Positions 1-64,000 of a stretch of DNA of 64,000 bases are shown one piece after another (the stretch's first letter is position 1; each line of letters begins with the position of its first letter). The DNA comes from Streptomyces sp. WMMC940 (GTDB lineage: Bacteria > Actinomycetota > Actinomycetes > Streptomycetales > Streptomycetaceae). The stretch covers positions 6,493,501 to 6,557,500 of the forward strand of contig NZ_JAPZBC010000001.1 in the NCBI RefSeq assembly GCF_027460265.1, in the 5' to 3' direction. The notes under the pieces were generated by a model. The model saw nothing but the letters and a program-made list of their open reading frames with translations, did no database searches and was not told the origin of the DNA. The translations under genes and the position numbers were made by a program.

Positions 1-1248
1 GAGCGCGCGGACGCCGAACGCGCCGCCGCCGAGGGCGACCGCCGCGCCGGGACCGTCGTCCGGGCCCTGCGCGAGCTGTCGTTCCAACTGTCCGGCACCC
101 AGCTCGGCATCACCATCACCTCCCTCGTCGTCGGCATGCTGGCCGAGCCGGCGCTCGCCCGGCTGCTCGGCGGCCCGCTCGCCGCGGCCGGGATTCCCGG
201 CGGGGCCGTCCCCGGCGTCGCCGTCGTGATCGGCATGTTGCTCGCCTCCGCCGTCCAGATGGTGGTCGGCGAGCTCGTCCCGAAGAACTGGGCCGTGTCG
301 CGGCCTCTGCAGGTCGCCCGGTTCGTGGCCGGTCCGCAGCACCGCTTCTCGGCGGTGTTCCGGCCGGTGATCGCGCTGCTCAACGCCGTGGCCAACCGTC
401 TCGTGCGGGCGTTCGGCGTGGAGCCCGCCGAGGAGCTGGCCTCCGCCCGTACCCCCGGTGAACTGGTCTCCCTGGCCCGTCACTCGGCCCGGGCCGGTGC
501 CCTGGAGGAGGACACGGCGGACCTGTTCGTCAGGACCCTGTCGCTCGGCGGGCTCACCGCCCAGCACGTGATGACCCCGCGGGTGAAGATGAGCGCCCTG
601 CAGTCCGACGCGACCGCGGCTGACGTCCTCAATCTGACCCGGGCCACCGGCCTCTCCCGGTTCCCCGTCTACCGGGACCGCATCGACGAGATCGTCGGCA
701 TGGTCCACCTCAAGAACGCCCTGGCGGTGCCGGCGCACGCGCGGCTGCGCACCCCGGTCGGCCGTATCGCCGTGCCCCCGCTGCTCGTGCCCGAGACCCT
801 GCCGGTGCGGCAGTTGCTCGGGCGGCTGCGCAACGAGCAGCCCATCGCCGTGGTCGTCGACGAGTACGGCGGCACCGCCGGCGTCGTCACCCTGGAGGAC
901 ATCGTCGAGGAGATCGTCGGCGAGGTCCGCGACGAGCACGACGCCGAGGCCGACGGCGTGCCCGAGCTGGCCCCGGCCCCGCCCGAGGACGGCAGCCCGG
1001 CCTGGGAGGCCGACGGCAGCTGCCGCGTCCTCACGCTGCGGCGGATAGGCCTCGACGTGCCCGACGGCCCGTACGAGACCGTCGCCGGCCTGGTGGCCGA
1101 CATCCTCGGCCGGATCCCGGCGCCCGGCGACCGCGCGGAGCTGCCCGGCTGGCGGCTCTCGGTCCGCCAGGTCGACCGCTACCGCGCCGAACGGGTCAGG
1201 CTCGTCCGCACGGCGAACGCCAAGGCCATGGCGGAGGCCGCCCGGTGA
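1..1248 (+). CDS. CNNM/CorC-HlyC family membrane protein with CBS pair (5' end missing)
   Basis: The reading frame is open from base 1, so the gene begins before the window; 415 residues are visible. The visible part starts in the DUF21/CNNM transmembrane domain (LSGTQLGITITSLVVGM, then GELVPKNWAVSR), a domain of magnesium/cobalt transport-type proteins. A pair of CBS domains follows (about residues 190-305; VMTPRVKM and EYGGTAGVVTLEDIVEEI are typical), and then a C-terminal CorC/HlyC transporter-associated domain (about 320-405). Family members sit in the membrane and are linked to divalent cation efflux or homeostasis; the hemolysin name is historical. The stop codon overlaps the start of the next gene, a relative, by 4 bp, so the two are probably translated together and may form a heteromer. 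The family call is firm; the substrate is not known from sequence. Confidence 0.93.
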   Translation, partial: ERADAERAAAEGDRRAGTVVRALRELSFQLSGTQLGITITSLVVGMLAEPALARLLGGPLAAAGIPGGAVPGVAVVIGMLLASAVQMVVGELVPKNWAVSRPLQVARFVAGPQHRFSAVFRPVIALLNAVANRLVRAFGVEPAEELASARTPGELVSLARHSARAGALEEDTADLFVRTLSLGGLTAQHVMTPRVKMSALQSDATAADVLNLTRATGLSRFPVYRDRIDEIVGMVHLKNALAVPAHARLRTPVGRIAVPPLLVPETLPVRQLLGRLRNEQPIAVVVDEYGGTAGVVTLEDIVEEIVGEVRDEHDAEADGVPELAPAPPEDGSPAWEADGSCRVLTLRRIGLDVPDGPYETVAGLVADILGRIPAPGDRAELPGWRLSVRQVDRYRAERVRLVRTANAKAMAEAAR

Positions 1249-2396
1249 GCGTCCTCCAGCTGCTGTTCGCGCTGCTCCTCGTGCTCGCGAACGGCTTCTT
1301 CGTCGGCGCGGAGTTCGCTCTCGTGTCGGTGCGCCGCAGCCAGGTGGAACCGCTCGCAGCCCAGGGCTCCTCCCGGGCCCGGCAGGTCCTGCACGGGCTC
1401 GAGAACCTGCCGCAGATGATGGCGGCGGCCCAGTTCGGCATCACCGTCTGCTCGCTGACCCTGGGCGCGGTCGCCGAGCCGACCGTGGCGCACCTGCTGG
1501 AGCCGGTGTTCCACGCCCTGCGGGTGCCCGAGGCGCTGGTCCACCCCCTCGGTTACGTGATCGCCCTCGCCGTCGTGGTCTTCCTGCACCTCGTCGTCGG
1601 CGAGATGCTGCCGAAGAACCTGGCCATGGCCGCACCGGAGAGGACCGCGCTCTGGCTCAGCCCCGCGCTGGTCGGGTTCGCCCGGCTGTGCCGCCCGGTG
1701 ACCGCGGCGTTCGGCGCCTGTTCCCGGCTGGTGCTGAGGCTGTTCGGGGTCGAGCCGAAGGACGAGGTCGAGGCGGTCTTCACCAGCGACCAGCTGGGCC
1801 GGCTGGTCGAGGACGCCGGTCAGGCCGGACTGCTCGACCCGGAGGAGCAGGAGCGTCTCGGGGACGCCCTGGAGCTGGGCAGCCGCCCCGTCACGGACGT
1901 CCTGATCGCCCGGTCCTCCCTGGTCACGGTGCCGCCCTCGGTGACGCCGAGACAGATCGAGGAGCTGACCGTCCGTACGGGCTACTCCCGGTTCCCCGTG
2001 CGCGGCGAGGGCAGCGGGAGGTTCATGGGCTACCTCCACGTCAAGGACGTCCTGGACCTGGAGGACGACGAGCGGGCCGTACCGCAGCACATCTGGCGCC
2101 CCATGGCCACGCTGCGGTCGGAACTGCCGCTCGACGACGCGCTCACCGTGATGCGCCGCGCGGCCACGCATCTGGCCCAGGTCGCCGACGCTTCGGGACG
2201 CGTCCTGGGCCTCGTCGCCCTGGAGGACGTCCTCGAGATGCTGGTGGGAGAGGTGCGCGACCCGGCCCACCGTCCGGTGCCGCCCCCCGCGCCCGTCCGC
2301 GGCTCCCACGCGACGGTCCTGCGGGGCGGTCTGCGGACGGATCCGCCGCACCAGCAGGACGTGCGCTCCCAGCAGCCGAGCCCGAGCGGAGTGTGA
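1245..2396 (+). CDS. CNNM-family membrane protein with CBS pair, lacking the C-terminal CorC domain
   Basis: A 383-residue protein starting at a GTG that overlaps the upstream stop (GTGA). The N-terminal half is a DUF21/CNNM membrane domain of several hydrophobic helices, beginning LLFALLLVLANGFFVGAEFA and including the family motif GEMLPKNLAM. A CBS pair follows at about residues 215-330 (GYSRFPVRGEG and LVALEDVLEMLVGEV). After that only a short Pro/Arg-rich tail of about 50 residues remains, so the CorC/HlyC domain present in the preceding gene is absent. The two genes are probably a duplicated pair with divided architecture. The role is inferred to be divalent cation transport or its regulation. 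A strong terminator follows directly. Confidence 0.92.
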   Translation: MSVLQLLFALLLVLANGFFVGAEFALVSVRRSQVEPLAAQGSSRARQVLHGLENLPQMMAAAQFGITVCSLTLGAVAEPTVAHLLEPVFHALRVPEALVHPLGYVIALAVVVFLHLVVGEMLPKNLAMAAPERTALWLSPALVGFARLCRPVTAAFGACSRLVLRLFGVEPKDEVEAVFTSDQLGRLVEDAGQAGLLDPEEQERLGDALELGSRPVTDVLIARSSLVTVPPSVTPRQIEELTVRTGYSRFPVRGEGSGRFMGYLHVKDVLDLEDDERAVPQHIWRPMATLRSELPLDDALTVMRRAATHLAQVADASGRVLGLVALEDVLEMLVGEVRDPAHRPVPPPAPVRGSHATVLRGGLRTDPPHQQDVRSQQPSPSGV

Positions 2397-2434
2397 CGCC
2401 TCCGGCTCCGTCCGTCCGTCCGGAGCCGGAGGCG
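2397..2434. terminator. Bidirectional rho-independent-type hairpin
   Basis: A perfect 14-bp inverted repeat (2397-2410 with 2421-2434, loop of 10) starts directly after the stop codon of the CNNM gene. It also lies 53 bp beyond the stop of the convergent AAA ATPase gene, so it can serve both. There is no T-tract, as is usual in Streptomyces. Confidence 0.8.
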
Positions 2435-2486
2435 CCGCGACGGTGCCTCCGGCCACGGGCCGTTCCGGTCGCGTGATCCGGAGGGT

Positions 2487-4403
2487 TCACGGCCCGGTGG
2501 GGTCCTGGGGGCCGCGGTCCCGCGGACCGCGGCCCGAGAGCACCTCCCCGTACGCCTGCATCAGATCGGGCAGCCGCAGCGTCGCCAGGTCCTCGCGCGT
2601 CGGCGTGCCCGCGTACCCCGAGAGGCGCAGGTCCCGGTAGGCACAGCTCTTCTCGTACAGCGTGCGCAGGAAGCGGCCGTTGCCCAGTTCGTCGATCCAG
2701 CTCTGGTCCACCACATGGCCGCTGATCGACCGCAGCTCGTCCAGCGCCTCCTCGTCCCACAGGTCACCGTTGGCCGCCGCGAGCACCTCGCCGATCGCCG
2801 TCAGCTCCAGCGGCCGGTACGAGGGGAAGTCGACCCGGGTGGTGAACCGCGAGGACAGCCCGGGGTTGGTGGCCAGCAGCCGGTCCATGCCCTCCGGGTA
2901 TCCGGCGAGGATGACCACCAGATGGTCCCGGTTGTCCTCGGCCCGCTTCAGCAGCACCTGCAGTGCCTCGTCCCCGTAGGCGTCGCCCTTGCTGTAGCCG
3001 GTGTTGGAGAGCGCGTACGCCTCGTCCACGAACAGCACGCCGCCGAGCGCGGAGTCGATCAGCTCATTGGCCTTCACCGCGGTCTGGCCCAGGAACTCCC
3101 CGACCAGGTCGGAGCGCTGCGCCTCCACCAGGTGGTCGCCGCCCAGCAGCCCGAGCGCGTAGAAGACCCGGCCCAGGATGCGGGCCACGGTCGTCTTGCC
3201 GGTGCCGGACGGGCCGGAGAAGACGAAGTGCCGCTTCGGGGGCTGGACGGGAAGGCCCTGCCCGGCCCGCAGCCGGGCCATGTGCAGCTGTGCGGAGAGG
3301 GCCTTCACCTGCCGTTTCACCGGCTCCAGGCCCACCATCCGCTCCAGCTCCGCGAGCGCCTCGGCGAGCAGCACCGGATCGGTGGGCCCGGACGGGAACG
3401 GCGGCGCCGACCGGCGCGGAGCCCCCGACTTCTCCCGCACCCGGTCGGCCGGGCCCGCGGCGGCCGCGGACCCGAGCGGAGGCTGGGGCTCGCTCCCGTA
3501 GCGCGGTTCGGGTACGAAGGGCGCCTCGGCCTCGGCCGGCTGGGCGTCCGCCGCGTCCTGCCCCGCACCCGCTCCCGCGCCCGCCAGCGACACGGTGGCC
3601 AGGCCGGCGACCTCGTCCGTCCCGTCGAACCCGTCGATGCCGTCGTAGTCGGCGATCGCGGTGAGCCGGGCCGAGGTGTCCATGAAGGCCGGGTCCACCC
3701 GGTGCACGGCCCGGTACAGCGGCAGCGCGGCAGCGCTTCGGCCGGTGCCCTCGTGGGCCCGGGCAAGCCAGTAGCGGAGTTCCTTGCGCTGGGGCTGCTC
3801 GCTGCGGCAGCGCATCAGCGCCGCGGACAGCAGCGGCTCCGCCTGCCCGTACATCTCCAGTCGCACCCGCGCCATGCCGGCGAACAGGCCGGCCTCGATC
3901 CCGAGCAGCGGATCGTCCACGAGCGGTTCGGTGTGCCGCACCAGCTGCTCCCAGTCCTTGACCAGGTAGGCGCGGCAGGCGTGCAGAAACCGGACCTGCG
4001 GATCGGCGTCGACCGGCGGCAGCCCCGCGAGCGCCCGGTCCAGCTCGGGCACATGGCGTCCGTCCAGCCAGTGGGAGGCGTGCGCGAGCAGGAGGTCGCG
4101 CGGGCTCTCCAGCACGGGTTGCACCCACCAGCCGAGCCAGTACCAGGAGTTCAGCGTGCGGCGGTGACGGCCCCGCTGCTCGCCGAAGCGCTCCCGGTTC
4201 CGGTACATCCTCAGCAGCGCGGTGGTGGTGTCCACACGCAGGGCGTGCAGTCCGAGCCAGCCGTCGGCCATCCCGGGGTCGAGCCGCACCGCGCTCCTGA
4301 ACTCCTCCTCCGCCTGCGGGTACGCGCCCATGGTGTAGGCGTCCACGCCGCGCACCCAGGCGAGGTCGGCCGGGGCCGGTGAGCCCTGCGTGCCGATGTC
4401 CAT
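2487..4403 (-). CDS. TPR-AAA+ ATPase of the CbxX/CfqX (EccA-like) family
   Basis: About 638 residues. The first ~240 residues are helical and TPR-like (repeated Ala/Leu-rich helices such as YPQAEEEFRSAVRLDPG). A low-complexity Ala/Pro linker follows (about 250-350), then a single AAA+ module with Walker A GPSGTGKT near residue 400, Walker B GVLFVDEAY, and the arginine-finger/sensor region around LSSRFTTRVDFPSY. This layout matches EccA1-type ATPases of type VII secretion and the CbxX/CfqX family. No other ESX genes lie nearby, so it is an orphan and its client is unknown. I chose the ATG at 4403, preceded by GGGGGA, and not the in-frame ATG at 4499, because homologous TPR sequence begins after it. 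Family confident; role inferred. Confidence 0.85.
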   Translation of the reverse strand: MDIGTQGSPAPADLAWVRGVDAYTMGAYPQAEEEFRSAVRLDPGMADGWLGLHALRVDTTTALLRMYRNRERFGEQRGRHRRTLNSWYWLGWWVQPVLESPRDLLLAHASHWLDGRHVPELDRALAGLPPVDADPQVRFLHACRAYLVKDWEQLVRHTEPLVDDPLLGIEAGLFAGMARVRLEMYGQAEPLLSAALMRCRSEQPQRKELRYWLARAHEGTGRSAAALPLYRAVHRVDPAFMDTSARLTAIADYDGIDGFDGTDEVAGLATVSLAGAGAGAGQDAADAQPAEAEAPFVPEPRYGSEPQPPLGSAAAAGPADRVREKSGAPRRSAPPFPSGPTDPVLLAEALAELERMVGLEPVKRQVKALSAQLHMARLRAGQGLPVQPPKRHFVFSGPSGTGKTTVARILGRVFYALGLLGGDHLVEAQRSDLVGEFLGQTAVKANELIDSALGGVLFVDEAYALSNTGYSKGDAYGDEALQVLLKRAEDNRDHLVVILAGYPEGMDRLLATNPGLSSRFTTRVDFPSYRPLELTAIGEVLAAANGDLWDEEALDELRSISGHVVDQSWIDELGNGRFLRTLYEKSCAYRDLRLSGYAGTPTREDLATLRLPDLMQAYGEVLSGRGPRDRGPQDPTGP

Positions 4404-4622
4404 CGGGTCCCCCACATACCTGCCCCCGTGCTGTCCCACCGGGCGGACGCCCGGCGGAGCGTGCCGAACCACCGTGTCGCGGACGGGAATTGACCGCACC
4501 GGGGTGCATCGTACCTGCGCAGGGGGCGGCTGATTAAGGGCGCGAGAGCAGGGCGCGTACGGTCACCCTGGGTGAGCGTGGAATGCCCGAGGAGTGCCGG
4601 GGGAACGTGCCGAGGGGCAGAA

Positions 4623-4660
4623 CGAAGCCCCCGATCACGGGGGAACAACCGGGGGCTTCG
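4623..4660 (-). terminator. Hairpin terminator downstream of the P-loop kinase gene
   Basis: A perfect 11-bp inverted repeat (CGAAGCCCCCG at 4623-4633 with its complement at 4650-4660) with a 16-base loop, about 100 bp beyond the kinase stop and upstream of the AAA ATPase start. On the minus strand the stem is followed by GTTCTG. It would separate the two minus-strand genes. Confidence 0.7.
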
Positions 4661-4762
4661 CGTCCGGGCGACTCCGAAAAGCCGCACATTGAGAACGTAA
4701 GACCTGTAAGGGCCCTGGGTCAAGCGGAGTTGGGGCACCCGGCAGGGTGGATTTCCGACTGC

Positions 4763-5401
4763 TCAGTACGGTGGTCGGAGGTGGTCACATTCCGTGAGGG
4801 GATGGTTCACCCCTGCGGTCGCACCCGGCCCTGGCAGCCACTCGTACCCCTCGGGCAACTCGCGTACCAGGGTGTCGGCGAACGGGCGCGAGGGGTCGTC
4901 CGCGAAATGGCGGCTCTCCGCCACGGTCCAGCCGTCCCAGAAGCCGGAGAGCTCCGGTCCGTCGCGGCGCCGGCCGCGTATCCACGACTCCCGCGGGCCC
5001 CGCTCCATCCACAGCAGGGCGGCCAGATGGGGCCGCAGCGCCCGGCGGCCCGCGCCCACGCCCTCGACCAGGACGACCGGCGCCGCGGGCAGGGCGCGTG
5101 GCGCCCCGAAGCGGCGGAGGTTCCAGTCGTACGGGCGATACATCCCGCTCTCGCCACGCGACCACGGGTCGATCACCTGTTCAACCAATCGGCCGGTCCA
5201 GGAGAAGAGTTCGTCGTGGGTGGCGACGTCGTCGAGGCGCAGCACCGGCGCTCCACCGAGTGCCTCCGCGAGCCCGGCGGCGAACGTGCTCTTGCCGGAG
5301 CCCGCGTGGCCGTCGACCGCGATCAGCCGGACCGGGCCGCAGGAGGGCGGCAGTGCGCGCAGACCCGCGGCGGCGCGTTCGAGGGACAGGGGGCGGCTCA
5401 T
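4763..5401 (-). CDS. Uridine kinase-like P-loop phosphotransferase
   Basis: A 212-residue soluble protein. A Walker A motif, GHAGSGKS (residues 31-38), follows a beta strand LIAVD, as in the uridine kinase/phosphoribulokinase-like fold; residues such as RLDDVATHDE and YDWN and the lid-like ESWIRGRRRDGPE also fit nucleoside or small-metabolite kinases. The substrate cannot be told from sequence: uridine kinase is the usual database label, but many actinobacterial members are untested. The ATG at 5401 was chosen because the P-loop sits about 30 residues downstream, as in relatives; the frame stays open far upstream but without a plausible domain. It is divergent from the C39-like gene, with a 172-bp region between them. 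Confidence 0.82.
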   Translation of the reverse strand: MSRPLSLERAAAGLRALPPSCGPVRLIAVDGHAGSGKSTFAAGLAEALGGAPVLRLDDVATHDELFSWTGRLVEQVIDPWSRGESGMYRPYDWNLRRFGAPRALPAAPVVLVEGVGAGRRALRPHLAALLWMERGPRESWIRGRRRDGPELSGFWDGWTVAESRHFADDPSRPFADTLVRELPEGYEWLPGPGATAGVNHPLTECDHLRPPY

Positions 5402-5466
5402 GGGGATCACCCTAAGGGGACGGCCGGGTCGGCCACCGGGCCGTCGCAGGACATGCCGCTGGTCGA

Positions 5467-5480
5467 GACCAATATTGGTC
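5467..5480. promoter_or_regulatory. AT-rich 14-bp palindrome between divergent genes
   Basis: GACCAATATTGGTC is a perfect palindrome in the 172-bp gap between the P-loop kinase (minus) and the C39-like gene (plus). A second small palindrome, GGTC-GA-GACC, abuts it on the left. Its AT-rich centre stands out in 72% GC DNA and suggests a protein-binding site. The regulator is unknown. Confidence 0.45.
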
Positions 5481-5573
5481 GGGGTGACGCCGTGCGAGTC
5501 ACTGGCAGAAGTCTTTCCGGAACCGCGATAGTTGGCCCACCGACGCACCCCCGAGACCGCTTCCGGAGGTCCG

Positions 5574-6932
5574 ATGACCACGTCTGCCTCGCGCAGATCC
5601 GTACTCACCGCGGCACTCGCGGCCGCGGCCGGGGGAAGCGCCCTGACCTCCGCCGCCACCGCGGCCGCCACCGGTGTTCCGGCGCCAGGCGCGGCCCCCC
5701 GTCCACTCGTGGACAACCGTTTCTGGAACTCCTGCACGGACTGGCGCAGCGGTGAGGGCGCGGGCACCCGCGCCGTCGCGGGCAGCCGCCCGGGACTGGT
5801 GATCGGCGCCCCGGCGGGCCGCACGCGGTACGCCGACCCCCACACCGGTCGCACCACGGCCTGGGAGTACGCGCGCTGGACCTCGCCGGAACACCGCCCC
5901 CGGGTGGCCGCCACCGAGGTCATCGCCTCCTGGAACGCCCGCACCCCGGCCGGAACCTGGCTGCAGACGGAACTGTCCGGCACCTACAGCGACGGCAGCA
6001 CGACCCCGTGGTTCGTCATGGGCCGCTGGGCGGCCGGCGACGGGGACATCCTGCGCACCTCGGTCGACGGCCAGACCGACGGCAGGGGCCGTGTCTGGAC
6101 CGACACCTTCTCGGTGAACGACCCGGCGAGCGGGCTGCGGCTGGTCTCCCACCGGATCCGGCTGACCCTCTACCGCAGGCCGGGGACGGCCCTCACTCCG
6201 ACCGTGTGGCGCGTCGGTGCCATGGCCTCGGACGTCCCGGACCGCTTCACCGTGCCGGCCTCCCCGCCCCGGGTGGCCCGTGAGCTGGTGGTGCCTCGCT
6301 ACTCGCAGAACACCCACCTCGGCCAGTACCCCGAGTACGACAACGGCGGCGAGGCCTGGTGCAGCCCCACGTCCTCGCAGATGATCGTCGAGTACTGGGG
6401 CCGCAGGCCGACGGCCGGGGAGCTGGCCTGGGTCGACCCGGACTTCGCCGACCCCCAGGTCTGCCACGCGGCCCGCCACACCTACGACCACCAGTACGAG
6501 GGCTGCGGGAACTGGCCGTTCAACGCCGCCTACGCGGCCACCTACCGCGAGATGAACGCCGTGGTCACCAGGCTGGAGTCGCTCGGACAGCTCGAGACAC
6601 TGGTCGGTGCCGGCATCCCCGCCGTCACCTCCCAGTCCTTCGTGAAGGGGGAGCTGACCGGCGCGGGCTACGGCACCTCCGGCCATCTGATGACCGTGAT
6701 CGGCTTCACCGCCGGCGGGGACGTGATCGCGAACGACCCCGCCTCGCCCAGCAACGAGGCCGTGCGCCGGGTGTACCGGCGGGCGGAGTGGGAGACGATC
6801 TGGCTCCGCACCAAGCGGTACGACGCGAACGGGAAAGTGGCGTCCGGCACAGGCGGCGTCTGCTACCTCTTCTGGCCCGAACGCCCGACGGCCGCCCAGC
6901 GCAAGGCCCTCGCCGCCCTCGGTATCGACTGA
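5574..6932 (+). CDS. Secreted C39-like (papain-fold) peptidase family protein
   Basis: 452 residues. The N-terminus carries a twin-arginine signal (SRRSVLTAAL, then an Ala-rich hydrophobic stretch and an Ala-x-Ala type cleavage region near residue 35), so export by Tat is likely. The C-terminal half is a peptidase C39-like domain: the catalytic Cys lies in GEAWCSPTSSQM (Cys263), His in SGHLMTVIGF (His371) and Asp in NDPAS (Asp388). The N-terminal half (about 40-240) is a beta-rich region of unknown function. The ATG has a strong GGAGGT 4 bases upstream; a TTG 42 bases earlier is in frame but lacks a site. Probably an extracellular cysteine peptidase; substrate unknown. Confidence 0.88.
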   Translation: MTTSASRRSVLTAALAAAAGGSALTSAATAAATGVPAPGAAPRPLVDNRFWNSCTDWRSGEGAGTRAVAGSRPGLVIGAPAGRTRYADPHTGRTTAWEYARWTSPEHRPRVAATEVIASWNARTPAGTWLQTELSGTYSDGSTTPWFVMGRWAAGDGDILRTSVDGQTDGRGRVWTDTFSVNDPASGLRLVSHRIRLTLYRRPGTALTPTVWRVGAMASDVPDRFTVPASPPRVARELVVPRYSQNTHLGQYPEYDNGGEAWCSPTSSQMIVEYWGRRPTAGELAWVDPDFADPQVCHAARHTYDHQYEGCGNWPFNAAYAATYREMNAVVTRLESLGQLETLVGAGIPAVTSQSFVKGELTGAGYGTSGHLMTVIGFTAGGDVIANDPASPSNEAVRRVYRRAEWETIWLRTKRYDANGKVASGTGGVCYLFWPERPTAAQRKALAALGID

Positions 6933-7088
6933 CGAGCCACCGGCCGCGCCCGGGGCCGTGACCGGTGTCACTGCCCGCGGGCGGCGCGCCTGGCACTGTG
7001 GTCGGGGCAGGTCGCCCGCACCCCCGTGAGGGCGCGGCCGGGGCTGCCGGGGGCGACCGGAACCACAAGGACGACCGAGCGAGCCGAC

Positions 7089-7235
7089 ATGACCACGACC
7101 ACCGCCGACACCACCGTCGCCCGGGCCCGCACCGGAGGCCCACAGGACGACGGCCCCAAGATCGTCGAGCACATCATGGGATGGGTGCTCGTGGTGGTCC
7201 TGGCGATGCTCGTCACCCAGGCAGGGCTCCTCTGA
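7089..7235 (+). CDS. Small SCO1431-like single-span membrane protein
   Basis: A 48-residue protein: a polar N-terminus (TTTTADTTVARARTGG, then DDGPKI) followed by one hydrophobic helix (GWVLVVVLAMLVTQAGLL) running to the C-terminus. It matches the small Streptomyces family I remember as the SCO1431 family membrane protein, which has the same GGPxDDGPKIxEHxxGW signature. The frame extends upstream to a GTG at 7026, but the family starts at MTT. Function unknown; probably a tail-anchored or single-span protein. Confidence 0.75.
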   Translation: MTTTTADTTVARARTGGPQDDGPKIVEHIMGWVLVVVLAMLVTQAGLL

Positions 7236-7623
7236 CGGCCCGCACGCGCGTATGGGGGGCGGGGGGCCCGAACGGCTCCAACGCTCCGCCCCGGTGCCTG
7301 CCGCTCAGCCGGTCGACCGCGGGGACCCGCCGGTGCCCGGGGCGAGTCCGGTAGCCGTGCCGCTACGGAACGCCGGTGCACGGGGTGCACGCGGTGAGCG
7401 GGGGAGTGCGGCGCGGTCGGGCGCTCGTCCGCCCAGGCCCCACGAGGTGAATTCCGCCCGTGACGGACGGCGTCCGATGGGGCATACTCAAGCCGCCACA
7501 GCCGCTGGTCAGCCACTTCCGTGATCCGGGAGGGCAGCATCGGCGCACCAGTGACATCCGGCGGCGCCGCCCAACCCTTCGCGCGCGACCGCCGCAGCGC
7601 CCGACAGGGAGGAGAGCGCCGCC
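7236..7623. other. Intergenic region with a probable acyl-CoA dehydrogenase promoter
   Basis: No gene is supported here. On the plus strand GTGACG (7460-7465), a 17-base spacer and CATACT (7483-7488) form a plausible SigHrdB-type promoter, which would start a leader of about 130 bases before the acyl-CoA dehydrogenase. No convincing hairpin or operator was seen in that leader. Confidence 0.45.
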
Positions 7624-8796
7624 ATGCCCGACCGCGCCCCGCAGCCGGTGGACCGCACACTGCCCACCGAGGAGGCCAGGGATCTGATCACCCTGGTCCG
7701 AGAGATCGTCCAGCGGGAGATCGCTCCACGCGCGGCCGAGGAGGAGGAAGCGGGCCGCTTCCCGCGCGAGCTGTTCTCCCTGCTCTCCGAGTCGGGACTG
7801 CTCGGTCTCCCCTACGATTCCGAGTACGGCGGTGGCGACCAGCCGTACGAGGTCTACCTGCAGGTCCTCGAGGAACTGGCCGCGGCCCGCCTCACCGTGG
7901 GCCTGGGCGTCAGCGTGCACTCCCTGGCCTGCCACGCGCTCGCCGGCTACGGGACCAAGGAGCAGCGCGGAGAACACCTCGCCGCGATGCTCGGCGGCGG
8001 GCTGCTGGGCGCCTACTGCCTCTCCGAGCCGTCGTCCGGTTCGGACGCGGCCTCCCTGCGCACGAAGGCCGAGCGCGACGGCGACGCCTGGGTCATCACC
8101 GGAACCAAGGCCTGGATCACCCATGGTGGGGTCGCCGACTTCTACACCGTGCTGGCCCGCACCGGCGGCGAGGGCGCCCGCGGCATCTCGGCGTTCCTCG
8201 TGCCGGGCGACGCCGAGGGGCTGAGCGCGGCGGCCCCCGAGAAGAAGATGGGCATGAAGGGCTCGCCCACCGCCCAGCTCCACTTCGACGGCGTACGCGT
8301 TGCCGACGCCCGCCGGATCGGTGACGAGGGGCAGGGCTTCGCGATCGCGCTCTCCGCGCTCGACTCGGGACGCCTCGGCATCGCCGCCTGCGCGATCGGC
8401 GTCGCTCAGGCCGCGCTCGACGAGTCCCTCGCCTACGCCACCGGCAGGAAGCAGTTCGGCCGCCCCATCGCCGACTTCCAGGGCCTGCGTTTCATGCTCG
8501 CGGACATGGCCACGAAGGTCGAGGCCGGCCGTGCGCTGTACCTCGCCGCCGCGCGGCTGCGCGACCGGGGCCTGCCGTTCTCGAAGGAGGCGGCGATGGC
8601 CAAGCTGTTCTGCACGGACACCGCGATGCAGGTCGCCACCGACGCCGTGCAGATCCTCGGCGGCTACGGCTACACCGCGGACTTCCCGGTGGAGCGGCTG
8701 ATGCGCGAGGCCAAGGTGCTCCAGATCGTCGAGGGCACCAACCAGATCCAGCGGATGGTCATCGCCCGTCACCTCGCCGGGCCAGAGTCCCGCTGA
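7624..8796 (+). CDS. Acyl-CoA dehydrogenase
   Basis: 390 residues, the usual length for the FAD-dependent acyl-CoA dehydrogenase superfamily. Signatures: GAYCLSEPSSGSDAAS and WITHGG (FAD/substrate region), KMGMKGSPTAQL, RKQFGRPIADFQ, and near the C-terminus GGYGYTADFPVERLMREAK followed by VEGTNQIQR. The Glu in VEGTNQ is at the catalytic base position of short- and medium-chain enzymes. It catalyses alpha,beta-dehydrogenation of acyl-CoA in fatty acid or branched-chain catabolism, passing electrons to electron-transfer flavoprotein. GGGAGGA lies about 10 bases upstream of the ATG. Chain-length specificity cannot be told. Confidence 0.93.
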   Translation: MPDRAPQPVDRTLPTEEARDLITLVREIVQREIAPRAAEEEEAGRFPRELFSLLSESGLLGLPYDSEYGGGDQPYEVYLQVLEELAAARLTVGLGVSVHSLACHALAGYGTKEQRGEHLAAMLGGGLLGAYCLSEPSSGSDAASLRTKAERDGDAWVITGTKAWITHGGVADFYTVLARTGGEGARGISAFLVPGDAEGLSAAAPEKKMGMKGSPTAQLHFDGVRVADARRIGDEGQGFAIALSALDSGRLGIAACAIGVAQAALDESLAYATGRKQFGRPIADFQGLRFMLADMATKVEAGRALYLAAARLRDRGLPFSKEAAMAKLFCTDTAMQVATDAVQILGGYGYTADFPVERLMREAKVLQIVEGTNQIQRMVIARHLAGPESR

Positions 8797-9007
8797 CCCA
8801 GCCGGTCCGCCCGCTCCACACCGGTGCCGCCGTGAGCCTGTTCCACTCCTGGTCACGGCGGCCCGGCAGGGTCCGTCCGGCGCTGGCCCAGCGGTGCAGC
8901 AGTTCGCGGTAGATCGGCGGATCGGGCGTATGCGGAACCGATTCTTCTTGATGTGACGTCATCAGCCAGCGGCGGCCCTGGCCGCCCTTGGGGTGCTGCG
9001 CGGTCAT
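8759..9007 (-). CDS. Small hypothetical protein overlapping the acyl-CoA dehydrogenase 3' end
   Basis: An 82-residue frame with mostly GC-rich third positions and a protein-like sequence (PPIYRELLHRWASAGRTLPG, then RRDQEWNRL) that resembles short hypothetical proteins I have seen annotated in Streptomyces. The last 38 bp run antisense into the 3' end of the acyl-CoA dehydrogenase gene. The Shine-Dalgarno is weak (GGACGGGC directly before the ATG), and a second in-frame ATG lies at 8962. No function can be proposed. Moderate confidence that it is a real gene. Confidence 0.45.
   Translation of the reverse strand: MTAQHPKGGQGRRWLMTSHQEESVPHTPDPPIYRELLHRWASAGRTLPGRRDQEWNRLTAAPVWSGRTGWVSGTLARRGDGR
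8821..8866 (+). terminator. Hairpin downstream of acyl-CoA dehydrogenase
   Basis: A 10-bp perfect inverted repeat (8826-8835 with 8853-8862), extended by CCGG/CCGG after a one-base bulge, sits 24 bp after the acyl-CoA dehydrogenase stop. It lies inside the small antisense frame, so it is either a real terminator or a codon-level coincidence. Confidence 0.5.
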
Positions 9008-9305
9008 GCCCGTCCAAACGGCCTCCGGCCGCGCGGAGTCACCCTCGACGTCATTCGAGCACCGGTTCGCCCGCTCACCGGGGCGGGCGGGCCCGGCCCC
9101 GGCCGGGTGCCCTCCGGCGCGCACGCGCCGCAGGGCGAGATGTACGCGCCCCGCGGACGACCGTCGTACGCCCCGGACGTGACGTGCCGTCACATGTCCT
9201 TCGGTCGACGGGAGACGACGGAGGAACCGGACCGGACGATCCCGCACCGCGACAGCGGCGCCGTCGAGGGGCGGGGGAGATCCGGGGTGGCCGGGGAGCC
9301 GCCGC

Positions 9306-9710
9306 TCAGGCGGCCCGCCGCATCGGGGGCACCTTCAGGGGCCGCGAACCCGGGCCGCCCACGTGCGAGAAGGGTTGCGTCCGCCAGTCCAGCCCCTGAG
9401 GGAGCGTCAACAGCAGTGCCGTGTCCTGTTCCTGGACCTCGAGGGTGTCGTCCGCGGGGCGGGCCTCCACCGCCGCCCGGCCCGTCCCGGCGCAGACCGA
9501 GAGGACGAACGGGTTCCACGGCGTCGGGCACAGTGCGTGCTCGGGGAGCACGTGCTCGTCCGCGAGCAGCGCGATCGGCTGCGCGCAGTCCGGGCAGACG
9601 ACCCGGTACATCTCGAAGGTCTCGTAGGAGTCGAGCTCGTCGTCCTCGTGGGACACGACGGAATCAGCAGGCTCCGGTTCGTGACGTCCGGTGCGCTTCA
9701 GGCTCTGCAT
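9306..9710 (-). CDS. Conserved hypothetical protein with a possible zinc-binding cysteine set
   Basis: 134 residues, soluble. The N-terminal 30 residues are acidic; CPDC (Cys39, Cys42), then Cys61 and Cys73, could form a zinc ribbon, with several His residues between them. The rest carries alternating hydrophobic segments (DTALLLTLPQGLDW) and a basic C-terminus. The ATG has a good GGGGAG 7 bases upstream. It is divergently arranged with the Lrp-type regulator, 204 bp away. I do not recognise a named family, and the function is unknown. Confidence 0.72.
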   Translation of the reverse strand: MQSLKRTGRHEPEPADSVVSHEDDELDSYETFEMYRVVCPDCAQPIALLADEHVLPEHALCPTPWNPFVLSVCAGTGRAAVEARPADDTLEVQEQDTALLLTLPQGLDWRTQPFSHVGGPGSRPLKVPPMRRAA

Positions 9711-9914
9711 GGAGAATCTCCCCCTCGGGTGGGCCGACCAGGCGCTTGCGGCCTCGACCACAGCAAGCACTTCCCTCCCGGCGCGCGGGGTAACCGCGCG
9801 GCCCCGGCGGACACGGCCCCATGCCTGTGGTGTTCGTCACATGCCTGCCGCAGGTGCCCTCCCGGGGGGCGGTCGACTGTGCCGGAGGGCGCCCGGGGCA
9901 ATAGGTTGACCTGC

Positions 9915-10355
9915 ATGGAGGAGCTGGATCGTCAGATCGTCGAGTTGCTCGTCAGGGACGGGCGCATGAGCTACACCGATCTGGGCAAGGCCACGGGCCT
10001 GTCCACCTCGGCGGTGCACCAGCGCGTGCGCCGGCTCGAGCAGCGGGGCGTCATCCGGGGGTACGCCGCCGTCGTCGACCCCGAGGAGGTCGGACTGCCG
10101 CTCACCGCGTTTATCTCGGTGAAACCCTTCGACCCCAGTGCTCCCGACGACATCGCCGAGCGGCTGGCCGGCGTTCCCGAGATCGAGGCCTGCCACAGCG
10201 TCGCCGGGGACGAGAACTACATCCTCAAGGTCCGGGTCGGTACCCCGCTGGAGCTGGAGGAGCTGCTGGGGCAGATCCGCTCGCTGGCCGGTGTCTCCAC
10301 GCGCACGACGGTGGTGCTCTCCACACCGTACGAGGCACGGCCGCCGCGAATCTAG
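9915..10355 (+). CDS. Lrp/AsnC family transcriptional regulator
   Basis: 146 residues, typical length. An N-terminal winged HTH (about residues 5-55: DLGKATGLSTSAVHQRVRRL) is followed by a RAM/ACT-like ligand-binding domain (about 65-140; GYAAVVDPEEVGL, HSVAGDENYILKV). Proteins of this family are amino-acid-responsive DNA-binding octamers. A TAGGTT box ends 7 bases before the ATG, so the transcript may be leaderless. The gene ends 9 bp before the amidohydrolase gene, so the two probably form one transcript. The divergent hypothetical gene is a candidate target. Confidence 0.92.
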   Translation: MEELDRQIVELLVRDGRMSYTDLGKATGLSTSAVHQRVRRLEQRGVIRGYAAVVDPEEVGLPLTAFISVKPFDPSAPDDIAERLAGVPEIEACHSVAGDENYILKVRVGTPLELEELLGQIRSLAGVSTRTTVVLSTPYEARPPRI

Positions 10356-10364
10356 GCTGTTCCC

Positions 10365-11987
10365 ATGAGTGAGAGCGCGACCCCGGCCGAACACCGCACC
10401 GTGCTGCTGCGCGGTGGCGAAGTCCACAGCCCCGCCGACCCCTTCGCCACGGCGATGGTGGTCGAACGCGGGCACATCGCCTGGGTGGGCTCCGAAGGGG
10501 CCGCGGACGCCTTCGCCGGGGGGGTGGACGAGGTGATCGACCTGGAGGGCGCCCTCGTCACCCCGGCCTTCGTGGACGCGCACGTGCACACGACGGCGAC
10601 GGGCCTGTCACTCACCGGACTCGACCTCTCGTCCGCCGCCTCGCTCGCCGAGGCGGCGGAACGCATCCGGGCGTACGCCGGGACCAGGCCCGCCGACCGG
10701 GTCCTCATCGGACACGGCTGGGACGCCTCGCGCTGGCCCGAGCGGCGTCCGCTCAGCCGCGAGGAGCTGGACGGGCTCACAGGCGGCCGCCCCCTCTACC
10801 TCACCCGGATCGACGTCCATTCGGCGCTGGTCACCACCGCGATGCTCGACCTCGTGCCCGCGGTCCGCGGCACGGACGGCTTCCGCGACGGCGAGCCGCT
10901 CACCGGCGAGGCGCACCACGTCGTCCGGGCGGCCGCGTACGCCTCGGTCTCGCCAGGGCAGCGGGCAGGGGCCCAGCGTGCCGCGCTGCGGCACGCCGCG
11001 TCCCTCGGCATCGGCACCGTCCACGAGTGCGGCGGGCCCGACATCTCCTCCGAGGACGACTTCACGGGGCTGCTCAAGACGGCGGCCGACGAGCCGGGGC
11101 CGCGCGTCGTGGGCTACTGGGCCGACACGGACGTGGAGCGGGCCCGCGCCGTCGGGGCCGCCGGAGCGGCCGGAGACCTCTTCGCCGACGGTTCGCTCGG
11201 CTCGCACACCGCCTGCCTGAACGAGCCGTACGCCGACGCCCCGCACACCGGTGCCGCCCACCTCGACGCGGCCGCCGTCACCGCGCATGTCACCGCGTGC
11301 ACCGAGGCCGGGCTCCAGGCCGGCTTCCACGCAATCGGCGACCGCGCGATCGGCGACGTCGTGGCCGGAGTGAGGGCCGCCGCGGACGCCCTCGGGCTCG
11401 CCCGGATCCGCGCCGCCCGCCACCGGGTCGAACACGCCGAGATGCTCACCCCCGAAACGGTCGCCGCGTTCGCCGAGCTCGGTCTGACCGCCTCGGTGCA
11501 GCCCGCGTTCGACGCGGCCTGGGGCGGCGACACCGGTATGTACGCGCAGCGCCTGGGCGTCGAGCGGGCCCGCACCCTCAACCCGTACGCCGCCCTGCTG
11601 CGCGCCGGGGTCCCGCTGGCCTTCGGCTCGGACAGCCCGGTCACCCCCGTCGACCCGTGGGGGACCGTCAGGGCCGCGGCCTTCCACCGCACGCCCGAGC
11701 ACCGGATCTCCGTACGCGCCGCCTTCACCGCCCACACCCGCGGCGGCTGGCGCGCCGTCGGACGCGACGACGCGGGGACGCTGGTGCCCGGGGCCCCCGC
11801 GGACTACGCGGTCTGGCGCACCGGTGAGCTCGTCGTCCAGGCGCCCGACGACCGGGTCGCCCGCTGGTCCACCGACCCCCGTTCCGGGACGCCCGGCCTG
11901 CCCGATCTCACCCCCGGAAACACGCTCCCGGAGTGCCTGCGGACCGTGGTCTTCGGACAAACGGTCTACGTACGGCCGGGCGAGTGA
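10365..11987 (+). CDS. YtcJ-type metal-dependent amidohydrolase
   Basis: 540 residues, usual for the YtcJ/amidohydrolase 3 group. Metal and catalytic motifs of the TIM-barrel amidohydrolases are present: HVHTT near residue 72, GHGWD, a Lys/Glu-region replaced by the ADGSLGSHTA segment, GFHAIGDRA, RVEHAEML and FGSDSPVTPVDPW. The enzyme should hydrolyse a C-N bond in an amide or cyclic compound, substrate unknown. It is cytoplasmic, with no signal peptide. It lies 9 bp behind the Lrp regulator gene, which suggests amino-acid- or amide-related regulation; that link is inferred from position only. Confidence 0.88.
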   Translation: MSESATPAEHRTVLLRGGEVHSPADPFATAMVVERGHIAWVGSEGAADAFAGGVDEVIDLEGALVTPAFVDAHVHTTATGLSLTGLDLSSAASLAEAAERIRAYAGTRPADRVLIGHGWDASRWPERRPLSREELDGLTGGRPLYLTRIDVHSALVTTAMLDLVPAVRGTDGFRDGEPLTGEAHHVVRAAAYASVSPGQRAGAQRAALRHAASLGIGTVHECGGPDISSEDDFTGLLKTAADEPGPRVVGYWADTDVERARAVGAAGAAGDLFADGSLGSHTACLNEPYADAPHTGAAHLDAAAVTAHVTACTEAGLQAGFHAIGDRAIGDVVAGVRAAADALGLARIRAARHRVEHAEMLTPETVAAFAELGLTASVQPAFDAAWGGDTGMYAQRLGVERARTLNPYAALLRAGVPLAFGSDSPVTPVDPWGTVRAAAFHRTPEHRISVRAAFTAHTRGGWRAVGRDDAGTLVPGAPADYAVWRTGELVVQAPDDRVARWSTDPRSGTPGLPDLTPGNTLPECLRTVVFGQTVYVRPGE

Positions 11988-12495
11988 CATCGGGACGAAT
12001 CCTCCCGGAGGTCGCCGCCGTGCGGGTTCCTCCACGACCTGCGGATCTTCGTCGCTGACCAGCCCGAACGGTCAATCGCCGCAGATCGCACGACTGTTGA
12101 CAGAGTGCGCCCGTGGGCCGGTAGGTTCGGCAGGTCCACCACAGGACATCCGACCGGCCGGCTTCCACGCAGTCGTCGAACGCCGCTGGGCCAGGGGGTG
12201 GAGCGCCGCACCGGCACTCCACCACTGGGAGCCAGGTCCAGCGCCCGCGCCTCGGGGCGAGGGAAGGCCGCGGCCGGTGGGGGTCCCCCCTGCTCCCACG
12301 GAGCTCGGGGGAAGGTGCGACCCGGGTGGGGCCCGGCGTTCAGTAGACAACGGCTCTCGGTCGACCCGCAGCCAGCGGTTCCCAGGCCGGCCCGAAGGAC
12401 GCCGGGCCCCACCCTTCGCCCCGCACCGTGCCGTCGTCGCCCCACCGGCGGCGCTCGCTATGGTGGGTCCCTGCGTACGGACGTTAAGGGGCAGC
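11988..12495. other. 508-bp non-coding region upstream of ppm1 with inverted repeats
   Basis: No gene is supported. The right half contains two nested repeat structures (listed separately), and CTATGGTGGGT at about 12459 could be a -10 region for ppm1. The left half shows no feature I can defend. Confidence 0.5.
12285..12414. repeat. Nested inverted-repeat element
   Basis: Two structures lie side by side. The first is a 27-base imperfect hairpin (12285-12296 with 12300-12311; 10 of 12 pairs, loop CAC) with the CCCCC...GGGGG look of a common Streptomyces dispersed intergenic repeat. The second is a perfect 16-bp inverted repeat (12324-12339 with 12399-12414; arm GGGTGGGGCCCGGCGT) enclosing 59 bases. 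It may be a decayed miniature element or an RNA structure in the ppm1 leader. Confidence 0.5.
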
Positions 12496-13263
12496 ATGAA
12501 AGACGGCGGTCAGAGGCGGTACGGCCCGCTCGGCAGAGCCTTGGTGATCATTCCGACCTACAACGAGGCGGAGAACATCGAGCCGATCGTCTCCCGGGTG
12601 CGTGCCGCCGTGCCGGAGGCCGACATCCTGGTCGCCGACGACAACAGCCCCGACGGCACGGGAAAGATCGCCGACGAGCTCTCGGCCGAGGACGGCCAGG
12701 TCCACGTACTGCACCGCAAGGGCAAGGAGGGCCTCGGAGCCGCCTACCTCGCGGGCTTCCGCTGGGGCATCGACAACGGCTACGGCGTCCTGGTCGAGAT
12801 GGACGCCGACGGCTCCCACCAGCCGGAGGAGCTGCCCAGGCTCCTCACCGCGCTCAAGGGTGCCGACCTCGTGCTCGGCTCGCGGTGGGTGCCCGGCGGG
12901 CGCGTCGTGAACTGGCCCAAGTCCCGGGAGTTCCTCTCGCGCGGCGGCAGCACCTACTCGCGACTGTTGCTCGGTGTCCCGATCCGTGATGTCACGGGCG
13001 GCTTCCGCGCCTTCCGCAAGGAGACCCTCGAAGGGCTGGGGCTGGACGGTGTGGCCTCGCAGGGCTACTGCTTCCAGGTGGACCTCGCCCGGCGGGCCGT
13101 GGAGGCGGGGTTCCACGTGGTGGAGGTGCCGATCACCTTCGTCGAGCGCGAACTGGGCGACTCCAAGATGAGCCGAGACATCGTCGTCGAGGCGCTGTGG
13201 CGGGTCACCGCCTGGGGCGTCGGCGCCCGGGCCGGCAAGATCATCGGCCGTAGGCCGTTCTGA
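12496..13263 (+). CDS. ppm1: Polyprenol monophosphomannose synthase
   Basis: 255 residues, a GT2-family glycosyltransferase without membrane segments, as in actinobacterial Ppm enzymes. Motifs: IPTYNEAENI at the N-terminus, ADDNSPDGTG, the metal-binding DxD in VEMDADGSHQPEEL, GSRWVPGG and the acceptor region GGFRAFRKETL. It transfers mannose from GDP-mannose to polyprenyl phosphate, and the product feeds protein O-mannosylation (Pmt) and glycolipid assembly. As I recall, the S. coelicolor orthologue (SCO1423) is needed for phage phiC31 infection. The ATG has AAGGGG upstream. GlcNAc or glucose as donor cannot be excluded by sequence alone, but the family fit is strong. Confidence 0.93.
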   Translation: MKDGGQRRYGPLGRALVIIPTYNEAENIEPIVSRVRAAVPEADILVADDNSPDGTGKIADELSAEDGQVHVLHRKGKEGLGAAYLAGFRWGIDNGYGVLVEMDADGSHQPEELPRLLTALKGADLVLGSRWVPGGRVVNWPKSREFLSRGGSTYSRLLLGVPIRDVTGGFRAFRKETLEGLGLDGVASQGYCFQVDLARRAVEAGFHVVEVPITFVERELGDSKMSRDIVVEALWRVTAWGVGARAGKIIGRRPF

Positions 13264-13480
13264 CGGGTCCCGGCCGCACGAGCCCCTGAGCCCTTGACCG
13301 CCGCTCCCGGCCCCGCGGCAGGTCCCCGGTACCGGGCCGGGCGTCGGTCCGGCAGACCCGGCGCGGTCGGTCGGACCGCCCCGACACCGGCCGCGGCCCC
13401 GGCCCGGCGTTCCCAGCCCGCCGGCCGGATTGCCGACCGGCCTTACGTCACTCCTGCCGCGACCCAGGCACACTGGGAGC

Positions 13481-14062
13481 ATGACGACCGGCGCAACGAC
13501 ACCGACGGCCCCCAGGCGCTCGCGCGCCCGCACCTTCGTTCCCCTCGGCATCGCCGCCTGGCTCGTGCTGGAGATCTGGCTGCTGACCGTCGTGGCCGGC
13601 GCCGCGGGCGGGCTCACCGTCTTCGCGCTGCTCGTGGCCGGAGGCGTGCTCGGCGCCGTGGTGATCAAACGGGCCGGGCGTCGTGCCTTCCGCAGTCTGT
13701 CGGAGACCATCCAGCGGCAGCAGTCGGGCACGGCGAGCACCGCCGGCGCCGAGGACGCACGGAGCACCGGGAACGGCTTCCTGATGCTCGGCGGACTGCT
13801 CCTCATGCTGCCCGGCCTGGTGTCGGACGCGGCCGGTCTCCTGCTGCTCGTGCCGGCGGTCCGCACGGCGCTCGGGCGGAGGACCGAGCGGTCGCTGGAG
13901 CGCCGGATGCGGCAGGCGGGTCCCGGTTCCCTCGGTGACGCATTCCAGCAGGCCCGTATTCACCGCCCGGACGGAAAGATCGTGCAGGGTGAGGTCGTCC
14001 GGGAGGACACACCCGCGGGACCCCGACCCGAGCCGGGTCCGCGCCCGCCGCTGATGTCGTAG
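13481..14062 (+). CDS. fxsA: FxsA family membrane protein
   Basis: 193 residues. It has hydrophobic helices at about residues 19-38 (FVPLGIAAWLVLEIWLLTVV), 42-62 and 98-130 (GFLMLGGLLLMLPGLVSDAA, the FxsA hallmark), then a basic, polar cytoplasmic tail. FxsA of E. coli relieves exclusion of phage T7 by the F plasmid when overproduced; the cellular role in actinobacteria is unknown. The ATG at 13481 follows GGGAGC. It ends before a strong terminator shared with rbpA. Confidence 0.88.
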   Translation: MTTGATTPTAPRRSRARTFVPLGIAAWLVLEIWLLTVVAGAAGGLTVFALLVAGGVLGAVVIKRAGRRAFRSLSETIQRQQSGTASTAGAEDARSTGNGFLMLGGLLLMLPGLVSDAAGLLLLVPAVRTALGRRTERSLERRMRQAGPGSLGDAFQQARIHRPDGKIVQGEVVREDTPAGPRPEPGPRPPLMS

Positions 14063-14216
14063 CCCCGCGGTCCCGCACGGTCTGCGGCCCCTCGGGACCG
14101 CGCCTGCGCGACGAAGCTGACAGGAATCCCTGGTGCCGGGCCGTCGCCGCCGGGCCCCGTGGACCCGTAGGGCAGGTGCCCGAGCCGTGTGCCCGGCGTA
14201 CGGGAGCGCATACGAA

Positions 14217-14265
14217 GGAGCCGCGGGCTGCGGCACACGATGTGTGTGCGGCAGCCCGCGGCTCC
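14217..14265. terminator. Long bidirectional terminator between fxsA and rbpA
   Basis: A 15-bp perfect stem (GGAGCCGCGGGCTGC at 14217-14231 with 14251-14265), continued after one G-G mismatch by 6 more pairs (14233-14238 with 14244-14249) and a 5-base loop. It lies between the two convergent genes, about 30 bp from the rbpA stop. Confidence 0.88.
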
Positions 14266-14294
14266 TGCGCTATGCGCGAGTCGATGGTGCGCCC

Positions 14295-14669
14295 TTACGC
14301 GGACTTCCGGCTGTCGCGCGGGTGCACCGCGATGTTCATGGCTCCGGAGCGGAGGACGGCCAGCCGTTCGGCCAGCACCTCCTCGAGCTCCTCACGCGTG
14401 CGCCGTTCCATGAGCATGTCCCAGTGCGTACGCGCGGGCTTCCCCTTCTTCTCCTCGGGGCCGTCCCCGTCCACCAGGAGTGCCTGGGCGCCGCACGCCT
14501 TGCACTCCCACTCCGGCGGAATCTCCGCCTCGACCGAGAACGGCATCTCGAAACGATGTCCGTTCTGGCATGCGTACTCCACCGCCTGGCGCGGGGCCAG
14601 ATCGATGCCGCGGTCGGTCTCGTAGCTGGTCACCACGAGGCGCGTGCCGCGAAGAGCTCGCTCACTCAT
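14295..14669 (-). CDS. rbpA: RNA polymerase-binding protein RbpA
   Basis: 124 residues, matching Streptomyces RbpA from end to end. It has a disordered N-terminal tail, the RbpA core with the zinc ligand set Cys34, His38, Cys56, Cys59 (CQNGHRF and WECKACGA), a basic linker (KKGKPARTHWDML) and the C-terminal helical sigma-interaction domain (TREELEEVLAERLAVLRSG). RbpA binds RNA polymerase and the principal sigma factor, stabilises open complexes and raises basal rifampicin tolerance. GGGAGG lies 8 bases before the ATG. A SigR-type promoter lies about 60-90 bp upstream, in keeping with induction by disulfide stress. Confidence 0.97.
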   Translation of the reverse strand: MSERALRGTRLVVTSYETDRGIDLAPRQAVEYACQNGHRFEMPFSVEAEIPPEWECKACGAQALLVDGDGPEEKKGKPARTHWDMLMERRTREELEEVLAERLAVLRSGAMNIAVHPRDSRKSA

Positions 14670-14730
14670 GAATCGTGCCTCCCGGGCTTGTCGCCCACAG
14701 GACAGGTGTCGCTGTCGTCGTCATCCGGTC

Positions 14731-14756
14731 AACGTCCGGTCGGCGGTAAAGATTCC
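14731..14756 (-). promoter_or_regulatory. SigR-type promoter of rbpA
   Basis: Read on the minus strand, GGAAT (14756-14752), exactly 18 bases and GTT (14733-14731) match the SigR consensus GGAAT-N18-GTT. The predicted start is near 14725, giving a leader of about 55 bases before the rbpA ATG. SigR control of rbpA is reported for S. coelicolor. Confidence 0.82.
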
Positions 14757-14937
14757 CGTTGCCGGTCATGCGTCGTCGCCCGTCGTGCCGCTGCTTTTCC
14801 AGGGTTTGGGTACCCACCAGTGCCCGGTTTGTCACATCTGGCAGAAAGTGTCACCCAGCGTTTGGAGCTTTTCAGCGCGCAGTAACGGTCCGCCTGGCAG
14901 GCCAAAGGCGTACACTACCGGCCCTTCGCTTCAACGT

Positions 14938-16305
14938 CTAAATCCGCTCCGGTACCGGGTTCCCCGCCGCGGCCACCGCACGCCTCACCGGGACGCGCGC
15001 CAGGAGCACGAATCCCAGTGCGAAGAAGATCACCAGGGAGATGATGGCAGTCCGGTAGCTTCCCGTCAGCTGGAACGCCAGACCGAACACCAGCGGCCCC
15101 AGCCAGCTCAGCCCCCGGTCGCTCATCTCGTACGCGGAGAAGTACTCCGCCTCCTTGCCGCGTGGGACGAGATGGGAGAACAGCGAGCGGGACAGCGCCT
15201 GGCTCCCGCCGAGCACCAGGCCGATCGCGGCGGCGAGTGCGTAGAACCACACCGGCGTCCGCGCGGGCAGGAAGTATCCGGCGGCGAGGATCGACGTCCA
15301 CACGGCGAGCGAGCCCAGGATCGTGCGCTTGGCCCCGTGGACGCGGGCCAGCCGGCCCATGCCCAGTGCGCCGGCCACCGCCAGCACCTGCACCAGCAGC
15401 ACCGCCGTGATCAAGGTGGTCTGGTCGAGGCCCAGCTCCTCGGAGCCGTACACCGACGCCTGGGAGATCACCGTCTGCACCCCGTCGTTGTAGACGAGGT
15501 ACGCCAGCAGGAAGGACAGCGTCAGCGGATGGCGGCGCATGTCCTTCAGGGTCGCGACCAGTTGGCGCCAGCCCGCTCCGACCGCGCCCTCCGTGAGGCC
15601 GGGCGTCCCGTCCGCGGCCGTCCGGCGGTCCCGCAGGCGCCGCAGCGGCACCAGCGCGAAGGCGCCCCACCACACCCCTGCCGAGGCCAGGCAGACGCGG
15701 ACCGCTTCCGACTCGGAGAGCCCGAAGGACTCGTGGCCGGTGTAGAGGACGAGGTTCATCACCAGGACCAACGCCCCCGAGGTGTAGCCGAAGGCCCAGC
15801 CGCGCGAGGAGACCGTGTCCCGCTCCTCCGGCCCGGCGATCTGGGGCAGGTACGCGTTGTAGAGGACCATCGAGACCGACAGCGAGGCGTTGGCGACGAT
15901 CAGCAGGAACGCGCCGAGGAGATAGCGGTCCCCGTCGAGGAGGAACATGGCCGTCGTCGCCGTCGCCCCCAGATACGCGGCGACCGCCAGGAGCGGCTTC
16001 TTGCGGCCGGTGCGGTCGGCGATGGCACCCGCCATCGGCATCACCAGCACCGCCAGCACCACCGAGACGGACACCGCGTAGGGGAACACGGAACCGGCGC
16101 GGACCGGGATGCCGAGCGGGTGGACGAAACCGTCGGCGTCCGCCGCCGCCTTCGCCACCGCGGTGAGGTACGGACCGAGGAACACCGTCAGGACGCTCGT
16201 CGAGTAGACGGAGCAGGCGAAGTCGTAGAAGTACCAGCCACGCTGTTCGCGGCGGCGATCGGCGTCGTCCGCACCGGTGGTCCGGTCCGCGGTGTCGGCG
16301 GTCAT
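14938..16305 (-). CDS. MFS transporter of the UMF1/Atg22-like group
   Basis: 455 residues with about 12 hydrophobic helices. The N-terminus (RGWYFYDFACSVYSTSVLTV) is the signature of the UMF1/Atg22-like branch of the major facilitator superfamily; ADRTGRKKPLL is the loop 2-3 MFS motif. It is a cytoplasmic membrane permease; amino acids are suggested for yeast Atg22, but bacterial substrates are unknown. It follows the glycerophosphodiesterase gene by 44 bp on the same strand and may belong to that unit. Alternative start sites are not needed; the ATG has GGGGCGGG just upstream. Confidence 0.88.
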   Translation of the reverse strand: MTADTADRTTGADDADRRREQRGWYFYDFACSVYSTSVLTVFLGPYLTAVAKAAADADGFVHPLGIPVRAGSVFPYAVSVSVVLAVLVMPMAGAIADRTGRKKPLLAVAAYLGATATTAMFLLDGDRYLLGAFLLIVANASLSVSMVLYNAYLPQIAGPEERDTVSSRGWAFGYTSGALVLVMNLVLYTGHESFGLSESEAVRVCLASAGVWWGAFALVPLRRLRDRRTAADGTPGLTEGAVGAGWRQLVATLKDMRRHPLTLSFLLAYLVYNDGVQTVISQASVYGSEELGLDQTTLITAVLLVQVLAVAGALGMGRLARVHGAKRTILGSLAVWTSILAAGYFLPARTPVWFYALAAAIGLVLGGSQALSRSLFSHLVPRGKEAEYFSAYEMSDRGLSWLGPLVFGLAFQLTGSYRTAIISLVIFFALGFVLLARVPVRRAVAAAGNPVPERI

Positions 16306-16349
16306 GACCCGCCCCCCTCACTCGTCCCCGTGGGGAGACGTCACGACGC

Positions 16350-17123
16350 TCAGACCCAGACCCCCCGGTCGGTCATCACCGTACGCAGCATCTCCAGATG
16401 ATCGGTCATGATGCCATCCACTCCCAGGTCCAGGAGAGCGGCCGTACGGTCCGGATCGTTCACCGTCCACACGTGCACCTGGAGCCCGCGGGCGTGGGCC
16501 TCGCGGACGAAGCGCCGGTCCACCACACGCATCCCGCCCTGCGACTCCGGTACCTGTGCGCACACCGCGCCGGGGCGCATCACCGCCGGGATCCCGAGCG
16601 AGCGAAGCCGCAGGCCGAGCACCCCGCGCACGCCGTACGAGGTCGCCAGCCCCGGGCCGGCGAGCCGCGCCGCACGCGACACCCGGCTCTCCGAGAACGA
16701 GCCCACGCAGACCCGGTCCCAGGCGTTCGTCCGCCGCACGAGGTCGACCAGTGGCGCCAGCGCGCCCTCGGCCTTGATGTCCACGTTCCAGCGGGCCTCC
16801 GGGAACTCCTCTAGCAGGTCCTCGAAGAGCGGCAGGGGTTCCTTCCCGGCCACCCGTGCCCGTTCCACCTCGGCCCACGGCAGCCGGTCGATCCGGCCGC
16901 GGGCGTCGGTCACCCGGTCCAGAGTCGGGTCGTGGAACGCGACGAGCCTGCCGTCCGCGGTGGTGTGCACGTCCGTCTCGAAGTAGCGGTAGCCGAGCGC
17001 GGCCGCGCGCCGGAACGCCGCCGCCGTGTTCTCCAGGCCGTCGGCCGTGCCGCCGCGGTGGGCGAACGGTATGGGGGCGGGGTGGTCGAGATACGGGTGC
17101 CTGGGGCGCGGTGCGGAAGTCAC
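16350..17123 (-). CDS. Glycerophosphodiester phosphodiesterase
   Basis: 257 residues. Catalytic motifs of the GDPD family: AHRGG (His general acid), LENT, FETDVH (metal ligands), VAFHDPTLDRVTD, NVDIKAEG, and near the C-terminus VHVWTVND and GVDGIMTDHLEML. It hydrolyses glycerophosphodiesters such as glycerophosphocholine to glycerol 3-phosphate and an alcohol. I see no signal peptide, so it probably acts in the cytoplasm. The GTG start overlaps the stop of the upstream YczE-type gene (GTGA), indicating translational coupling; the longer open frame upstream is antisense to other genes and is not used. Confidence 0.93.
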   Translation of the reverse strand: MTSAPRPRHPYLDHPAPIPFAHRGGTADGLENTAAAFRRAAALGYRYFETDVHTTADGRLVAFHDPTLDRVTDARGRIDRLPWAEVERARVAGKEPLPLFEDLLEEFPEARWNVDIKAEGALAPLVDLVRRTNAWDRVCVGSFSESRVSRAARLAGPGLATSYGVRGVLGLRLRSLGIPAVMRPGAVCAQVPESQGGMRVVDRRFVREAHARGLQVHVWTVNDPDRTAALLDLGVDGIMTDHLEMLRTVMTDRGVWV

Positions 17124-17824
17124 GAACGCAGTATCGCTCGTTCGGGTGACGATCCGGCGACGACCGTGCTTCCTCCACCGTCGGACGGGATGGCGAACAC
17201 GCGCAGGAACAGCTGCGCCAGCGGGCCGATGGACAGGGCGTAGAGGACCGTGCCCGCGCCCACCGTGCCGCCGAGGAGGAACCCGGTGGCCACGACCGCG
17301 ACCTCGATCGCCGTCCGGACCAGCCGGATCGAACGCCCCGTCAGCCGGTGCAGCCCGGTCATCAGCCCGTCGCGCGGACCGGGGCCGAAGCGGGCGGAGA
17401 TGTAGAGGCCGGTGGCCGCGCCGTTGAGGACGATCCCGGCGGCCATCACCGGGATCCGCACGGCCAGGCCGTGGGCGTCCGGCACGACGGCGAGGGTGCC
17501 GTCCATGGCGATGCCGATGACGAAGACGTTGGAGACGGTTCCGAGTCCGGGCCTCTGGCGGATCGGTATCCACAGCAGCAGGACGACGGCGCCGACGACG
17601 ATCGAGACGGCGCCGATGGTGAGACCCGTCCGCTCGGCCAGGCCCTGGTGCAGCACACCCCAGGGTTCGAGGCCGAGTCCCCCGCGGACCAGGAGCGCGG
17701 AGCTCGCCCCGTAGAGCGCCAGGCCGAAGTAGAGCTGCAGCAGTCTGCGGGGCAGATGCCTGCCCCGCAGACCGGACGTGATGGACAAGGTTCTGCCCCC
17801 GGTGGTGGAAGTGGACTGATGCAT
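17120..17824 (-). CDS. YczE/YitT-like integral membrane protein
   Basis: 234 residues with about five hydrophobic helices (LLQLYFGLALYGASSALLV and GAVSIVVGAVVLLLWIPI) and the family signature GLGLEPWGVLHQGLAERTG followed by GPGPRDGLMTGL. Proteins of this YczE/YyaS group are multi-span membrane proteins of unknown transport function. The gene is divergent from a MocR-type PLP regulator, a pairing seen widely in Gram-positive bacteria, so it is very likely the regulator's target. I chose the ATG at 17824; another in-frame start exists 30 bp upstream. Confidence 0.87.
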   Translation of the reverse strand: MHQSTSTTGGRTLSITSGLRGRHLPRRLLQLYFGLALYGASSALLVRGGLGLEPWGVLHQGLAERTGLTIGAVSIVVGAVVLLLWIPIRQRPGLGTVSNVFVIGIAMDGTLAVVPDAHGLAVRIPVMAAGIVLNGAATGLYISARFGPGPRDGLMTGLHRLTGRSIRLVRTAIEVAVVATGFLLGGTVGAGTVLYALSIGPLAQLFLRVFAIPSDGGGSTVVAGSSPERAILRS

Positions 17825-17903
17825 GACACTCTGTGGCGGGGACGGAGAGGTCAACCATGGCCAATCCGAGGAAGGTGGACTGATTGCGATGGCTCAGTGG
17901 ACT
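17811..17903. promoter_or_regulatory. Candidate MocR operator: three direct GTGGACT repeats
   Basis: GTGGACT occurs in the same orientation at 17811-17817, 17875-17881 and 17897-17903. The last two are 22 bp apart (two helical turns), and the first lies 64 bp before the second. They flank the start codons of the divergent yczE-like and mocR-like genes. MocR-type regulators such as PdxR are known to bind direct repeats, often AGTGG-type. Assignment is inferred. Confidence 0.5.
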
Positions 17904-19388
17904 TCGGCGGTGGGGGCGCCCGCGCTGGCCCGGCAACTGCAGGCACAGCAGCCGCGCCCGGCGGGCCCCGGCACCCGCAGACCGCCCGCGTACCGTGCCC
18001 TCGCGGACGGTATCCGGCTGCTCGTCCTGGAGGGCCGGGTCCCCGTCGCCGCACGGCTGCCCGCCGAGCGCGAACTGGCACTGGCCCTGGCCGTCAGTCG
18101 CACCACCGTGGCGGCGGCCTACGAGGCCCTGCGGAACGAGGGCTTCCTGGAGTCCCGCAGAGGGGCCGGCAGCTGGACGGCCGTGCCCGCCGGCAACCCG
18201 CTGCCGGCACGGGGGCTCGAACCGCTGCCCCCGGAGTCCCTCGGGTCGATGATCGACCTCGGCTGCGCGGCGCTGCCCGCCCCCGAGCCCTGGCTGACCC
18301 GGAGCATCCAGGGCGCGCTGGAGGAACTGCCGCCGTACGCGCACACCCACGGCGACTACCCGGCCGGCCTGCCCGCGCTGCGCCGGACGCTCGCCGACCG
18401 GTACACCGAGCGCGGCATCCCCACCATGCCCGAACAGATCATGGTGACCACCGGTGCCATGGGCGCCATCGACGCGATCTGCCACCTCTTCGCGGGACGG
18501 GGCGAGCGCATCGCCGTCGAGTCGCCGTCGTACGCCAACATCCTCCAGCTGATGCGCGAGGCCGGCGCCCGGCTGGTACCGGTCGCGATGGCCGAGGGGC
18601 TCGCGGGCTGGGACCTGCCCCGCTGGCGTCAGGTCCTGCGCGACGCCGCACCCCGGCTCGCCTACGTCGTCGCCGACTTCCACAACCCCACCGGGGCGCT
18701 CGCGGACGAGGACCAGCGGCGCCGGCTCGTCGACGCCGCCCGGTCCGCCGGCACGGTGCTCGTCGTCGACGAGACGATGGCCGAACTCCGCCTCGACGAC
18801 GAGACCGGGATGCCCCGGCCCGTCTGTGCCTTCGACCCGGCGGGCTCGACCGTCCTGACGGTCGGCTCGGCGAGCAAGGCCTTCTGGGCGGGCATGCGGA
18901 TCGGCTGGGTACGGGCCGCCCCGGACGTGATCCGCTCCCTCGTCGCCGCGCGTGCCTACGCCGACCTGGGCACCCCGGTCCTGGAGCAGCTCGGGGTCAA
19001 CTGGCTGATGGGCACCGGCGGTTGGGACGAGGCAGTGGCCCTGCGCCGTGAGCAGGCCCGCCGCAACCGGGACGAGATGGTGACGGCGCTGCGCCGGGAG
19101 CTGCCCGACTGGGAGTTCGAGGTCCCGCACGGCGGGCTGACGCTGTGGGTCCGCGCCGGCGGTCTGTCCGGTTCCCGTCTGGCGGAGGTCGGTGAACGGG
19201 TCGGCGTGCGCGTCCCCTCCGGGCCGCGGTTCGGCGTGGACGGTGCGTTCGAGGGTTACGTCCGGCTGCCGTTCACCGTCGGCGGACCCGTCGCCGAGGA
19301 GGCGGCGACCCGGCTGGCGGCGGCGGCCCGGCTGGTGAGGACGGGCGTGACCACGGGCACGGAGGCACCGAGGACGTTCGTGGCGTAG
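17889..19388 (+). CDS. MocR-type GntR/aminotransferase-like PLP-dependent regulator
   Basis: 499 residues. An N-terminal GntR winged HTH (about residues 35-105: LPAERELALALAVSRTTVAA, then RRGAGSW) is fused to a fold-type I aminotransferase domain (about 130-490). PLP-site features include DFHNPTGAL, VVDETMAEL and the Schiff-base lysine region GSASKAFWAGMRIGW. Such proteins sense PLP or an amino compound and regulate vitamin B6, amino acid or transporter genes. The divergent yczE-like gene is the likely target. The ATG at 17889 was chosen because the upstream in-frame ATG at 17823 overlaps the opposite gene's start. Confidence 0.92.
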   Translation: MAQWTSAVGAPALARQLQAQQPRPAGPGTRRPPAYRALADGIRLLVLEGRVPVAARLPAERELALALAVSRTTVAAAYEALRNEGFLESRRGAGSWTAVPAGNPLPARGLEPLPPESLGSMIDLGCAALPAPEPWLTRSIQGALEELPPYAHTHGDYPAGLPALRRTLADRYTERGIPTMPEQIMVTTGAMGAIDAICHLFAGRGERIAVESPSYANILQLMREAGARLVPVAMAEGLAGWDLPRWRQVLRDAAPRLAYVVADFHNPTGALADEDQRRRLVDAARSAGTVLVVDETMAELRLDDETGMPRPVCAFDPAGSTVLTVGSASKAFWAGMRIGWVRAAPDVIRSLVAARAYADLGTPVLEQLGVNWLMGTGGWDEAVALRREQARRNRDEMVTALRRELPDWEFEVPHGGLTLWVRAGGLSGSRLAEVGERVGVRVPSGPRFGVDGAFEGYVRLPFTVGGPVAEEAATRLAAAARLVRTGVTTGTEAPRTFVA

Positions 19389-19501
19389 GGGGGTCTTCCC
19401 GGCGTTCGGTTCTTCGCGGTACGGGCCGGTGGGCCCGACGGCCGGGGGACCCGCGTGGCGCCGTGACGAGGACGATCCGGGAGGGGCTCTCCGTCGACGC
19501 T

Positions 19502-19538
19502 GCCGCGGCCGGGCGCGAGGGCTGCGCCCGGCCGCGGC
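19502..19538. terminator. Bidirectional terminator between mocR-like and sffA
   Basis: A perfect 15-bp inverted repeat (19502-19516 with 19524-19538; arm GCCGCGGCCGGGCGC) with a 7-base loop sits between two convergent genes. The rest of the 267-bp gap shows nothing else I can support. Confidence 0.85.
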
Positions 19539-19655
19539 GGGAGCCGATGCGCTGGGGAGGGCCGGCGGGGCGGCGGCGTGAGCGTGGGGGCGGGGTGGGC
19601 CGGGAGACGGAGGGCCGGCCCGCGCCCCCTGCCGGGCGTGGTCCCGGCGGCGCGT

Positions 19656-21362
19656 TCAGCCCTCCGCGGGCACCGGTGCCGAGGAGGCGCGTACGGGCGC
19701 GCTCGCCGCCGGTTCCGGGACGGGACCGGTGCGCGGACCTCCCGCAGCGCCGTTTGGGAGTTCCTCGTGCGGCCCGGTCGGCGTCTCGCCGTGACCCGCC
19801 GGCTCGGTCTCCCGCTCCGTGCCCCGCCCGCCCCCGGGCATGTCCGTCGCCCCGGTGTTCTGCCTCTCCGGGAGCAGACGCAGCACGGCCTGCCGGTGTG
19901 CCTCGCTCGCCGCCTCGTCGTACGGGTCGGGCGTCGCGGGCACCTGGAGCCTGAGCACCGCTCCCGTTCCCATCCGGGCGTAACCCCGGCCGGGCGGCAC
20001 GTCGGAGGTGGGGGTGGTGTGCGGGGGAGCGCCGAGCACGCCCTTCACCTGCTCCGGCGTGGTCGGGCCGAGCACGAGCCGGGCGCGTGTGTGCGTGCGC
20101 ACCGTCTCGTTCAGGAACTCGAGGCTGTCGAACTGTTCGGCGACCACCACGGTCACGTGCGCGGCCCGGCCGTGCCTGAGCGGGACCTGCAGGAGCTGCT
20201 GGGGGTCGGGCCGGTCGTCCGCGGCCGCCAGATGCCCGAAGACGCTGGGCCTGTCCACCAGGATGCACAGCGGGCGCCGGGTGTCCTCGGGCGCGGGGTG
20301 ACCCGCCTGCCGCGCCCGGTTGGCCGCGATGAGCCGGCGCTCCGTCTCATGGGCCGCCCACTCCAGACCGGCCAGTGCCCCGGCCAGTCCGCACTCGACG
20401 GCGAGCACGCCTTCGCGGCCCGTCAGACAGGCGTACTCGCCGGTGCCACTGCCCTCCACGACGAGGACGTCCCCGTGCGGCAGCGCCTGCAGGGCGAGGG
20501 AGCGCAGCAGGGAGGTGGTGCCGCTGCCGGGGTGTCCGACGGCCAGCAGATGCGGCTCCGTCGAGCGCGGGCCGGTGCGCCACACCACGGGGGGCGCGTC
20601 CCTCGTGGCGTCGCCGTCGAGGACGGGCACGGTCCGCTGGACGGAGTCCGGGTCGGTGAAGCCGAGGACCAGTTCGCCGGGAGCGGTCACGAAGCGCTGG
20701 GCGGCGATGGTGGTCGGCAGCGGGGGAAGGACGCTCATCAGCAGCTGGTTGGCCTCCTCGTCCCAGGCGAACAGGTACTCGCGGCCGCGGCCCGACTTGG
20801 CGTGGAGCAACTGCTCGATCCGGGCACGGGCCTCTGCCTCGCCGTCGGGGAAGTACGCCGGGTACTTCACCCGCAGCCGGGTCAGCCTGCCGTCCCCGTC
20901 GAACTCGTGGTCGCTGAGCGCCTTCGACCACTCGCCGCCGTGGGCGAAGAGCGGACTCGGATCCTCCGGGACGGAGAAGTACGGCACCAGGGCGTCGTGG
21001 AGCGCCTGGAGTCGCGCGACCTGCGACTCGTCGGGTCCGGTGCGCACCGGCGTGCGCTCCCGTCCCTTCCAGGCCGCGACTCCCATCAGGCCGATCAGCC
21101 CGAGCAGCGGCCCGTACGGGAGGAGGGCGACGGCCAGGACGCAGACCGCCGCCAGGAACAGCGCGGGGCCACGCCGGTCCTTGGGCGTGTCGGCCCACTT
21201 GCGCAGTCCGGCGGCGGCCAGCAGCCGTAGCCCGCGGCTGATCGTGATGAGCGGATGGAGGACGTCGGTGGCGTTGTCGGCGGCCGTCCGCGCCAGCTCA
21301 CGGCTGCGAGCGATCCGGTCGTTGGCGCTGATCGGAATGCGGGGGAGTGGTCGCCGGGCCAC
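19656..21362 (-). CDS. sffA: SffA, SpoIIIE/FtsK-like sporulation protein
   Basis: 568 residues. A basic N-terminus is followed by two hydrophobic segments (ALFLAAVCVLAVALLPYG and GLIGLMGVAAW, about residues 80-110), a middle domain, and an FtsK/SpoIIIE-like ATPase domain (about 240-500). The C-terminal 80 residues are Pro/Gly/Glu-rich. The P-loop reads GHPGSGTT (residues 276-283), with Thr where the Walker A lysine normally stands. It follows smeA on the same strand. In S. coelicolor SmeA targets SffA to sporulation septa, where the pair affects chromosome segregation and spore maturation. I chose the GTG at 21362 with GGAG 7 bases upstream. Confidence 0.88.
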   Translation of the reverse strand: MARRPLPRIPISANDRIARSRELARTAADNATDVLHPLITISRGLRLLAAAGLRKWADTPKDRRGPALFLAAVCVLAVALLPYGPLLGLIGLMGVAAWKGRERTPVRTGPDESQVARLQALHDALVPYFSVPEDPSPLFAHGGEWSKALSDHEFDGDGRLTRLRVKYPAYFPDGEAEARARIEQLLHAKSGRGREYLFAWDEEANQLLMSVLPPLPTTIAAQRFVTAPGELVLGFTDPDSVQRTVPVLDGDATRDAPPVVWRTGPRSTEPHLLAVGHPGSGTTSLLRSLALQALPHGDVLVVEGSGTGEYACLTGREGVLAVECGLAGALAGLEWAAHETERRLIAANRARQAGHPAPEDTRRPLCILVDRPSVFGHLAAADDRPDPQQLLQVPLRHGRAAHVTVVVAEQFDSLEFLNETVRTHTRARLVLGPTTPEQVKGVLGAPPHTTPTSDVPPGRGYARMGTGAVLRLQVPATPDPYDEAASEAHRQAVLRLLPERQNTGATDMPGGGRGTERETEPAGHGETPTGPHEELPNGAAGGPRTGPVPEPAASAPVRASSAPVPAEG

Positions 21363-21409
21363 GTGGTTCTCCTGCTCCTCAGAAGTGTGGGAGGGGTGGT
21401 GCGGGGAGG

Positions 21410-21604
21410 TCAGAACTTGATCCCGCCCAGGAGGCTGGCCAGGCTCGCGCCTCCCGCGGTGATGCTCGGGGCGATGGCCGTGCCCGCGAGGTAGAAGCCG
21501 AAGAGCGCGGAGACCAGCGCGTGCGACGCCTTCAGTCCGTCCTTCTTGAAGAACAGGAAGACGATGATGCCCAGCAGCACGACGCCTGAGATGGACAGAA
21601 TCAT
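21410..21604 (-). CDS. smeA: SmeA, small sporulation membrane protein
   Basis: 64 residues, the reported size of Streptomyces SmeA. Two hydrophobic segments (SGVVLLGIIVFLFF and ALVSALFGFYLAGTAI) are separated by KKDGLKASH, giving a hairpin in the membrane; the C-terminus is Gly/Ser-rich. SmeA localises to sporulation septa and brings SffA there. Transcription in S. coelicolor depends on WhiA during sporulation. GGAG lies 10 bases before the ATG, and sffA starts 47 bp after the stop, so the two form an operon. Confidence 0.9.
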   Translation of the reverse strand: MILSISGVVLLGIIVFLFFKKDGLKASHALVSALFGFYLAGTAIAPSITAGGASLASLLGGIKF

Positions 21605-21961
21605 GAGCGGTTCTCCTGGTTGAGGGGACAGTCACCATGAGTCCTTCCATCCTCACAGAAGGTATCTATACGACAAAAGGTGCATTCGGGTGAAAGTTCG
21701 CCTCTTTCACTGGACCGGCGGATGACGGATCATTGCCGAACGGGTGTTGATCTTCGCGGTGCCACTTCGCGTGATCTTCGCCAGGTGCCGCGGGATCTTC
21801 CTCACGGGTCCTGGGGAGTGATGCCCCGTGGGTGGCGCAGTACCCTGTCGGTTCGCTCGTGCGGCGCCGCCCCGCCCTACGAAGCAGCAGGTCAAGCCCC
21901 TATCGGGGGTCCGGGACGCACCGGGCGCCCGTTGTCAGCGCAGTGAAAGGCGGTCCTTCGG
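21605..21961. other. Regulatory gap between smeA and the ankyrin gene
   Basis: A 357-bp divergent region. On the minus strand TTCACC, 18 bases and TATAGA (around 21670) make a plausible smeA promoter about 65 bp before its ATG. Further left of the ankyrin gene, GATCTTC is repeated at 21749, 21773 and 21794 (spacings 24 and 21 bp), which may be a binding array. No gene is supported. Confidence 0.4.
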
Positions 21962-22354
21962 ATGAGTGAAGCCCCGGATCCCGAGGTGGTCGAGCTGGCC
22001 TCCAGGATCTTCGACCTGGCACGCCAGGGAGACGCCGAGGCCCTCGCCGCCTACGTGGACGCGGGCGTCCCGGCGAACCTCGCCAACGACAAGGGCGACT
22101 CGCTCGTCATGCTCGCCGCCTACCACGGCCACGCAGGCGCGGTGACCGCTCTCCTGGCGCGCGGTGCCGACGCGGACCGCGCCAACGACCGCGGCCAGAC
22201 ACCTCTCGCCGGTGCCGTCTTCAAGGGCGAGGACGGGGTGATCCGGGCTCTGCTGGACGGTGGAGCCGACCCGGAGGCGGGAACTCCGTCCGCGGTGGAT
22301 ACCGCGCGGATGTTTGGGAAGACAGACCTCCTGGAGCTGTTCGGCGCCCGGTGA
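21962..22354 (+). CDS. Ankyrin repeat protein
   Basis: A 130-residue soluble protein made almost wholly of ankyrin repeats: NKGDSLVMLAAYHGHAGAV-type and NDRGQTPLAGAVFKGE-type units, with two full repeats and flanking partial ones (about residues 10-125). Such proteins mediate protein-protein contacts; no partner can be named. The ATG follows GGCGG and is the only plausible start. It is divergent from smeA and upstream of the HEAT-repeat gene on the same strand. Confidence 0.88.
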   Translation: MSEAPDPEVVELASRIFDLARQGDAEALAAYVDAGVPANLANDKGDSLVMLAAYHGHAGAVTALLARGADADRANDRGQTPLAGAVFKGEDGVIRALLDGGADPEAGTPSAVDTARMFGKTDLLELFGAR

Positions 22355-22468
22355 ACGGGAGTTGAACGCGAGGCGGAACAGTCGCCCTAAATGTGGTCGC
22401 GGCGACGAAATGGCTGGGTCATCATGACGTCGGGCCCGCAGGGGGCCACCGACGAGAGGCAGAGGAAG

Positions 22469-22525
22469 ATGGTTTGCACCAAGCGGAAGACGACGGGCAG
22501 CCGATCATGTTGCCGCGTGGCCTAG
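22469..22525 (+). CDS. Putative 18-aa leader peptide with a Cys-Cys pair
   Basis: ATG preceded by AGAGGAAG opens an 18-codon frame, MVCTKRKTTGSRSCCRVA, closed by TAG 48 bp before the HEAT-repeat gene. Three Cys codons, two adjacent, resemble cysteine-sensing attenuation leaders known in actinobacteria. It is too short to be certain, and the downstream gene is not an obvious sulfur gene. Confidence 0.35.
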   Translation: MVCTKRKTTGSRSCCRVA

Positions 22526-22573
22526 GCGAACACACCCCCGGTCGCGTCGACAGCTTGATGTGAGGCACTTTCC

Positions 22574-23992
22574 ATGTTCGAACCAGTCATAGCGCCGAGC
22601 GGCACCTTGCTCGGCCTGCTGCAGAGGGGCCGCGGCGACGGCACGCTGCACGCGCTCGCCGCGCCACGCGCCGAAGCCCTCGCTGCCCTCAACCACTGCG
22701 TGCTCCACGACCCCCGCCACGACTGGCAGGTGGAGAACCGCTCCCTCTACTACGCCCGCCTCTTCCTGGACCTGGGCGGGGGCCTCGACGAGATCGAGGC
22801 CCACCTCTTCGCCGCCGAGGACCACCTCGACACCGAGGACACCCGGACCGGGCTCGCGCTCTCCGTGCTGGGCCACCTGGCCTCGTACGGACGCGACGAC
22901 TCGCTGGTGCTGCTGCGCAGGTACGCGGCGACCGGCGCCAACTGGGCCTGGGCCCTCGACGAGCTCGCCCTGCGCGACGACGACTCCGGGCTCCGCTCAC
23001 TCGCGGGAGCCGTGCTCGGCCGCTTCCCGGCCACCCCGGCAGGCGACGCCGAGCTGGCCGCCGCCGTGCGCGACGCGTTCGAGCCGAGGCCGTGGCGGCT
23101 CTGGGCCGAGGACCGCCGGGAGGCGGTCGGCGCCCGGGTGCGCGCCGCCCGGGAACGCGGGTCCTTCGACCGCTGGCAGCGCCAGATGCGGCCCACGGGG
23201 CCGCGCCCCGGCTGGAGTGTCGAGTCGGTCCTCGACTGGGCCCAGCAGAGCCTGGAGCGCGGCAGCGCTCTGCACGTGCCCGCGGCGCGCTGTCTCGGCG
23301 CCGTCGCCGGACCCGACGACCGGCCGCTGATCGCCGAGGCCGCACGCGGTGGGCCCGACGGCGCACGCTGCGCCGCCCTGCACTACCTGGCGGAGATGCG
23401 CGATCCCGCCGTCCTCGATCTCATCGAGGCCGCGGCCGCCGACCCTTCCCGTACCGTCGCCGAAGCCGCCGTCGCCGCGTTCGAGCGGATGTGCGGCGGC
23501 GACGCCGTCGACCGGGCGCGTGGCTGGATCCACCGTCCCGACGCGCTCGGCGCCTCCGCCGCAGGCGTCCTCGCCTGTCGGGGCGGCGCCCAGGACAGCG
23601 AGCTCGTCCTCGGCGCACTCCGCGAGACCGTCCGCGCCGAAGGACCCGACGCCCCCCTGCTGTGGGTCCTCGTCGACGGCACCGGCCGGCTGGGCATCGG
23701 CTGCGCCGCACCCGTGCTGCGCCACGTCTACCGCGAGACCGCCTCCTCCCAGTTGCGCGGCCGCACGGCCCGCGCCCTGGCCGCCACCGACCCCTCCTTC
23801 GCGACCGGCTTCGCCGTCGAATGCCTGTGGGACTGCGAGGAGACCACGAGAGAGGTCGCCGCACTGCACGCCGAGACCGGTGACGCACGCGTCGCCGAGC
23901 GTCTCCGCCGGCTCGCCGCCGACCCGGCGGAGGAGGCCGAGGTGCAGACGGCCGTCCGCAGCCGTATCGCGCCGGAAGCCCCTCCACGCTGA
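22574..23992 (+). CDS. HEAT-repeat domain protein
   Basis: A 472-residue, largely alpha-helical soluble protein. Repeated two-helix units run through it (ALHYLAEMRDPAVLDLIEAA and GRTARALAATDPSFATGFAV are examples), typical of HEAT or PBS-lyase-type repeats. It has no catalytic motif that I can see. Proteins of this kind act as scaffolds; the partner is unknown. GAGG lies about 10 bases before the ATG. A possible leader peptide and the ankyrin gene precede it on the same strand, and a strong terminator follows. Confidence 0.82.
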   Translation: MFEPVIAPSGTLLGLLQRGRGDGTLHALAAPRAEALAALNHCVLHDPRHDWQVENRSLYYARLFLDLGGGLDEIEAHLFAAEDHLDTEDTRTGLALSVLGHLASYGRDDSLVLLRRYAATGANWAWALDELALRDDDSGLRSLAGAVLGRFPATPAGDAELAAAVRDAFEPRPWRLWAEDRREAVGARVRAARERGSFDRWQRQMRPTGPRPGWSVESVLDWAQQSLERGSALHVPAARCLGAVAGPDDRPLIAEAARGGPDGARCAALHYLAEMRDPAVLDLIEAAAADPSRTVAEAAVAAFERMCGGDAVDRARGWIHRPDALGASAAGVLACRGGAQDSELVLGALRETVRAEGPDAPLLWVLVDGTGRLGIGCAAPVLRHVYRETASSQLRGRTARALAATDPSFATGFAVECLWDCEETTREVAALHAETGDARVAERLRRLAADPAEEAEVQTAVRSRIAPEAPPR

Positions 23993-23996
23993 CCTG

Positions 23997-24036
23997 ACGC
24001 GCCGCGGTGCCCGCTGACCGGCGCACCGCGGCGCGT
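23997..24036 (+). terminator. Terminator after the HEAT-repeat gene
   Basis: A perfect 14-bp inverted repeat (23997-24010 with 24023-24036) with a 12-base loop begins 5 bases after the stop codon. It separates the ankyrin/HEAT unit from the glycosyltransferase chain. Confidence 0.85.
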
Positions 24037-24395
24037 GGAGCGGAGCAACCGGCGAACCGGTCCGCGCCGGGCCACCACCGTGCGGTGCGCTGACGGGCCG
24101 CGGGGCGGGCCGAGCGAGGGCCGGTCCGGGCGAGCGGGCCAGGTCGGCTCGCCCGGCTCGGCGGCGGTTCGGGCTCCCTTGCCCCTCGGCTCGTCGGCGA
24201 CGCGCGCCTCCCGCCGCTGCCGAGGAGACCGGCGGCCGAAAACACTGTGGGATCGTGGCCGGAACGGGCACGCCGGGGCAACGGGGGGCAGGTCCGGTGG
24301 GTACACGCCGGTCGGGGTCAAACGCTCATGGGACGTTCGACGCGCGGAAAGATCCACGTTGGCCGCGCCACCCCCGGCGGGACGAGAACACGATT
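24037..24395. other. Intergenic region before the glycosyltransferase chain
   Basis: About 360 bp without a supported gene. It must contain the promoter of the downstream four-gene chain, but no -35/-10 pair is convincing. The immediate upstream sequence of the first ATG (GACGAGAACACGATT) has only a weak ribosome binding site. Confidence 0.4.
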
Positions 24396-25511
24396 ATGCG
24401 TGTCGTCATCGTCACCGAATCCTTTCCACCCGACGTCAACGGTGTGGCGCACTGCGCCCTGCAGACCGCCCGGCATCTCGCCGCGCGCGGCCACGACCCC
24501 CTCGTCATCGCCCCGGCCGTGGCCGGACCCGACGCCGCCGCCCCCTGCCCGGTCGTGCGCGTGCCGTCCCTGCCCCTGCCCGGCTACCCCCAGGTCCGGG
24601 TCGCGCTGCCCAGCCGGCGGCTGGCCGCGGCGCTCACCGCGCACCGGGCCGATGTCGTCCACCTCGCCAGCCCGTTCGTGCTCGGCGTGCGCGGCATGGG
24701 CGTCGCCGCCAGGCTCGGGCTCCCCGCCGTCGCCGTCTACCAGACCGACCTCGCCGGCTACGCCCGTACGTACATGGGCGCGGGGGAGAACACGGCCTGG
24801 CGGCGCATCCGCACCGTCCACACGGCCGCGGACCGGACCCTGGCACCGTCCAGTGCCGCCGTCCGCGACCTGGAGGAGCACGGCGTGCCGCGGGTGCGGC
24901 TGTGGCCGCGCGGGGTGGACACCGTACGGTTCCGGCCCGAGCTGAGGGACGAGTCGCTGCGAAGGGAACTCGCCCCGCGCGGCGAGACGATCGTCGGCTA
25001 CGTCGGCCGGCTCGCACCGGAGAAGTGCGTCGAGCTGCTCTCCGGGGTCTGCGCGCTCCCGGGTGTCAAGGTCGTCGTCGTGGGCGACGGGCCCAGCGGC
25101 GCCACGCTGCAGAGCTCACTGCCGGGGGCCGTGTTCCTCGGCCGTCGCACGGGCGACGACCTGGCGAGGATCTTCGCCTCGCTCGACGTGTTCGCCCACA
25201 CCGGCCCGTACGAGACGTTCTGCCAGACCGTGCAGGAGGCCATGGCCAGCGGCCTGCCGGTCGTCGCGCCCGCGGCCGGCGGCCCGCTCGACCTCGTCGA
25301 CCACGGCCGGACCGGTTTCCTCGTACCCCCGCACGACGCGGTTGAGGTGCGGGACGCGGTGGCGGCCCTCGTGGCCGACCCGGCGCGGAGACGGGCGTAC
25401 GGCCGCGCCGCCCGGGCCACCGTGGAGGGCAGGACCTGGGCCGCCGTCGGCGACCAGCTCCTGGGCCACTACGCCGAGGTGCTCCGCGAGCGCACGGCGG
25501 TGGCGGCATGA
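24396..25511 (+). CDS. GT4-family glycosyltransferase, mannosyltransferase-like
   Basis: 371 residues, a GT-B fold enzyme. The N-terminal acceptor domain starts RVVIVTESFPPDVNGV, the signature of the PimB/MgtA-like alpha-mannosyltransferases. The C-terminal donor domain has GYVGRLAPEKC, VVVGDGP and the EX7E-type motif PYETFCQTVQEAMASGLPVV. GDP-mannose is the probable donor and a lipid or glycolipid the acceptor, acting at the inner face of the membrane; the exact reaction is not determined. Its stop overlaps the start of the next glycosyltransferase (ATGA). Confidence 0.9.
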   Translation: MRVVIVTESFPPDVNGVAHCALQTARHLAARGHDPLVIAPAVAGPDAAAPCPVVRVPSLPLPGYPQVRVALPSRRLAAALTAHRADVVHLASPFVLGVRGMGVAARLGLPAVAVYQTDLAGYARTYMGAGENTAWRRIRTVHTAADRTLAPSSAAVRDLEEHGVPRVRLWPRGVDTVRFRPELRDESLRRELAPRGETIVGYVGRLAPEKCVELLSGVCALPGVKVVVVGDGPSGATLQSSLPGAVFLGRRTGDDLARIFASLDVFAHTGPYETFCQTVQEAMASGLPVVAPAAGGPLDLVDHGRTGFLVPPHDAVEVRDAVAALVADPARRRAYGRAARATVEGRTWAAVGDQLLGHYAEVLRERTAVAA

Positions 25512-26734
25512 GCGCGGCGGGCGGCACGAGCGGCGCCGGCCGCGCGGTCCGAACCCACGGCGCACACCGCGCGGACGACGCGCGCGGGCTGCGGATCGTA
25601 CGGCTCGCCAACTTCGTCACACCGTCCTCCGGCGGGCTGCGCACCGCGCTGCACGAGCTGGGACGCGGCTATCTGGCGGCCGGCCACGAGCCGGTGCTGG
25701 TGATCCCCGGCGACACCGAGAGCGACGAACGCACGGCGCAGGGGCGGGTCGTCACCGTGCCCGGGCCCGAGCTGCCGGGCACCGGCGGGTACCGGGTCCT
25801 CGCCGGCCGGACCCGGCTGCGCACCCTCCTGGAGGAGCTGGCCCCCGACCGGCTGGAGGTCTGCGACCGGACCACGCTGCGCTGGACCGGGGAGTGGGCA
25901 CGGCGCCGCCGCGTTCCCTCGGTCATGGTGTCCCACGAGACCGCCGACGGCGTGCTGCGCACCTGGGGTGTCCCCGGGGCGTTCGCCGAGGGCGCCGCCG
26001 ACCGGCTGAACAGGCGCAGTGCCTGGTCGTACTCGCGGATCGTCTGCACCACGGAGTGGGCCGAGCGCGAGTTCGTCCGGATCGGCGCGCGGAACGTGGT
26101 GCGCGCGCCCCTCGGCGTCGAACTCGACCGCTGCCGGCCGGGACGCCGCAGCCGGGTGCTCCGCGCCCGCTACACGGAGGGCGCCGACGTCCTGCTGATG
26201 CTCTGCTCCCGGCTCTCCGTGGAGAAGCGTCCCGGCATGGCCCTGGACGCACTCGCCGGGCTGCGCGGGAGCGGGGTGCGGGCGGCCCTCGTGGTGGCGG
26301 GGGAGGGCCCGCTGCGCGCCGGACTGGTCCGGCGCGCGCGCGAGGAGCGGCTGCCCGTGCACTTCCTCGGCCATGTCTCCGACCGCGAGGCCCTGGCCGA
26401 CCTCCAGGCCGCGGCGGACATCTGCCTGGCGCCCGGTCCCGCCGAGACCTTCGGGCTGTCCGCGCTGGAGGCGCTCGCCTGCGGCACACCGGTCGTCGCC
26501 AGCGCGTCCTCGGCCCTGCCCGAGGTCGTCGGCGACGCGGGGATCGCCGCCCACGACAGACCGGAGGCCTTCGCCGACGCGGTCCGGGAACTCCTCGCCC
26601 GCGCCGAGGGCCCGCGCCGCGCCGCCGCCCGCGCCAGGGCTGAACTCTTCGGCTGGAACCGTGCGGTCGCGGCCTTCCTCGCCGCCCACGACGCCCCCAC
26701 CGGGGTCGCGGGCCGCCCGGGTACGGCGACATGA
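25508..26734 (+). CDS. GT4-family glycosyltransferase
   Basis: 408 residues. After a polar 25-residue N-terminus comes a GT-B fold: RIVRLANFVTPSSGGLRTAL at the start of the acceptor domain and CSRLSVEKRPGMAL, VVAGEGPLRAGL and GPAETFGLSALEALACGTPVV in the donor domain. The EX7E motif (Glu in AETFGLSALE) is intact. Donor and acceptor are unknown. It is coupled by ATGA overlaps to the glycosyltransferase before it and the SGNH hydrolase after it, so the three proteins probably act on one glycoconjugate. Confidence 0.9.
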   Translation: MSAAGGTSGAGRAVRTHGAHRADDARGLRIVRLANFVTPSSGGLRTALHELGRGYLAAGHEPVLVIPGDTESDERTAQGRVVTVPGPELPGTGGYRVLAGRTRLRTLLEELAPDRLEVCDRTTLRWTGEWARRRRVPSVMVSHETADGVLRTWGVPGAFAEGAADRLNRRSAWSYSRIVCTTEWAEREFVRIGARNVVRAPLGVELDRCRPGRRSRVLRARYTEGADVLLMLCSRLSVEKRPGMALDALAGLRGSGVRAALVVAGEGPLRAGLVRRAREERLPVHFLGHVSDREALADLQAAADICLAPGPAETFGLSALEALACGTPVVASASSALPEVVGDAGIAAHDRPEAFADAVRELLARAEGPRRAAARARAELFGWNRAVAAFLAAHDAPTGVAGRPGTAT

Positions 26735-28089
26735 CCACCGAGCTGGTCCCACCCCTCCGCGCTGCGGCGGCGGACGTCGGGCGCGGTACGGACATGCCCG
26801 CCCGGGACGACGGGCACACGCCGGCCGGGCCCGGTGCGGGCGATGCGGCTGTGGGAGTGGGGACCTCGCCCGGCGCCGGGGAGACGCCAGTCGGCCTGGT
26901 GGCCGTCGCCGGTTCCGCGGGCGTGACCCTTGCCGAGGACCCGGTGGCCGTTCCTCCCGGCTCCGAGGACCGGGCGGCCGCGGTGCTGACGCCACCCGTG
27001 GCGGGCGGCTCGGTCCGTCGCGGACGCTCCGGCGGCGAACCGGCCGCCGGCCCCGTACCCGGGCCGTGTGCCGGTGCCCGCGCGGGCGACCTGTCCCGGG
27101 CACTCGTCCCCGCGTCCGGAGCGGGTTCGGTGTCTGCGGCTGTGGGTGTGGTGTCCGGTGCGGGTTCGGTGCCCGGAGTCGTGGGCGTTGTGCCCGGTGC
27201 GGCGATCGCGCACGCGGCCATGACCGCCGGGCGTGTTCCGCGCTTCGCCGCCCTCGGCGATTCGCTCACCGAAGGCGTCGGCGACCGCGTCGACGGGGCG
27301 TGGCGCGGCTGGGCCGCGCTGCTGGCCGAGGGGCTCGGCACGACCGGTGAGCCCGCGGAGTTCCGCAACTTCGCGGTCAGCGGTGCCCTCGCCCGCGATG
27401 TACGAGAGACCCAGGTCCCGGCCGCCCTTGCGTACGCGCCCGACCTCGCCTCCGTCATCGTCGGCGTGAACGACACCCTCCGGCACACCTTCGACATCCG
27501 TGACCTCGCCGTACGCCTCGACGAGGTCTGCGCCGCCCTCAGCGCAAGAGGCAGCCGGCTGCTGACGGCCTGCCTGCCCGACCCGGGTGCGATGCTGGCC
27601 CTGCCCGCCCCCCTCGCCCGCCCGCTCGCTCGGCGGCAGCGCGCCGTGAACGCGGTCGTCCACGCGCTGTCCGAGCGGTACGGCGCCGTCCATCTGCATC
27701 TGGCCGACGGCTCCTGGGTCGAGGACCGCTCGATGTGGAGCGCCGACCGGCTCCACCCCGGCGAACGCGGTCACCGGGCGATCGCCCGCCGGTTCCACGA
27801 ACTGCTCGCCGCCGGAGGGCTCGCCCTGGGCGCCGCGCCGGGCGGCGAACCCGAACAGCCCGCGCCCAGCCGCACGGCCAAGGCCGTATGGCTCGCCACG
27901 GCCGGTACCGCGTGGGTGGCGCGCCGGTGCACCGACCTGCTGCCCCAGCTGCTCGGCCTCGCCGGCGCCGAGCTGGGGCACTGGGCCCGGGGCACCAGCG
28001 CCCGACTGGACCACATCGCCGAAAACGCCCTCGCCTCCGCCCTCGCCTCGCTGTCCCCGGTCCCGCCGCTTGCCAGAATGGGGGAATGA
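26731..28089 (+). CDS. SGNH/GDSL hydrolase with a long low-complexity N-terminus
   Basis: 452 residues if the overlapping ATG is used. Residues 1-163 are Ala/Gly/Val/Pro-rich with short internal repeats ([12 protein letters not shown] and [12 protein letters not shown]). The hydrolase domain (about 170-355) has the nucleophile motif [14 protein letters not shown], the Asn block VGVNDTLR and the Asp-His pair in [13 protein letters not shown] helical tail follows. It is likely an esterase or deacylase of a lipid or glycan. The ATG at 27220, 10 residues before the conserved block, is an alternative start and matches the usual family length; the ATGA overlap favours the longer form. Function on the glycosyltransferase product is inferred. 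Confidence 0.82.
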
Positions 28090-31000
28090 GCGGGCGCTGG
28101 GAGTTCTGGATCGATCGTGGCGGGACGTTCACCGACATCGTCGGCAGACGGCCCGACGGACGTCTCGTCACCCGCAAGCTGCTGTCCCACAGCCCCGAGC
28201 ACTACGCCGACGCGGCCGTCGCCGGCATCAGGCTCCTTCTCGGCCTCGGACCGGACGTTCCGGTGCCGGCGGACCGCGTCGAGGTCGTGAAGATGGGCAC
28301 GACCGTCGCCACCAACGCGCTGCTGGAGCGCCGCGGCGAACCCACCGTGCTCCTGGTCACGGAGGGTTTCCGGGACGCGCTGCGCATCGCGTACCAGAAC
28401 CGCCCCCGGCTCTTCGACCGCCACATCGTCCTTCCCGAGGCCGTGTACGACCGCGTCATCGAGGTGCCCGAGCGGATCTCCGCCCATGGCGAGGTGGTAC
28501 GACCGCTGGATCTCGCCCCGGTGCGGGAGCGGTTGGGGCAGGCCCGCAGGGACGGCTTCGCGAGCGCGGCCGTCGTGTTCATGCACGGCTACCGCCACCC
28601 GGACCACGAGTCGGCCGTCGCCGCCGCGGCGCGTGAGCTGGGCTTCACCCAGGTGAGCTGCTCCCACGAGGTCAGCCCGCTCATCAAGCTCGTACCCCGC
28701 GGCGACACGACCGTCGTGGACGCGTACCTCTCACCGATCCTGCGCCGCTACGTCGACGAGGTCGCGAAGGAGCTCCGTTCCATCCGCCTGATGTTCATGC
28801 AGTCCAACGGCGGACTGCGGGAAGCCGCCCACTTCCGGGGCAAGGACGCCGTGCTGTCCGGTCCCGCCGGTGGGGTCGTCGGCATGGCACGCACCTCCGA
28901 ACAGGCGGGCCACCGCCGGGTCATCGGCTTCGACATGGGCGGGACGTCGACCGATGTGTCCCACTACGCGGGCGAGTTCGAACGGGAGCTGGGTACCCAG
29001 GTCGCCGGTGTGCGGATGCGCGCGCCGATGATGAACATCCACACCGTCGCCGCCGGCGGCGGCTCGATCCTCCACTTCGACGGCCGGCGCTACCGCGTCG
29101 GCCCCGACTCGGCGGGCGCCGTACCGGGCCCCGCCTGCTACCGGCGCGGTGGTCCGCTCACCGTCACCGACGCCAATGTGATGCTGGGGAGGATCCAGCC
29201 GCGACACTTCCCCGCCGTCTTCGGACCGGACGGCGACCAGCCGCTCGACGCCGACGCCGTACGGGAGGGGTTCGAGCGGCTGGCCGAGGAGGTACGCGAG
29301 GCCACGGGCACCGAACGCAGCCCGGAGGAGGTCGCGGCGGGTTTCCTCGAGATCGCGGTCCTCAACATGGCCAACGCCGTCAAGAAGATCTCCGTCCAGC
29401 GCGGCCACGACGTGACCCGCTACGCCCTGACCTGTTTCGGCGGCGCCGGCGGCCAGCACGCCTGCGGGGTCGCCGACGCACTCGGCATCGACACCGTCAT
29501 CGTGCCTCCGCTCGCCGGAGTGCTCTCCGCGTACGGCATCGGCCTGGCCGACGCCACCGCCATGCGCGAGCAGTCCGTGGAAGCGGAACTCGGCGAGGAC
29601 ACCCTGGCCCGGGTGCGTGAGCTCTGCGACGAGCTGGCCGGACGCACCCGGGCGGAACTGCGGGACGACGCCGTCCCCGACGAGGCGATCGTGACCCGCG
29701 CCCGCGTGCTCGTCCGCTACGCCGGCACGGATGCCGGGATGTCCGTGCCCCTCGGCACGGAGAGCGAGATGCGCGGGGCGTTCACCGCGGCGCACCGCGC
29801 ACGGTACGCCTTCACCATGGACAAGCCGCTGGTCGTGGAGGCGGTTTCGGTCGAGGCGGTGGGTACGGCCGGGCCCCATGGGACGGTCGTCGTCGAGGAG
29901 GCCACCGGCGGCACGGGGCCGCGGGTGCGGGACACCGTGCGGATGTTCCTGGACGGCCGTTCCGCCGACGCGCCGCTCCTCCGGCGGGTGGATCTCTCAC
30001 CGGGCGACACGGTCGAAGGGCCCGCGATCGTCGCCGAGGCCGACGCCACCACCGTGGTGGACCCCGGCTGGCAGGCCGCCGTCGGCGAGGGAGGACATCT
30101 GCTGCTGACCCGTGTCCGGCCGCGGCCCGGCCGTACCGCCGTCGGCACCGACGTCGACCCGGTGCTGCTGGAGGTCTTCAACAACCTCTTCATGGCGATC
30201 GCCGAACAGATGGGCCTGCGGCTGGAGAACACCGCCCACTCGGTCAACATCAAGGAACGGCTCGACTTCTCCTGCGCCCTGTTCGACGCCGACGGCAACC
30301 TCATCGCCAACGCGCCCCACATCCCGGTGCACCTGGGCTCGATGGGCGAGTCCATCAAGGAGGTCCTGCGGCGCAACGCCGGCGAACTGCGGCCCGGTGA
30401 CGTGTACGCCATCAACGACCCGTACCACGGGGGCACCCACCTCCCCGATGTGACGGTCGTGACGCCGGTCTTCGACGAGGCCGGCCGTGAGCTCCGCTTC
30501 CTCGTGGCCTCACGGGGGCACCACGCGGAGATCGGCGGGATCACACCGGGCTCGATGCCGGCGTTCAGCCGCACGATCGACGAGGAAGGCGTGCTCTTCG
30601 ACAACTGGCTGCTCGTACGGGACGGGCGGCTGCGCGAGGCGGAGACCCGGGCCCTGCTCACCGGTGCCCGCCATCCGTCCCGCGACCCCGACACCAACCT
30701 CGCCGACCTGCGGGCCCAGATCGCCGCCAACGAGAAGGGGATCAGCGAACTGGACCGGATGGTCGAGGAGTTCGGCCTCGACGTCGTCCAGGCGTACATG
30801 GGGCACGTGCGCGACAACGCCGAGGAGTCAGTGCGCCGGATCGTCGCGGGGCTCGGCGACGGCTCCTGCCGCTACGAGACCGACAACGGCGCGGTCATCG
30901 AGGTCACGCTGACGGTGGACCGGGAGGCCCGCCGCGCCGTCCTGGACTTCTCCGGCACCTCCGGTCAGCAGCCGGGCAACTTCAACGCCCCCAGGTCGGT

Positions 31001-31688
31001 GGTGATGGCCGCCGTGCTGTACGTCTTCCGCACGCTCGTCGCCGACGACATCCCGCTGAACAGCGGCTGCCTGGAACCGCTGGACGTACGCGTGCCGGAC
31101 GGCTCGATGCTCTCGCCGGCCTACCCCGCGGCGACGGTCGCGGGCAACGTCGAGACCTCGCAGGCGGTCACGGGCGCCCTGTACGCGGCGCTCGGGGTCC
31201 AGGCGGAGGGGTCGGGCACGATGAACAACGTCACCTTCGGAAACGACCGCGTCCAGTACTACGAGACCGTGGCCAGTGGTTCCGGCGCCGGCGACGGCTT
31301 CCGCGGCGCCGATGCCGTGCAGACCCACATGACCAACTCCCGGCTCACCGACCCCGAGGTGCTGGAATGGCGCTACCCGGTACGGGTGGACGCCTTCTCG
31401 GTGCGGGACGGCAGCGGGGGAGCGGGGCGCTGGCCCGGCGGCCGCGGTGCCGTCCGCCGCATCCGCTTCCTGGAGCCGATGACCGTCACCCTGCTGACCG
31501 GTCACCGGCGGGTGAGGCCGTACGGCATGGCCGGTGGCGAGCCCGGGGCAGCGGGATCGAACGCCGTCGAGCGCTCGGACGGGACGATCGAGGAACTGCG
31601 CGGCGTGGACTCGGTGGAGGTCGGAGCCGGCGACGTCCTCGTCGTCAGGACTCCGGGCGGCGGTGGCTACGGGCCCCCGGCCGGCTGA
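28086..31688 (+). CDS. ATP-dependent 5-oxoprolinase (hydantoinase A/B fusion)
   Basis: 1200 residues, the full-length eukaryote-type OPLAH architecture. The HyuA half (about 1-690) begins [19 protein letters not shown] and carries the nucleotide-binding [10 protein letters not shown]; the HyuB half (about 695-1195) carries [24 protein letters not shown] and GGGGYGPP. The enzyme opens 5-oxo-L-proline to L-glutamate with ATP. Related hydantoinases or acetone carboxylases share these domains, but the fused arrangement and length favour oxoprolinase. The start overlaps the SGNH stop (ATGA). A PxpABC oxoprolinase set lies convergent just downstream. Confidence 0.9.
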
Positions 31689-31694
31689 ATCGGA

Positions 31695-31720
31695 CCGCCG
31701 GACCGGGGGCGGTCCGGCGG
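31695..31720. terminator. Bidirectional terminator between oxoprolinase systems
   Basis: A perfect 11-bp inverted repeat (CCGCCGGACCG with its complement) with a GGGG loop starts 6 bases after the oxoprolinase stop and faces the convergent pxpC end. The remaining ~240 bp up to pxpC show nothing else I can name. Confidence 0.83.
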
Positions 31721-31957
31721 CCCGGACCGGAAGCGGCCGGTAGGGCGCCCGAGGAGCGGGCGGCCGGTGCGCGTCGCCCGGTCAGCCGGGGCGGAGGGAC
31801 CGGTGCGTCCGCGGACCCGCAGAGGGAACGGCCCCCGGTCGCCGGGCAGTGGGCCGCGGAGCGCTGTGGCGGAGTGCTCGTGCGGTTCGGCCGGGCCATC
31901 GTGTCGCCCGGCCCCCCGGGGGACTGGTGCGGCCGAGGGCGTCGTCCTGCCCGCGGC

Positions 31958-32821
31958 TCACCCGGTGGGCACGAATCGCACGGGTGTGCCAGGGGCCGCC
32001 TGGGCCGCCGCCGCGAGGTCGTGCTCGCGGACGACGGCCACCACCGGATAGCCGCCGGTGGTGGGGTGGTCGGCGAGGAAGACCACGGGCCGGCCGTCCG
32101 GCGGGACCTGCACCGCGCCGAGCACCATGCCCTCGCTGGGGAGTTCGTCGTGGACGGTCCGCTCCAGCGCAGGCCCCTCCGTCCGCAGGCCGATGCGGTT
32201 GCTCGCCGCCGACACCCGGTGGCCGCCGGCGGCCAGCGTCCGGAGCGCCCCTTCCGTGAACCAGTCGTGACGCGGGCCGAACCGTACCCGCAGCACCAGC
32301 CCGGTCGGCGGGCCGGGCCAGGGCGACCCGTCCACGCGCGGGGGCGGGCCGGCGGGCCGGCCCAGCGGAAGGACCGCTCCGTCGCGGAGCGGCGCCGGAC
32401 CCAGACCGGAGAGCAGATCCGTCGAGCGGCTGCCCAGAACCGGCTCCGCCGCGATGCCCCCGGCGAACCCCAGGTAGCTCCGCACACCCCGGGTCGCGGC
32501 GCCCACCTCCAGCAGCGCCCCTGCCGCCACGCGCACGGGCGACCCCCAGGCCACGGGCCGTCCCCCGACCCGCACCGCGCACGGGGCGCCGCCGACGGCC
32601 ACGGTCACCTCGCTCCGCGGCCGTACCGCGCAGCCGGTGAGGGTGGTCTCGAGCACCGCCGCGTCCTCGGGGTTGCCCACGAGACGGTTGACCAGGCGCA
32701 GCGCGAACGGGTCCAGCGCCCCGGAACGGGGTACGCCGAGATGCGCGTACCCCGGGCGGCCGAGGTCCTGAACGGTCGTCAGCGCCCCGGCCCGCACCAC
32801 GAGCAGGGCCAGATCGGTCAC
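31958..32821 (-). CDS. pxpC: 5-oxoprolinase subunit C (biotin-dependent carboxyltransferase family)
   Basis: 287 residues of the KipA/allophanate hydrolase subunit 2 family. Signatures: TVQDLGRPGYAHLGVPRSGA at the N-terminus, VGNPEDAAVLETTLTGC, SNRIGLRTEGP and VFLADHPTTGGYPVV. Together with PxpA and PxpB it forms the ATP-dependent bacterial 5-oxoprolinase. The GTG start overlaps the pxpB stop (GTGA). It is the last gene of the minus-strand unit. Confidence 0.92.
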   Translation of the reverse strand: MTDLALLVVRAGALTTVQDLGRPGYAHLGVPRSGALDPFALRLVNRLVGNPEDAAVLETTLTGCAVRPRSEVTVAVGGAPCAVRVGGRPVAWGSPVRVAAGALLEVGAATRGVRSYLGFAGGIAAEPVLGSRSTDLLSGLGPAPLRDGAVLPLGRPAGPPPRVDGSPWPGPPTGLVLRVRFGPRHDWFTEGALRTLAAGGHRVSAASNRIGLRTEGPALERTVHDELPSEGMVLGAVQVPPDGRPVVFLADHPTTGGYPVVAVVREHDLAAAAQAAPGTPVRFVPTG

Positions 32822-33444
32822 GGGCCGGCCTCCGTCCCGACCACGAACCGCACCCGGGAGCCCGGGGAGAGCAGTGCCGCCGGTTCCCTCGCGGAGTCCC
32901 ACAGGACCGCGTCCGTCGTCCCTATCAGCTGCCAGCCGCCGGGCGAGGCACGGGGGTACACGCCCGTGTACGCCCCGGCCAGGGCGACGGCCCCCGCGGG
33001 CACCGCCGTCCGCGGTGTGGCGCGCCGTGGCACCGTGAACTCCTCACCGAGTCCGGTGAGATAGGCGAAGCCCGGTGCGAAGCCGCAGAAGGCGACGCGG
33101 AACTCGGCCGCCGAATGGATGGCGGCGACATCCGTCACGCAGACGCCCCACAGGGCGGCGACCTCCGCGAGGTCCGGGCCGTCGTAGCGGACCGGTATCT
33201 CCGTCACCGAGCTGCTGCTCGGGGCGAGCGGCGGGACGGTCCACCGGGGAAGTTCGCAGGCCAGCCGCTCCGGCTCGTCGACGCCGTCGAGGAGGACGGT
33301 CCGTGCCGCCGGGACGATCTCCCGTACCGGGGGCAGCGTGCCCGCGGCGCGGCGGCGCAGCAACTCGGCGTGGAGCGCCCCGGCCTCCTCGCCGCTGCCG
33401 AGCTCCACCAGCAGTGCCCGTTCGCCGACGGGCAACAGCCTCAT
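32818..33444 (-). CDS. pxpB: 5-oxoprolinase subunit B (KipI family)
   Basis: 208 residues, matching KipI/allophanate hydrolase subunit 1: MRLLPVGERALLVELGS at the N-terminus, VTEIPVRYDGPDLAEVA, FCGFAPGFAYLTGL and PRASPGGWQLIGTT. It works with PxpC as the ATP-using half of 5-oxoprolinase; in Bacillus, KipI also inhibits the sporulation kinase KinA, which has no clear Streptomyces counterpart. The ATG overlaps the pxpA stop by 4 bp, and its own stop overlaps pxpC, so the three are translationally coupled. Confidence 0.93.
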   Translation of the reverse strand: MRLLPVGERALLVELGSGEEAGALHAELLRRRAAGTLPPVREIVPAARTVLLDGVDEPERLACELPRWTVPPLAPSSSSVTEIPVRYDGPDLAEVAALWGVCVTDVAAIHSAAEFRVAFCGFAPGFAYLTGLGEEFTVPRRATPRTAVPAGAVALAGAYTGVYPRASPGGWQLIGTTDAVLWDSAREPAALLSPGSRVRFVVGTEAGP

Positions 33445-34205
33445 ACGAACGCCTCCACCCGGACGCCCGACTCCTCCAGTTGTCCCCGCACCCGGCGGGC
33501 GAGGGCCACCGCGCCCTCGGTGTCGCCGTGGAGGCACAACGAGCGGGCCCGGACGCCGACGGACCGGCCGCAGTGCGAGGTGACGACCCCGAACCGGGCC
33601 ATCGACACGGAGCGTTCGACGACCGCGTCCGCGTCGGTGAGGACGGAGCCCGCCCGCCCCCGTGGCACGAGGGTGCCGTCCGCCGCGTAGGCGCGGTCCG
33701 CGAACGCCTCGGTGACCACCGGGAGTCCGGCCTTCTCGGCCATCGTGTGGAGGACCGAGCCGGGCAGCCCCAGCAGCGGCAGCCGTTCTCCGGTCAGCAC
33801 CACTCCCTCGACCACGGCCCCGGCCTGCTGCTCGTCGTGGACGACGCGGTTGTACAACGCCCCGTGCGGTTTGACGTACGAGACCCGTGCGCCGGCGGCG
33901 CGGGCGAAGACCTCCAGCGCGCCGATCTGGTACGCCACCTCGGCGGCCAACTCGTCCGCGGGGACGTCCATGGAGCGCCGGCCGAAGCCGGCCAGATCGC
34001 GGTACGAGACCTGGGCGCCGATCCGCACCCCCCGCTCGGCCGCAAGCGCGCACACCCGCCGCATGGTGGCCGCGTCCCCGGCGTGGAAGCCGCAGGCCAC
34101 ATTGGCGCTGGTGACGACGGAGAGCAGTTCCTCGTCGTCGGTGAGCCGCCAGCGGCCGAAGCCCTCGCCGAGGTCGGCGTTGAGGTCGATCGAGGCCCAG
34201 GTCAT
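33441..34205 (-). CDS. pxpA: 5-oxoprolinase subunit A (LamB/YcsF family)
   Basis: 254 residues with all LamB/YcsF hallmarks: IDLNADLGEGFGRW at the N-terminus, ANVACGFHAGD, GAQVSYRDLAGFGRR, YVKPHGALYN and FADRAYAADGTLVPR. This TIM-barrel-like subunit acts with PxpB and PxpC to cleave 5-oxoproline, a damage product formed from glutamine and glutamyl compounds. It starts 14 bp after the MFS gene's stop, so transporter and enzyme share a transcript. Confidence 0.94.
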   Translation of the reverse strand: MTWASIDLNADLGEGFGRWRLTDDEELLSVVTSANVACGFHAGDAATMRRVCALAAERGVRIGAQVSYRDLAGFGRRSMDVPADELAAEVAYQIGALEVFARAAGARVSYVKPHGALYNRVVHDEQQAGAVVEGVVLTGERLPLLGLPGSVLHTMAEKAGLPVVTEAFADRAYAADGTLVPRGRAGSVLTDADAVVERSVSMARFGVVTSHCGRSVGVRARSLCLHGDTEGAVALARRVRGQLEESGVRVEAFV

Positions 34206-34218
34206 GGGGAAGTTCCTT

Positions 34219-35496
34219 TCACACGAGCTCTCGGCCGCGGGTCTCCGGCAGTCCCAGCAGCGCGACGACGGCCAGTCCGTAACCCACGGCGCCGAAGACC
34301 AGGGCGCCGCCGACGCCCCAGCTGCCGGCCAGGAAGCCGACCAGTGTGGGGAAGAACGCCCCCACCGCACGGCCGGTGTTGTACGTGAAGCCCTGGCCGG
34401 TGCCGCGCACGGCCGTCGGGTAGAGCTCCGCCAGGAACGATCCGAAGCCGCTGAAGATGGCCGACATGCAGAACCCGAGCGGGAACCCGAGCACCAGCAG
34501 CAGCCCGTCCGCGCCGGAGGGGATGTTCGTGTACGCCAGGATGCAGCCCGCGGAGAGCACGGCGAACAGCGCGATGTTCTTCTTGCGGCCGAGGACGTCG
34601 GTGAGGTACCCGCCCGTCAGATAGCCGATGAACGCCCCGGATATGAGGAAGGCCAGATAGCCACCGGTACCGACGACCGTGAGGCCCCGTTCCGACTTGA
34701 GGTACGTCGGCACCCAGGTCGCCAGTGTGTAGTAGCCGCCCTGGACCCCGGTGGACAGCAGCACGGCGAAGACCGTCGTCCGGGTCAGGTCCTTGCGGAA
34801 TATCGCGGTGAACGATCCGCGGTCGCGGCTCGTCCTGCGGCGCTCGGCGGCCTCGGGCGCGTCCGTCACGTTCCGGCGGACGTACACGACGAGGAGGGCC
34901 GGCAGGGCGCCCGTCCAGAACATGACGCGCCATGCCGTGTCGGCGTCGAGGAACTGGAAGACCAACGTGTAGACGATCACGGCGAGGGCCCAGCCGGCGG
35001 CCCACGCGCTCTGGATCGCGCCGAGCGTGCGGCCGCGGTGCTTCGCCGTGGCGTACTCGGCCACCAGGATCGCGCCGACGGCCCACTCGCCGCCGAACCC
35101 GAGGCCCTGGAGCGCCCGGAACACCAGCAGGGTCTCGTAGTTGGGCGCGAATCCGCACAGCACCGTGAACAGGGCGTAGGTGATCACCGTGATCATCAGG
35201 GCCCGGACCCGGCCTATGCGGTCCGCGAGGATTCCGGCGAGCGCTCCGCCTATCGCGGAGACGACCAGGGTGACGGTGGTCAGCAGCCCGGTCTGGCCGC
35301 TGTCCAGGCTGAAGTAGGCGGCGATGGCCACCATGCCGAGCGGCAGCGTGAAGAAGTCGTAGGAGTCCAGCGCATAGCCGCCGAACGCGCCGCCGAAGGC
35401 CCGGCGGCCCCGCGGGCCGAGAGCGCGCAGCCAGGCGAACGCGCCGGTGTCCTCGGGTAGTTCGCCTTGCTCGGGTTGGGTCCTGGTCGTGCTCAT
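34219..35496 (-). CDS. MFS transporter linked to the 5-oxoprolinase operon
   Basis: 425 residues with 12 predicted helices and the sugar/metabolite:H+ symporter-type signature ADRIGRVRALM in loop 2-3, preceded by GYALDSYDFFTL, typical of the aromatic acid/sialic acid/metabolite MFS branch. Being first in the operon with pxpABC, its cargo is probably 5-oxoproline or a related acid; this is inferred from position. The ATG at 35496 has GAGGTG upstream. It is divergent from a FadR-type regulator whose operator candidates lie in the gap. Confidence 0.9.
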   Translation of the reverse strand: MSTTRTQPEQGELPEDTGAFAWLRALGPRGRRAFGGAFGGYALDSYDFFTLPLGMVAIAAYFSLDSGQTGLLTTVTLVVSAIGGALAGILADRIGRVRALMITVITYALFTVLCGFAPNYETLLVFRALQGLGFGGEWAVGAILVAEYATAKHRGRTLGAIQSAWAAGWALAVIVYTLVFQFLDADTAWRVMFWTGALPALLVVYVRRNVTDAPEAAERRRTSRDRGSFTAIFRKDLTRTTVFAVLLSTGVQGGYYTLATWVPTYLKSERGLTVVGTGGYLAFLISGAFIGYLTGGYLTDVLGRKKNIALFAVLSAGCILAYTNIPSGADGLLLVLGFPLGFCMSAIFSGFGSFLAELYPTAVRGTGQGFTYNTGRAVGAFFPTLVGFLAGSWGVGGALVFGAVGYGLAVVALLGLPETRGRELV

Positions 35497-35585
35497 CGGC
35501 ACCTCGCAGAGGGGGAGAGGGTGCGGCGAGTGGTGATGCTGCGTGACGAACCGGTCCTGCAGAGTGACACTGCGCATACCGTAGA

Positions 35586-35617
35586 GGATCGTTCAACGAT
35601 CCGACAAGAGTCTTGTC
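35586..35617. promoter_or_regulatory. Two adjacent palindromes, candidate FadR-type operators
   Basis: GGATCGTT-C-AACGATCC (35586-35602) is a perfect palindrome, and its core TCGTTCAACGA fits the FadR-subfamily GntR consensus TNGTNNNACNA. GACAAG-AGT-CTTGTC (35603-35617) directly abuts it. They sit between the divergent MFS-pxp operon and the regulator gene, about 90 bp from each start, so the regulator probably controls both. Confidence 0.68.
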
Positions 35618-35708
35618 GTCTTCCGTTCGGGGCGGATCCTGCTCCTACGATGGGTGGCGGACGCCGACGGGGCCGCCGGCGGTGACGGAGAGCGGAATAG
35701 AGGGCGCT

Positions 35709-36425
35709 GTGGGCACGACGGGGTCCGAGCTCGGTGAACTGGCCGGTGACCGCCGGCTCCTGGGGCGCACGAGCACGGCGGAGCGGGTGGCGGACATTCT
35801 GCGCACCCGGATCGCGGAGGGCTTCTTCCCGCCTGGGGCGCGGCTCTCGGAGGACGGCATCGGCAGGGCGCTCGGCGTCTCGCGCAACACCCTGCGCGAG
35901 GCGTTCCGGCTGCTGACGCACGAACGGCTGCTGGTGCACGAGCTCAACCGCGGGGTGTTCGTCCGGGTGCTCACGGTCGAGGACGTCGACGACATCTACC
36001 GCACCCGGCGGCTGATCGAGTGCGCCGTCGTCCGCGGCCTCGGTGAGCCGCCGTTCGCGCTCGACGGGCTGCGCTTCGCGGTGGTGGGCGGTGAGCAGGC
36101 GGCCCGCGAGCAGAACTGGCCGGGCGTGTCCACCGCGAACATCCACTTCCATCGCGAACTGGTCGCGCTCGCCCGCAGCGCCCGCACCGACGAACTGATG
36201 CGCGGCGTCCTCGCCGAACTCCGCCTCGTCTTCCATGTCGTGGACGACCCCCGCGGGCTCCATGAGCCGTATCTCGTGCGAAACCGGGAGATTCTGGAGG
36301 CGCTGAAGGCGGGCAGGCGTGACGACGCCGAGCGGCTTCTCGCCCGCTACCTCGACGACTCCCGGGCCCGGCTCGTCGCGGTCTACGGAGGGATCGTGGC
36401 GGACGGGGACGCGGGGGAGCGCTGA
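35709..36425 (+). CDS. GntR family transcriptional regulator, FadR/FCD subfamily
   Basis: About 238 residues. An N-terminal GntR winged HTH (ERVADILRTRIAEGFFPPG, LGVSRNTLREAFRLLTHERL) is followed by an all-helical FCD ligand domain (VDDIYRTRRLIECAVVRGL, ANIHFHRELVALARS, EPYLVRNREILEAL) with the metal-binding His/Asp positions expected of the subfamily. It probably senses a carboxylic acid such as 5-oxoproline and represses the MFS-pxpABC operon. I prefer the GTG at 35709 with AGAGGG upstream; a GTG at 35682 is also in frame. Confidence 0.88.
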   Translation: MGTTGSELGELAGDRRLLGRTSTAERVADILRTRIAEGFFPPGARLSEDGIGRALGVSRNTLREAFRLLTHERLLVHELNRGVFVRVLTVEDVDDIYRTRRLIECAVVRGLGEPPFALDGLRFAVVGGEQAAREQNWPGVSTANIHFHRELVALARSARTDELMRGVLAELRLVFHVVDDPRGLHEPYLVRNREILEALKAGRRDDAERLLARYLDDSRARLVAVYGGIVADGDAGER

Positions 36426-36466
36426 GGACCGGGGCGCCCGCGCCGCGCACGGGGTTTCTGCGCCGT

Positions 36467-36497
36467 TTCGACCGGTGTCAGTGCGAGGACCTAGTCT
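36467..36497 (+). promoter_or_regulatory. Probable promoter of the SMC-like operon
   Basis: TTCGAC (36467-36472), 19 bases and TAGTCT (36492-36497) fit a SigHrdB-type promoter. The predicted start falls at or next to the GTG at 36505, so the first gene may be translated from a leaderless mRNA. Confidence 0.5.
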
Positions 36498-36504
36498 GTG
36501 CACC

Positions 36505-38031
36505 GTGACTTCGCCCGCCCCGACGGAATCCGTTCCGCCCCAGCTCAGCGCGGGGCCGCGTCCCGCGCAGGGCCCGGCCGCCGACGAAGGGCTCGCGCGG
36601 CGGCTCCGTGCGCTCGCGTGCACCGCCCCGCTGCACGATCTCGACACCCGCAAGGCGAACCTCGCGGGCGAGTACTCGGTCTACGCGATGGCGGAGGTCG
36701 CCCTCGCCGCCATCGACCTCGTCACGCTCAACATGGACTTCGACACCGGAGCCGACCACGAGCAGATAGTGGCCAGGCTCCTGCCGCGGATCGCGGCCCA
36801 GGCCCCGCGGCGCCCCGCCGGCGAGCACGAGCGAGTGGCGCGCTGGGTGCTGGAGAACCTGATCAACGTCGGCAGCGTCGACCGCGGCTTTCGCGCCGTG
36901 TACGGCACTTTCGGCCCGGACGGGGTGTACGTCCGGCGGGACTACGACTTCAAACTCATCGAGGAAGTCCCGGGATACGGCGGCGGTGTCTATCTGCGCA
37001 CCACGGACGAGGCGGTGAACGTCCTCGTCGGCGCCCTCGACACGGACGTCACCAGCGCCCAGATCGCCGCGGAGGTGAAGCTGGAGGTGCTGATCAGCCG
37101 CGGGCGCCTCGCCGACGCCCAGCTGGCCGCGGAGCAGGCCCGCTACCGGACCGTGCAGTACGCCGAGACCCTGCGCAGGACGCTGGAGGCCACCCGGCGC
37201 AATGTGCGCGCCGTCGACTGGCTCAACGCCGTGCCCGACATGATCGCCGAAGCGCTCGACCACGTCGCCGACCGCTACCGCCACGAGAACGCGATCCTCA
37301 CGAACATCCGCAAGGCGCGCGACGAGGCCGAGGACCCCGAGCACAAGCGCCGGGCCGCCGAGCTCGTCGACATCGTCAAGGACTGCATCCGCCGCCACAC
37401 CCAGCTCCAGTCCCGGCTCCTGGAGGCCGGCCCGCTCTTCCGGGCCGAGCAGGACCGCCAGGCGTTCGCCGCGCCGGCGGCGCGCTCCGGCGTCGATCTG
37501 TACGGCCATCTCGTCGCGCCACTGCTGCCCCTGCCCGTCGACCGGGCCATCCGCGTCACCGACGCGTACTTCGCACACGGCACGGGCCTGCGCACTCCCG
37601 CGTCCGTCCGGGTCGCGGACCTCGTCGAACTGCTGCTCAGCCCTCCCGTCGAGCGCGAGCACCTGGGCGCCGAACTGCCCGAGCCCGATCTGATCGCGAC
37701 CCCGGACGACAGCCGCTTCAGCGAGGAGCAGCTGGCGAGCGCCATGGAACTGCTGGACCTGGAGCACGACGCCCCGCGCCGGCTCTCCGGTCTCCTCGCC
37801 GACGCCCGCCGCCGCGATCCGGACCTGCCCTATCTCGTCGCCCTCCTCGCCGTCCACGCGGCCAGCCCGCCGGTCGGCACGGCCTACCGCCAGGGCGAGG
37901 AGCGGCTGCTGTTCGCCGTCGACGACGGCACCGAGCTCGACGACCCCGAGTTCGGCGGCGCGGACCTGATCGTGGGCACGGCCCTGCTGGACGCGGCCGG
38001 CATGGCCGCGGACCGCACGGAGGCCGCGTGA
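36505..38031 (+). CDS. JetA/MukF-like accessory subunit of an SMC-type complex (putative kleisin)
   Basis: 508 residues, almost wholly helical and soluble, with no enzymatic motif. The N-terminal part (about 20-190) contains wHTH-like helices and the segment YDFKLIEEVPGYGGGVYLRT. A long amphipathic, coiled-coil-prone region follows (about 190-330; QIAAEVKLEVLISRGRLADA and related), as in kleisin-type MukF/JetA subunits. A C-terminal domain ends in DDPEFGGADLIVGTALLDA. It is the first of three co-directed genes, followed by a MukE/JetB-like protein and a giant SMC-like ATPase. The kleisin assignment is inferred from architecture and context, not from a residue signature. The start is a GTG just after a TAGTCT box. 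Confidence 0.65.
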   Translation: MTSPAPTESVPPQLSAGPRPAQGPAADEGLARRLRALACTAPLHDLDTRKANLAGEYSVYAMAEVALAAIDLVTLNMDFDTGADHEQIVARLLPRIAAQAPRRPAGEHERVARWVLENLINVGSVDRGFRAVYGTFGPDGVYVRRDYDFKLIEEVPGYGGGVYLRTTDEAVNVLVGALDTDVTSAQIAAEVKLEVLISRGRLADAQLAAEQARYRTVQYAETLRRTLEATRRNVRAVDWLNAVPDMIAEALDHVADRYRHENAILTNIRKARDEAEDPEHKRRAAELVDIVKDCIRRHTQLQSRLLEAGPLFRAEQDRQAFAAPAARSGVDLYGHLVAPLLPLPVDRAIRVTDAYFAHGTGLRTPASVRVADLVELLLSPPVEREHLGAELPEPDLIATPDDSRFSEEQLASAMELLDLEHDAPRRLSGLLADARRRDPDLPYLVALLAVHAASPPVGTAYRQGEERLLFAVDDGTELDDPEFGGADLIVGTALLDAAGMAADRTEAA

Positions 38032-38194
38032 GGCCGCGGCCGGGGCCCGGTCTCCCCGCGTCCCCGTCTCCGCCCGTCCGCCGCGCGCACCGCACGCCCG
38101 CCCGGGAGGCCCGCGCGGCCGACGGCGCGGCGCGCCGCGCAACCGCCCGGCACCGCACACCAGCGCCCCACCACCGCACAGAGGAGCCCCAGCC

Positions 38195-39106
38195 GTGAGC
38201 GACCAGCACGCAGAGCACGCCGGGCCCCGGCGTGAGCCGGACGTGCCGCTCGGGCCGCCGTCCGGGCCGATGTCCGCCTCCACCGGCGTGACCCCCGCCG
38301 ACGCGGCCGACGCGGCGCGGCTCGTCTCCTTCGGGCTGCAGCCCAAACTGCCGCCCGCCCGCGACGCCGAGTACGCCGACCTGCTGCGGCGCTATCGCGA
38401 GGAGCCCGCCTTCGCCCGCCTCGCCGACGCCGTCGCCACCGGGCTCGGCCTGGTCGTCCTCGAGGTGTCGCCCCGCGCGGGAATGGCCGTGACCGCGGCC
38501 GAGGACTCGGTCTTCGCCGTCCGTATGGGCGACTACGCCCGACGGGCCTCCGCCGACTCGGCCGACCGGTTCCTCCACGGCCTCGCCCATCTCGCCGTCG
38601 CCGCGCTGGCGTTCCCCCGCCCCGAGGACCTCGCCGACGACGGCTACATCGGGCGGATCACCGTCAACGGCGTCGACGCGTTCGTGCGGCAGGCCTGCCG
38701 CCGTCTGGAGGAGCGGGCCGACGAACAGGGGGAGAACACCGACCCGGCGTCCGACGCCCCGGGACTCGAAGCCGCGTGGCGCGTCTACGCACGGCGCAGC
38801 GCCACCGGAGCCACCAAGGACGCCCGCCGCCTCGCCGGCTCCACCACCGGCATCATCGCCAAGGCGGTCGCCTTCCTCACCGATTCCGGCTTCCTGCAGC
38901 GCACCGGGGAGGACTCCGGCGGCGCGTACCGGACCACCGCCCGCTACCAGTTGCAGGTCCGCGACATGGCGGGCAGCGCCGCCCTGACCGAGCTGCTGGA
39001 GCTCGGAGTCGTCCCCGTCACCGACGGCTCCGCCACGCTCGTGCCGGCGCCGGACGCTGACGACCTGGAGCTGGCCGCCGACGCCGGCCTTCCCTTCCAC
39101 CCATGA
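38195..39106 (+). CDS. JetB/MukE-like winged-helix subunit of an SMC-type complex
   Basis: 303 residues. A disordered, Pro-rich N-terminus (about 1-45) leads into helical sequence (LLRRYREEPAFARLADAVAT) and then two winged-helix-like parts: GLGLVVLEVSPRAGMAV with FLHGLAHLAVAALAF, and KAVAFLTDSGFLQRTGED followed by the wing YRTTARYQLQVRDM. This layout fits MukE/MksE/JetB, the dimeric wHTH partner of the kleisin. The GTG start has GAGGAG 8 bases upstream. It lies 163 bp after the first gene and 79 bp before the SMC-like gene. Family placement is inferred from layout and context. Confidence 0.65.
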   Translation: MSDQHAEHAGPRREPDVPLGPPSGPMSASTGVTPADAADAARLVSFGLQPKLPPARDAEYADLLRRYREEPAFARLADAVATGLGLVVLEVSPRAGMAVTAAEDSVFAVRMGDYARRASADSADRFLHGLAHLAVAALAFPRPEDLADDGYIGRITVNGVDAFVRQACRRLEERADEQGENTDPASDAPGLEAAWRVYARRSATGATKDARRLAGSTTGIIAKAVAFLTDSGFLQRTGEDSGGAYRTTARYQLQVRDMAGSAALTELLELGVVPVTDGSATLVPAPDADDLELAADAGLPFHP

Positions 39107-39185
39107 CCTCGCGGCGGGCCGCCCGCCGCCGTCCACCTCGCCCAAGCCGCCTCAACACCCCTGAGAACGACGAGAGTCCGCCGCC

Positions 39186-42100
39186 ATGTACGAGCTGTCC
39201 CGGGTACGCCTCTACTCCATCGGGCCCGCCGGTGCGCGCTATGCCGACACCGTGCTGGACCTGCGCGGAGTCGGTGCGCCCGTGCCCGACCCGGCCCCGA
39301 CGCAGGCCGAGTTCTTCGAGGAGGAGCCGGTCGGGCCGCCCCGCCGGCCCGCCCCCGCGGGCGTGCTCTTCCTGGAGAACGGCGGCGGCAAGTCCGTCCT
39401 CCTCAAGCTGATCTTCTCGGTGATGCTGCCCGGTCACCGCAACACCCTCGGCGGAGCCAGCTCCGGTGTGCTGCGCAAGTTCCTGCTCGCCGACGACTGC
39501 GGCCACGTCGCCCTGGAGTGGCAGCACACCCTCACCGGCGAACTGGTCGTCGTCGGCAAGGCCAGTGAATGGCGCGGCCGCCAGGTCTCCAACGACCCCC
39601 GCAAGTTCGCCGAGGCCTGGTACTCCTTCCGGCCCGGACCCGGTCTCAGCCTGGACTCGCTGCCCGTCGCCGAGTCCACCGCCGTCCGCCCGCCCGTCGA
39701 GGGCACCTCGGGCGCGCATGGCCGCCGGCGCACCATGAAGGGCTTCCGCGACGCCATCACCGAGGCGGGCAAGGCGTATCCGCACCTGGAGGTGTACTGG
39801 GAGGAGATCCACGACCGCTGGAACGAGCACCTCGGAGACCTGGGCCTCGATCCCGAACTCTTCCGCTACCAGCGGGAGATGAACGCGGACGAGGGAGAGG
39901 CCGCCGGGCTGTTCGCGGTCAAGAAGGACTCCGACTTCACCGACCTGCTGCTGCGCGCCGTCACCGACACCCGTGACACGGACGGGCTCGCCGACCTCGT
40001 CAGCGGCTTCGGCAGCAAGCTGGGCCGCCGCGCCGAGCTCATCGCCGAACGCGACTTCACCGCGGGCTCCGTCGACCTCCTCGGCCGCATCGTGGAGGCC
40101 GCAGACACCCGGACCAGGGCCCGCGACATCCATCTCGGGGCCGAGCGCCGCACCCGTACTCTCGCGCACCGGCTCTCCGCCAGGGCCGGCGAGGAGCGCG
40201 CCCGCACCGCCGAACTCGCCCAGCAGGTCACCGCCGCCGCGCACACCGTCACCGAGGCGGAGCGGACCCGCAGCCACAGCTCTCTCGTCGCGGCCGAACT
40301 GGCCTACCGGCACGCGTCGCTGGCCCTCACCGCGGCGGAGAAGTCCGCCGCCGCACAGCGCCGAGAGCTGACCGACGCACGCACCCTCCACGCCGCCTGG
40401 CAGGCCGCCGAGGCAGTGCTCCGCCACCGGGCCGCTGCGGACCGCTCCGCACGGGTGGCCGCCGCCATCCGCGAGGCCGAGCGGGACGCCGCGCCCGCGC
40501 TCGCGGCCCGCGCCGAGGCCGCCGCCGACCTCGTGCGCGCGCTCCACTCCGCGGCCGAGGACGGCGAGCGCCTGGCCAACGAGGAGGAGGAGCGCTCCGC
40601 CGGGCTCCAGGAAGCAGGCGAGGCCGCCCACCGCGACGCCACCGCCGCCGCCACTGACGCCCAGCGGGCCCGCAGTGAGGCGGGCCATCTGCGCCAGCGC
40701 CTCGCCGAGGTCGAACAGGAGACCGCGGAGGCCGTCCGCGCCGGCTGGCTCGACGACACCGCGCCCGACGCCGACCCGGCGAGGGCCGCCCTCGCGGCCA
40801 GCGACGCGGAGAAGTCCGCGGTCGCCGCCTGGGACGCGGCCCGCGATGCCGCCCGCACGGCCGCGGAACGCGCCCGTGAGGCGGCGGCAGCCGAGACCCG
40901 GGCCGAACTGACCGCGGCCCGCGCCGCGGACGCCGCCGAGGCGGCCGCCCACGCCCATGAGGCCGAGCGGCTCGCCGCCGCCTCCCTCGCCGGGTCCGAG
41001 CGCCTCGGCGAACTGCTCGGTCTGCCGGCGACAGCCGGGCCGGCGGAGGTCCCCGGACCCCGGCGCGAGCCGTCCGGTCCCGCCGCGACGGATCCGCGAG
41101 CGGTGTTCCCGGCACAGGCGACCGGCTCCGGGGAAGGCCGCCCCGCGCCCACTCCCGCGGGGACCGCGGCCGCCGACCGCCCCGAGGGCGTCCGGCGCGA
41201 AGACCGCACCGAAGTCCCCCTCACCGCCGAGGAGTTCGACCGCCACGCCGACGAACTGCGAGAGCTGCTCGATCAGGGCGTCGCGGCCGCCGAACGCCAG
41301 CTGTTCGAGCTGAGGACCGCGGCCGCGGACGACTCCCGCATCCTCGGGGCGCTCGGCGACGGCGGGCTGCTGCCTCCCGGTCCCGACGTCCTCGCGACCG
41401 TCGAGTTCCTCGGTGAGCACGGCATCCCCGCACTGCCCGGCTGGCGCTACCTCGCCCAGGCCGTCGCCCCCGCCGACCACGCCGCCGTGCTCGCGGCGCG
41501 GCCCGAGCTGGTCGACGGTGTCGTGATCACCGACCCCGTGTCGTACGCCCGCGCCCGCGAGGTGCTGACCGGCGCGGCACTGCTGCCGCGTTCCGCCGTC
41601 GCCGTGGGAACCGCGGCAGCCCTGCTCGCCCCCGTGCCGGGGCCCGCCGCCGGCACGGGCCCGGACGTGTTCCTCGTGCCGCCGAACCCGGCCATGCACG
41701 ACGAGCACGCCGCGGACGAGGAGCGGCAGGCACTCCGGGCCCGCGCCGCGGAGCGGGACGAGGAGATCAGGACCCTCGCGGCGCGGTTGGCGGGCGACCG
41801 CGCCCTCGCCGCCCGTATCGGCTCCTGGCGCGCCGACTGCCCGCCCGGCATGCTCACCGAACTCGCCGGGGCCGCGCGTACCGCCCGGGAGTCGGCCGAT
41901 GCCGCCGAGAAGGTGCTCGCCGAGGCCCGCACCGCCCGGGCCGAGGCCGAGGAGGCCGCCGCCGACACCGCCCGGGTGCGCGACGAACGGCAGGACACCG
42001 CCCAGCGGGCCCGCCGTGCCGCGGACGCGCTCGCCGGACTCGCCTTCCGCCTCCGCGAGCGCGCCGGGTGGCAGGCGAAGCTGCGTGAACTCGCCGACGA

Positions 42101-44102
42101 GGCGGCCGAGTCCGACGCCCGCGCCGGCTCCTGCCTCGAGCGGGCGAGAGTCGCCGACCAGGACCGCCGGGCGGCCCAGCGCGCGGCGGACGACGCCCGG
42201 CGCACCGCACGCGCCCTCCGCGCCGAGCGCGCGGAGATCGCGGGCGCGCCCGAGCAGTTGCCCGACGCGGACGGGACTCACGACACCCCCCGCCCTTCGC
42301 TGCCCGCCCTGCGGGAGGCGTACCGCGCCGCGTCCCAGCTGTACGAGAAGGTCGGCGTCGGGGCAGACCTCCGTGCCGAACAGGCCCACGCCGAGAGTGA
42401 CGAGAGCGCCGGGCTCGCCGCACTCGACCGGCTCACCAACAAGGTCCGCACGCGCGCCGCCCAGTTGCTGGAGGGCACCGACGGGGCCGACGGACCCTCC
42501 CGCCAGGCCGCCGCGGCCCGCGCCGAGTCGCATGTGCAGATGCTGGAGACCCGCGCCTCCGAGGCCAGCGAGAAACTCGGCCGGCTGCGCGGGGAGGCCG
42601 AACGCCTCGCGCCCGTGGACGGTGACGCACACATCGCGCTTCCCGAGGAGATGGAGCCCTCGGACGCCCAGCACGCCCAGGCACTGCTGCGGACGGCCAC
42701 CGGCGAGCTGGCCGCCCGTACGGAGGCGCTGGACACCGCCCGGGCGAGGCACGCCGAACTGCTGCGCGCGCACCGCACCGCCGAGGACTCGGCGAGCGGT
42801 TTCGACGAGACGGCGGCCCTCCTGCGCGATCTGCTCAGGGACCACACCGACGAGGACCAGGAACGTCCCCAGCCGTACGCGGGCGGTCTCGAGGAGGCCA
42901 GGCAGTCGGCGGCCGAGGCCCGCCGCTCCCTGCGCGGCTGCGCGGCCGATCTGTCCTCCGCCGAGTCGGCTGTGCGCGAGGCGAGCGATGTGCTCGTGCG
43001 CCATGCCAACTCCACCCGCTACGAGGCGGTGCGCACACCGGCCCGTCTGCAGATCCGCGAGCTGCCCGCGTCCTCCCTGCCGGAGCACTCGGCGCGCTGG
43101 GCCGAGGCGTTCGCACCACGGCTGCGCGTACTCACCGACGAGTTGGCGCAGTTGGAGCGCAACCGCGACTCCATCGTGGACCGGCTCCGCGGACTGGTGG
43201 AGTCGGCCCTGACCACGCTCCGCTCGGCCCAGCGGCTCTCCCGGCTGCCCGAGGGACTGGGTGAGTGGTCGGGCCAGGAGTTCCTGCGCATCCGCTTCGA
43301 GGAGCCCGACCAGGCGACCCTCACCGAGCGGCTCGGCGAGGTCATCGACGAGGCCACCCGCGCCGCGGTGAGGAAGAACTCCGATCTGCGGCGCGACGGG
43401 ATGTCCCTGCTGCTCCGCGGCGTCCGGGCGGCTCTCGAACCGAAGGGCGTCGCCGTCGAGATCCTCAAGCCGGACGCGGTGCTGCGCGCCGAGCGGGTAC
43501 CGGTCGGGCAGATGGGCGACGTCTTCTCCGGCGGCCAGTTGCTCACCGCGGCGATCGCGCTGTACTGCACCATGGCCGCGCTCCGCAGCAACGACCGGGG
43601 GCGGGACAGGCACCGGCACGCGGGCACGCTGTTCCTGGACAACCCCATCGGCCGGGCCAACGCCACCTATCTGCTGGAGCTGCAGCGTGCCGTGTCGAAT
43701 GCCCTCGGCGTCCAGCTGCTCTACACCACGGGCCTGTTCGACACCACCGCCCTCGCGGAGTTCCCGCTGGTCATCCGGCTGCGCAACGACGCGGACCTAC
43801 GAGCGGGCCTCAAGTACATCAGCGTCGAGGAGCATCTGCGCCCCGGCCTGCCGCAGCAGCGCACCGAGGGCGAGACCGTGCACGGGGAGATCACCGCGAC
43901 CCGGATGTTCAAGAGGGCCGCGGACGAGCCGTCGCCCGCGCCGGTCGAGAGCCCGAGGGGGATCTCGACCGAGGCGGGGGCCGCGCCCCCGACGGGTGCC
44001 GTGCCGCGGTCAACGAGGCCGGCAGCCGCTTCCGAGGACGCCGGCACCGACTCCCGGCCGGGGTCCGGCTCGCCAGAACCCCCCGTCCGTCGCGAGGAGT
44101 AG
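39186..44102 (+). CDS. SMC/MukB/JetC-like coiled-coil ATPase
   Basis: 1638 residues. The N-terminal head half has Walker A FLENGGGKSVLLKL at about 60-73. A very long Ala/Arg/Glu-rich coiled coil (about 290-690) reaches a globular, hinge-like domain (about 700-840; LPGWRYLAQAV, VDGVVITDPVSYA). The returning coil (about 850-1390) leads to the C-terminal head with the ABC signature VFSGGQLLTAAIAL (near 1445) and Walker B TLFLDNPIGRAN (near 1480), where Asn follows the Asp in place of the usual catalytic Glu. A disordered Pro/Ser/Glu tail closes the protein. It should be a DNA-entrapping SMC-type ATPase working with the two preceding products. Larger than typical JetC or MksB, so it may form its own subfamily. 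Confidence 0.8.
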   Translation: MYELSRVRLYSIGPAGARYADTVLDLRGVGAPVPDPAPTQAEFFEEEPVGPPRRPAPAGVLFLENGGGKSVLLKLIFSVMLPGHRNTLGGASSGVLRKFLLADDCGHVALEWQHTLTGELVVVGKASEWRGRQVSNDPRKFAEAWYSFRPGPGLSLDSLPVAESTAVRPPVEGTSGAHGRRRTMKGFRDAITEAGKAYPHLEVYWEEIHDRWNEHLGDLGLDPELFRYQREMNADEGEAAGLFAVKKDSDFTDLLLRAVTDTRDTDGLADLVSGFGSKLGRRAELIAERDFTAGSVDLLGRIVEAADTRTRARDIHLGAERRTRTLAHRLSARAGEERARTAELAQQVTAAAHTVTEAERTRSHSSLVAAELAYRHASLALTAAEKSAAAQRRELTDARTLHAAWQAAEAVLRHRAAADRSARVAAAIREAERDAAPALAARAEAAADLVRALHSAAEDGERLANEEEERSAGLQEAGEAAHRDATAAATDAQRARSEAGHLRQRLAEVEQETAEAVRAGWLDDTAPDADPARAALAASDAEKSAVAAWDAARDAARTAAERAREAAAAETRAELTAARAADAAEAAAHAHEAERLAAASLAGSERLGELLGLPATAGPAEVPGPRREPSGPAATDPRAVFPAQATGSGEGRPAPTPAGTAAADRPEGVRREDRTEVPLTAEEFDRHADELRELLDQGVAAAERQLFELRTAAADDSRILGALGDGGLLPPGPDVLATVEFLGEHGIPALPGWRYLAQAVAPADHAAVLAARPELVDGVVITDPVSYARAREVLTGAALLPRSAVAVGTAAALLAPVPGPAAGTGPDVFLVPPNPAMHDEHAADEERQALRARAAERDEEIRTLAARLAGDRALAARIGSWRADCPPGMLTELAGAARTARESADAAEKVLAEARTARAEAEEAAADTARVRDERQDTAQRARRAADALAGLAFRLRERAGWQAKLRELADEAAESDARAGSCLERARVADQDRRAAQRAADDARRTARALRAERAEIAGAPEQLPDADGTHDTPRPSLPALREAYRAASQLYEKVGVGADLRAEQAHAESDESAGLAALDRLTNKVRTRAAQLLEGTDGADGPSRQAAAARAESHVQMLETRASEASEKLGRLRGEAERLAPVDGDAHIALPEEMEPSDAQHAQALLRTATGELAARTEALDTARARHAELLRAHRTAEDSASGFDETAALLRDLLRDHTDEDQERPQPYAGGLEEARQSAAEARRSLRGCAADLSSAESAVREASDVLVRHANSTRYEAVRTPARLQIRELPASSLPEHSARWAEAFAPRLRVLTDELAQLERNRDSIVDRLRGLVESALTTLRSAQRLSRLPEGLGEWSGQEFLRIRFEEPDQATLTERLGEVIDEATRAAVRKNSDLRRDGMSLLLRGVRAALEPKGVAVEILKPDAVLRAERVPVGQMGDVFSGGQLLTAAIALYCTMAALRSNDRGRDRHRHAGTLFLDNPIGRANATYLLELQRAVSNALGVQLLYTTGLFDTTALAEFPLVIRLRNDADLRAGLKYISVEEHLRPGLPQQRTEGETVHGEITATRMFKRAADEPSPAPVESPRGISTEAGAAPPTGAVPRSTRPAAASEDAGTDSRPGSGSPEPPVRREE

Positions 44103-44156
44103 CCGGCGACCCGCCCCCGAGGGGCCGCACGGTTCAGGGATCCCGGCATCTGAGGC

Positions 44157-44184
44157 TCCCGGCCCGGACGAACCCGGGCCGGGA
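44157..44184. terminator. Bidirectional terminator after the SMC-like operon
   Basis: A perfect 11-bp inverted repeat (TCCCGGCCCGG with its complement) with a 6-base loop, 55 bp after the SMC-like stop and 23 bp beyond the stop of the convergent membrane protein gene. A small GGACCTC/GAGGTCC hairpin follows at 44192-44206. Confidence 0.8.
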
Positions 44185-44206
44185 ATCCCCCGGACCTCGG
44201 AGGTCC

Positions 44207-44620
44207 TCAGGCCTGGGACAGCCGGCCCGCACCCGTTCGTCGTATCCGCGCGGACTCACGCGCCTCCGTGCGGGCGATCCGCCGTGCCTTCCTCCGCTCA
44301 CGCCGCAGTTGCCGCGCTGTGCTGCTCGGCATCGACACCACGCCGTGCCGCTGGTTCCACACCTGGCGCGTCACCCACACGTCCAGCACCGCCCAGGTCG
44401 CACCGACCGTGCTCGCCACACTGCTCAGGACCAGGGGGAAGGCCAGCCATGATCCCGTCACCGAGAAGAAGAAGGCCATCAACGCCTGAGTGATCGTCAC
44501 TGCCGTCACGATCACGGCCCGCACGGCCGCCGTGCGCACCGGGTCGGGCAGCCGCCGTCGTCCCACCGGTTCCTCGACCCAGAGCCGCCGCGGTGCTCCC
44601 ACCTCGTCCGCCGTCGCCAT
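44207..44620 (-). CDS. Small integral membrane protein, function unknown
   Basis: 137 residues. Two hydrophobic helices lie at about 34-55 (AVIVTAVTITQALMAFFFSV) and 58-82 (LAFPLVLSSVASTVGATWAV), flanked by a polar N-terminus and a strongly basic C-terminal tail (RRERRKARRIARTEARESAR) that would face the cytoplasm. I do not recognise a characterised family. It is convergent with the SMC-like operon and divergent from the conservon, so context says little. Confidence 0.75.
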   Translation of the reverse strand: MATADEVGAPRRLWVEEPVGRRRLPDPVRTAAVRAVIVTAVTITQALMAFFFSVTGSWLAFPLVLSSVASTVGATWAVLDVWVTRQVWNQRHGVVSMPSSTARQLRRERRKARRIARTEARESARIRRTGAGRLSQA

Positions 44621-45093
44621 GGTCTGCGCTCACTCCCCACGAATGTCCGACTGCAGGGTTGGCTACCCGCTTCCGGTCCGTGCACGCGCCGGCGCGGCCC
44701 GTCGGTCGACCCGTAGGCCGATTCCCCCGCAACTCCTGTTCCCCGTACACAAAGACGCACGGAAGCAACCGAAGATTCCCGTTGGAGCGAAGATATCCGG
44801 CCATACGTCCATGAAGGGTTTGTGACGTCCGTCCAGGTGTCATCGGCCACAGTTCCGAGTGGCAAGTCCGCGAATACCAGGACAACCCCTGATCAACGAC
44901 TCGACGCCCGGCCGAAAAACGTCCGGACGAGCCTTCGAGTTGTCACTCCGTCAGTAGTAGGCTCGCGCCGTTTGTTGACGCAGGACGAGCGACTCCTGGC
45001 ACAACTCGGCACCACTCACGACAGACAACGGCACCACACACCAAGCGGACATCACCACCCGCGCCGTCCGCGCGGGTCGAGCTGGGGGAGGCC
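44621..45093. other. Promoter region between the membrane protein gene and the conservon
   Basis: 473 bp with no supported gene. For the conservon, TTCGAG (44934-44939), 18 bases and TAGGCT (44958-44963) form a plausible promoter, leaving a leader of about 125 bases. The middle part is less GC-rich than its surroundings (around 44750-44830), as expected of a divergent promoter region. Confidence 0.45.
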
Positions 45094-47964
45094 ATGCGCT
45101 TTCGCGGGAAGTCGATCCGCCGGAAGATCGTGGCGTTGCTGCTCGTGCCGCTCGTCTCCCTGACCGCGCTGTGGGGGTTCGCGACCGCACTGACCGGCCG
45201 TGAGGCAAAGCAACTGCTGGACGCCGGGTACATCTTCGAGAAGGTCGGCCTGCCCCTCGAGGAAACGGTCCGCGTCATCCAGAAGGAACGCCGCCAGACC
45301 CTCGTCCACCTCGCCGACCCCCGCGCCGCCGACTCCCTGATCGCCCTGCGCGGACAGCGGTCGCAGACCGACAGGGCCGTGGCCGAAATCCGCGCCAGCG
45401 CACAGGACTCCGGGGTCAGGAGCTCCCTCAGCCCGGACGCGTCCCGGCGCCTCGACCGGCTCGTCGACGCACTCGACGGCCTCGGTTCCCTGCGGCGGAA
45501 CGTCGAGCAGAGCGCCATCACCCGTGCCCAGGCCATGGAGTTCTACAACCGCCTCGTGGATCCCTGCTACGGCTTCCTCATGTCCCTCAACGGCCTGGAG
45601 AGCGTCGAACTGGAGAGGCAGGGCCGCGCTCTCGTCGGTATCGTGCGCGCACGCGAACTGCTCTCCCGCGAGGACGCGCTCGTGACCTCGTCGCTGGTCG
45701 CGGGCAAGATCACGCCCGGGGAGATCCGCGCCGTCACCGATCTCGCCGCCAACCGCAAGCTGCTGTACGAGATCAACCTCGAGGTCCTGCCGGCCTCCGA
45801 GCGCGAGATCGTCGAGCGGTACTGGGGCAGTCCCGACACCCAGCCCCTGCGCGAGACCGAGGAGAAACTGATCGCCGCGGGCCCCACCGGCAAGCCGCGC
45901 GTGGTGGACGCCGAGCGGTGGCAGCAGCTCGCCGGGCCCGTCCTGGACGACCTGGCCCGCCAGTCCAGCGAGGCCGGCGACCGCTACCGGGACCGCGTGG
46001 AGCCGGCCGCGTACGGCGTGCTCGTCAAGGCCGGCATCGCCGGTGTCCTCGGCTTCCTCGCCCTCCTGGTGTCCCTCGTCGTCTCCGTGCGCATCGGCCG
46101 CGACCTCGCGCGTGCGCTGTCCCGGCTGCGCAAGGAGGCCCACGAGGTGTCCGGCGTCCGCCTCCCCAGCGTGATGCGCCGGCTCGCCGCGGGCGAGAAC
46201 GTCGACGTGGAGACCGAGGCGCCCCACCTCGAGTACGACAAGGACGAGATCGGCCAGGTCGGCCAGGCGCTCAACACCCTCCAGCGGGCCGCCGTCGAGG
46301 CCGCCGTCAAGCAGGCCGGCATGCGCCGCGGCGTATCCGAGGTCTTCGTGAACCTCGCCCGCCGCAACCAGGTCCTCCTCCACCGCCAGCTCACCCTCCT
46401 CGACACGATGGAGCGCCGCACCGAGGACGCGGAGGAACTGGCGGACCTGTTCCGGCTGGACCACCTCACCACCCGTATGCGTCGGCACGCGGAGGGCCTG
46501 GTGATCCTCTCCGGCGCGGCCCCCTCCCGGCAGTGGCGCAAGCCGATCCAGCTCATGGACGTCGTACGGGCGGCCGTCGCCGAGGTGGAGGACTACGAGC
46601 GGATCGAGGTCCGGAGGCTGGCCCGCGTCGGCGTGGCGGGACCCGCGGTCTCCGACCTCACCCACCTCATCGCCGAACTGCTGGAGAACGCCACGGTGTT
46701 CTCGCCCCCGCACACCGGTGTGCAGGTGCACGGCGAGCGCGTCGCCAACGGCTTCACCCTGGAGATCCACGACCGGGGCCTCGGGATGGCCCCCGAGGCA
46801 CTGCTCGACGCCAACCTCCGGCTGGCGGAGACGCCCGAGTTCGAGCTCTCCGACACCGACAGGCTCGGCCTGTTCGTCGTCAGCCGGCTCGCCCAGCGGC
46901 AGAACGTGCGCGTCTCCCTGCAGCAGTCGCCGTACGGAGGGACCACCGCGGTCGTCTTCGTACCGGCGGCGCTGCTCACCGACGCCCCCGACACCGAGGG
47001 CACCGGCTTCCGCCTCGACCGCAAGAACTCCCCGGGCGGACGCGACGGCTCCGCCCGCCGCTCCGAGGCCGGCCGTCTCACGGCCCTCTCCCAGGTTCCC
47101 GCGGGGCTCACGGTCCCCGCCGTCCTCGACGGCCCCGTCGAACTCGAGGCGCCCGTAGGAAGTATGGGGTTCGAGGACCGCCAGGCCCTGGGCGCCCGGA
47201 CGGAGCGCATCGACACGGCCGAGCCGATCAACGCCGTGCCCGACTCCGCGGCGGACATCGAGGACACCGAGAGCGAGCGCGGCGGACTGTTCCGGGCCCG
47301 GGACTTCCTCCGCACCCCTGACGAGCAGCACCAGCAGGCCTCCGACCAGACGCCGGAGCGACCGGGGAACGGCCCGCGCCGGGCGTCCCCCAGCCCCGTT
47401 CCCCTGCCTCGCCGCAAGCCTCCGACCCTGGTCGCCGACAACGGGCGCCGGATCGCCGAGCGGGGCCGGCCACACCCGTTGCCCGGACCCGGCAGGGACG
47501 AACCGGAGGCCTCCGGCGCGCGCCGGGACTCCGACTCCGCGAGCCCGGCGCCGGGCCGTCCGCCCTCCGCTCCGGTGCCGCTGCGGAGCAGGCCGCCTCG
47601 TGGAACCGGCGGCCCCGAGCGTTCCGGCGGTGCCGCGCGGGCGGACGGCCCGAGGAGCGGCGCAGGCGCCGGCACGGGCGCCGCCCGCCCGGTGCGCGGC
47701 TCCTCGGGACCGACGGCCGGCGGGCTGCCCCGCCGGGTGCGCCAGGCCAGCCTCGCGCCGCAGTTGCGCGAGACCTCCGGCGCCCGCGCCAGGCCCACCG
47801 CGGCGGAGGACGCCCAGGACTTCGAACGCGACGCGGAACAAGTACGCGACCGCATGGCCTCGCTGCAACGCGGCTGGCAGCGCGGACGTCGCCAGAACGC
47901 CGAGGATGCCACGGGCCCCGGCGAGACAGCACCAGGAACGACACCGGAGGGGGACGGTCGATGA
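45094..47964 (+). CDS. cvnA: Conservon sensor-kinase-like protein CvnA with nitrate-sensing-type domain
   Basis: 956 residues. A first transmembrane helix (about 10-30) and a second (about 305-335) enclose an extracellular NIT-type four-helix sensor domain. A HAMP linker (about 335-395), a DHp-like helical pair (HRQLTLLDTMERRTEDAEEL, LDHLTTRMRRHAEGL) and a HATPase_c domain (about 515-640; IAELLENATVFSPP, DRGLGMAP, GLFVVSRLA) follow. The last 300 residues are a disordered Pro/Arg-rich tail. In Streptomyces conservons CvnA is the membrane partner of CvnB-D in a G-protein-like switch. The signal is unknown. GGGGGAGG lies just before the ATG. Confidence 0.93.
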   Translation: MRFRGKSIRRKIVALLLVPLVSLTALWGFATALTGREAKQLLDAGYIFEKVGLPLEETVRVIQKERRQTLVHLADPRAADSLIALRGQRSQTDRAVAEIRASAQDSGVRSSLSPDASRRLDRLVDALDGLGSLRRNVEQSAITRAQAMEFYNRLVDPCYGFLMSLNGLESVELERQGRALVGIVRARELLSREDALVTSSLVAGKITPGEIRAVTDLAANRKLLYEINLEVLPASEREIVERYWGSPDTQPLRETEEKLIAAGPTGKPRVVDAERWQQLAGPVLDDLARQSSEAGDRYRDRVEPAAYGVLVKAGIAGVLGFLALLVSLVVSVRIGRDLARALSRLRKEAHEVSGVRLPSVMRRLAAGENVDVETEAPHLEYDKDEIGQVGQALNTLQRAAVEAAVKQAGMRRGVSEVFVNLARRNQVLLHRQLTLLDTMERRTEDAEELADLFRLDHLTTRMRRHAEGLVILSGAAPSRQWRKPIQLMDVVRAAVAEVEDYERIEVRRLARVGVAGPAVSDLTHLIAELLENATVFSPPHTGVQVHGERVANGFTLEIHDRGLGMAPEALLDANLRLAETPEFELSDTDRLGLFVVSRLAQRQNVRVSLQQSPYGGTTAVVFVPAALLTDAPDTEGTGFRLDRKNSPGGRDGSARRSEAGRLTALSQVPAGLTVPAVLDGPVELEAPVGSMGFEDRQALGARTERIDTAEPINAVPDSAADIEDTESERGGLFRARDFLRTPDEQHQQASDQTPERPGNGPRRASPSPVPLPRRKPPTLVADNGRRIAERGRPHPLPGPGRDEPEASGARRDSDSASPAPGRPPSAPVPLRSRPPRGTGGPERSGGAARADGPRSGAGAGTGAARPVRGSSGPTAGGLPRRVRQASLAPQLRETSGARARPTAAEDAQDFERDAEQVRDRMASLQRGWQRGRRQNAEDATGPGETAPGTTPEGDGR

Positions 47965-48395
47965 CCGCACCGAACGCCGCAGCAACCGACACGACCAAGA
48001 ACGGCGAGCTCAACTGGCTCCTCGACGAACTGGTCGAGCGCGTCGGTTCCATTCGCAAGGCCCTCGTCCTCTCCGGCGACGGTCTCGCCACCGGCGCCTC
48101 GAAGGACCTCACCCGTGAGGACGGAGAGCATCTCGCGGCTGTGGCCTCCGGGTTCCACAGCCTCGCCAAGGGCGTGGGCCGCCACTTCGACGCCGGCCGG
48201 GTGCGCCAGACCGTCGTCGAGCTCGAGGACGCCTTCCTCTTCGTCACCGCCGCCGGGGACGGCAGTTGTCTCGCCGTCCTGTCCGACGCCGACTCCGACG
48301 TCGGTCTCGTCGCCTACGAGATGACGCTGATGGTCAAGCGCGTCGGAGCCCACCTCGCGACGGCACCCCGGACCGGGCTCTCCGCCGGAGGGTGA
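47961..48395 (+). CDS. cvnB: Conservon roadblock/LC7 protein CvnB
   Basis: 144 residues, a roadblock/LC7 (MglB-like) domain: LNWLLDELVERVGSIRKALV at the N-terminus, LSGDGLATGASKDL, FLFVTAAGDGSCLAVL and YEMTLMVKRVGAHL. Such dimers regulate the cognate small GTPase CvnD and bind the kinase-like CvnA. The ATG overlaps the cvnA stop by 4 bp, so translation is coupled. Confidence 0.95.
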   Translation: MTAPNAAATDTTKNGELNWLLDELVERVGSIRKALVLSGDGLATGASKDLTREDGEHLAAVASGFHSLAKGVGRHFDAGRVRQTVVELEDAFLFVTAAGDGSCLAVLSDADSDVGLVAYEMTLMVKRVGAHLATAPRTGLSAGG

Positions 48396-48406
48396 GTGGA
48401 CCGGCC

Positions 48407-48811
48407 ATGACTGACGGCAGACAGCAGGTCCGGCACGCCCCCCGGTGGTACGACGACGACGCGGGTCCGGTGGTCCGTCCGTACGCGATGACCCGTGGCC
48501 GGACCACGAGTACCACGGAGCACCGGCTCGACCTGATCGCGCTCGTCGTGCCCGAACCGGCCGCCCAGGATCCCGGCCGGGACCAGGTGCTCTCCCCGGA
48601 GCACGTGGAGATCGTCGAACGCTGCTGCACCACCCCGCAGTCGATCGCCGAGCTCGCCGCGGGCCTGGACCTCCCCGTCGGGGTGATCCGGGTCCTCGTG
48701 GGCGATCTCGTCGACGACGCCCTGGTCCACGTGACCCGTCCCGTACCGCCGGCCGAGCTGCCGGACGTCAGCATTCTCCGCGAGGTGATCAATGGTCTTC
48801 GGGCGCTCTAG
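48407..48811 (+). CDS. cvnC: Conservon DUF742 protein CvnC
   Basis: 134 residues, the DUF742 family: an N-terminal PVVRPYAMTRGRT motif, LDLIALV, then a winged-helix-like part (SPEHVEIVERCCTTPQSIAE, LPVGVIRVLVGDL) and the closing PDVSILREVINGLRAL. It is the third conservon component, of unknown biochemical role. The ATG is 12 bp after cvnB; a GTG at 48392 overlapping the cvnB stop (GTGA) with GGAGG before it is an equally plausible start, adding five residues. The 3' end overlaps cvnD by 20 bp. Confidence 0.92.
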   Translation: MTDGRQQVRHAPRWYDDDAGPVVRPYAMTRGRTTSTTEHRLDLIALVVPEPAAQDPGRDQVLSPEHVEIVERCCTTPQSIAELAAGLDLPVGVIRVLVGDLVDDALVHVTRPVPPAELPDVSILREVINGLRAL

Positions 48812-49397
48812 CCGACGGGAGACACCGGTGGAGCCGGTGACACTGAAGATTCTTGTGGCCGGTGGCTTCGGGGTCGGCAAGACCACCCTCGTGGGGGCGG
48901 TCAGCGAGATCAAGCCGCTCCGTACCGAGGAGACCCTGAGCGAGGCCGGCCGGCCCGTGGACGACCTCGACGGGGTGGAGTCCAAGAGCACGACGACCGT
49001 GGCGATGGACTTCGGCCGGATCACCCTCCGGGAGGACCTCGTCCTCTACCTCTTCGGCACCCCCGGTCAGGACCGGTTCTGGTTCCTCTGGGACGAGCTG
49101 GCCCAGGGCGCGCTCGGCGCGGTCGTGCTCGCCGACACCCGCCGCCTGGAGGACTCCTTCGCGGCGATCGACTACTTCGAGCGGCGCGGCATCCCGTTCA
49201 CCGTGGGGGTCAACCGCTTCGAGGGAGCCGACGAGTACCCGGAGGAGACCGTGCGGGCCGCCCTCGACCTCGACCCCGAGGTACCGCTGATGACGTGCGA
49301 CGCCCGTGAGCGGGAGTCGGTGAAGTCGGTGCTGGTGGCGGTCGTGGAGCACGCACTGGTGCGGTCCACCCGTGAGCGGGAGCCCGCGGCGACCTGA
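48792..49397 (+). CDS. cvnD: Conservon Ras-like GTPase CvnD
   Basis: 201 residues of the ATP/GTP-binding conservon GTPase family. The P-loop G1 is GGFGVGKTT (about residues 25-33), G3 is TPGQDRFWF, and the G4 position reads NRFEG in place of NKxD, usual in this bacterial family. The C-terminal helix (VKSVLVAVVEHAL) lacks a lipidation signal. It should cycle between GTP and GDP forms under control of CvnB and signal downstream of CvnA. The start overlaps cvnC. Confidence 0.95.
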   Translation: MVFGRSSRRETPVEPVTLKILVAGGFGVGKTTLVGAVSEIKPLRTEETLSEAGRPVDDLDGVESKSTTTVAMDFGRITLREDLVLYLFGTPGQDRFWFLWDELAQGALGAVVLADTRRLEDSFAAIDYFERRGIPFTVGVNRFEGADEYPEETVRAALDLDPEVPLMTCDARERESVKSVLVAVVEHALVRSTREREPAAT

Positions 49398-49436
49398 CGC
49401 GCCCGCACGCCCGGGGCGGCGACGGCGTGGCGACGA

Positions 49437-49474
49437 CACGGCCCGTACCCCCACCGACAGGGGTACGAGCCGTG
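49437..49474. terminator. Bidirectional terminator between cvnD and glpK
   Basis: A 15-bp inverted repeat with one mismatch (49437-49451 with 49460-49474; arm CACGGCCCGTACCCC) and an 8-base loop separates the convergent conservon and glycerol genes. Confidence 0.85.
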
Positions 49475-49493
49475 GTCCACGGGTGGCGGGCGG

Positions 49494-51014
<1,521 letters not shown>

Positions 51015-51107
51015 GACGTCCTCTTGTCGGATGGCGCTGCCCTGAGGCTGCGGTGGGAAGGGTGCTGTCCGGTCGGAGCTCCCGGAGCACGCTGTCTGTG
51101 CGGCGGA

Positions 51108-51869
51108 TCAGAAGACGATGTTGAAGATCAGGCCCGAGAGGAGTCCGCCGATGAGCGGTCCGGCCACGGGCACCCAGGCGTAACCCCAGTCGGACGTCCC
51201 CTTGTTGGGGATCGGCAGCATCGAGTGCGCCAGCCGGGGGCCCAGGTCGCGGGCGGGGTTGATGGCGTATCCGGTCGGGCCGCCGAGTGACAGCCCGATG
51301 CCGACGACGAGCAGCGAGACCAGCAGGACCGAGATCCCGGAGCCGTAGATCCCCGCCGCCTCGCCCGGGACCTGGCCGATGCCGATGCCGGCGTTCCGCC
51401 CGAAGGCCAGGATCGGCAGCACCAGCCCGACCGTGGCGATGGTCTCGGTGACGAGGTTGGCGGTGGGACTGCGGATCTCCGGGGCGGTCGAGAAGATCCC
51501 CAGCGTGGGCTGGGCGTTCGCGGGGTCGGCGTTCGCCCGGAACTGGGCGTGGTAGGCGAGCCAGGCCAGTACGGCCCCGAGGAGCGCCCCGGCCAGCTGG
51601 GACAGGACGTACAGCGGGACCTTGCCCCACTCGCCGGTGTCGACGGCGATGCCCACGGTCACGGCCGGGTTGAGGTGGCCGCCGGACAGCGGAGCCGCCG
51701 TGTACGCGCCCGCCAGTACGCCGAACCCCCAGCCGAAGGCGATGACGATCCAGCCGGACGCCTTGGCCTTGGAGTGGTTGAGGGTCACCGCGGCGCAGAC
51801 CCCCGCGCCGAAGAGAATCAGGATCGCCGTGCCGATGAACTCGCCGAGGAAGATGTCTGCGTTGCTCAT
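51108..51869 (-). CDS. glpF: Glycerol facilitator (aquaglyceroporin)
   Basis: 253 residues with six transmembrane helices and two half-helices bearing the pore motifs [11 protein letters not shown] and [10 protein letters not shown]. The Asp directly after the second NPAR is characteristic of glycerol-conducting GlpF proteins, not of pure water channels. It lets glycerol enter by facilitated diffusion and the following glpK traps it as glycerol 3-phosphate. The ATG at 51869 has GGAG 7 bases upstream; the open frame upstream of it has no domain. Confidence 0.96.
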
Positions 51870-52127
51870 GGCGGCTCCAGGGCTGGGTGTGGTTCCCATG
51901 GCTACGGAGCGTGGAGGCAGGGCGGAGTGCGGGGCCGTGCCGTGCGCGGTCTCCGTGACGAGCGTGGTGAGCGTGCCGTGACGCCGTGCTGCCGTGGGCA
52001 GCGGCGCCGACGAAGAGGCAGTTTTCCCCCGGGTTACCGCCCCGTCAAGGTCGCCTGCACCACAGGGGCTCCGGTCAGCGTCTCCGGTCTTGCGCACGCG
52101 AACGGGCCGTCGGATGGCCGGGGTTGC

Positions 52128-53315
52128 TCAGCGGACCGCGACGACCGCGGAGCCGTGCCCGAACAGCCCCTGGTTGGCGGTGATCCCGGCGCGCGCTCCG
52201 GCGACCTGTCGTTCACCCGCGGTTCCGCGCAGCTGCCAGGTCAGTTCGCACACCTGGGCGATGGCCTGCGCGGGGACGGCTTCCCCGAAGGAGGCCAGGC
52301 CACCGCTCGCGTTGACCGGGATCCGGCCGCCCAGGGCGGTCGCGCCCTCGCGCAGCAGCCCGGCGCCCTCACCGGTCCCGCACAGCCCCAGGTCCTCGTA
52401 CCACTCCAACTCCAGCGAGGTGGAAAGGTCGTACACCTCGGCCAGCGACAGGTCCTCCGGTCCGAGCGCGGCTTCCTCGTAGGCGGCACGGGCGATCGAC
52501 TCCCGGAAGCCCAGCGCCGGCGGCTCGACGGCGACCGCCGAGTCCGTCGCGATGTCCGGGAGGTCGAGCACGGTCCGGGGATACGTGGGAGTCACCGTCG
52601 AGACCGCGCGGATGCGGACCGGGTTCCCGGCGCCGTGCCCGCGGGCGTACTCCATGCTGGACAGCACCAGCGCGGCGCCGCCGTCGGACGTGGCGCAGAT
52701 GTCGAGGAGCCGCAGGGGATCCGCGACGACGGCGGAGGACGCGACCTGCCCGGCGTTCACGGCCGTCCGGTAGCGGGCGTAGGGGTTGAGCGCCCCGGCC
52801 GCCGCGTTCTTGACCTTGACCTGGGCGAAGTCGTCCAGGGTGTCGCCGTGGAGGGCCATGCGCCGGCGCGCGTACAGGGCGAAGTACGCCGGGTTCGTGG
52901 CGCCCAGCAGCCGGAAGCGCAGCCAGTCCGGGTCGTCGGGCCGGTCGCCGCGGGCGGGGGCGAAGAACCCCTTGGGCGCGGAGTCGGCGCCCACGACGAG
53001 CACCACCTCGGCCATGCCCGCCAGGATCTGGGCCCGCGCGGAGTCGATGGCCTGGGCCCCCGACGCGCAGGCCGCGTACACGCTCGTGACGCGTGCGCCC
53101 TGCCAGCCCAGGGCCCGGGCGAAGGTCGCGCCCGCGACATGGCCGGGGTAGCCGCCGCGGACCGTGTCGGCGCCGACGACCGACCGGACCTCCTGCCAGC
53201 CGATCCCGGCGTCCGCGAGCGCGGCCCGGGCGGCGGCCGTGCCGTACTCGACGAAACTGCGGCCCCACTTTCCCCACGGGTGCATGCCCGCGCCGAGCAC
53301 CGCGACATCGTTCAC
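52128..53315 (-). CDS. Thiolase-like lipid-transfer protein / acetyl-CoA acetyltransferase homologue
   Basis: 395 residues of the SCP-x-type thiolase superfamily. The nucleophile region reads SVYAACASGAQAIDSARAQI with the catalytic Cys; VNASGGLASFGEAVPAQ and the C-terminal GLFGHGSAVVAVR are typical of the non-decarboxylating thiolase-like (Ltp-type) proteins. These work with an OB-fold/zinc-ribbon partner (DUF35 type) in fatty acid, steroid or aldol-type CoA ester metabolism. The GTG start overlaps the stop of exactly such a partner gene (GTGA), so the two products probably form a complex. Substrate unknown; thiolase versus retro-aldolase activity cannot be decided from sequence. Confidence 0.88.
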   Translation of the reverse strand: MNDVAVLGAGMHPWGKWGRSFVEYGTAAARAALADAGIGWQEVRSVVGADTVRGGYPGHVAGATFARALGWQGARVTSVYAACASGAQAIDSARAQILAGMAEVVLVVGADSAPKGFFAPARGDRPDDPDWLRFRLLGATNPAYFALYARRRMALHGDTLDDFAQVKVKNAAAGALNPYARYRTAVNAGQVASSAVVADPLRLLDICATSDGGAALVLSSMEYARGHGAGNPVRIRAVSTVTPTYPRTVLDLPDIATDSAVAVEPPALGFRESIARAAYEEAALGPEDLSLAEVYDLSTSLELEWYEDLGLCGTGEGAGLLREGATALGGRIPVNASGGLASFGEAVPAQAIAQVCELTWQLRGTAGERQVAGARAGITANQGLFGHGSAVVAVR

Positions 53316-53764
53316 CGGGCCTCCTCCACCGGGCGCCAGTACCAGGTCGTCCACGCCGTGTCCGCGTCCTCCGAGAGGACCCCGGCCACCACCTCGACCT
53401 CCGTGCCGACGCTCAGATCCGCGACCGTGACCCCCGGCACCGCCTGGCCGAGCACCACCATCCGCTCGGCCGCGAGCTCCACGGCGACGAGGGCGTACGG
53501 CTCCCACGCGGCCTCCGGATCGGAGACGTACGGCGCCGGCGGACGGTAACGGCCGGCCGTGTACGACCACACGCGTCCGCGCTTCGACAACGGCACCTCC
53601 GCCAGCTCGCCGCCCGCGCACGCGGGGTTGCGGCAGAACGAGTCCTCCCGGGGGAAGAAGACGGCGGAGCAGGCACCGCAGCGGGTGCCCAGCAGCCGGA
53701 ACTCCCGATCGTCACCGCCCTCGGTGAACCATCGCGCCACCACCGGTCTGCGCACACGCGTCAA
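53312..53764 (-). CDS. Zn-ribbon OB-fold (DUF35-type) partner protein
   Basis: About 150 residues. An N-terminal rubredoxin-like zinc ribbon has CGAC and CRNPAC as ligand pairs (about residues 30-55). An OB-fold follows (about 60-140; VWSYTAGRYRPPAPYV, YALVAVEL, VVLGQAVPG, VGTEVEVV). Such proteins pair with thiolase-like enzymes and may deliver or recognise acyl-CoA. I chose the TTG at 53764 because GGGGAGG lies 4 bases upstream; a GTG at 53755 is the alternative. A palindromic operator sits in the promoter just upstream. Confidence 0.88.
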   Translation of the reverse strand: MTRVRRPVVARWFTEGGDDREFRLLGTRCGACSAVFFPREDSFCRNPACAGGELAEVPLSKRGRVWSYTAGRYRPPAPYVSDPEAAWEPYALVAVELAAERMVVLGQAVPGVTVADLSVGTEVEVVAGVLSEDADTAWTTWYWRPVEEAR

Positions 53765-53795
53765 GGCCCCTCCCCGGTCGTCCGCGCGGGACCCG

Positions 53796-53822
53796 TCCGT
53801 AACTGACGGGTCGTCAGGACAA
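53796..53822 (-). promoter_or_regulatory. Promoter with embedded palindrome upstream of the OB-fold/thiolase pair
   Basis: On the minus strand TTGTCC (53822-53817), 15 bases and TACGGA (53801-53796) resemble -35 and -10 elements. The perfect palindrome CTGACG-GGT-CGTCAG (53803-53817) fills the spacer, as expected for a repressor operator. It lies about 40 bp before the TTG start. Confidence 0.5.
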
Positions 53823-54006
53823 TGGACAGTGTGCCACGCCGAGGGCGCGCGCACGACCCCGCGCGGAACACGCTGCCGGAGACGGCCGGGGGGTGAACCG
53901 ATCCGCCGGATACCAGAACCGCGCAGGCCCGTTCGGCGTCCGGTACCAGTGGAACGGGTGGCCGGAACCCACGGGGGTGGTCCCGGCCTCCTGTTCCTGG
54001 TAGACG

Positions 54007-54831
54007 GTGCGCATGACGCGCACGAGAGGACCCGCCGCAGCCCGCGGAGCCCTGACCGCCCTTGCCGCCGCCCTGGTCGCCCCGGCCGTCGCCGCGCCGC
54101 CCGCTGCCCGGGCCGCCACCGAACCGAAGGCCCCCGGGGAGTTCGTCGCACTGCGTTCCGTGGACCCGACGATCCTCCACGACATGCGCTACACCACGGC
54201 GCACAACTTCGTGGGCGAACCGATCGACGGCTACCGCCGGCCGGTCTGCATCCTCACCCGCCCCGCCGCCCAGGCGCTCCGCAGGGCCCAGCGCACCCTT
54301 CTGCGCAAGGGCCACTCGCTCAAGGTCTACGACTGCTACCGGCCACAGCGGGCCGTCGACCACTTCGTGCGCTGGGCCGAGGACCTCTCGGACGAGCGGA
54401 TGAAGCAGGAGTTCTATCCACACGTCGACAAGTCGAGACTCTTCGCGGACGGCTACATCGCCGGGCAGTCGGGCCACAGCCGCGGCAGCACCGTCGACCT
54501 CACCATCGTCCCGCTCCCGGCCGGGAAGACCCGCCCGTACGTCCCCGGCGAGCCCCTCGTCCCCTGCCACGCCCCGAAGCCGGAGCGCTTTCCGGACGAC
54601 TCCGCCGACATGGGCACCGGGTTCGACTGCTTCGACACGCTCTCGCACACCGACGACCCGCGCATCCGGGGAGCCCAGCGCACCAACCGGCAACTGCTGA
54701 AGGACACCCTCGCCGGCGTCGGCTTCGTCAACCTGCCCGAGGAGTGGTGGCACTTCACCCACAAGCCCGAGCTGTTCCCCGACACCTACTTCGACTTCCC
54801 GGTGTCGAGGCGATCCCTGACCCGATCGTGA
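54007..54831 (+). CDS. Secreted VanX-type D-Ala-D-Ala dipeptidase
   Basis: 274 residues. A Sec signal peptide (basic start MRMTRTRGP, Ala-rich core, cleavage near AARAAT at about residue 37) precedes an M15D metallopeptidase domain. The zinc site is SGHSRGSTVDLT (His and Asp ligands) with the catalytic Glu and third His in EEWWHFTHK; YDCYRPQRAVDHF carries the substrate-binding Arg. VanX cleaves D-Ala-D-Ala; this exported form more likely recycles peptidoglycan peptides outside the cell than confers glycopeptide resistance, and no vanH or vanA gene is near. GTG at 54007 or ATG at 54013 may be the start. Confidence 0.9.
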   Translation: MRMTRTRGPAAARGALTALAAALVAPAVAAPPAARAATEPKAPGEFVALRSVDPTILHDMRYTTAHNFVGEPIDGYRRPVCILTRPAAQALRRAQRTLLRKGHSLKVYDCYRPQRAVDHFVRWAEDLSDERMKQEFYPHVDKSRLFADGYIAGQSGHSRGSTVDLTIVPLPAGKTRPYVPGEPLVPCHAPKPERFPDDSADMGTGFDCFDTLSHTDDPRIRGAQRTNRQLLKDTLAGVGFVNLPEEWWHFTHKPELFPDTYFDFPVSRRSLTRS

Positions 54832-54866
54832 GGACCGCGGGGCCCGGCGTCGCGTACAGTCCGCGT

Positions 54867-55442
54867 GTGACCGAGCCCCGCGAACCCACGCCCGAACCCG
54901 GCACCGCCGGAACGACCCCCGCGCCCGCGCACCGGACGCCCGTGCGGGACTCGCACTGTTCCAGCTGCGGCGCCCCCCGCAGTGGCCCCGCGGGCTGGCC
55001 CAGGACCTGCGCCGAATGCGGTGACATCGCCTACCGCAACCCCCTGCCCGTGGCCGTCGCCCTCCTCCCCGTCACGGGCCCGCACCCCACCGGACTCGTC
55101 GTCGTCACCCGCACCATCGAGCCCCAGCGCGGCGGGATCGCCCTCCCCGGCGGGTTCATCGACCACACCGAGGACTGGAGGCACGCCGTCGTCCGCGAGC
55201 TGAAGGAGGAGACCGGCATCGACGCCGCGCAGGGGGACGTCCGGCTCGCCGACGCCCTCAGCTCGCCCGGCGGGCACCTCCTGATCTTCGGCCTGCTCCC
55301 GCCCCGCCCGGCGGACACACTCCCCGAATCGGCCCCGACCGACGAGACGGAGGGCTGGCACGCCTTGCACGAGCCCGCCGAACTCGCCTTCCCGCTGCAC
55401 ACCACGGCGGTCCGGAACTGGTTCGCCGGCCGCTACGGCTGA
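54867..55442 (+). CDS. NUDIX hydrolase with N-terminal zinc ribbon
   Basis: 191 residues. A disordered N-terminus is followed by CSSCG and CAEC (about residues 32-53), a zinc ribbon as in NADH pyrophosphatase-like proteins. The NUDIX domain has the box GGFIDHTEDWRHAVVRELKE, then ETGI, matching GX5EX7REUXEEXGU. It hydrolyses a nucleoside diphosphate linked to another group; the exact substrate is unknown. TACAGT ends 8 bases before the GTG, so the mRNA is probably leaderless. The last 10 bp overlap the convergent GH31 gene. Confidence 0.9.
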   Translation: MTEPREPTPEPGTAGTTPAPAHRTPVRDSHCSSCGAPRSGPAGWPRTCAECGDIAYRNPLPVAVALLPVTGPHPTGLVVVTRTIEPQRGGIALPGGFIDHTEDWRHAVVRELKEETGIDAAQGDVRLADALSSPGGHLLIFGLLPPRPADTLPESAPTDETEGWHALHEPAELAFPLHTTAVRNWFAGRYG

Positions 55443-57814
55443 GAGCCGCGGGGCGACCGCGCCCCCACCCCGCCGCGCACCCGCAGCGGGCGCCCCGGCC
55501 GCACGGCACCGGCGTCGGACACCCGCTCCACGACCACCCCGCCGTCCACCAGCCGTGACGCGTAACGCTCCACCGCCGGCCGCGCCCCCGGGGCGGCGCG
55601 GTCCTCGACGACCAGACCGCTGCCGGTGCGGCCCGCGGCCGGCGCCCACACCTCCAGCTCCGTCCCGCCGTCCTCGCCGCGCACCGGAACCACCGAACCC
55701 GCCCGGGCCAGAACCGGGATCCGCGACAGCGGTGCCTCCAGCAGGACCTGGCCCGGGCCCTCGTACGCCTCGCCGGACACCGTGTCGTACCAGCGCCCCC
55801 GCGGCAGCCGCACCGCACGCCGGTCCGCCCCCGGCTCCAGTACCGGCGCCACCAGCAGCGCGTCGCCCAGCAGGAACGCGTCCTCGCAGTCGCGCAGCGC
55901 CCGGTCGCCCGGCGCACCCCACCACAGCGGCCGCACGTACGGGGCCCCGGTCAGTCGTGCCAGATGCGCCAGGGTCACGAAGTACGGACGCAGGCGCTCC
56001 CGTTCGAGCAGCGCGGCCCTGGCGTGCCCGAGGACCTGCGGGCCGAACTCCCAGGGCTCCCTGCGCCCCGCCCCGATCGCCGCATGCGTACGGAACAGCG
56101 GCAGGAACGACCCCAGCTGGAACCAGCGCAGGAACAGCTCGGGCGACGGGCTCCCGTCGAACCCGCCCACGTCCGGACCCGAGTAGGGCACCCCGCACAG
56201 GCCGAGCCCCATCACCAGCGACAGCGACGCCCTCAGGCCCGGCCAGCCGGTCGCCACATCACCGGACCACGTCCCGCCGTACCGCTGCATGCCCACCCAG
56301 CCCGAGCGTGAGAACAGGAACGGCCGCTCCTCCGGACGGAGCCTCCGCAGCGCCTCGTGGCCCGCCCGCGCCATCGCCAGGCCGTACACGTTGTGGGCCT
56401 CACGGTGGTCCCCGCCCCGGCCCTCCAGTCGGTGCCGGGCCGAGCGCGGCAGCGTCATGTCGCCGAAGGGCGTGAACGACACCGGCTCGTTCATGTCGTG
56501 CCACACCCCCGAGAAGCCCTGTGCCAGCCGCTCCTGGTACAGACCGCCCCACCACGCGCGGACCTCCGGGTCGGTGAAGTCCGGGTACACGCACTCGCCG
56601 GGCCACACCTCCCCGCGCACCTCACGGCCCCGCCCGTCCCGGACGAACGCGCCGGCCGCCGCGCCCGCGTCGTACACCTCGTTGCCGGACTCCGCCTTCA
56701 CCGCCGGGTCGACGATCGACACGAGCCGTACCCCATCGGCCCGGAGGTCCTTCGCCAGCCGCGGAAGATCGGGGAAACGCTCCGTGTCCACCGTGAAGAC
56801 CCGGTGGCCGTCGTAGTGGTCGATGTCCAGGTGCACCGCCGACAGCGGCAGGCCCCGGTCCCGGTAGCCCGCCACCACCCGGCGCACCTCGCGCTCGCAG
56901 CCGAAGCCCCAGCGCGCGTGCTGCGGACCCAGCGCCCACGACGGCGGCGGCACGGGCGCGCCCGTGAGCCCCGTCCACCTCCGCAGCACCCGGGCGGGTG
57001 TGCCGACGACGACCCAGCACCGAAGCGGCCCGCCGCCCATCCGGACCTCGCTCGTCCCCGGACGGTCGTGACCCGACCCCGCGCCCTCCTCCCCCTCTCG
57101 CAGGGTGACCTGACCCTCCCAGGAGTTGTCGAGGAACGCCAGATGCGTGCCCGCGTCCGCGACCACCAGCTGCACGGGCATCGTGATGTACAGCGGGTCG
57201 TCGTCCGGCCCGAAGCTCCCGCGCGGATCGGTGTTCCACAACCGGTACGTGCCGTCTTTCAGCCGCGGCCCCGACGCACGGCCGCCGAGGCCGAAGAACC
57301 GCGCGTCCGCGGCCACTTCACTGCGCTGGAGCCAGCGGGCCGGCCCGCCGCCGACCGGCTCCCACCAGCGCGGCGGCAGCTCCCTGCGCAGGACCACCCC
57401 GCCCGGTGTCCGGATCTCGACCCCGCCGTGCCGGGACACGGCCACCGTGACCCGCTGCGAGACGATCCGCCAGCCGCCGTCCTTGTCCGGCTCGAGTTCC
57501 GCCCGGGGATCGGGCCGCGGAGGCGTTCCGTCCAGCGCGTACGACGGTTCGGGCGCCGCACCGTCCCACCCCCAGAAGACGACGCCCGAGGCAGCCACCC
57601 GCACCCGCAGCTCCGAACGCGCGAATCGGACGATCCCGCCGCCCGGCGACGGCTCCGCCCCGGTCACCGGCCCCGGCACCCGCGCCCGCTCCGCCCCCCG
57701 CGGCGGCAGCCCCCATGCGTCCGTACGCCTCCGGCGCCACGCCGAACGCGTCGCGCGCAGCCCGCGCACCGTCCCGAAGACCTTCACCGCACGCACCAGA
57801 TCACGACCGTCCAT
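55433..57814 (-). CDS. Glycoside hydrolase family 31 (alpha-glucosidase-like)
   Basis: 793 residues, cytoplasmic (no signal peptide). An N-terminal beta-sandwich precedes the catalytic barrel: PSWALGPQHARWGFG, VHLDIDHYDGHRVFTVD, the nucleophile in GVWHDMNEPVSF, SRSGWVGMQRYGGTWSGDVA with the acid/base Asp, and GLCGVPYSGPDVGGF. C-terminal beta domains follow. GH31 enzymes hydrolyse alpha-linked glucosides or xylosides; alpha-glucosidase is the likeliest activity. The ATG at 57814 has AGGG 8 bases upstream; a GTG at 57823 is possible. Its 3' end overlaps the NUDIX gene. Confidence 0.93.
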   Translation of the reverse strand: MDGRDLVRAVKVFGTVRGLRATRSAWRRRRTDAWGLPPRGAERARVPGPVTGAEPSPGGGIVRFARSELRVRVAASGVVFWGWDGAAPEPSYALDGTPPRPDPRAELEPDKDGGWRIVSQRVTVAVSRHGGVEIRTPGGVVLRRELPPRWWEPVGGGPARWLQRSEVAADARFFGLGGRASGPRLKDGTYRLWNTDPRGSFGPDDDPLYITMPVQLVVADAGTHLAFLDNSWEGQVTLREGEEGAGSGHDRPGTSEVRMGGGPLRCWVVVGTPARVLRRWTGLTGAPVPPPSWALGPQHARWGFGCEREVRRVVAGYRDRGLPLSAVHLDIDHYDGHRVFTVDTERFPDLPRLAKDLRADGVRLVSIVDPAVKAESGNEVYDAGAAAGAFVRDGRGREVRGEVWPGECVYPDFTDPEVRAWWGGLYQERLAQGFSGVWHDMNEPVSFTPFGDMTLPRSARHRLEGRGGDHREAHNVYGLAMARAGHEALRRLRPEERPFLFSRSGWVGMQRYGGTWSGDVATGWPGLRASLSLVMGLGLCGVPYSGPDVGGFDGSPSPELFLRWFQLGSFLPLFRTHAAIGAGRREPWEFGPQVLGHARAALLERERLRPYFVTLAHLARLTGAPYVRPLWWGAPGDRALRDCEDAFLLGDALLVAPVLEPGADRRAVRLPRGRWYDTVSGEAYEGPGQVLLEAPLSRIPVLARAGSVVPVRGEDGGTELEVWAPAAGRTGSGLVVEDRAAPGARPAVERYASRLVDGGVVVERVSDAGAVRPGRPLRVRGGVGARSPRGSQP

Positions 57815-58104
57815 GCGGCTCACCCTGCCATCCGCGCAGGCCGGGGCGGGGTTCGTTCAACTGCCGTTCACCTCGCGGTGCGAGCACCCGCCCACCACGA
57901 CCCGGAACCCGGCACCCGTGGCCGCAGCACATAATCAGCCACCCCGCCATGGGTGGGGAACCCTGGTGCGGAAGACGATCACATGGCATCGTCCCTGTCA
58001 GCCGCGCGAAGGCACACCCACGCCCCGCCGGACACACACGTGGACCACGTGCCGACCGAGTGCCCACCACGCACAGAGCCGCCGAGCCGCCCGGGAGCCG
58101 CCCC

Positions 58105-60093
58105 ATGACCTCAGCAGCGAACCCTGCCCCCCTCTGGCAGCCGGACGCCGACCGCATCGCGGCGGCCCGGATCACCCGCTTCCAGGCATGGGCCGCCGAG
58201 CGCCACGGCGCACCCGCCGAGGGCGGCTACCCGGCTCTGCACCGCTGGTCGGTCGACCGGCTCGACTCCTTCTGGCAGGCGGTCGCCGACTGGTTCGACG
58301 TACGGTTCTCCACCCCCTGCGAGCGCGTCCTCGCCGAGCGCGGCATGCCCGGCGCCCAGTGGTTCCCCGGCGCCACCCTCAACTACGCCGAACACGCCCT
58401 GCGCACCGCCGAGGACCCCGCTCTCGCCCATGAGCCGGCCCTCATCCATCTGGACGAAACACATGACCCGACCCCCATCAGCTGGGCCGAACTGCGCCGC
58501 CAAGTCGGATCGCTCGCCGCCGGACTCCGCGCTCTCGGCGTCCGCCCCGGCGACCGGGTCAGCGGCTATCTGCCGAACATCCCGCAGGCCGTGACCGCCC
58601 TCCTCGCCACCGCCGCCGTCGGAGCCACCTGGACCTCCTGCGCCCCCGACTTCGGCGCCCGCAGCGTCCTCGACCGCTTCCAGCAGGTCGAGCCGGTGGT
58701 CCTGTTCACCGTGGACGGGTACCGCTACGGCGGCAAGGAGCACGACCGCGCCGAAACCGTCGCCGAACTCCGCCGGGAACTGCCCACGCTGCGGGCCGTC
58801 GTCCACATCCCCCTGCTCGGCACCCCCGCCCCCGAAGGCGCGCTCGAATGGTCCGCCCTCACCGCGGACGACACCGAGCCCGTCTTCGAGCAGGTCCCCT
58901 TCGACCACCCGCTGTGGGTCCTCTACTCCTCCGGAACCACCGGGCTGCCCAAGGCGATCGTCCAGTCCCAGGGCGGCATCCTGCTGGAGCACTTCAAGCA
59001 ACTCGGACTGCACTGCGACCTCGGTCCCGGGGACCGCTTCTTCTGGTACACCTCCACCGGCTGGATGATGTGGAACTTCCTCGTCTCCGGCCTGCTCACC
59101 GGCACCACCGTCGTGCTGTACGACGGCAGCCCCGGCCACCCGGACACCGGCGCCCAGTGGGCGATCGCCGAACGCACCGGGACGACCCTCTTCGGTACCT
59201 CCGCCGCCTACGTCATGGCCTGCCGCAAAGCCGGCGTGCACCCCTCGCGCGACCACGACCTCTCGACGGTCAAGTGCGTCGCCACCACCGGCTCCCCGCT
59301 GCCGCCCGACGGCTTCCGCTGGCTCCACGACGAGGTCCGCGAGGACCTGTGGATCGCGTCCGTCAGCGGCGGCACGGACGTCTGCAGCTGCTTCGCGGGC
59401 GCCGTCCCGACCCTGCCCGTCCACATCGGCGAACTCCAGGCCGCCTGCCTCGGCACCGACCTGCAGTCCTGGGACCCGCACGGCAAGCCCGTCATCGGCG
59501 AGGTCGGCGAGCTCGTCGTCATCAACCCCATGCCGTCCATGCCGATCCGATTCTGGAACGACCCCGACGGCAGCCGCTACCGCGAGAGCTACTTCGAGAT
59601 GTTCCCGGGCGTCTGGCGGCACGGCGACTGGATCACGATCACCGACCACGGCTCCGTCGTCATCCACGGCAGGTCTGACTCCACCCTGAACCGCCAGGGC
59701 GTCCGCATGGGCTCCGCCGACATCTACGAAGTGGTGGAACGGCTCCCCGAGATCAAGGAGTCCCTCGTCATCGGCCTCGAGGAACCGGACGGCGGTTACT
59801 GGATGCCGCTCTTCGTCCACCTCGCCCCCGGCGCCGCCCTCGACGACGACCTGCGCTCCCGGATCAAGCGGACCATCCGCGAACAGCTCTCCCCGCGCCA
59901 CGTCCCGGACGACATCATCGAGGTCCCCGGCGTCCCGCACACCCTCACCGGCAAGCGCATCGAGGTCCCGGTCAAGCGCCTGCTGCAGGGAACCGCCCTG
60001 ACGAAGGCGGTGAACCCCGGCTCGGTGGACGACCTCGAACTGCTGCGCTTCTACGAGGAGCTGGCGCGCGAGCGCGGCGCCGATCGCGGCTGA
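58105..60093 (+). CDS. Acetoacetate-CoA ligase (acetoacetyl-CoA synthetase)
   Basis: 662 residues, the length of acetoacetyl-CoA synthetases. ANL-superfamily motifs: LWVLYSSGTTGLPKAIVQSQ (P-loop-like A3), FFWYTSTGWMMWNFLVSGL, SGGTDVCSCF, the adenylate-binding region WRHGDWITITDHGSV and the C-terminal catalytic lysine region in LTGKRIEVPVKRLL. It activates acetoacetate to acetoacetyl-CoA with ATP, feeding fatty acid or polyhydroxyalkanoate and ketone body metabolism. GGGAG lies before the ATG. The 281-bp gap upstream, shared with the divergent GH31 gene, shows no clear operator. Confidence 0.93.
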   Translation: MTSAANPAPLWQPDADRIAAARITRFQAWAAERHGAPAEGGYPALHRWSVDRLDSFWQAVADWFDVRFSTPCERVLAERGMPGAQWFPGATLNYAEHALRTAEDPALAHEPALIHLDETHDPTPISWAELRRQVGSLAAGLRALGVRPGDRVSGYLPNIPQAVTALLATAAVGATWTSCAPDFGARSVLDRFQQVEPVVLFTVDGYRYGGKEHDRAETVAELRRELPTLRAVVHIPLLGTPAPEGALEWSALTADDTEPVFEQVPFDHPLWVLYSSGTTGLPKAIVQSQGGILLEHFKQLGLHCDLGPGDRFFWYTSTGWMMWNFLVSGLLTGTTVVLYDGSPGHPDTGAQWAIAERTGTTLFGTSAAYVMACRKAGVHPSRDHDLSTVKCVATTGSPLPPDGFRWLHDEVREDLWIASVSGGTDVCSCFAGAVPTLPVHIGELQAACLGTDLQSWDPHGKPVIGEVGELVVINPMPSMPIRFWNDPDGSRYRESYFEMFPGVWRHGDWITITDHGSVVIHGRSDSTLNRQGVRMGSADIYEVVERLPEIKESLVIGLEEPDGGYWMPLFVHLAPGAALDDDLRSRIKRTIREQLSPRHVPDDIIEVPGVPHTLTGKRIEVPVKRLLQGTALTKAVNPGSVDDLELLRFYEELARERGADRG

Positions 60094-60135
60094 ACCGGGG
60101 ACGCCCCACGCCCCCGAGGCCACGAGGACGCGTTG

Positions 60136-60168
60136 TCAGTGCTCACGACTACGGTGAGTGAGCACTGA
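60136..60168. promoter_or_regulatory. Perfect 11-bp inverted repeat upstream of a hypothetical gene
   Basis: TCAGTGCTCAC (60136-60146) and GTGAGCACTGA (60158-60168) are exact complements spaced 11 bp apart, centre to centre about two helical turns. It lies 43 bp after the acetoacetate-CoA ligase stop and 32 bp before the next start, so it may be an operator or a weak terminator. Confidence 0.45.
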
Positions 60169-60199
60169 GCAACAGCGCTCACGCGACCAGGGGGATCCC

Positions 60200-61216
60200 A
60201 TGCAGCACGGCAAGCACGACGCAACGGCCCGGACCACAGCCCACGGCACGGAGGGCGCTCACCGCAGGCACGACGGCCCGGACCGCACCACCGCGGGCAC
60301 CCGCTCCGGGCAGCGCGGCCGCACGGGGGCGCGCGCCCGTGCCGGCGACTCCCGTCGAGCCCGTCACCGGGCGCTGCGCCGCGAGGTACCCGCAACCGTC
60401 GGACTCCTCGTCGACGACCAGGACCTCGCGGCCATGCGCCGGTACCCAACTTTCGCCTTCGACGACCATCCGGACTACCTCCGCCACGCGGAGGGCCTGC
60501 TCAGAGCACTCTCCGCCCAGGGCGGGCACACCACCGTCGCCCTCTTCGACCCGGAGGAGTTCGCGGAGTACTGCAGGGAGACCGGGCTCGACCCCGACTC
60601 CTCGGCCAGCCGCAGCCGCTACACCGCGGAGGTCGCCTCCACCGGCGCGACGGTCGCGTACACCGGACAGCCGCTCGACGAACTCGTACCACTGCTCCTC
60701 AACCGCACGGCCCGGCAGACCACATGGGAGTACGCCACCTCCCTCCTCGCCGGCCTCGGCACCTGCTCGGACTGCGGGGAGGACACCGGCCGGTCCGCCT
60801 TCGACCGGGCCTCACGGCTGCTGGTCGACCTGCTCGACGGCGCCGGCCCCGGTGCGCACCACCTGGTCTGCAGCGTCCCGGCGGAGAAGGGGCAGCAACT
60901 CCTGGCGGTCCTCCACACCACACGCGCCGCCGACGCGCCGGCCGTCCTCGACTCCTCCGAAGCCGCCGAGTTCGCGACGGTCCTGGCGGTCGGAATCGCC
61001 CTCGACAGTCCCGGCGGAGTCGTCCTCAGGACGTCCACGGCCGAGACCCCCGACCGGCTCCACGGCTGGCGCCTCCACGGTGGCCGGCTCGTCGCGCTCA
61101 GCGAGGCCGAGGTCTTCAGCGCCTACTGCACGGACGCCGACACGGGAGAGCCGCTCTCCCCGGAACCGGGCGTCGAGTACCGCGCGGGCTTCCCCCTCGG
61201 CGAGGCACATCCTTAG
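60200..61216 (+). CDS. Conserved hypothetical protein with basic N-terminus
   Basis: 338 residues, soluble. The first ~65 residues are disordered and rich in His, Arg and Thr; the rest is a mixed alpha/beta domain (VGLLVDDQDLAAMRRYP, HTTVALFDPEEFAEYC, TCSDCGEDTGRSAFDRASRL). No catalytic motif stands out; CSDC could bind metal but is a single pair. AGGGGGAT lies before the ATG. It sits between acetoacetate-CoA ligase and the convergent ptsI; its S. coelicolor counterpart keeps the same place next to ptsI. Function unknown. Confidence 0.78.
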   Translation: MQHGKHDATARTTAHGTEGAHRRHDGPDRTTAGTRSGQRGRTGARARAGDSRRARHRALRREVPATVGLLVDDQDLAAMRRYPTFAFDDHPDYLRHAEGLLRALSAQGGHTTVALFDPEEFAEYCRETGLDPDSSASRSRYTAEVASTGATVAYTGQPLDELVPLLLNRTARQTTWEYATSLLAGLGTCSDCGEDTGRSAFDRASRLLVDLLDGAGPGAHHLVCSVPAEKGQQLLAVLHTTRAADAPAVLDSSEAAEFATVLAVGIALDSPGGVVLRTSTAETPDRLHGWRLHGGRLVALSEAEVFSAYCTDADTGEPLSPEPGVEYRAGFPLGEAHP

Positions 61217-61267
61217 GGGACGGACGCACGGGGAGCCCTCGACACGCGCAAGACCCCCACAACTGAA

Positions 61268-61304
61268 GAGGGGCGTCCCCGCCGCGACGGCGAGGACGCC
61301 CCTC
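61268..61304. terminator. Bidirectional terminator between the hypothetical gene and ptsI
   Basis: An 11-bp perfect stem (GAGGGGCGTCC at 61268-61278 with 61294-61304) with an inner GCCG-CGA-CGGC hairpin lies 13 bp beyond the ptsI stop and 51 bp beyond the other convergent stop. Confidence 0.83.
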
Positions 61305-61317
61305 CACACACGGGCCG

Positions 61318-62988
61318 TCACTCCCCGGACAGCACCGCCTGCGCTGCACGCCGCGCCTCGTCGGCGGAGTCCGCGGCCCGTGCCGCCGCGGCGGCACGCT
61401 CGCACTGGGCGAGCGTGTACTTCGCCAGCGTCGCCCGCACATACGGGATCGACGCCGCACCCATCGAGAGGGAGGTGACACCCAGACCCGTCAGCACACA
61501 CGCGAGCAGCGGATCCGACGCCGCCTCACCGCACACGCCACAGCTCTTGCCCTCGGCCTTCGCCGACTCGGCGGACAGCGCCACCAGGTCGAGCAGCGCG
61601 GGCTGCCAGGGGTCCTGCAGCCGGGACACCGCACCCACCTGACGGTCGGCGGCGAAGGCGTACTGCGCCAGGTCGTTCGTGCCCAGCGACAGGAACTCGA
61701 CCTCCTGCAGGACCGACCGCGCCCGCAGAGCCGCGGACGGGATCTCCACCATCGCGCCGCACTTCGCGTCGAGCCCGGCCTCGCGGCACGCGTCCGCGAA
61801 CGCCCTGGCGTCCGAGCGGTCGGCCACCATCGGCGCCATGACCTCGAGGTACACGGGCAGACCCTCGGCGGCCTTCGACAGCGCGGTCAGCTGCGTCCGC
61901 AGCACCTCCGGGTGGTCGAGCAGCGACCGCAGCCCCCGGACGCCCAGTGCCGGGTTCGGCTCGTCGGCCGGAGTCAGGAAGTCCAGCGGCTTGTCCGCGC
62001 CGGCGTCCAGCACCCGCACGACCACCCGTCCCTCGGGAAACGCCTCCAGTACCTGCCGGTACGCCTCGATCTGCTTCGCCTCCGACGGCGCCTGCCGGCT
62101 GTCGTCGAGGAACAGGAACTCGGTGCGGAACAGCCCCACACCCTCGGCACCGGCCGCCAGCGCGGCCGGGACGTCACCGGGACCGCCGACGTTCGCCAGC
62201 AGCGGCACCTTGTGGCCGTCCGATGTCGCACCCGGACCGGTGGACGCCGCCAGCGCGGCCTTCCGCTCGGCCGCGATCTCGGCCAGCCGCGCGCGCCGCG
62301 CCTCGCCCGGCGCCACGAACACCTCGCCCGTGCTGCCGTCCACCGCGACCACCGTGCCCTCGGCGAGTTCGCAGACACCCGGGAGCGCGACCACGGCCGG
62401 CACCCCGAGCGCCCGGGCCAGGATCGCGCTGTGGCTGGTCGGGCCGCCCTCCTCGGTGACGAACCCGAGCACCAGCGCGGGGTCGAGCAGCGCCGTGTCG
62501 GCGGGTGCGAGGTCCCGGGCGATCAGGACGTACGGCTCGTCGCTGTCCGGCACGCCCGGCATCGGTACCCCGAGCAGCCGCGCCACGATGCGGTTGCGAA
62601 CGTCGTCGAGATCGGCCACCCGCCCGGCCAGGTACTCACCGGCACCCGCCAGCAGCGCCCGGTAGGCGGCGAAGGCGTCGTAGACGGCTCGCTCGGCCGT
62701 GCTGCCCACGGCGATCCGCCGCTCGACGTCCGCCATCAACTCGGGGTCCCGCGCCATCATGGCCTGCGCCTCGAGCACGTGCTGTGCCTCGCCGCCGGCC
62801 AGGTTGCCGCGCGCGACGAGATCGGCGGCCACGGCGTCCACGGCGTGCCGGGCGCGCCCCTGTTCGCGCTCCGCGTCCTCCACCGGTATCTGCTTGGCCG
62901 GCGGCTCCAGCACCGCCGTGCCCATGTGCCGAACCTCGCCGACGGCCACACCGTGGCTGACCCCGACGCCCTGCAGCGTTGTCTCCAT
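61318..62988 (-). CDS. ptsI: PTS enzyme I (phosphoenolpyruvate-protein phosphotransferase)
   Basis: 556 residues, usual for actinobacterial enzyme I. The phosphorylated His186 is in EEGGPTSHSAILARALG; the PEP-binding barrel has VGLFRTEFLFLDD, FLSLGTNDLAQYAFAADRQ and the C-terminal Cys region SCGVCGEAASDP. It takes phosphate from PEP and passes it to HPr, which then phosphorylates EIIA proteins; it supports uptake of GlcNAc and other PTS sugars. It lies 75 bp after crr on the same strand; HPr is not encoded here. Regulation by DasR through the upstream dre sites is expected. Confidence 0.96.
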   Translation of the reverse strand: METTLQGVGVSHGVAVGEVRHMGTAVLEPPAKQIPVEDAEREQGRARHAVDAVAADLVARGNLAGGEAQHVLEAQAMMARDPELMADVERRIAVGSTAERAVYDAFAAYRALLAGAGEYLAGRVADLDDVRNRIVARLLGVPMPGVPDSDEPYVLIARDLAPADTALLDPALVLGFVTEEGGPTSHSAILARALGVPAVVALPGVCELAEGTVVAVDGSTGEVFVAPGEARRARLAEIAAERKAALAASTGPGATSDGHKVPLLANVGGPGDVPAALAAGAEGVGLFRTEFLFLDDSRQAPSEAKQIEAYRQVLEAFPEGRVVVRVLDAGADKPLDFLTPADEPNPALGVRGLRSLLDHPEVLRTQLTALSKAAEGLPVYLEVMAPMVADRSDARAFADACREAGLDAKCGAMVEIPSAALRARSVLQEVEFLSLGTNDLAQYAFAADRQVGAVSRLQDPWQPALLDLVALSAESAKAEGKSCGVCGEAASDPLLACVLTGLGVTSLSMGAASIPYVRATLAKYTLAQCERAAAAARAADSADEARRAAQAVLSGE

Positions 62989-63063
62989 GTCACCCGTCTC
63001 CGATAGTGCGGCGGTCCCAGCCGCCGCGGTGGATGTTCGACCGGTCCCCCGACCAGGGAGGGG

Positions 63064-63513
63064 TCACTGCCAGCTGAACAGCTCGTCGCCGGTCTTGACG
63101 TCGCCGTCCTGGCGGAGCCCGCCCAGTGAGTCGGCGGAGGCCTCGAGGGCGACCACGGGGCAGATCGGAGACTTGCCGGCCGCTTCGACCGCGACGGGGT
63201 TCCAGCGCACGATGCCCTGGCCGCGGGTGACGGTGTCGCCCTTGTTGATGAGGAGCTCGAAGCCCTCTCCGTTGAGCTGCACCGTGTCGATGCCGAGATG
63301 GGTCAGCACTCCGTGTCCCTCGGAGTCGACGACGACGAAGGCGTGCGGGTGCAGGGAGACAACGATGCCATCCACGGGGGAGACCGCCTCGGACGGTTCT
63401 CGCACCGGGTCGATAGCGGTACCGGGACCGACCATCGCACCGGAGAACACCGGGTCGGGCACTGCGGCGAGCCCGATGGCGCGCCCGGCCAGAGGCGACG
63501 TCACGGTTGTCAT
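63064..63513 (-). CDS. crr: PTS EIIA component, glucose/Crr family
   Basis: 149 residues, a complete EIIA-Crr domain. VSPVDGIVVSLHPHAFVVV and GVLTHLGIDTVQLNGEGFEL carry the two active-site histidines (His57 and phosphorylated His72, the equivalents of E. coli His75 and His90). It receives phosphate from HPr and passes it to EIIB domains such as those of the GlcNAc permeases. The ATG at 63513 has GGGAGG 6 bases upstream. It is the first gene of the crr-ptsI operon (SCO1390-SCO1391 in S. coelicolor, as I recall). Confidence 0.95.
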   Translation of the reverse strand: MTTVTSPLAGRAIGLAAVPDPVFSGAMVGPGTAIDPVREPSEAVSPVDGIVVSLHPHAFVVVDSEGHGVLTHLGIDTVQLNGEGFELLINKGDTVTRGQGIVRWNPVAVEAAGKSPICPVVALEASADSLGGLRQDGDVKTGDELFSWQ

Positions 63514-63752
63514 GGGGGCCTCCCAGGGTGGAGATTCACGTGCCGCCGCCACTGCCTGTGCCGGGCGGCGTACTGTTCAGAGCGTATGTCATAGGTAGTC
63601 CAGGTTCCGTCTGTGACTTACCAGTTGGCGGGCCTGGAGGGCTCCGGAAACGATTTGCCTCGTCTGCCGGTGAGATGTAACGTCGTACCCCTGCCTGGCC
63701 ACGACGCGTCTCTGGGTCGCAGGTCGGCAGCACCTGTCGAGTCGACATCCTA
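63514..63752. other. Upstream region of crr
   Basis: No gene is supported. It must carry the crr-ptsI promoter on the minus strand; TATGAC read backwards around 63590 and TACGAC around 63680 are possible -10 boxes, neither with a strong partner. Confidence 0.4.
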
Positions 63753-63781
63753 ACTGGTCTACACCACTGGTCTACACCTCT
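63753..63781. promoter_or_regulatory. Two tandem DasR operator (dre) sites
   Basis: ACTGGTCTACACC occurs twice back to back (63753-63765 and 63766-63778). Each, read to 16 bases, closely matches the DasR dre consensus ACTGGTCTAGACCACT. DasR is the GntR-type GlcNAc regulator known to repress crr-ptsI; the sites lie about 240 bp upstream of the crr start and about 50 bp before the first rrn promoter box. Confidence 0.85.
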
Positions 63782-63826
63782 GTGTGCGCACTGGTGAGTG
63801 TGGTCGGGACAGCGGGAAAAGACTGG

Positions 63827-64000
63827 TAGGGTTTTTGACGCCGGAAAGGGAATTCGCGAAAGCGGAGGAACGGCCCGGCAGCCCGGTCCAGCGGGTGGCG
63901 GAAACGGAAATCGGATCTGCTAGGCTGGAAACACCGAAGGGAAGCGCCCGGAGGAAAGCCTCAGACAGTGTTCTGCGGGTGAGTACGAAGGAAGCGTCCG
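63827..64000 (+). promoter_or_regulatory. Promoters and leader of a ribosomal RNA operon
   Basis: TAGGGT (63827-63832) and GCTAGGCT (63919-63926) look like -10 boxes of rrn promoters, and TTGACG lies at 63835-63840. The downstream sequence, with GAAGGGAAGCGCCCGGAGG at 63936-63954 and GTACGAAGGAAGCGTCCG at the window edge, is the conserved Streptomyces rrn leader that precedes 16S rRNA by one to two hundred bases. The 16S gene itself is outside the window, on the plus strand. Confidence 0.85.

Follow-up and report, generated by a model that had tools for sequence, protein, structure and literature searches.

A Wadjet type III JetABC locus without JetD in Streptomyces, probably kept as a core chromosomal complex

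The jetABC locus and its proteins

The DNA analysed here, called the window, is a 64,000-nt stretch (6.49-6.56 Mb) of the 7.67-Mb genome of Streptomyces sp. WMMC940, which is present in 3 contigs. An earlier note, made from the letters of this stretch, had described three co-directed genes for proteins of 508, 303 and 1638 aa, and we found all three on the + strand. Their third-position GC is high, as in the remaining genes of the window. The upstream neighbour, which the note had taken for a FadR-type regulator gene, was given as GntR/FCD by Pfam. The features are:

35613..36425, + strand: GntR/FCD (FadR-type) regulator, upstream neighbour, outside the complex (Pfam)
36476..36497, + strand: RecA-NDp-like promoter, TGTCAGTG-N8-TAGTCT (motif pattern)
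36505..38031, + strand: jetA, kleisin subunit, 508 aa (open reading frame; PADLOC JetA3)
38195..39106, + strand: jetB, KITE (tandem winged-helix) subunit, 303 aa (open reading frame; predicted fold)
39077..39100, + strand: C-terminal tail of JetB, ADAGLPFH, in core copies only (alignment)
39186..44102, + strand: jetC, SMC-type ATPase, 1638 aa (PADLOC JetC3 PDLC00588, 1396 bits)
39375..39395, + strand: Walker A of JetC, ENGGGKS (identical in 77/77 core loci with a JetC frame)
41022..41219, + strand: Pro/Ala-rich insertion of JetC, of variable length among core copies (alignment)
43524..43538, + strand: ABC signature of JetC, FSGGQ (motif pattern)
43626..43646, + strand: Walker B of JetC, TLFLDNP (motif pattern)
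44207..44620, - strand: small protein, downstream neighbour, outside the complex (no Pfam match)

To name the three proteins we used profile searches, as the earlier note had proposed, and fold predictions. PADLOC identified the first protein as Wadjet type III JetA3 (PDLC00567, 618 bits) and the third as Wadjet type III JetC3, with the best stretch of the match covering JetC residues 682-1581. By profile, the two proteins are classed as a JetA-type kleisin and a JetC-type SMC ATPase of Wadjet type III. The middle protein had no match to PADLOC JetB3 at E<=1; the JetB proteins of two complete JetD-bearing operons (L096 and L105) likewise gave none, and two others score weakly. The window JetB shares 35-51% identity with the JetB of seven JetD-bearing loci. 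Its predicted model has MukE and Wadjet JetB as the nearest chains in Foldseek, and by predicted fold it is assigned as a JetB/MukE-type KITE. The nearest chains to the predicted JetA model were those of MukF, with weak E-values. Together, the two profiles and the two models bear out the kleisin-KITE-SMC trio in MukFEB-like order that had been proposed from the sequence. Pfam and NCBIfam returned matches at chance level only for the three proteins, with no Muk/Mks profile among them. Against PDB chains, no significant match was obtained with the JetC sequence or with a JetA profile, the latter having a single match at E 0.72.

A search of genome contigs confirmed 542 relatives, and the best 80 are called core loci; because they are the best 80 of 542, conservation figures drawn from them lean high. 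JetA of S. wuyuanensis (L002) is 98% identical to the window JetA. JetA, JetB and JetC were matched in all 64 core loci with full 10-kb flanks (median identity 91.2, 85.5 and 82.2%), and the core locus is largely syntenic: the same loci matched the GntR/FCD regulator (57/64), the small opposite-strand protein (49/64) and the downstream sensor kinase (46/64). The regulator does not adjoin jetA in L124-L126, which come from other genera. Beyond the small protein, Pfam identified in the window a NIT/HATPase sensor and then a roadblock protein. Together with a nucleotide-binding protein these form a cluster downstream of jetC (45094-49397), which we take to be conservon-like.

The Walker A, the FSGGQ signature and the Walker B strand that had been read in the 1638-aa protein were all located, and they are conserved in the core loci. 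A JetC frame is present in 77 of the 80 fetched core loci; 70 of these have identical signature and Walker B sequences, and the pattern matched nothing in the remaining 7. SMC ATPases normally carry a catalytic Glu where the Walker B of JetC has Asn. The DN variant was found in 9 of 12 JetD-bearing relatives, plus L105, and there was no pattern match in L106 and L117. DN instead of DE is thus shared by core and JetD-bearing copies alike (window, L096-L099, L101, L102, L105, L118-L120). In this branch the catalytic Glu of type III JetC seems to have been replaced by Asn, and ATP turnover of JetC is not assured because the usual Walker B Glu is Asn.

Two further elements distinguish the core copies. 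The motif GLPF near the JetB C-terminus was found in 81/81 core proteins versus 0/15 non-core proteins (16 non-core frames, with the truncated L117 left out), and GLPF is present in 118 of the best 120 database relatives. This conserved tail may dock a host partner. The columns of the JetC insertion hold 67 residues in the window, 15-71 in core copies and 6-11 in the JetD-bearing L096, L098, L099, L102 and L119; the frames of L118 and L124 are partial in this comparison.

Distribution, descent and the missing JetD

Among 150 Streptomyces genomes, 147 had a JetA3 match (partial in G081 and G121), and the three genomes without a match have completeness values of 82%, 78% and 98%. Another draw, made over the order and overlapping with the Streptomyces draw, gave JetA3 matches in 230/230 members of the family and in 3/15 others. 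Of 296 genomes drawn over the phylum, 13 matched, namely the own genome, 8 others in its genus and 4 outside it. Since it is near-universal in the family and rare elsewhere, the core copy comes close to a family signature. Such near-universality is unusual for a defence system. The own genome also encodes an ordinary SMC (908 bits). Passages of PMC10482375 report that 42% of actinobacterial genomes carry Wadjet and that, in Streptomyces, it is enriched towards the ends of the chromosome; these figures possibly include the core copy.

The three genes are under purifying selection. Between the window and its relatives (14 of the 80 core loci, 13 for JetC), dN/dS was 0.096 for JetA, 0.177 for JetB and 0.174 for JetC. 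Four neighbouring genes, each compared in 7-11 relatives, had values of 0.218, 0.392, 0.221 and 0.222.

The absence of a jetD beside the trio, already remarked in the earlier note, was confirmed on a wider scale, as neither the window nor any of the 80 core loci (64 with full 10-kb flanks) showed a JetD3-like frame. JetD3 is likewise absent from the own genome, where JetD_C stayed below the cut-off. JetD3 above 150 bits was found in 11/150 Streptomyces genomes, and these 11, with no others, also have a second JetA3 above 150 bits; the second JetA3 matches of G128 and G141 are fragments (56 and 32 bits) and were not counted. In these second type III copies JetD3 lies behind jetC in 11/11, and the operons look like complete jetABCD. 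Some relatives look decayed: the JetC frame is shortened in L104/L127, and L116 has JetA alone. L103 and L115 break off within JetC and are uninformative on JetD, and in L100 JetC is divided between two overlapping frames.

A survey of Streptomyces genomes for linked or unlinked jetD, as the note had suggested, gave DUF2399 matches in 71/150 and JetD_C matches in 18/150 genomes. The union of DUF2399, JetD_C and JetD3 matches (E <= 0.01 for DUF2399 and JetD_C, E <= 0.001 for JetD3) covers 74/150 genomes, including the three without JetA3. Accordingly, 76 of the 147 JetA3 carriers have no match to any of the three JetD types searched. All three JetA3-less genomes (G050, G073 and G079) have a DUF2399 (JetD2-type) match, which may be chance.

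The own genome has four DUF2399 (JetD2-type) matches. One of them (L111, ~1.73 Mb) is a JetD2 beside JetA2 and JetC2 according to PADLOC, that is, a type II Wadjet operon. The others (L112, L113 and L114) are frames of 201, 183 and 636 aa, the 636-aa frame lying ~20 kb into the large contig. These three are candidates for remnants or unlinked nucleases.

The JetA tree has 37 rows (20 from core copies, 17 from others), is rooted at the midpoint and has long branches that the program flagged. In it the core copies, among them those from three further genera of the family, form one group with support of 100/99. This group joins the JetD-bearing L098 and L102 (95/90), and further JetD-bearing copies fall outside. 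A tree of A+B+C (22 rows, with partial JetC of L106, L117 and L118) also recovered the core group (100/100), adjoining JetD-bearing L098/L102. Since the core copies form a single, well-supported cluster adjoining JetD-bearing systems, one loss of JetD in an ancestor of the Streptomyces family is the simplest and probable account, provided that the root falls neither on nor within the core branch. The earlier note had suggested a distinct actinobacterial condensin-like system. Its condensin-like character holds; a system apart it is not, given that its kleisin and SMC are of Wadjet type III and that it groups with JetD-bearing operons.

The promoter upstream of jetA

Upstream of jetA, the window matches the full RecA-NDp pattern TGTCRGTG-N8-TANNNT, leaving 7 nt between the -10 hexamer and the GTG start, which is a leaderless arrangement. 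We compared 79 upstream regions (the window and 78 of the 80 core loci, L013 and L021 being too near the contig start). The looser pattern TGTCRG-N10-TANNNT was found in 78/79, all but L044, and in 76 its distance to the start is 7 nt; in L073 the position used is no start codon. Over the 80 core loci, 3.18 Mb when both strands are counted, the loose pattern has 80 matches, nearly all of them jetA promoters. The motif takes the form TGTCRGTG in 16 of the 79 regions and TGTCRGAC in 44. Of three other genera, two also have the full motif before the jetA of their core copies.

In S. coelicolor, as described in parts of PMC5087735, a RecA-NDp promoter precedes recA and a UV-inducible gene, and the consensus closely resembles the mycobacterial PafBC motif according to a passage of PMC8223512. 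For S. venezuelae, an excerpt of PMC9380542 states that, by an initial search, the PafBC motif of M. smegmatis seemed not to be conserved there, which speaks against damage control of jetA. In the own genome, the full pattern occurs 41 times versus 0 for the reversed pattern. We inspected 30 of the 41 sites, and chose ten genes for naming by profile. A start lies 6-11 nt behind 16 of the 30 sites, and the other 14 have none in this range; sites were found 7-9 nt before recA, pcrA, radA and dnaX. A second full motif of the window (60134-60155, + strand) lies directly before a 352-aa open reading frame starting at 60158.

Regarding the TGTCRGAC form, the situation was less clear. Two genomes bearing it gave 17 matches versus 2 for the reverse. 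Sites of this form precede pup by 27 nt and, in L169 as read by eye, by 40 nt. The frame behind the site before recA begins 49 nt away, with RecA itself later in the frame. TGTCRGAC may also be a RecA-NDp-type promoter, an assignment weaker than that of the full form.

Taken as a motif, the conserved jetA promoter points to DNA damage control of the PafBC type. The full motif was also found before jetA in the JetD-bearing L096, L097, L100 and L118, and not in nine others. The promoter alone is therefore no mark of a repair role, and damage control may predate the loss of JetD. Some anti-plasmid systems of Streptomyces may thus be DNA-damage-inducible. In the type II Wadjet operon of the own genome, a full RecA-NDp motif lies 11 nt before the JetA2 frame (site in L134).

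Proposed role and alternatives

We consider it probable, though well short of certain, that the locus encodes a Wadjet type III JetABC which lost JetD and was kept as a core chromosomal machine, probably a damage-inducible second condensin. By homology with MukBEF and Wadjet, JetA (kleisin) and JetB (KITE) would complete a ring at the JetC heads, and DNA loop extrusion would be driven by ATP turnover. Cleavage would not be the outcome when JetD is missing, so the motor would compact or bridge the cell's own chromosome; since JetD is gone and the motor is retained by selection, the chromosome is the likely substrate. The leaderless PafBC-type promoter would provide larger amounts of JetABC after DNA damage, and the complex would work side by side with the ordinary SMC. 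Several observations weigh against this reading: the TGTCRGAC form in 44 of the 79 upstream regions, the three genomes without JetA3 (one of them 98% complete), the weak E-values of the JetA model, the DUF2399 matches in the own genome and in about half of the genus, and the Asn in Walker B. The fuller version, an overlooked, family-wide second condensin that was domesticated once through loss of its nuclease, came or stayed under a PafBC-type promoter, gained a new docking tail on JetB for a host partner, and serves damaged or linear chromosomes in a way SMC does not, has in our estimate slightly less than an even chance.

Restriction could also proceed without a nuclease, if looping and compaction by JetABC silence foreign circular DNA or cause its mis-segregation, somewhat as proposed for Smc5/6 and viral DNA. 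The ancestry would fit, as passages of PMC10586767 describe JetABC as the sensor and JetD as the cutter of the anti-plasmid Wadjet system, and the damage-type motifs before four JetD-bearing copies are also in its favour. However, the near-universal presence, the single core group in the tree and the chromosomal neighbours shared by most core loci speak against it, and we regard it as unlikely.

Another form of anti-plasmid defence would borrow a nuclease in trans, as the earlier note had envisaged; it could be JetD from an unlinked locus or a different nuclease of the Toprim or OLD kind. Candidate sources do exist: the own genome has its type II operon with JetD2 and three further DUF2399 matches, and DUF2399 and JetD_C are found in many of the 150 genomes (71 and 18). 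However, the 76 JetA3 carriers lacking every JetD type searched make a nuclease encoded elsewhere unlikely as a general answer, JetD3 above 150 bits is confined to the 11 genomes with a full second copy, and the locus is nearly universal, which is not usual for defence. We consider this explanation quite unlikely.

The note had also suggested a part in sporulation, and a mainly developmental condensin would agree with the near confinement of the locus to a sporulating family. Streptomyces chromosomes are rearranged and compacted during sporulation, according to parts of PMC8410768. However, nothing that we found points to such a role: WhiG and BldD site patterns were matched in 0/79 core upstream regions, a weak test, and the conserved promoter is of another type, pointing to DNA damage instead. 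A sporulation condensin is in our view improbable. A decaying relic of a defence operon, as the missing subunit and the decayed-looking relatives (L104/L127 and L116) might suggest, is hardly credible, as JetA3 is kept in 147/150 genomes, the ATPase motifs are conserved and dN/dS (0.1-0.18) is below that of the four neighbouring genes.

The preferred reading, a JetD-less chromosomal JetABC, can be compared with several known systems. With Wadjet type III the locus shares its best profiles (JetA3 and JetC3) and an identical gene order, and its proteins can be aligned with Streptomyces JetABCD copies; it differs in lacking JetD, in being near-universal and mostly syntenic instead of accessory, and in the JetB tail and the JetC insertion. 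The kleisin-KITE-SMC gene order without a nuclease is common to MukBEF, MksBEF and the core locus. The JetA model is nearest to MukF and the JetB model to MukE and JetB chains; what sets the locus apart from MukBEF is that JetC and the JetA profile have no significant sequence match to PDB chains. MksBEF is closer to Wadjet type I, and MksBEFG belongs to a Wadjet type other than III. Like MksBEF, JetABC is a nuclease-free SMC/kleisin/KITE complex beside an ordinary SMC, which parallels the origin proposed for MksBEF in passages of PMC10586767; unlike it, the core JetABC comes from the type III branch, is actinobacterial, has a RecA-NDp-like promoter and has no Muk/Mks match in Pfam or NCBIfam. 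Mycobacterial and corynebacterial MksB/MksBEFG is likewise a second SMC-type complex in an actinobacterium, and a 2024 title cited in PMC13121528 calls MksB a mycobacterial condensin. However, MksBEFG includes the MksG nuclease (title of PMC10123090 and, for C. glutamicum, passages of PMC10586767), which the core JetABC lacks.

Among the matches listed from open-licence PubMed Central, no title concerned a JetD-less JetABC in Streptomyces or the control of Wadjet by PafBC; PMC9122601, the one listed paper to contain both Wadjet and PafBC, mentions them in unrelated places. The kinds of component are already known, and new here are the conserved RecA-NDp-like promoter before jetA, the core-only JetB tail and the JetC insertion. 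In two papers on Streptomyces chromosome folding (PMC8410768 and PMC13121528), SMC is treated as the condensin and the word Wadjet is absent; Hi-C and spore-compaction work may therefore miss a player.

If the preferred reading is true, an immune SMC complex would have become a housekeeping machine for a second time, independently of the first, and would be fixed throughout a family of antibiotic producers whose chromosomes are linear. Matches to JetA and JetC alone should then not be counted as Wadjet defence. The question of what a Wadjet motor does minus its cutter becomes testable in laboratory strains, and JetD-armed versions in the same genus allow direct comparison. In G090 the accessory type III Wadjet occurs twice (L120, the one of the two extra copies that was read, and G090:C1:9222617-9223438), ~16 kb from each chromosome end, so that the paired copies sit as if in terminal inverted repeats.
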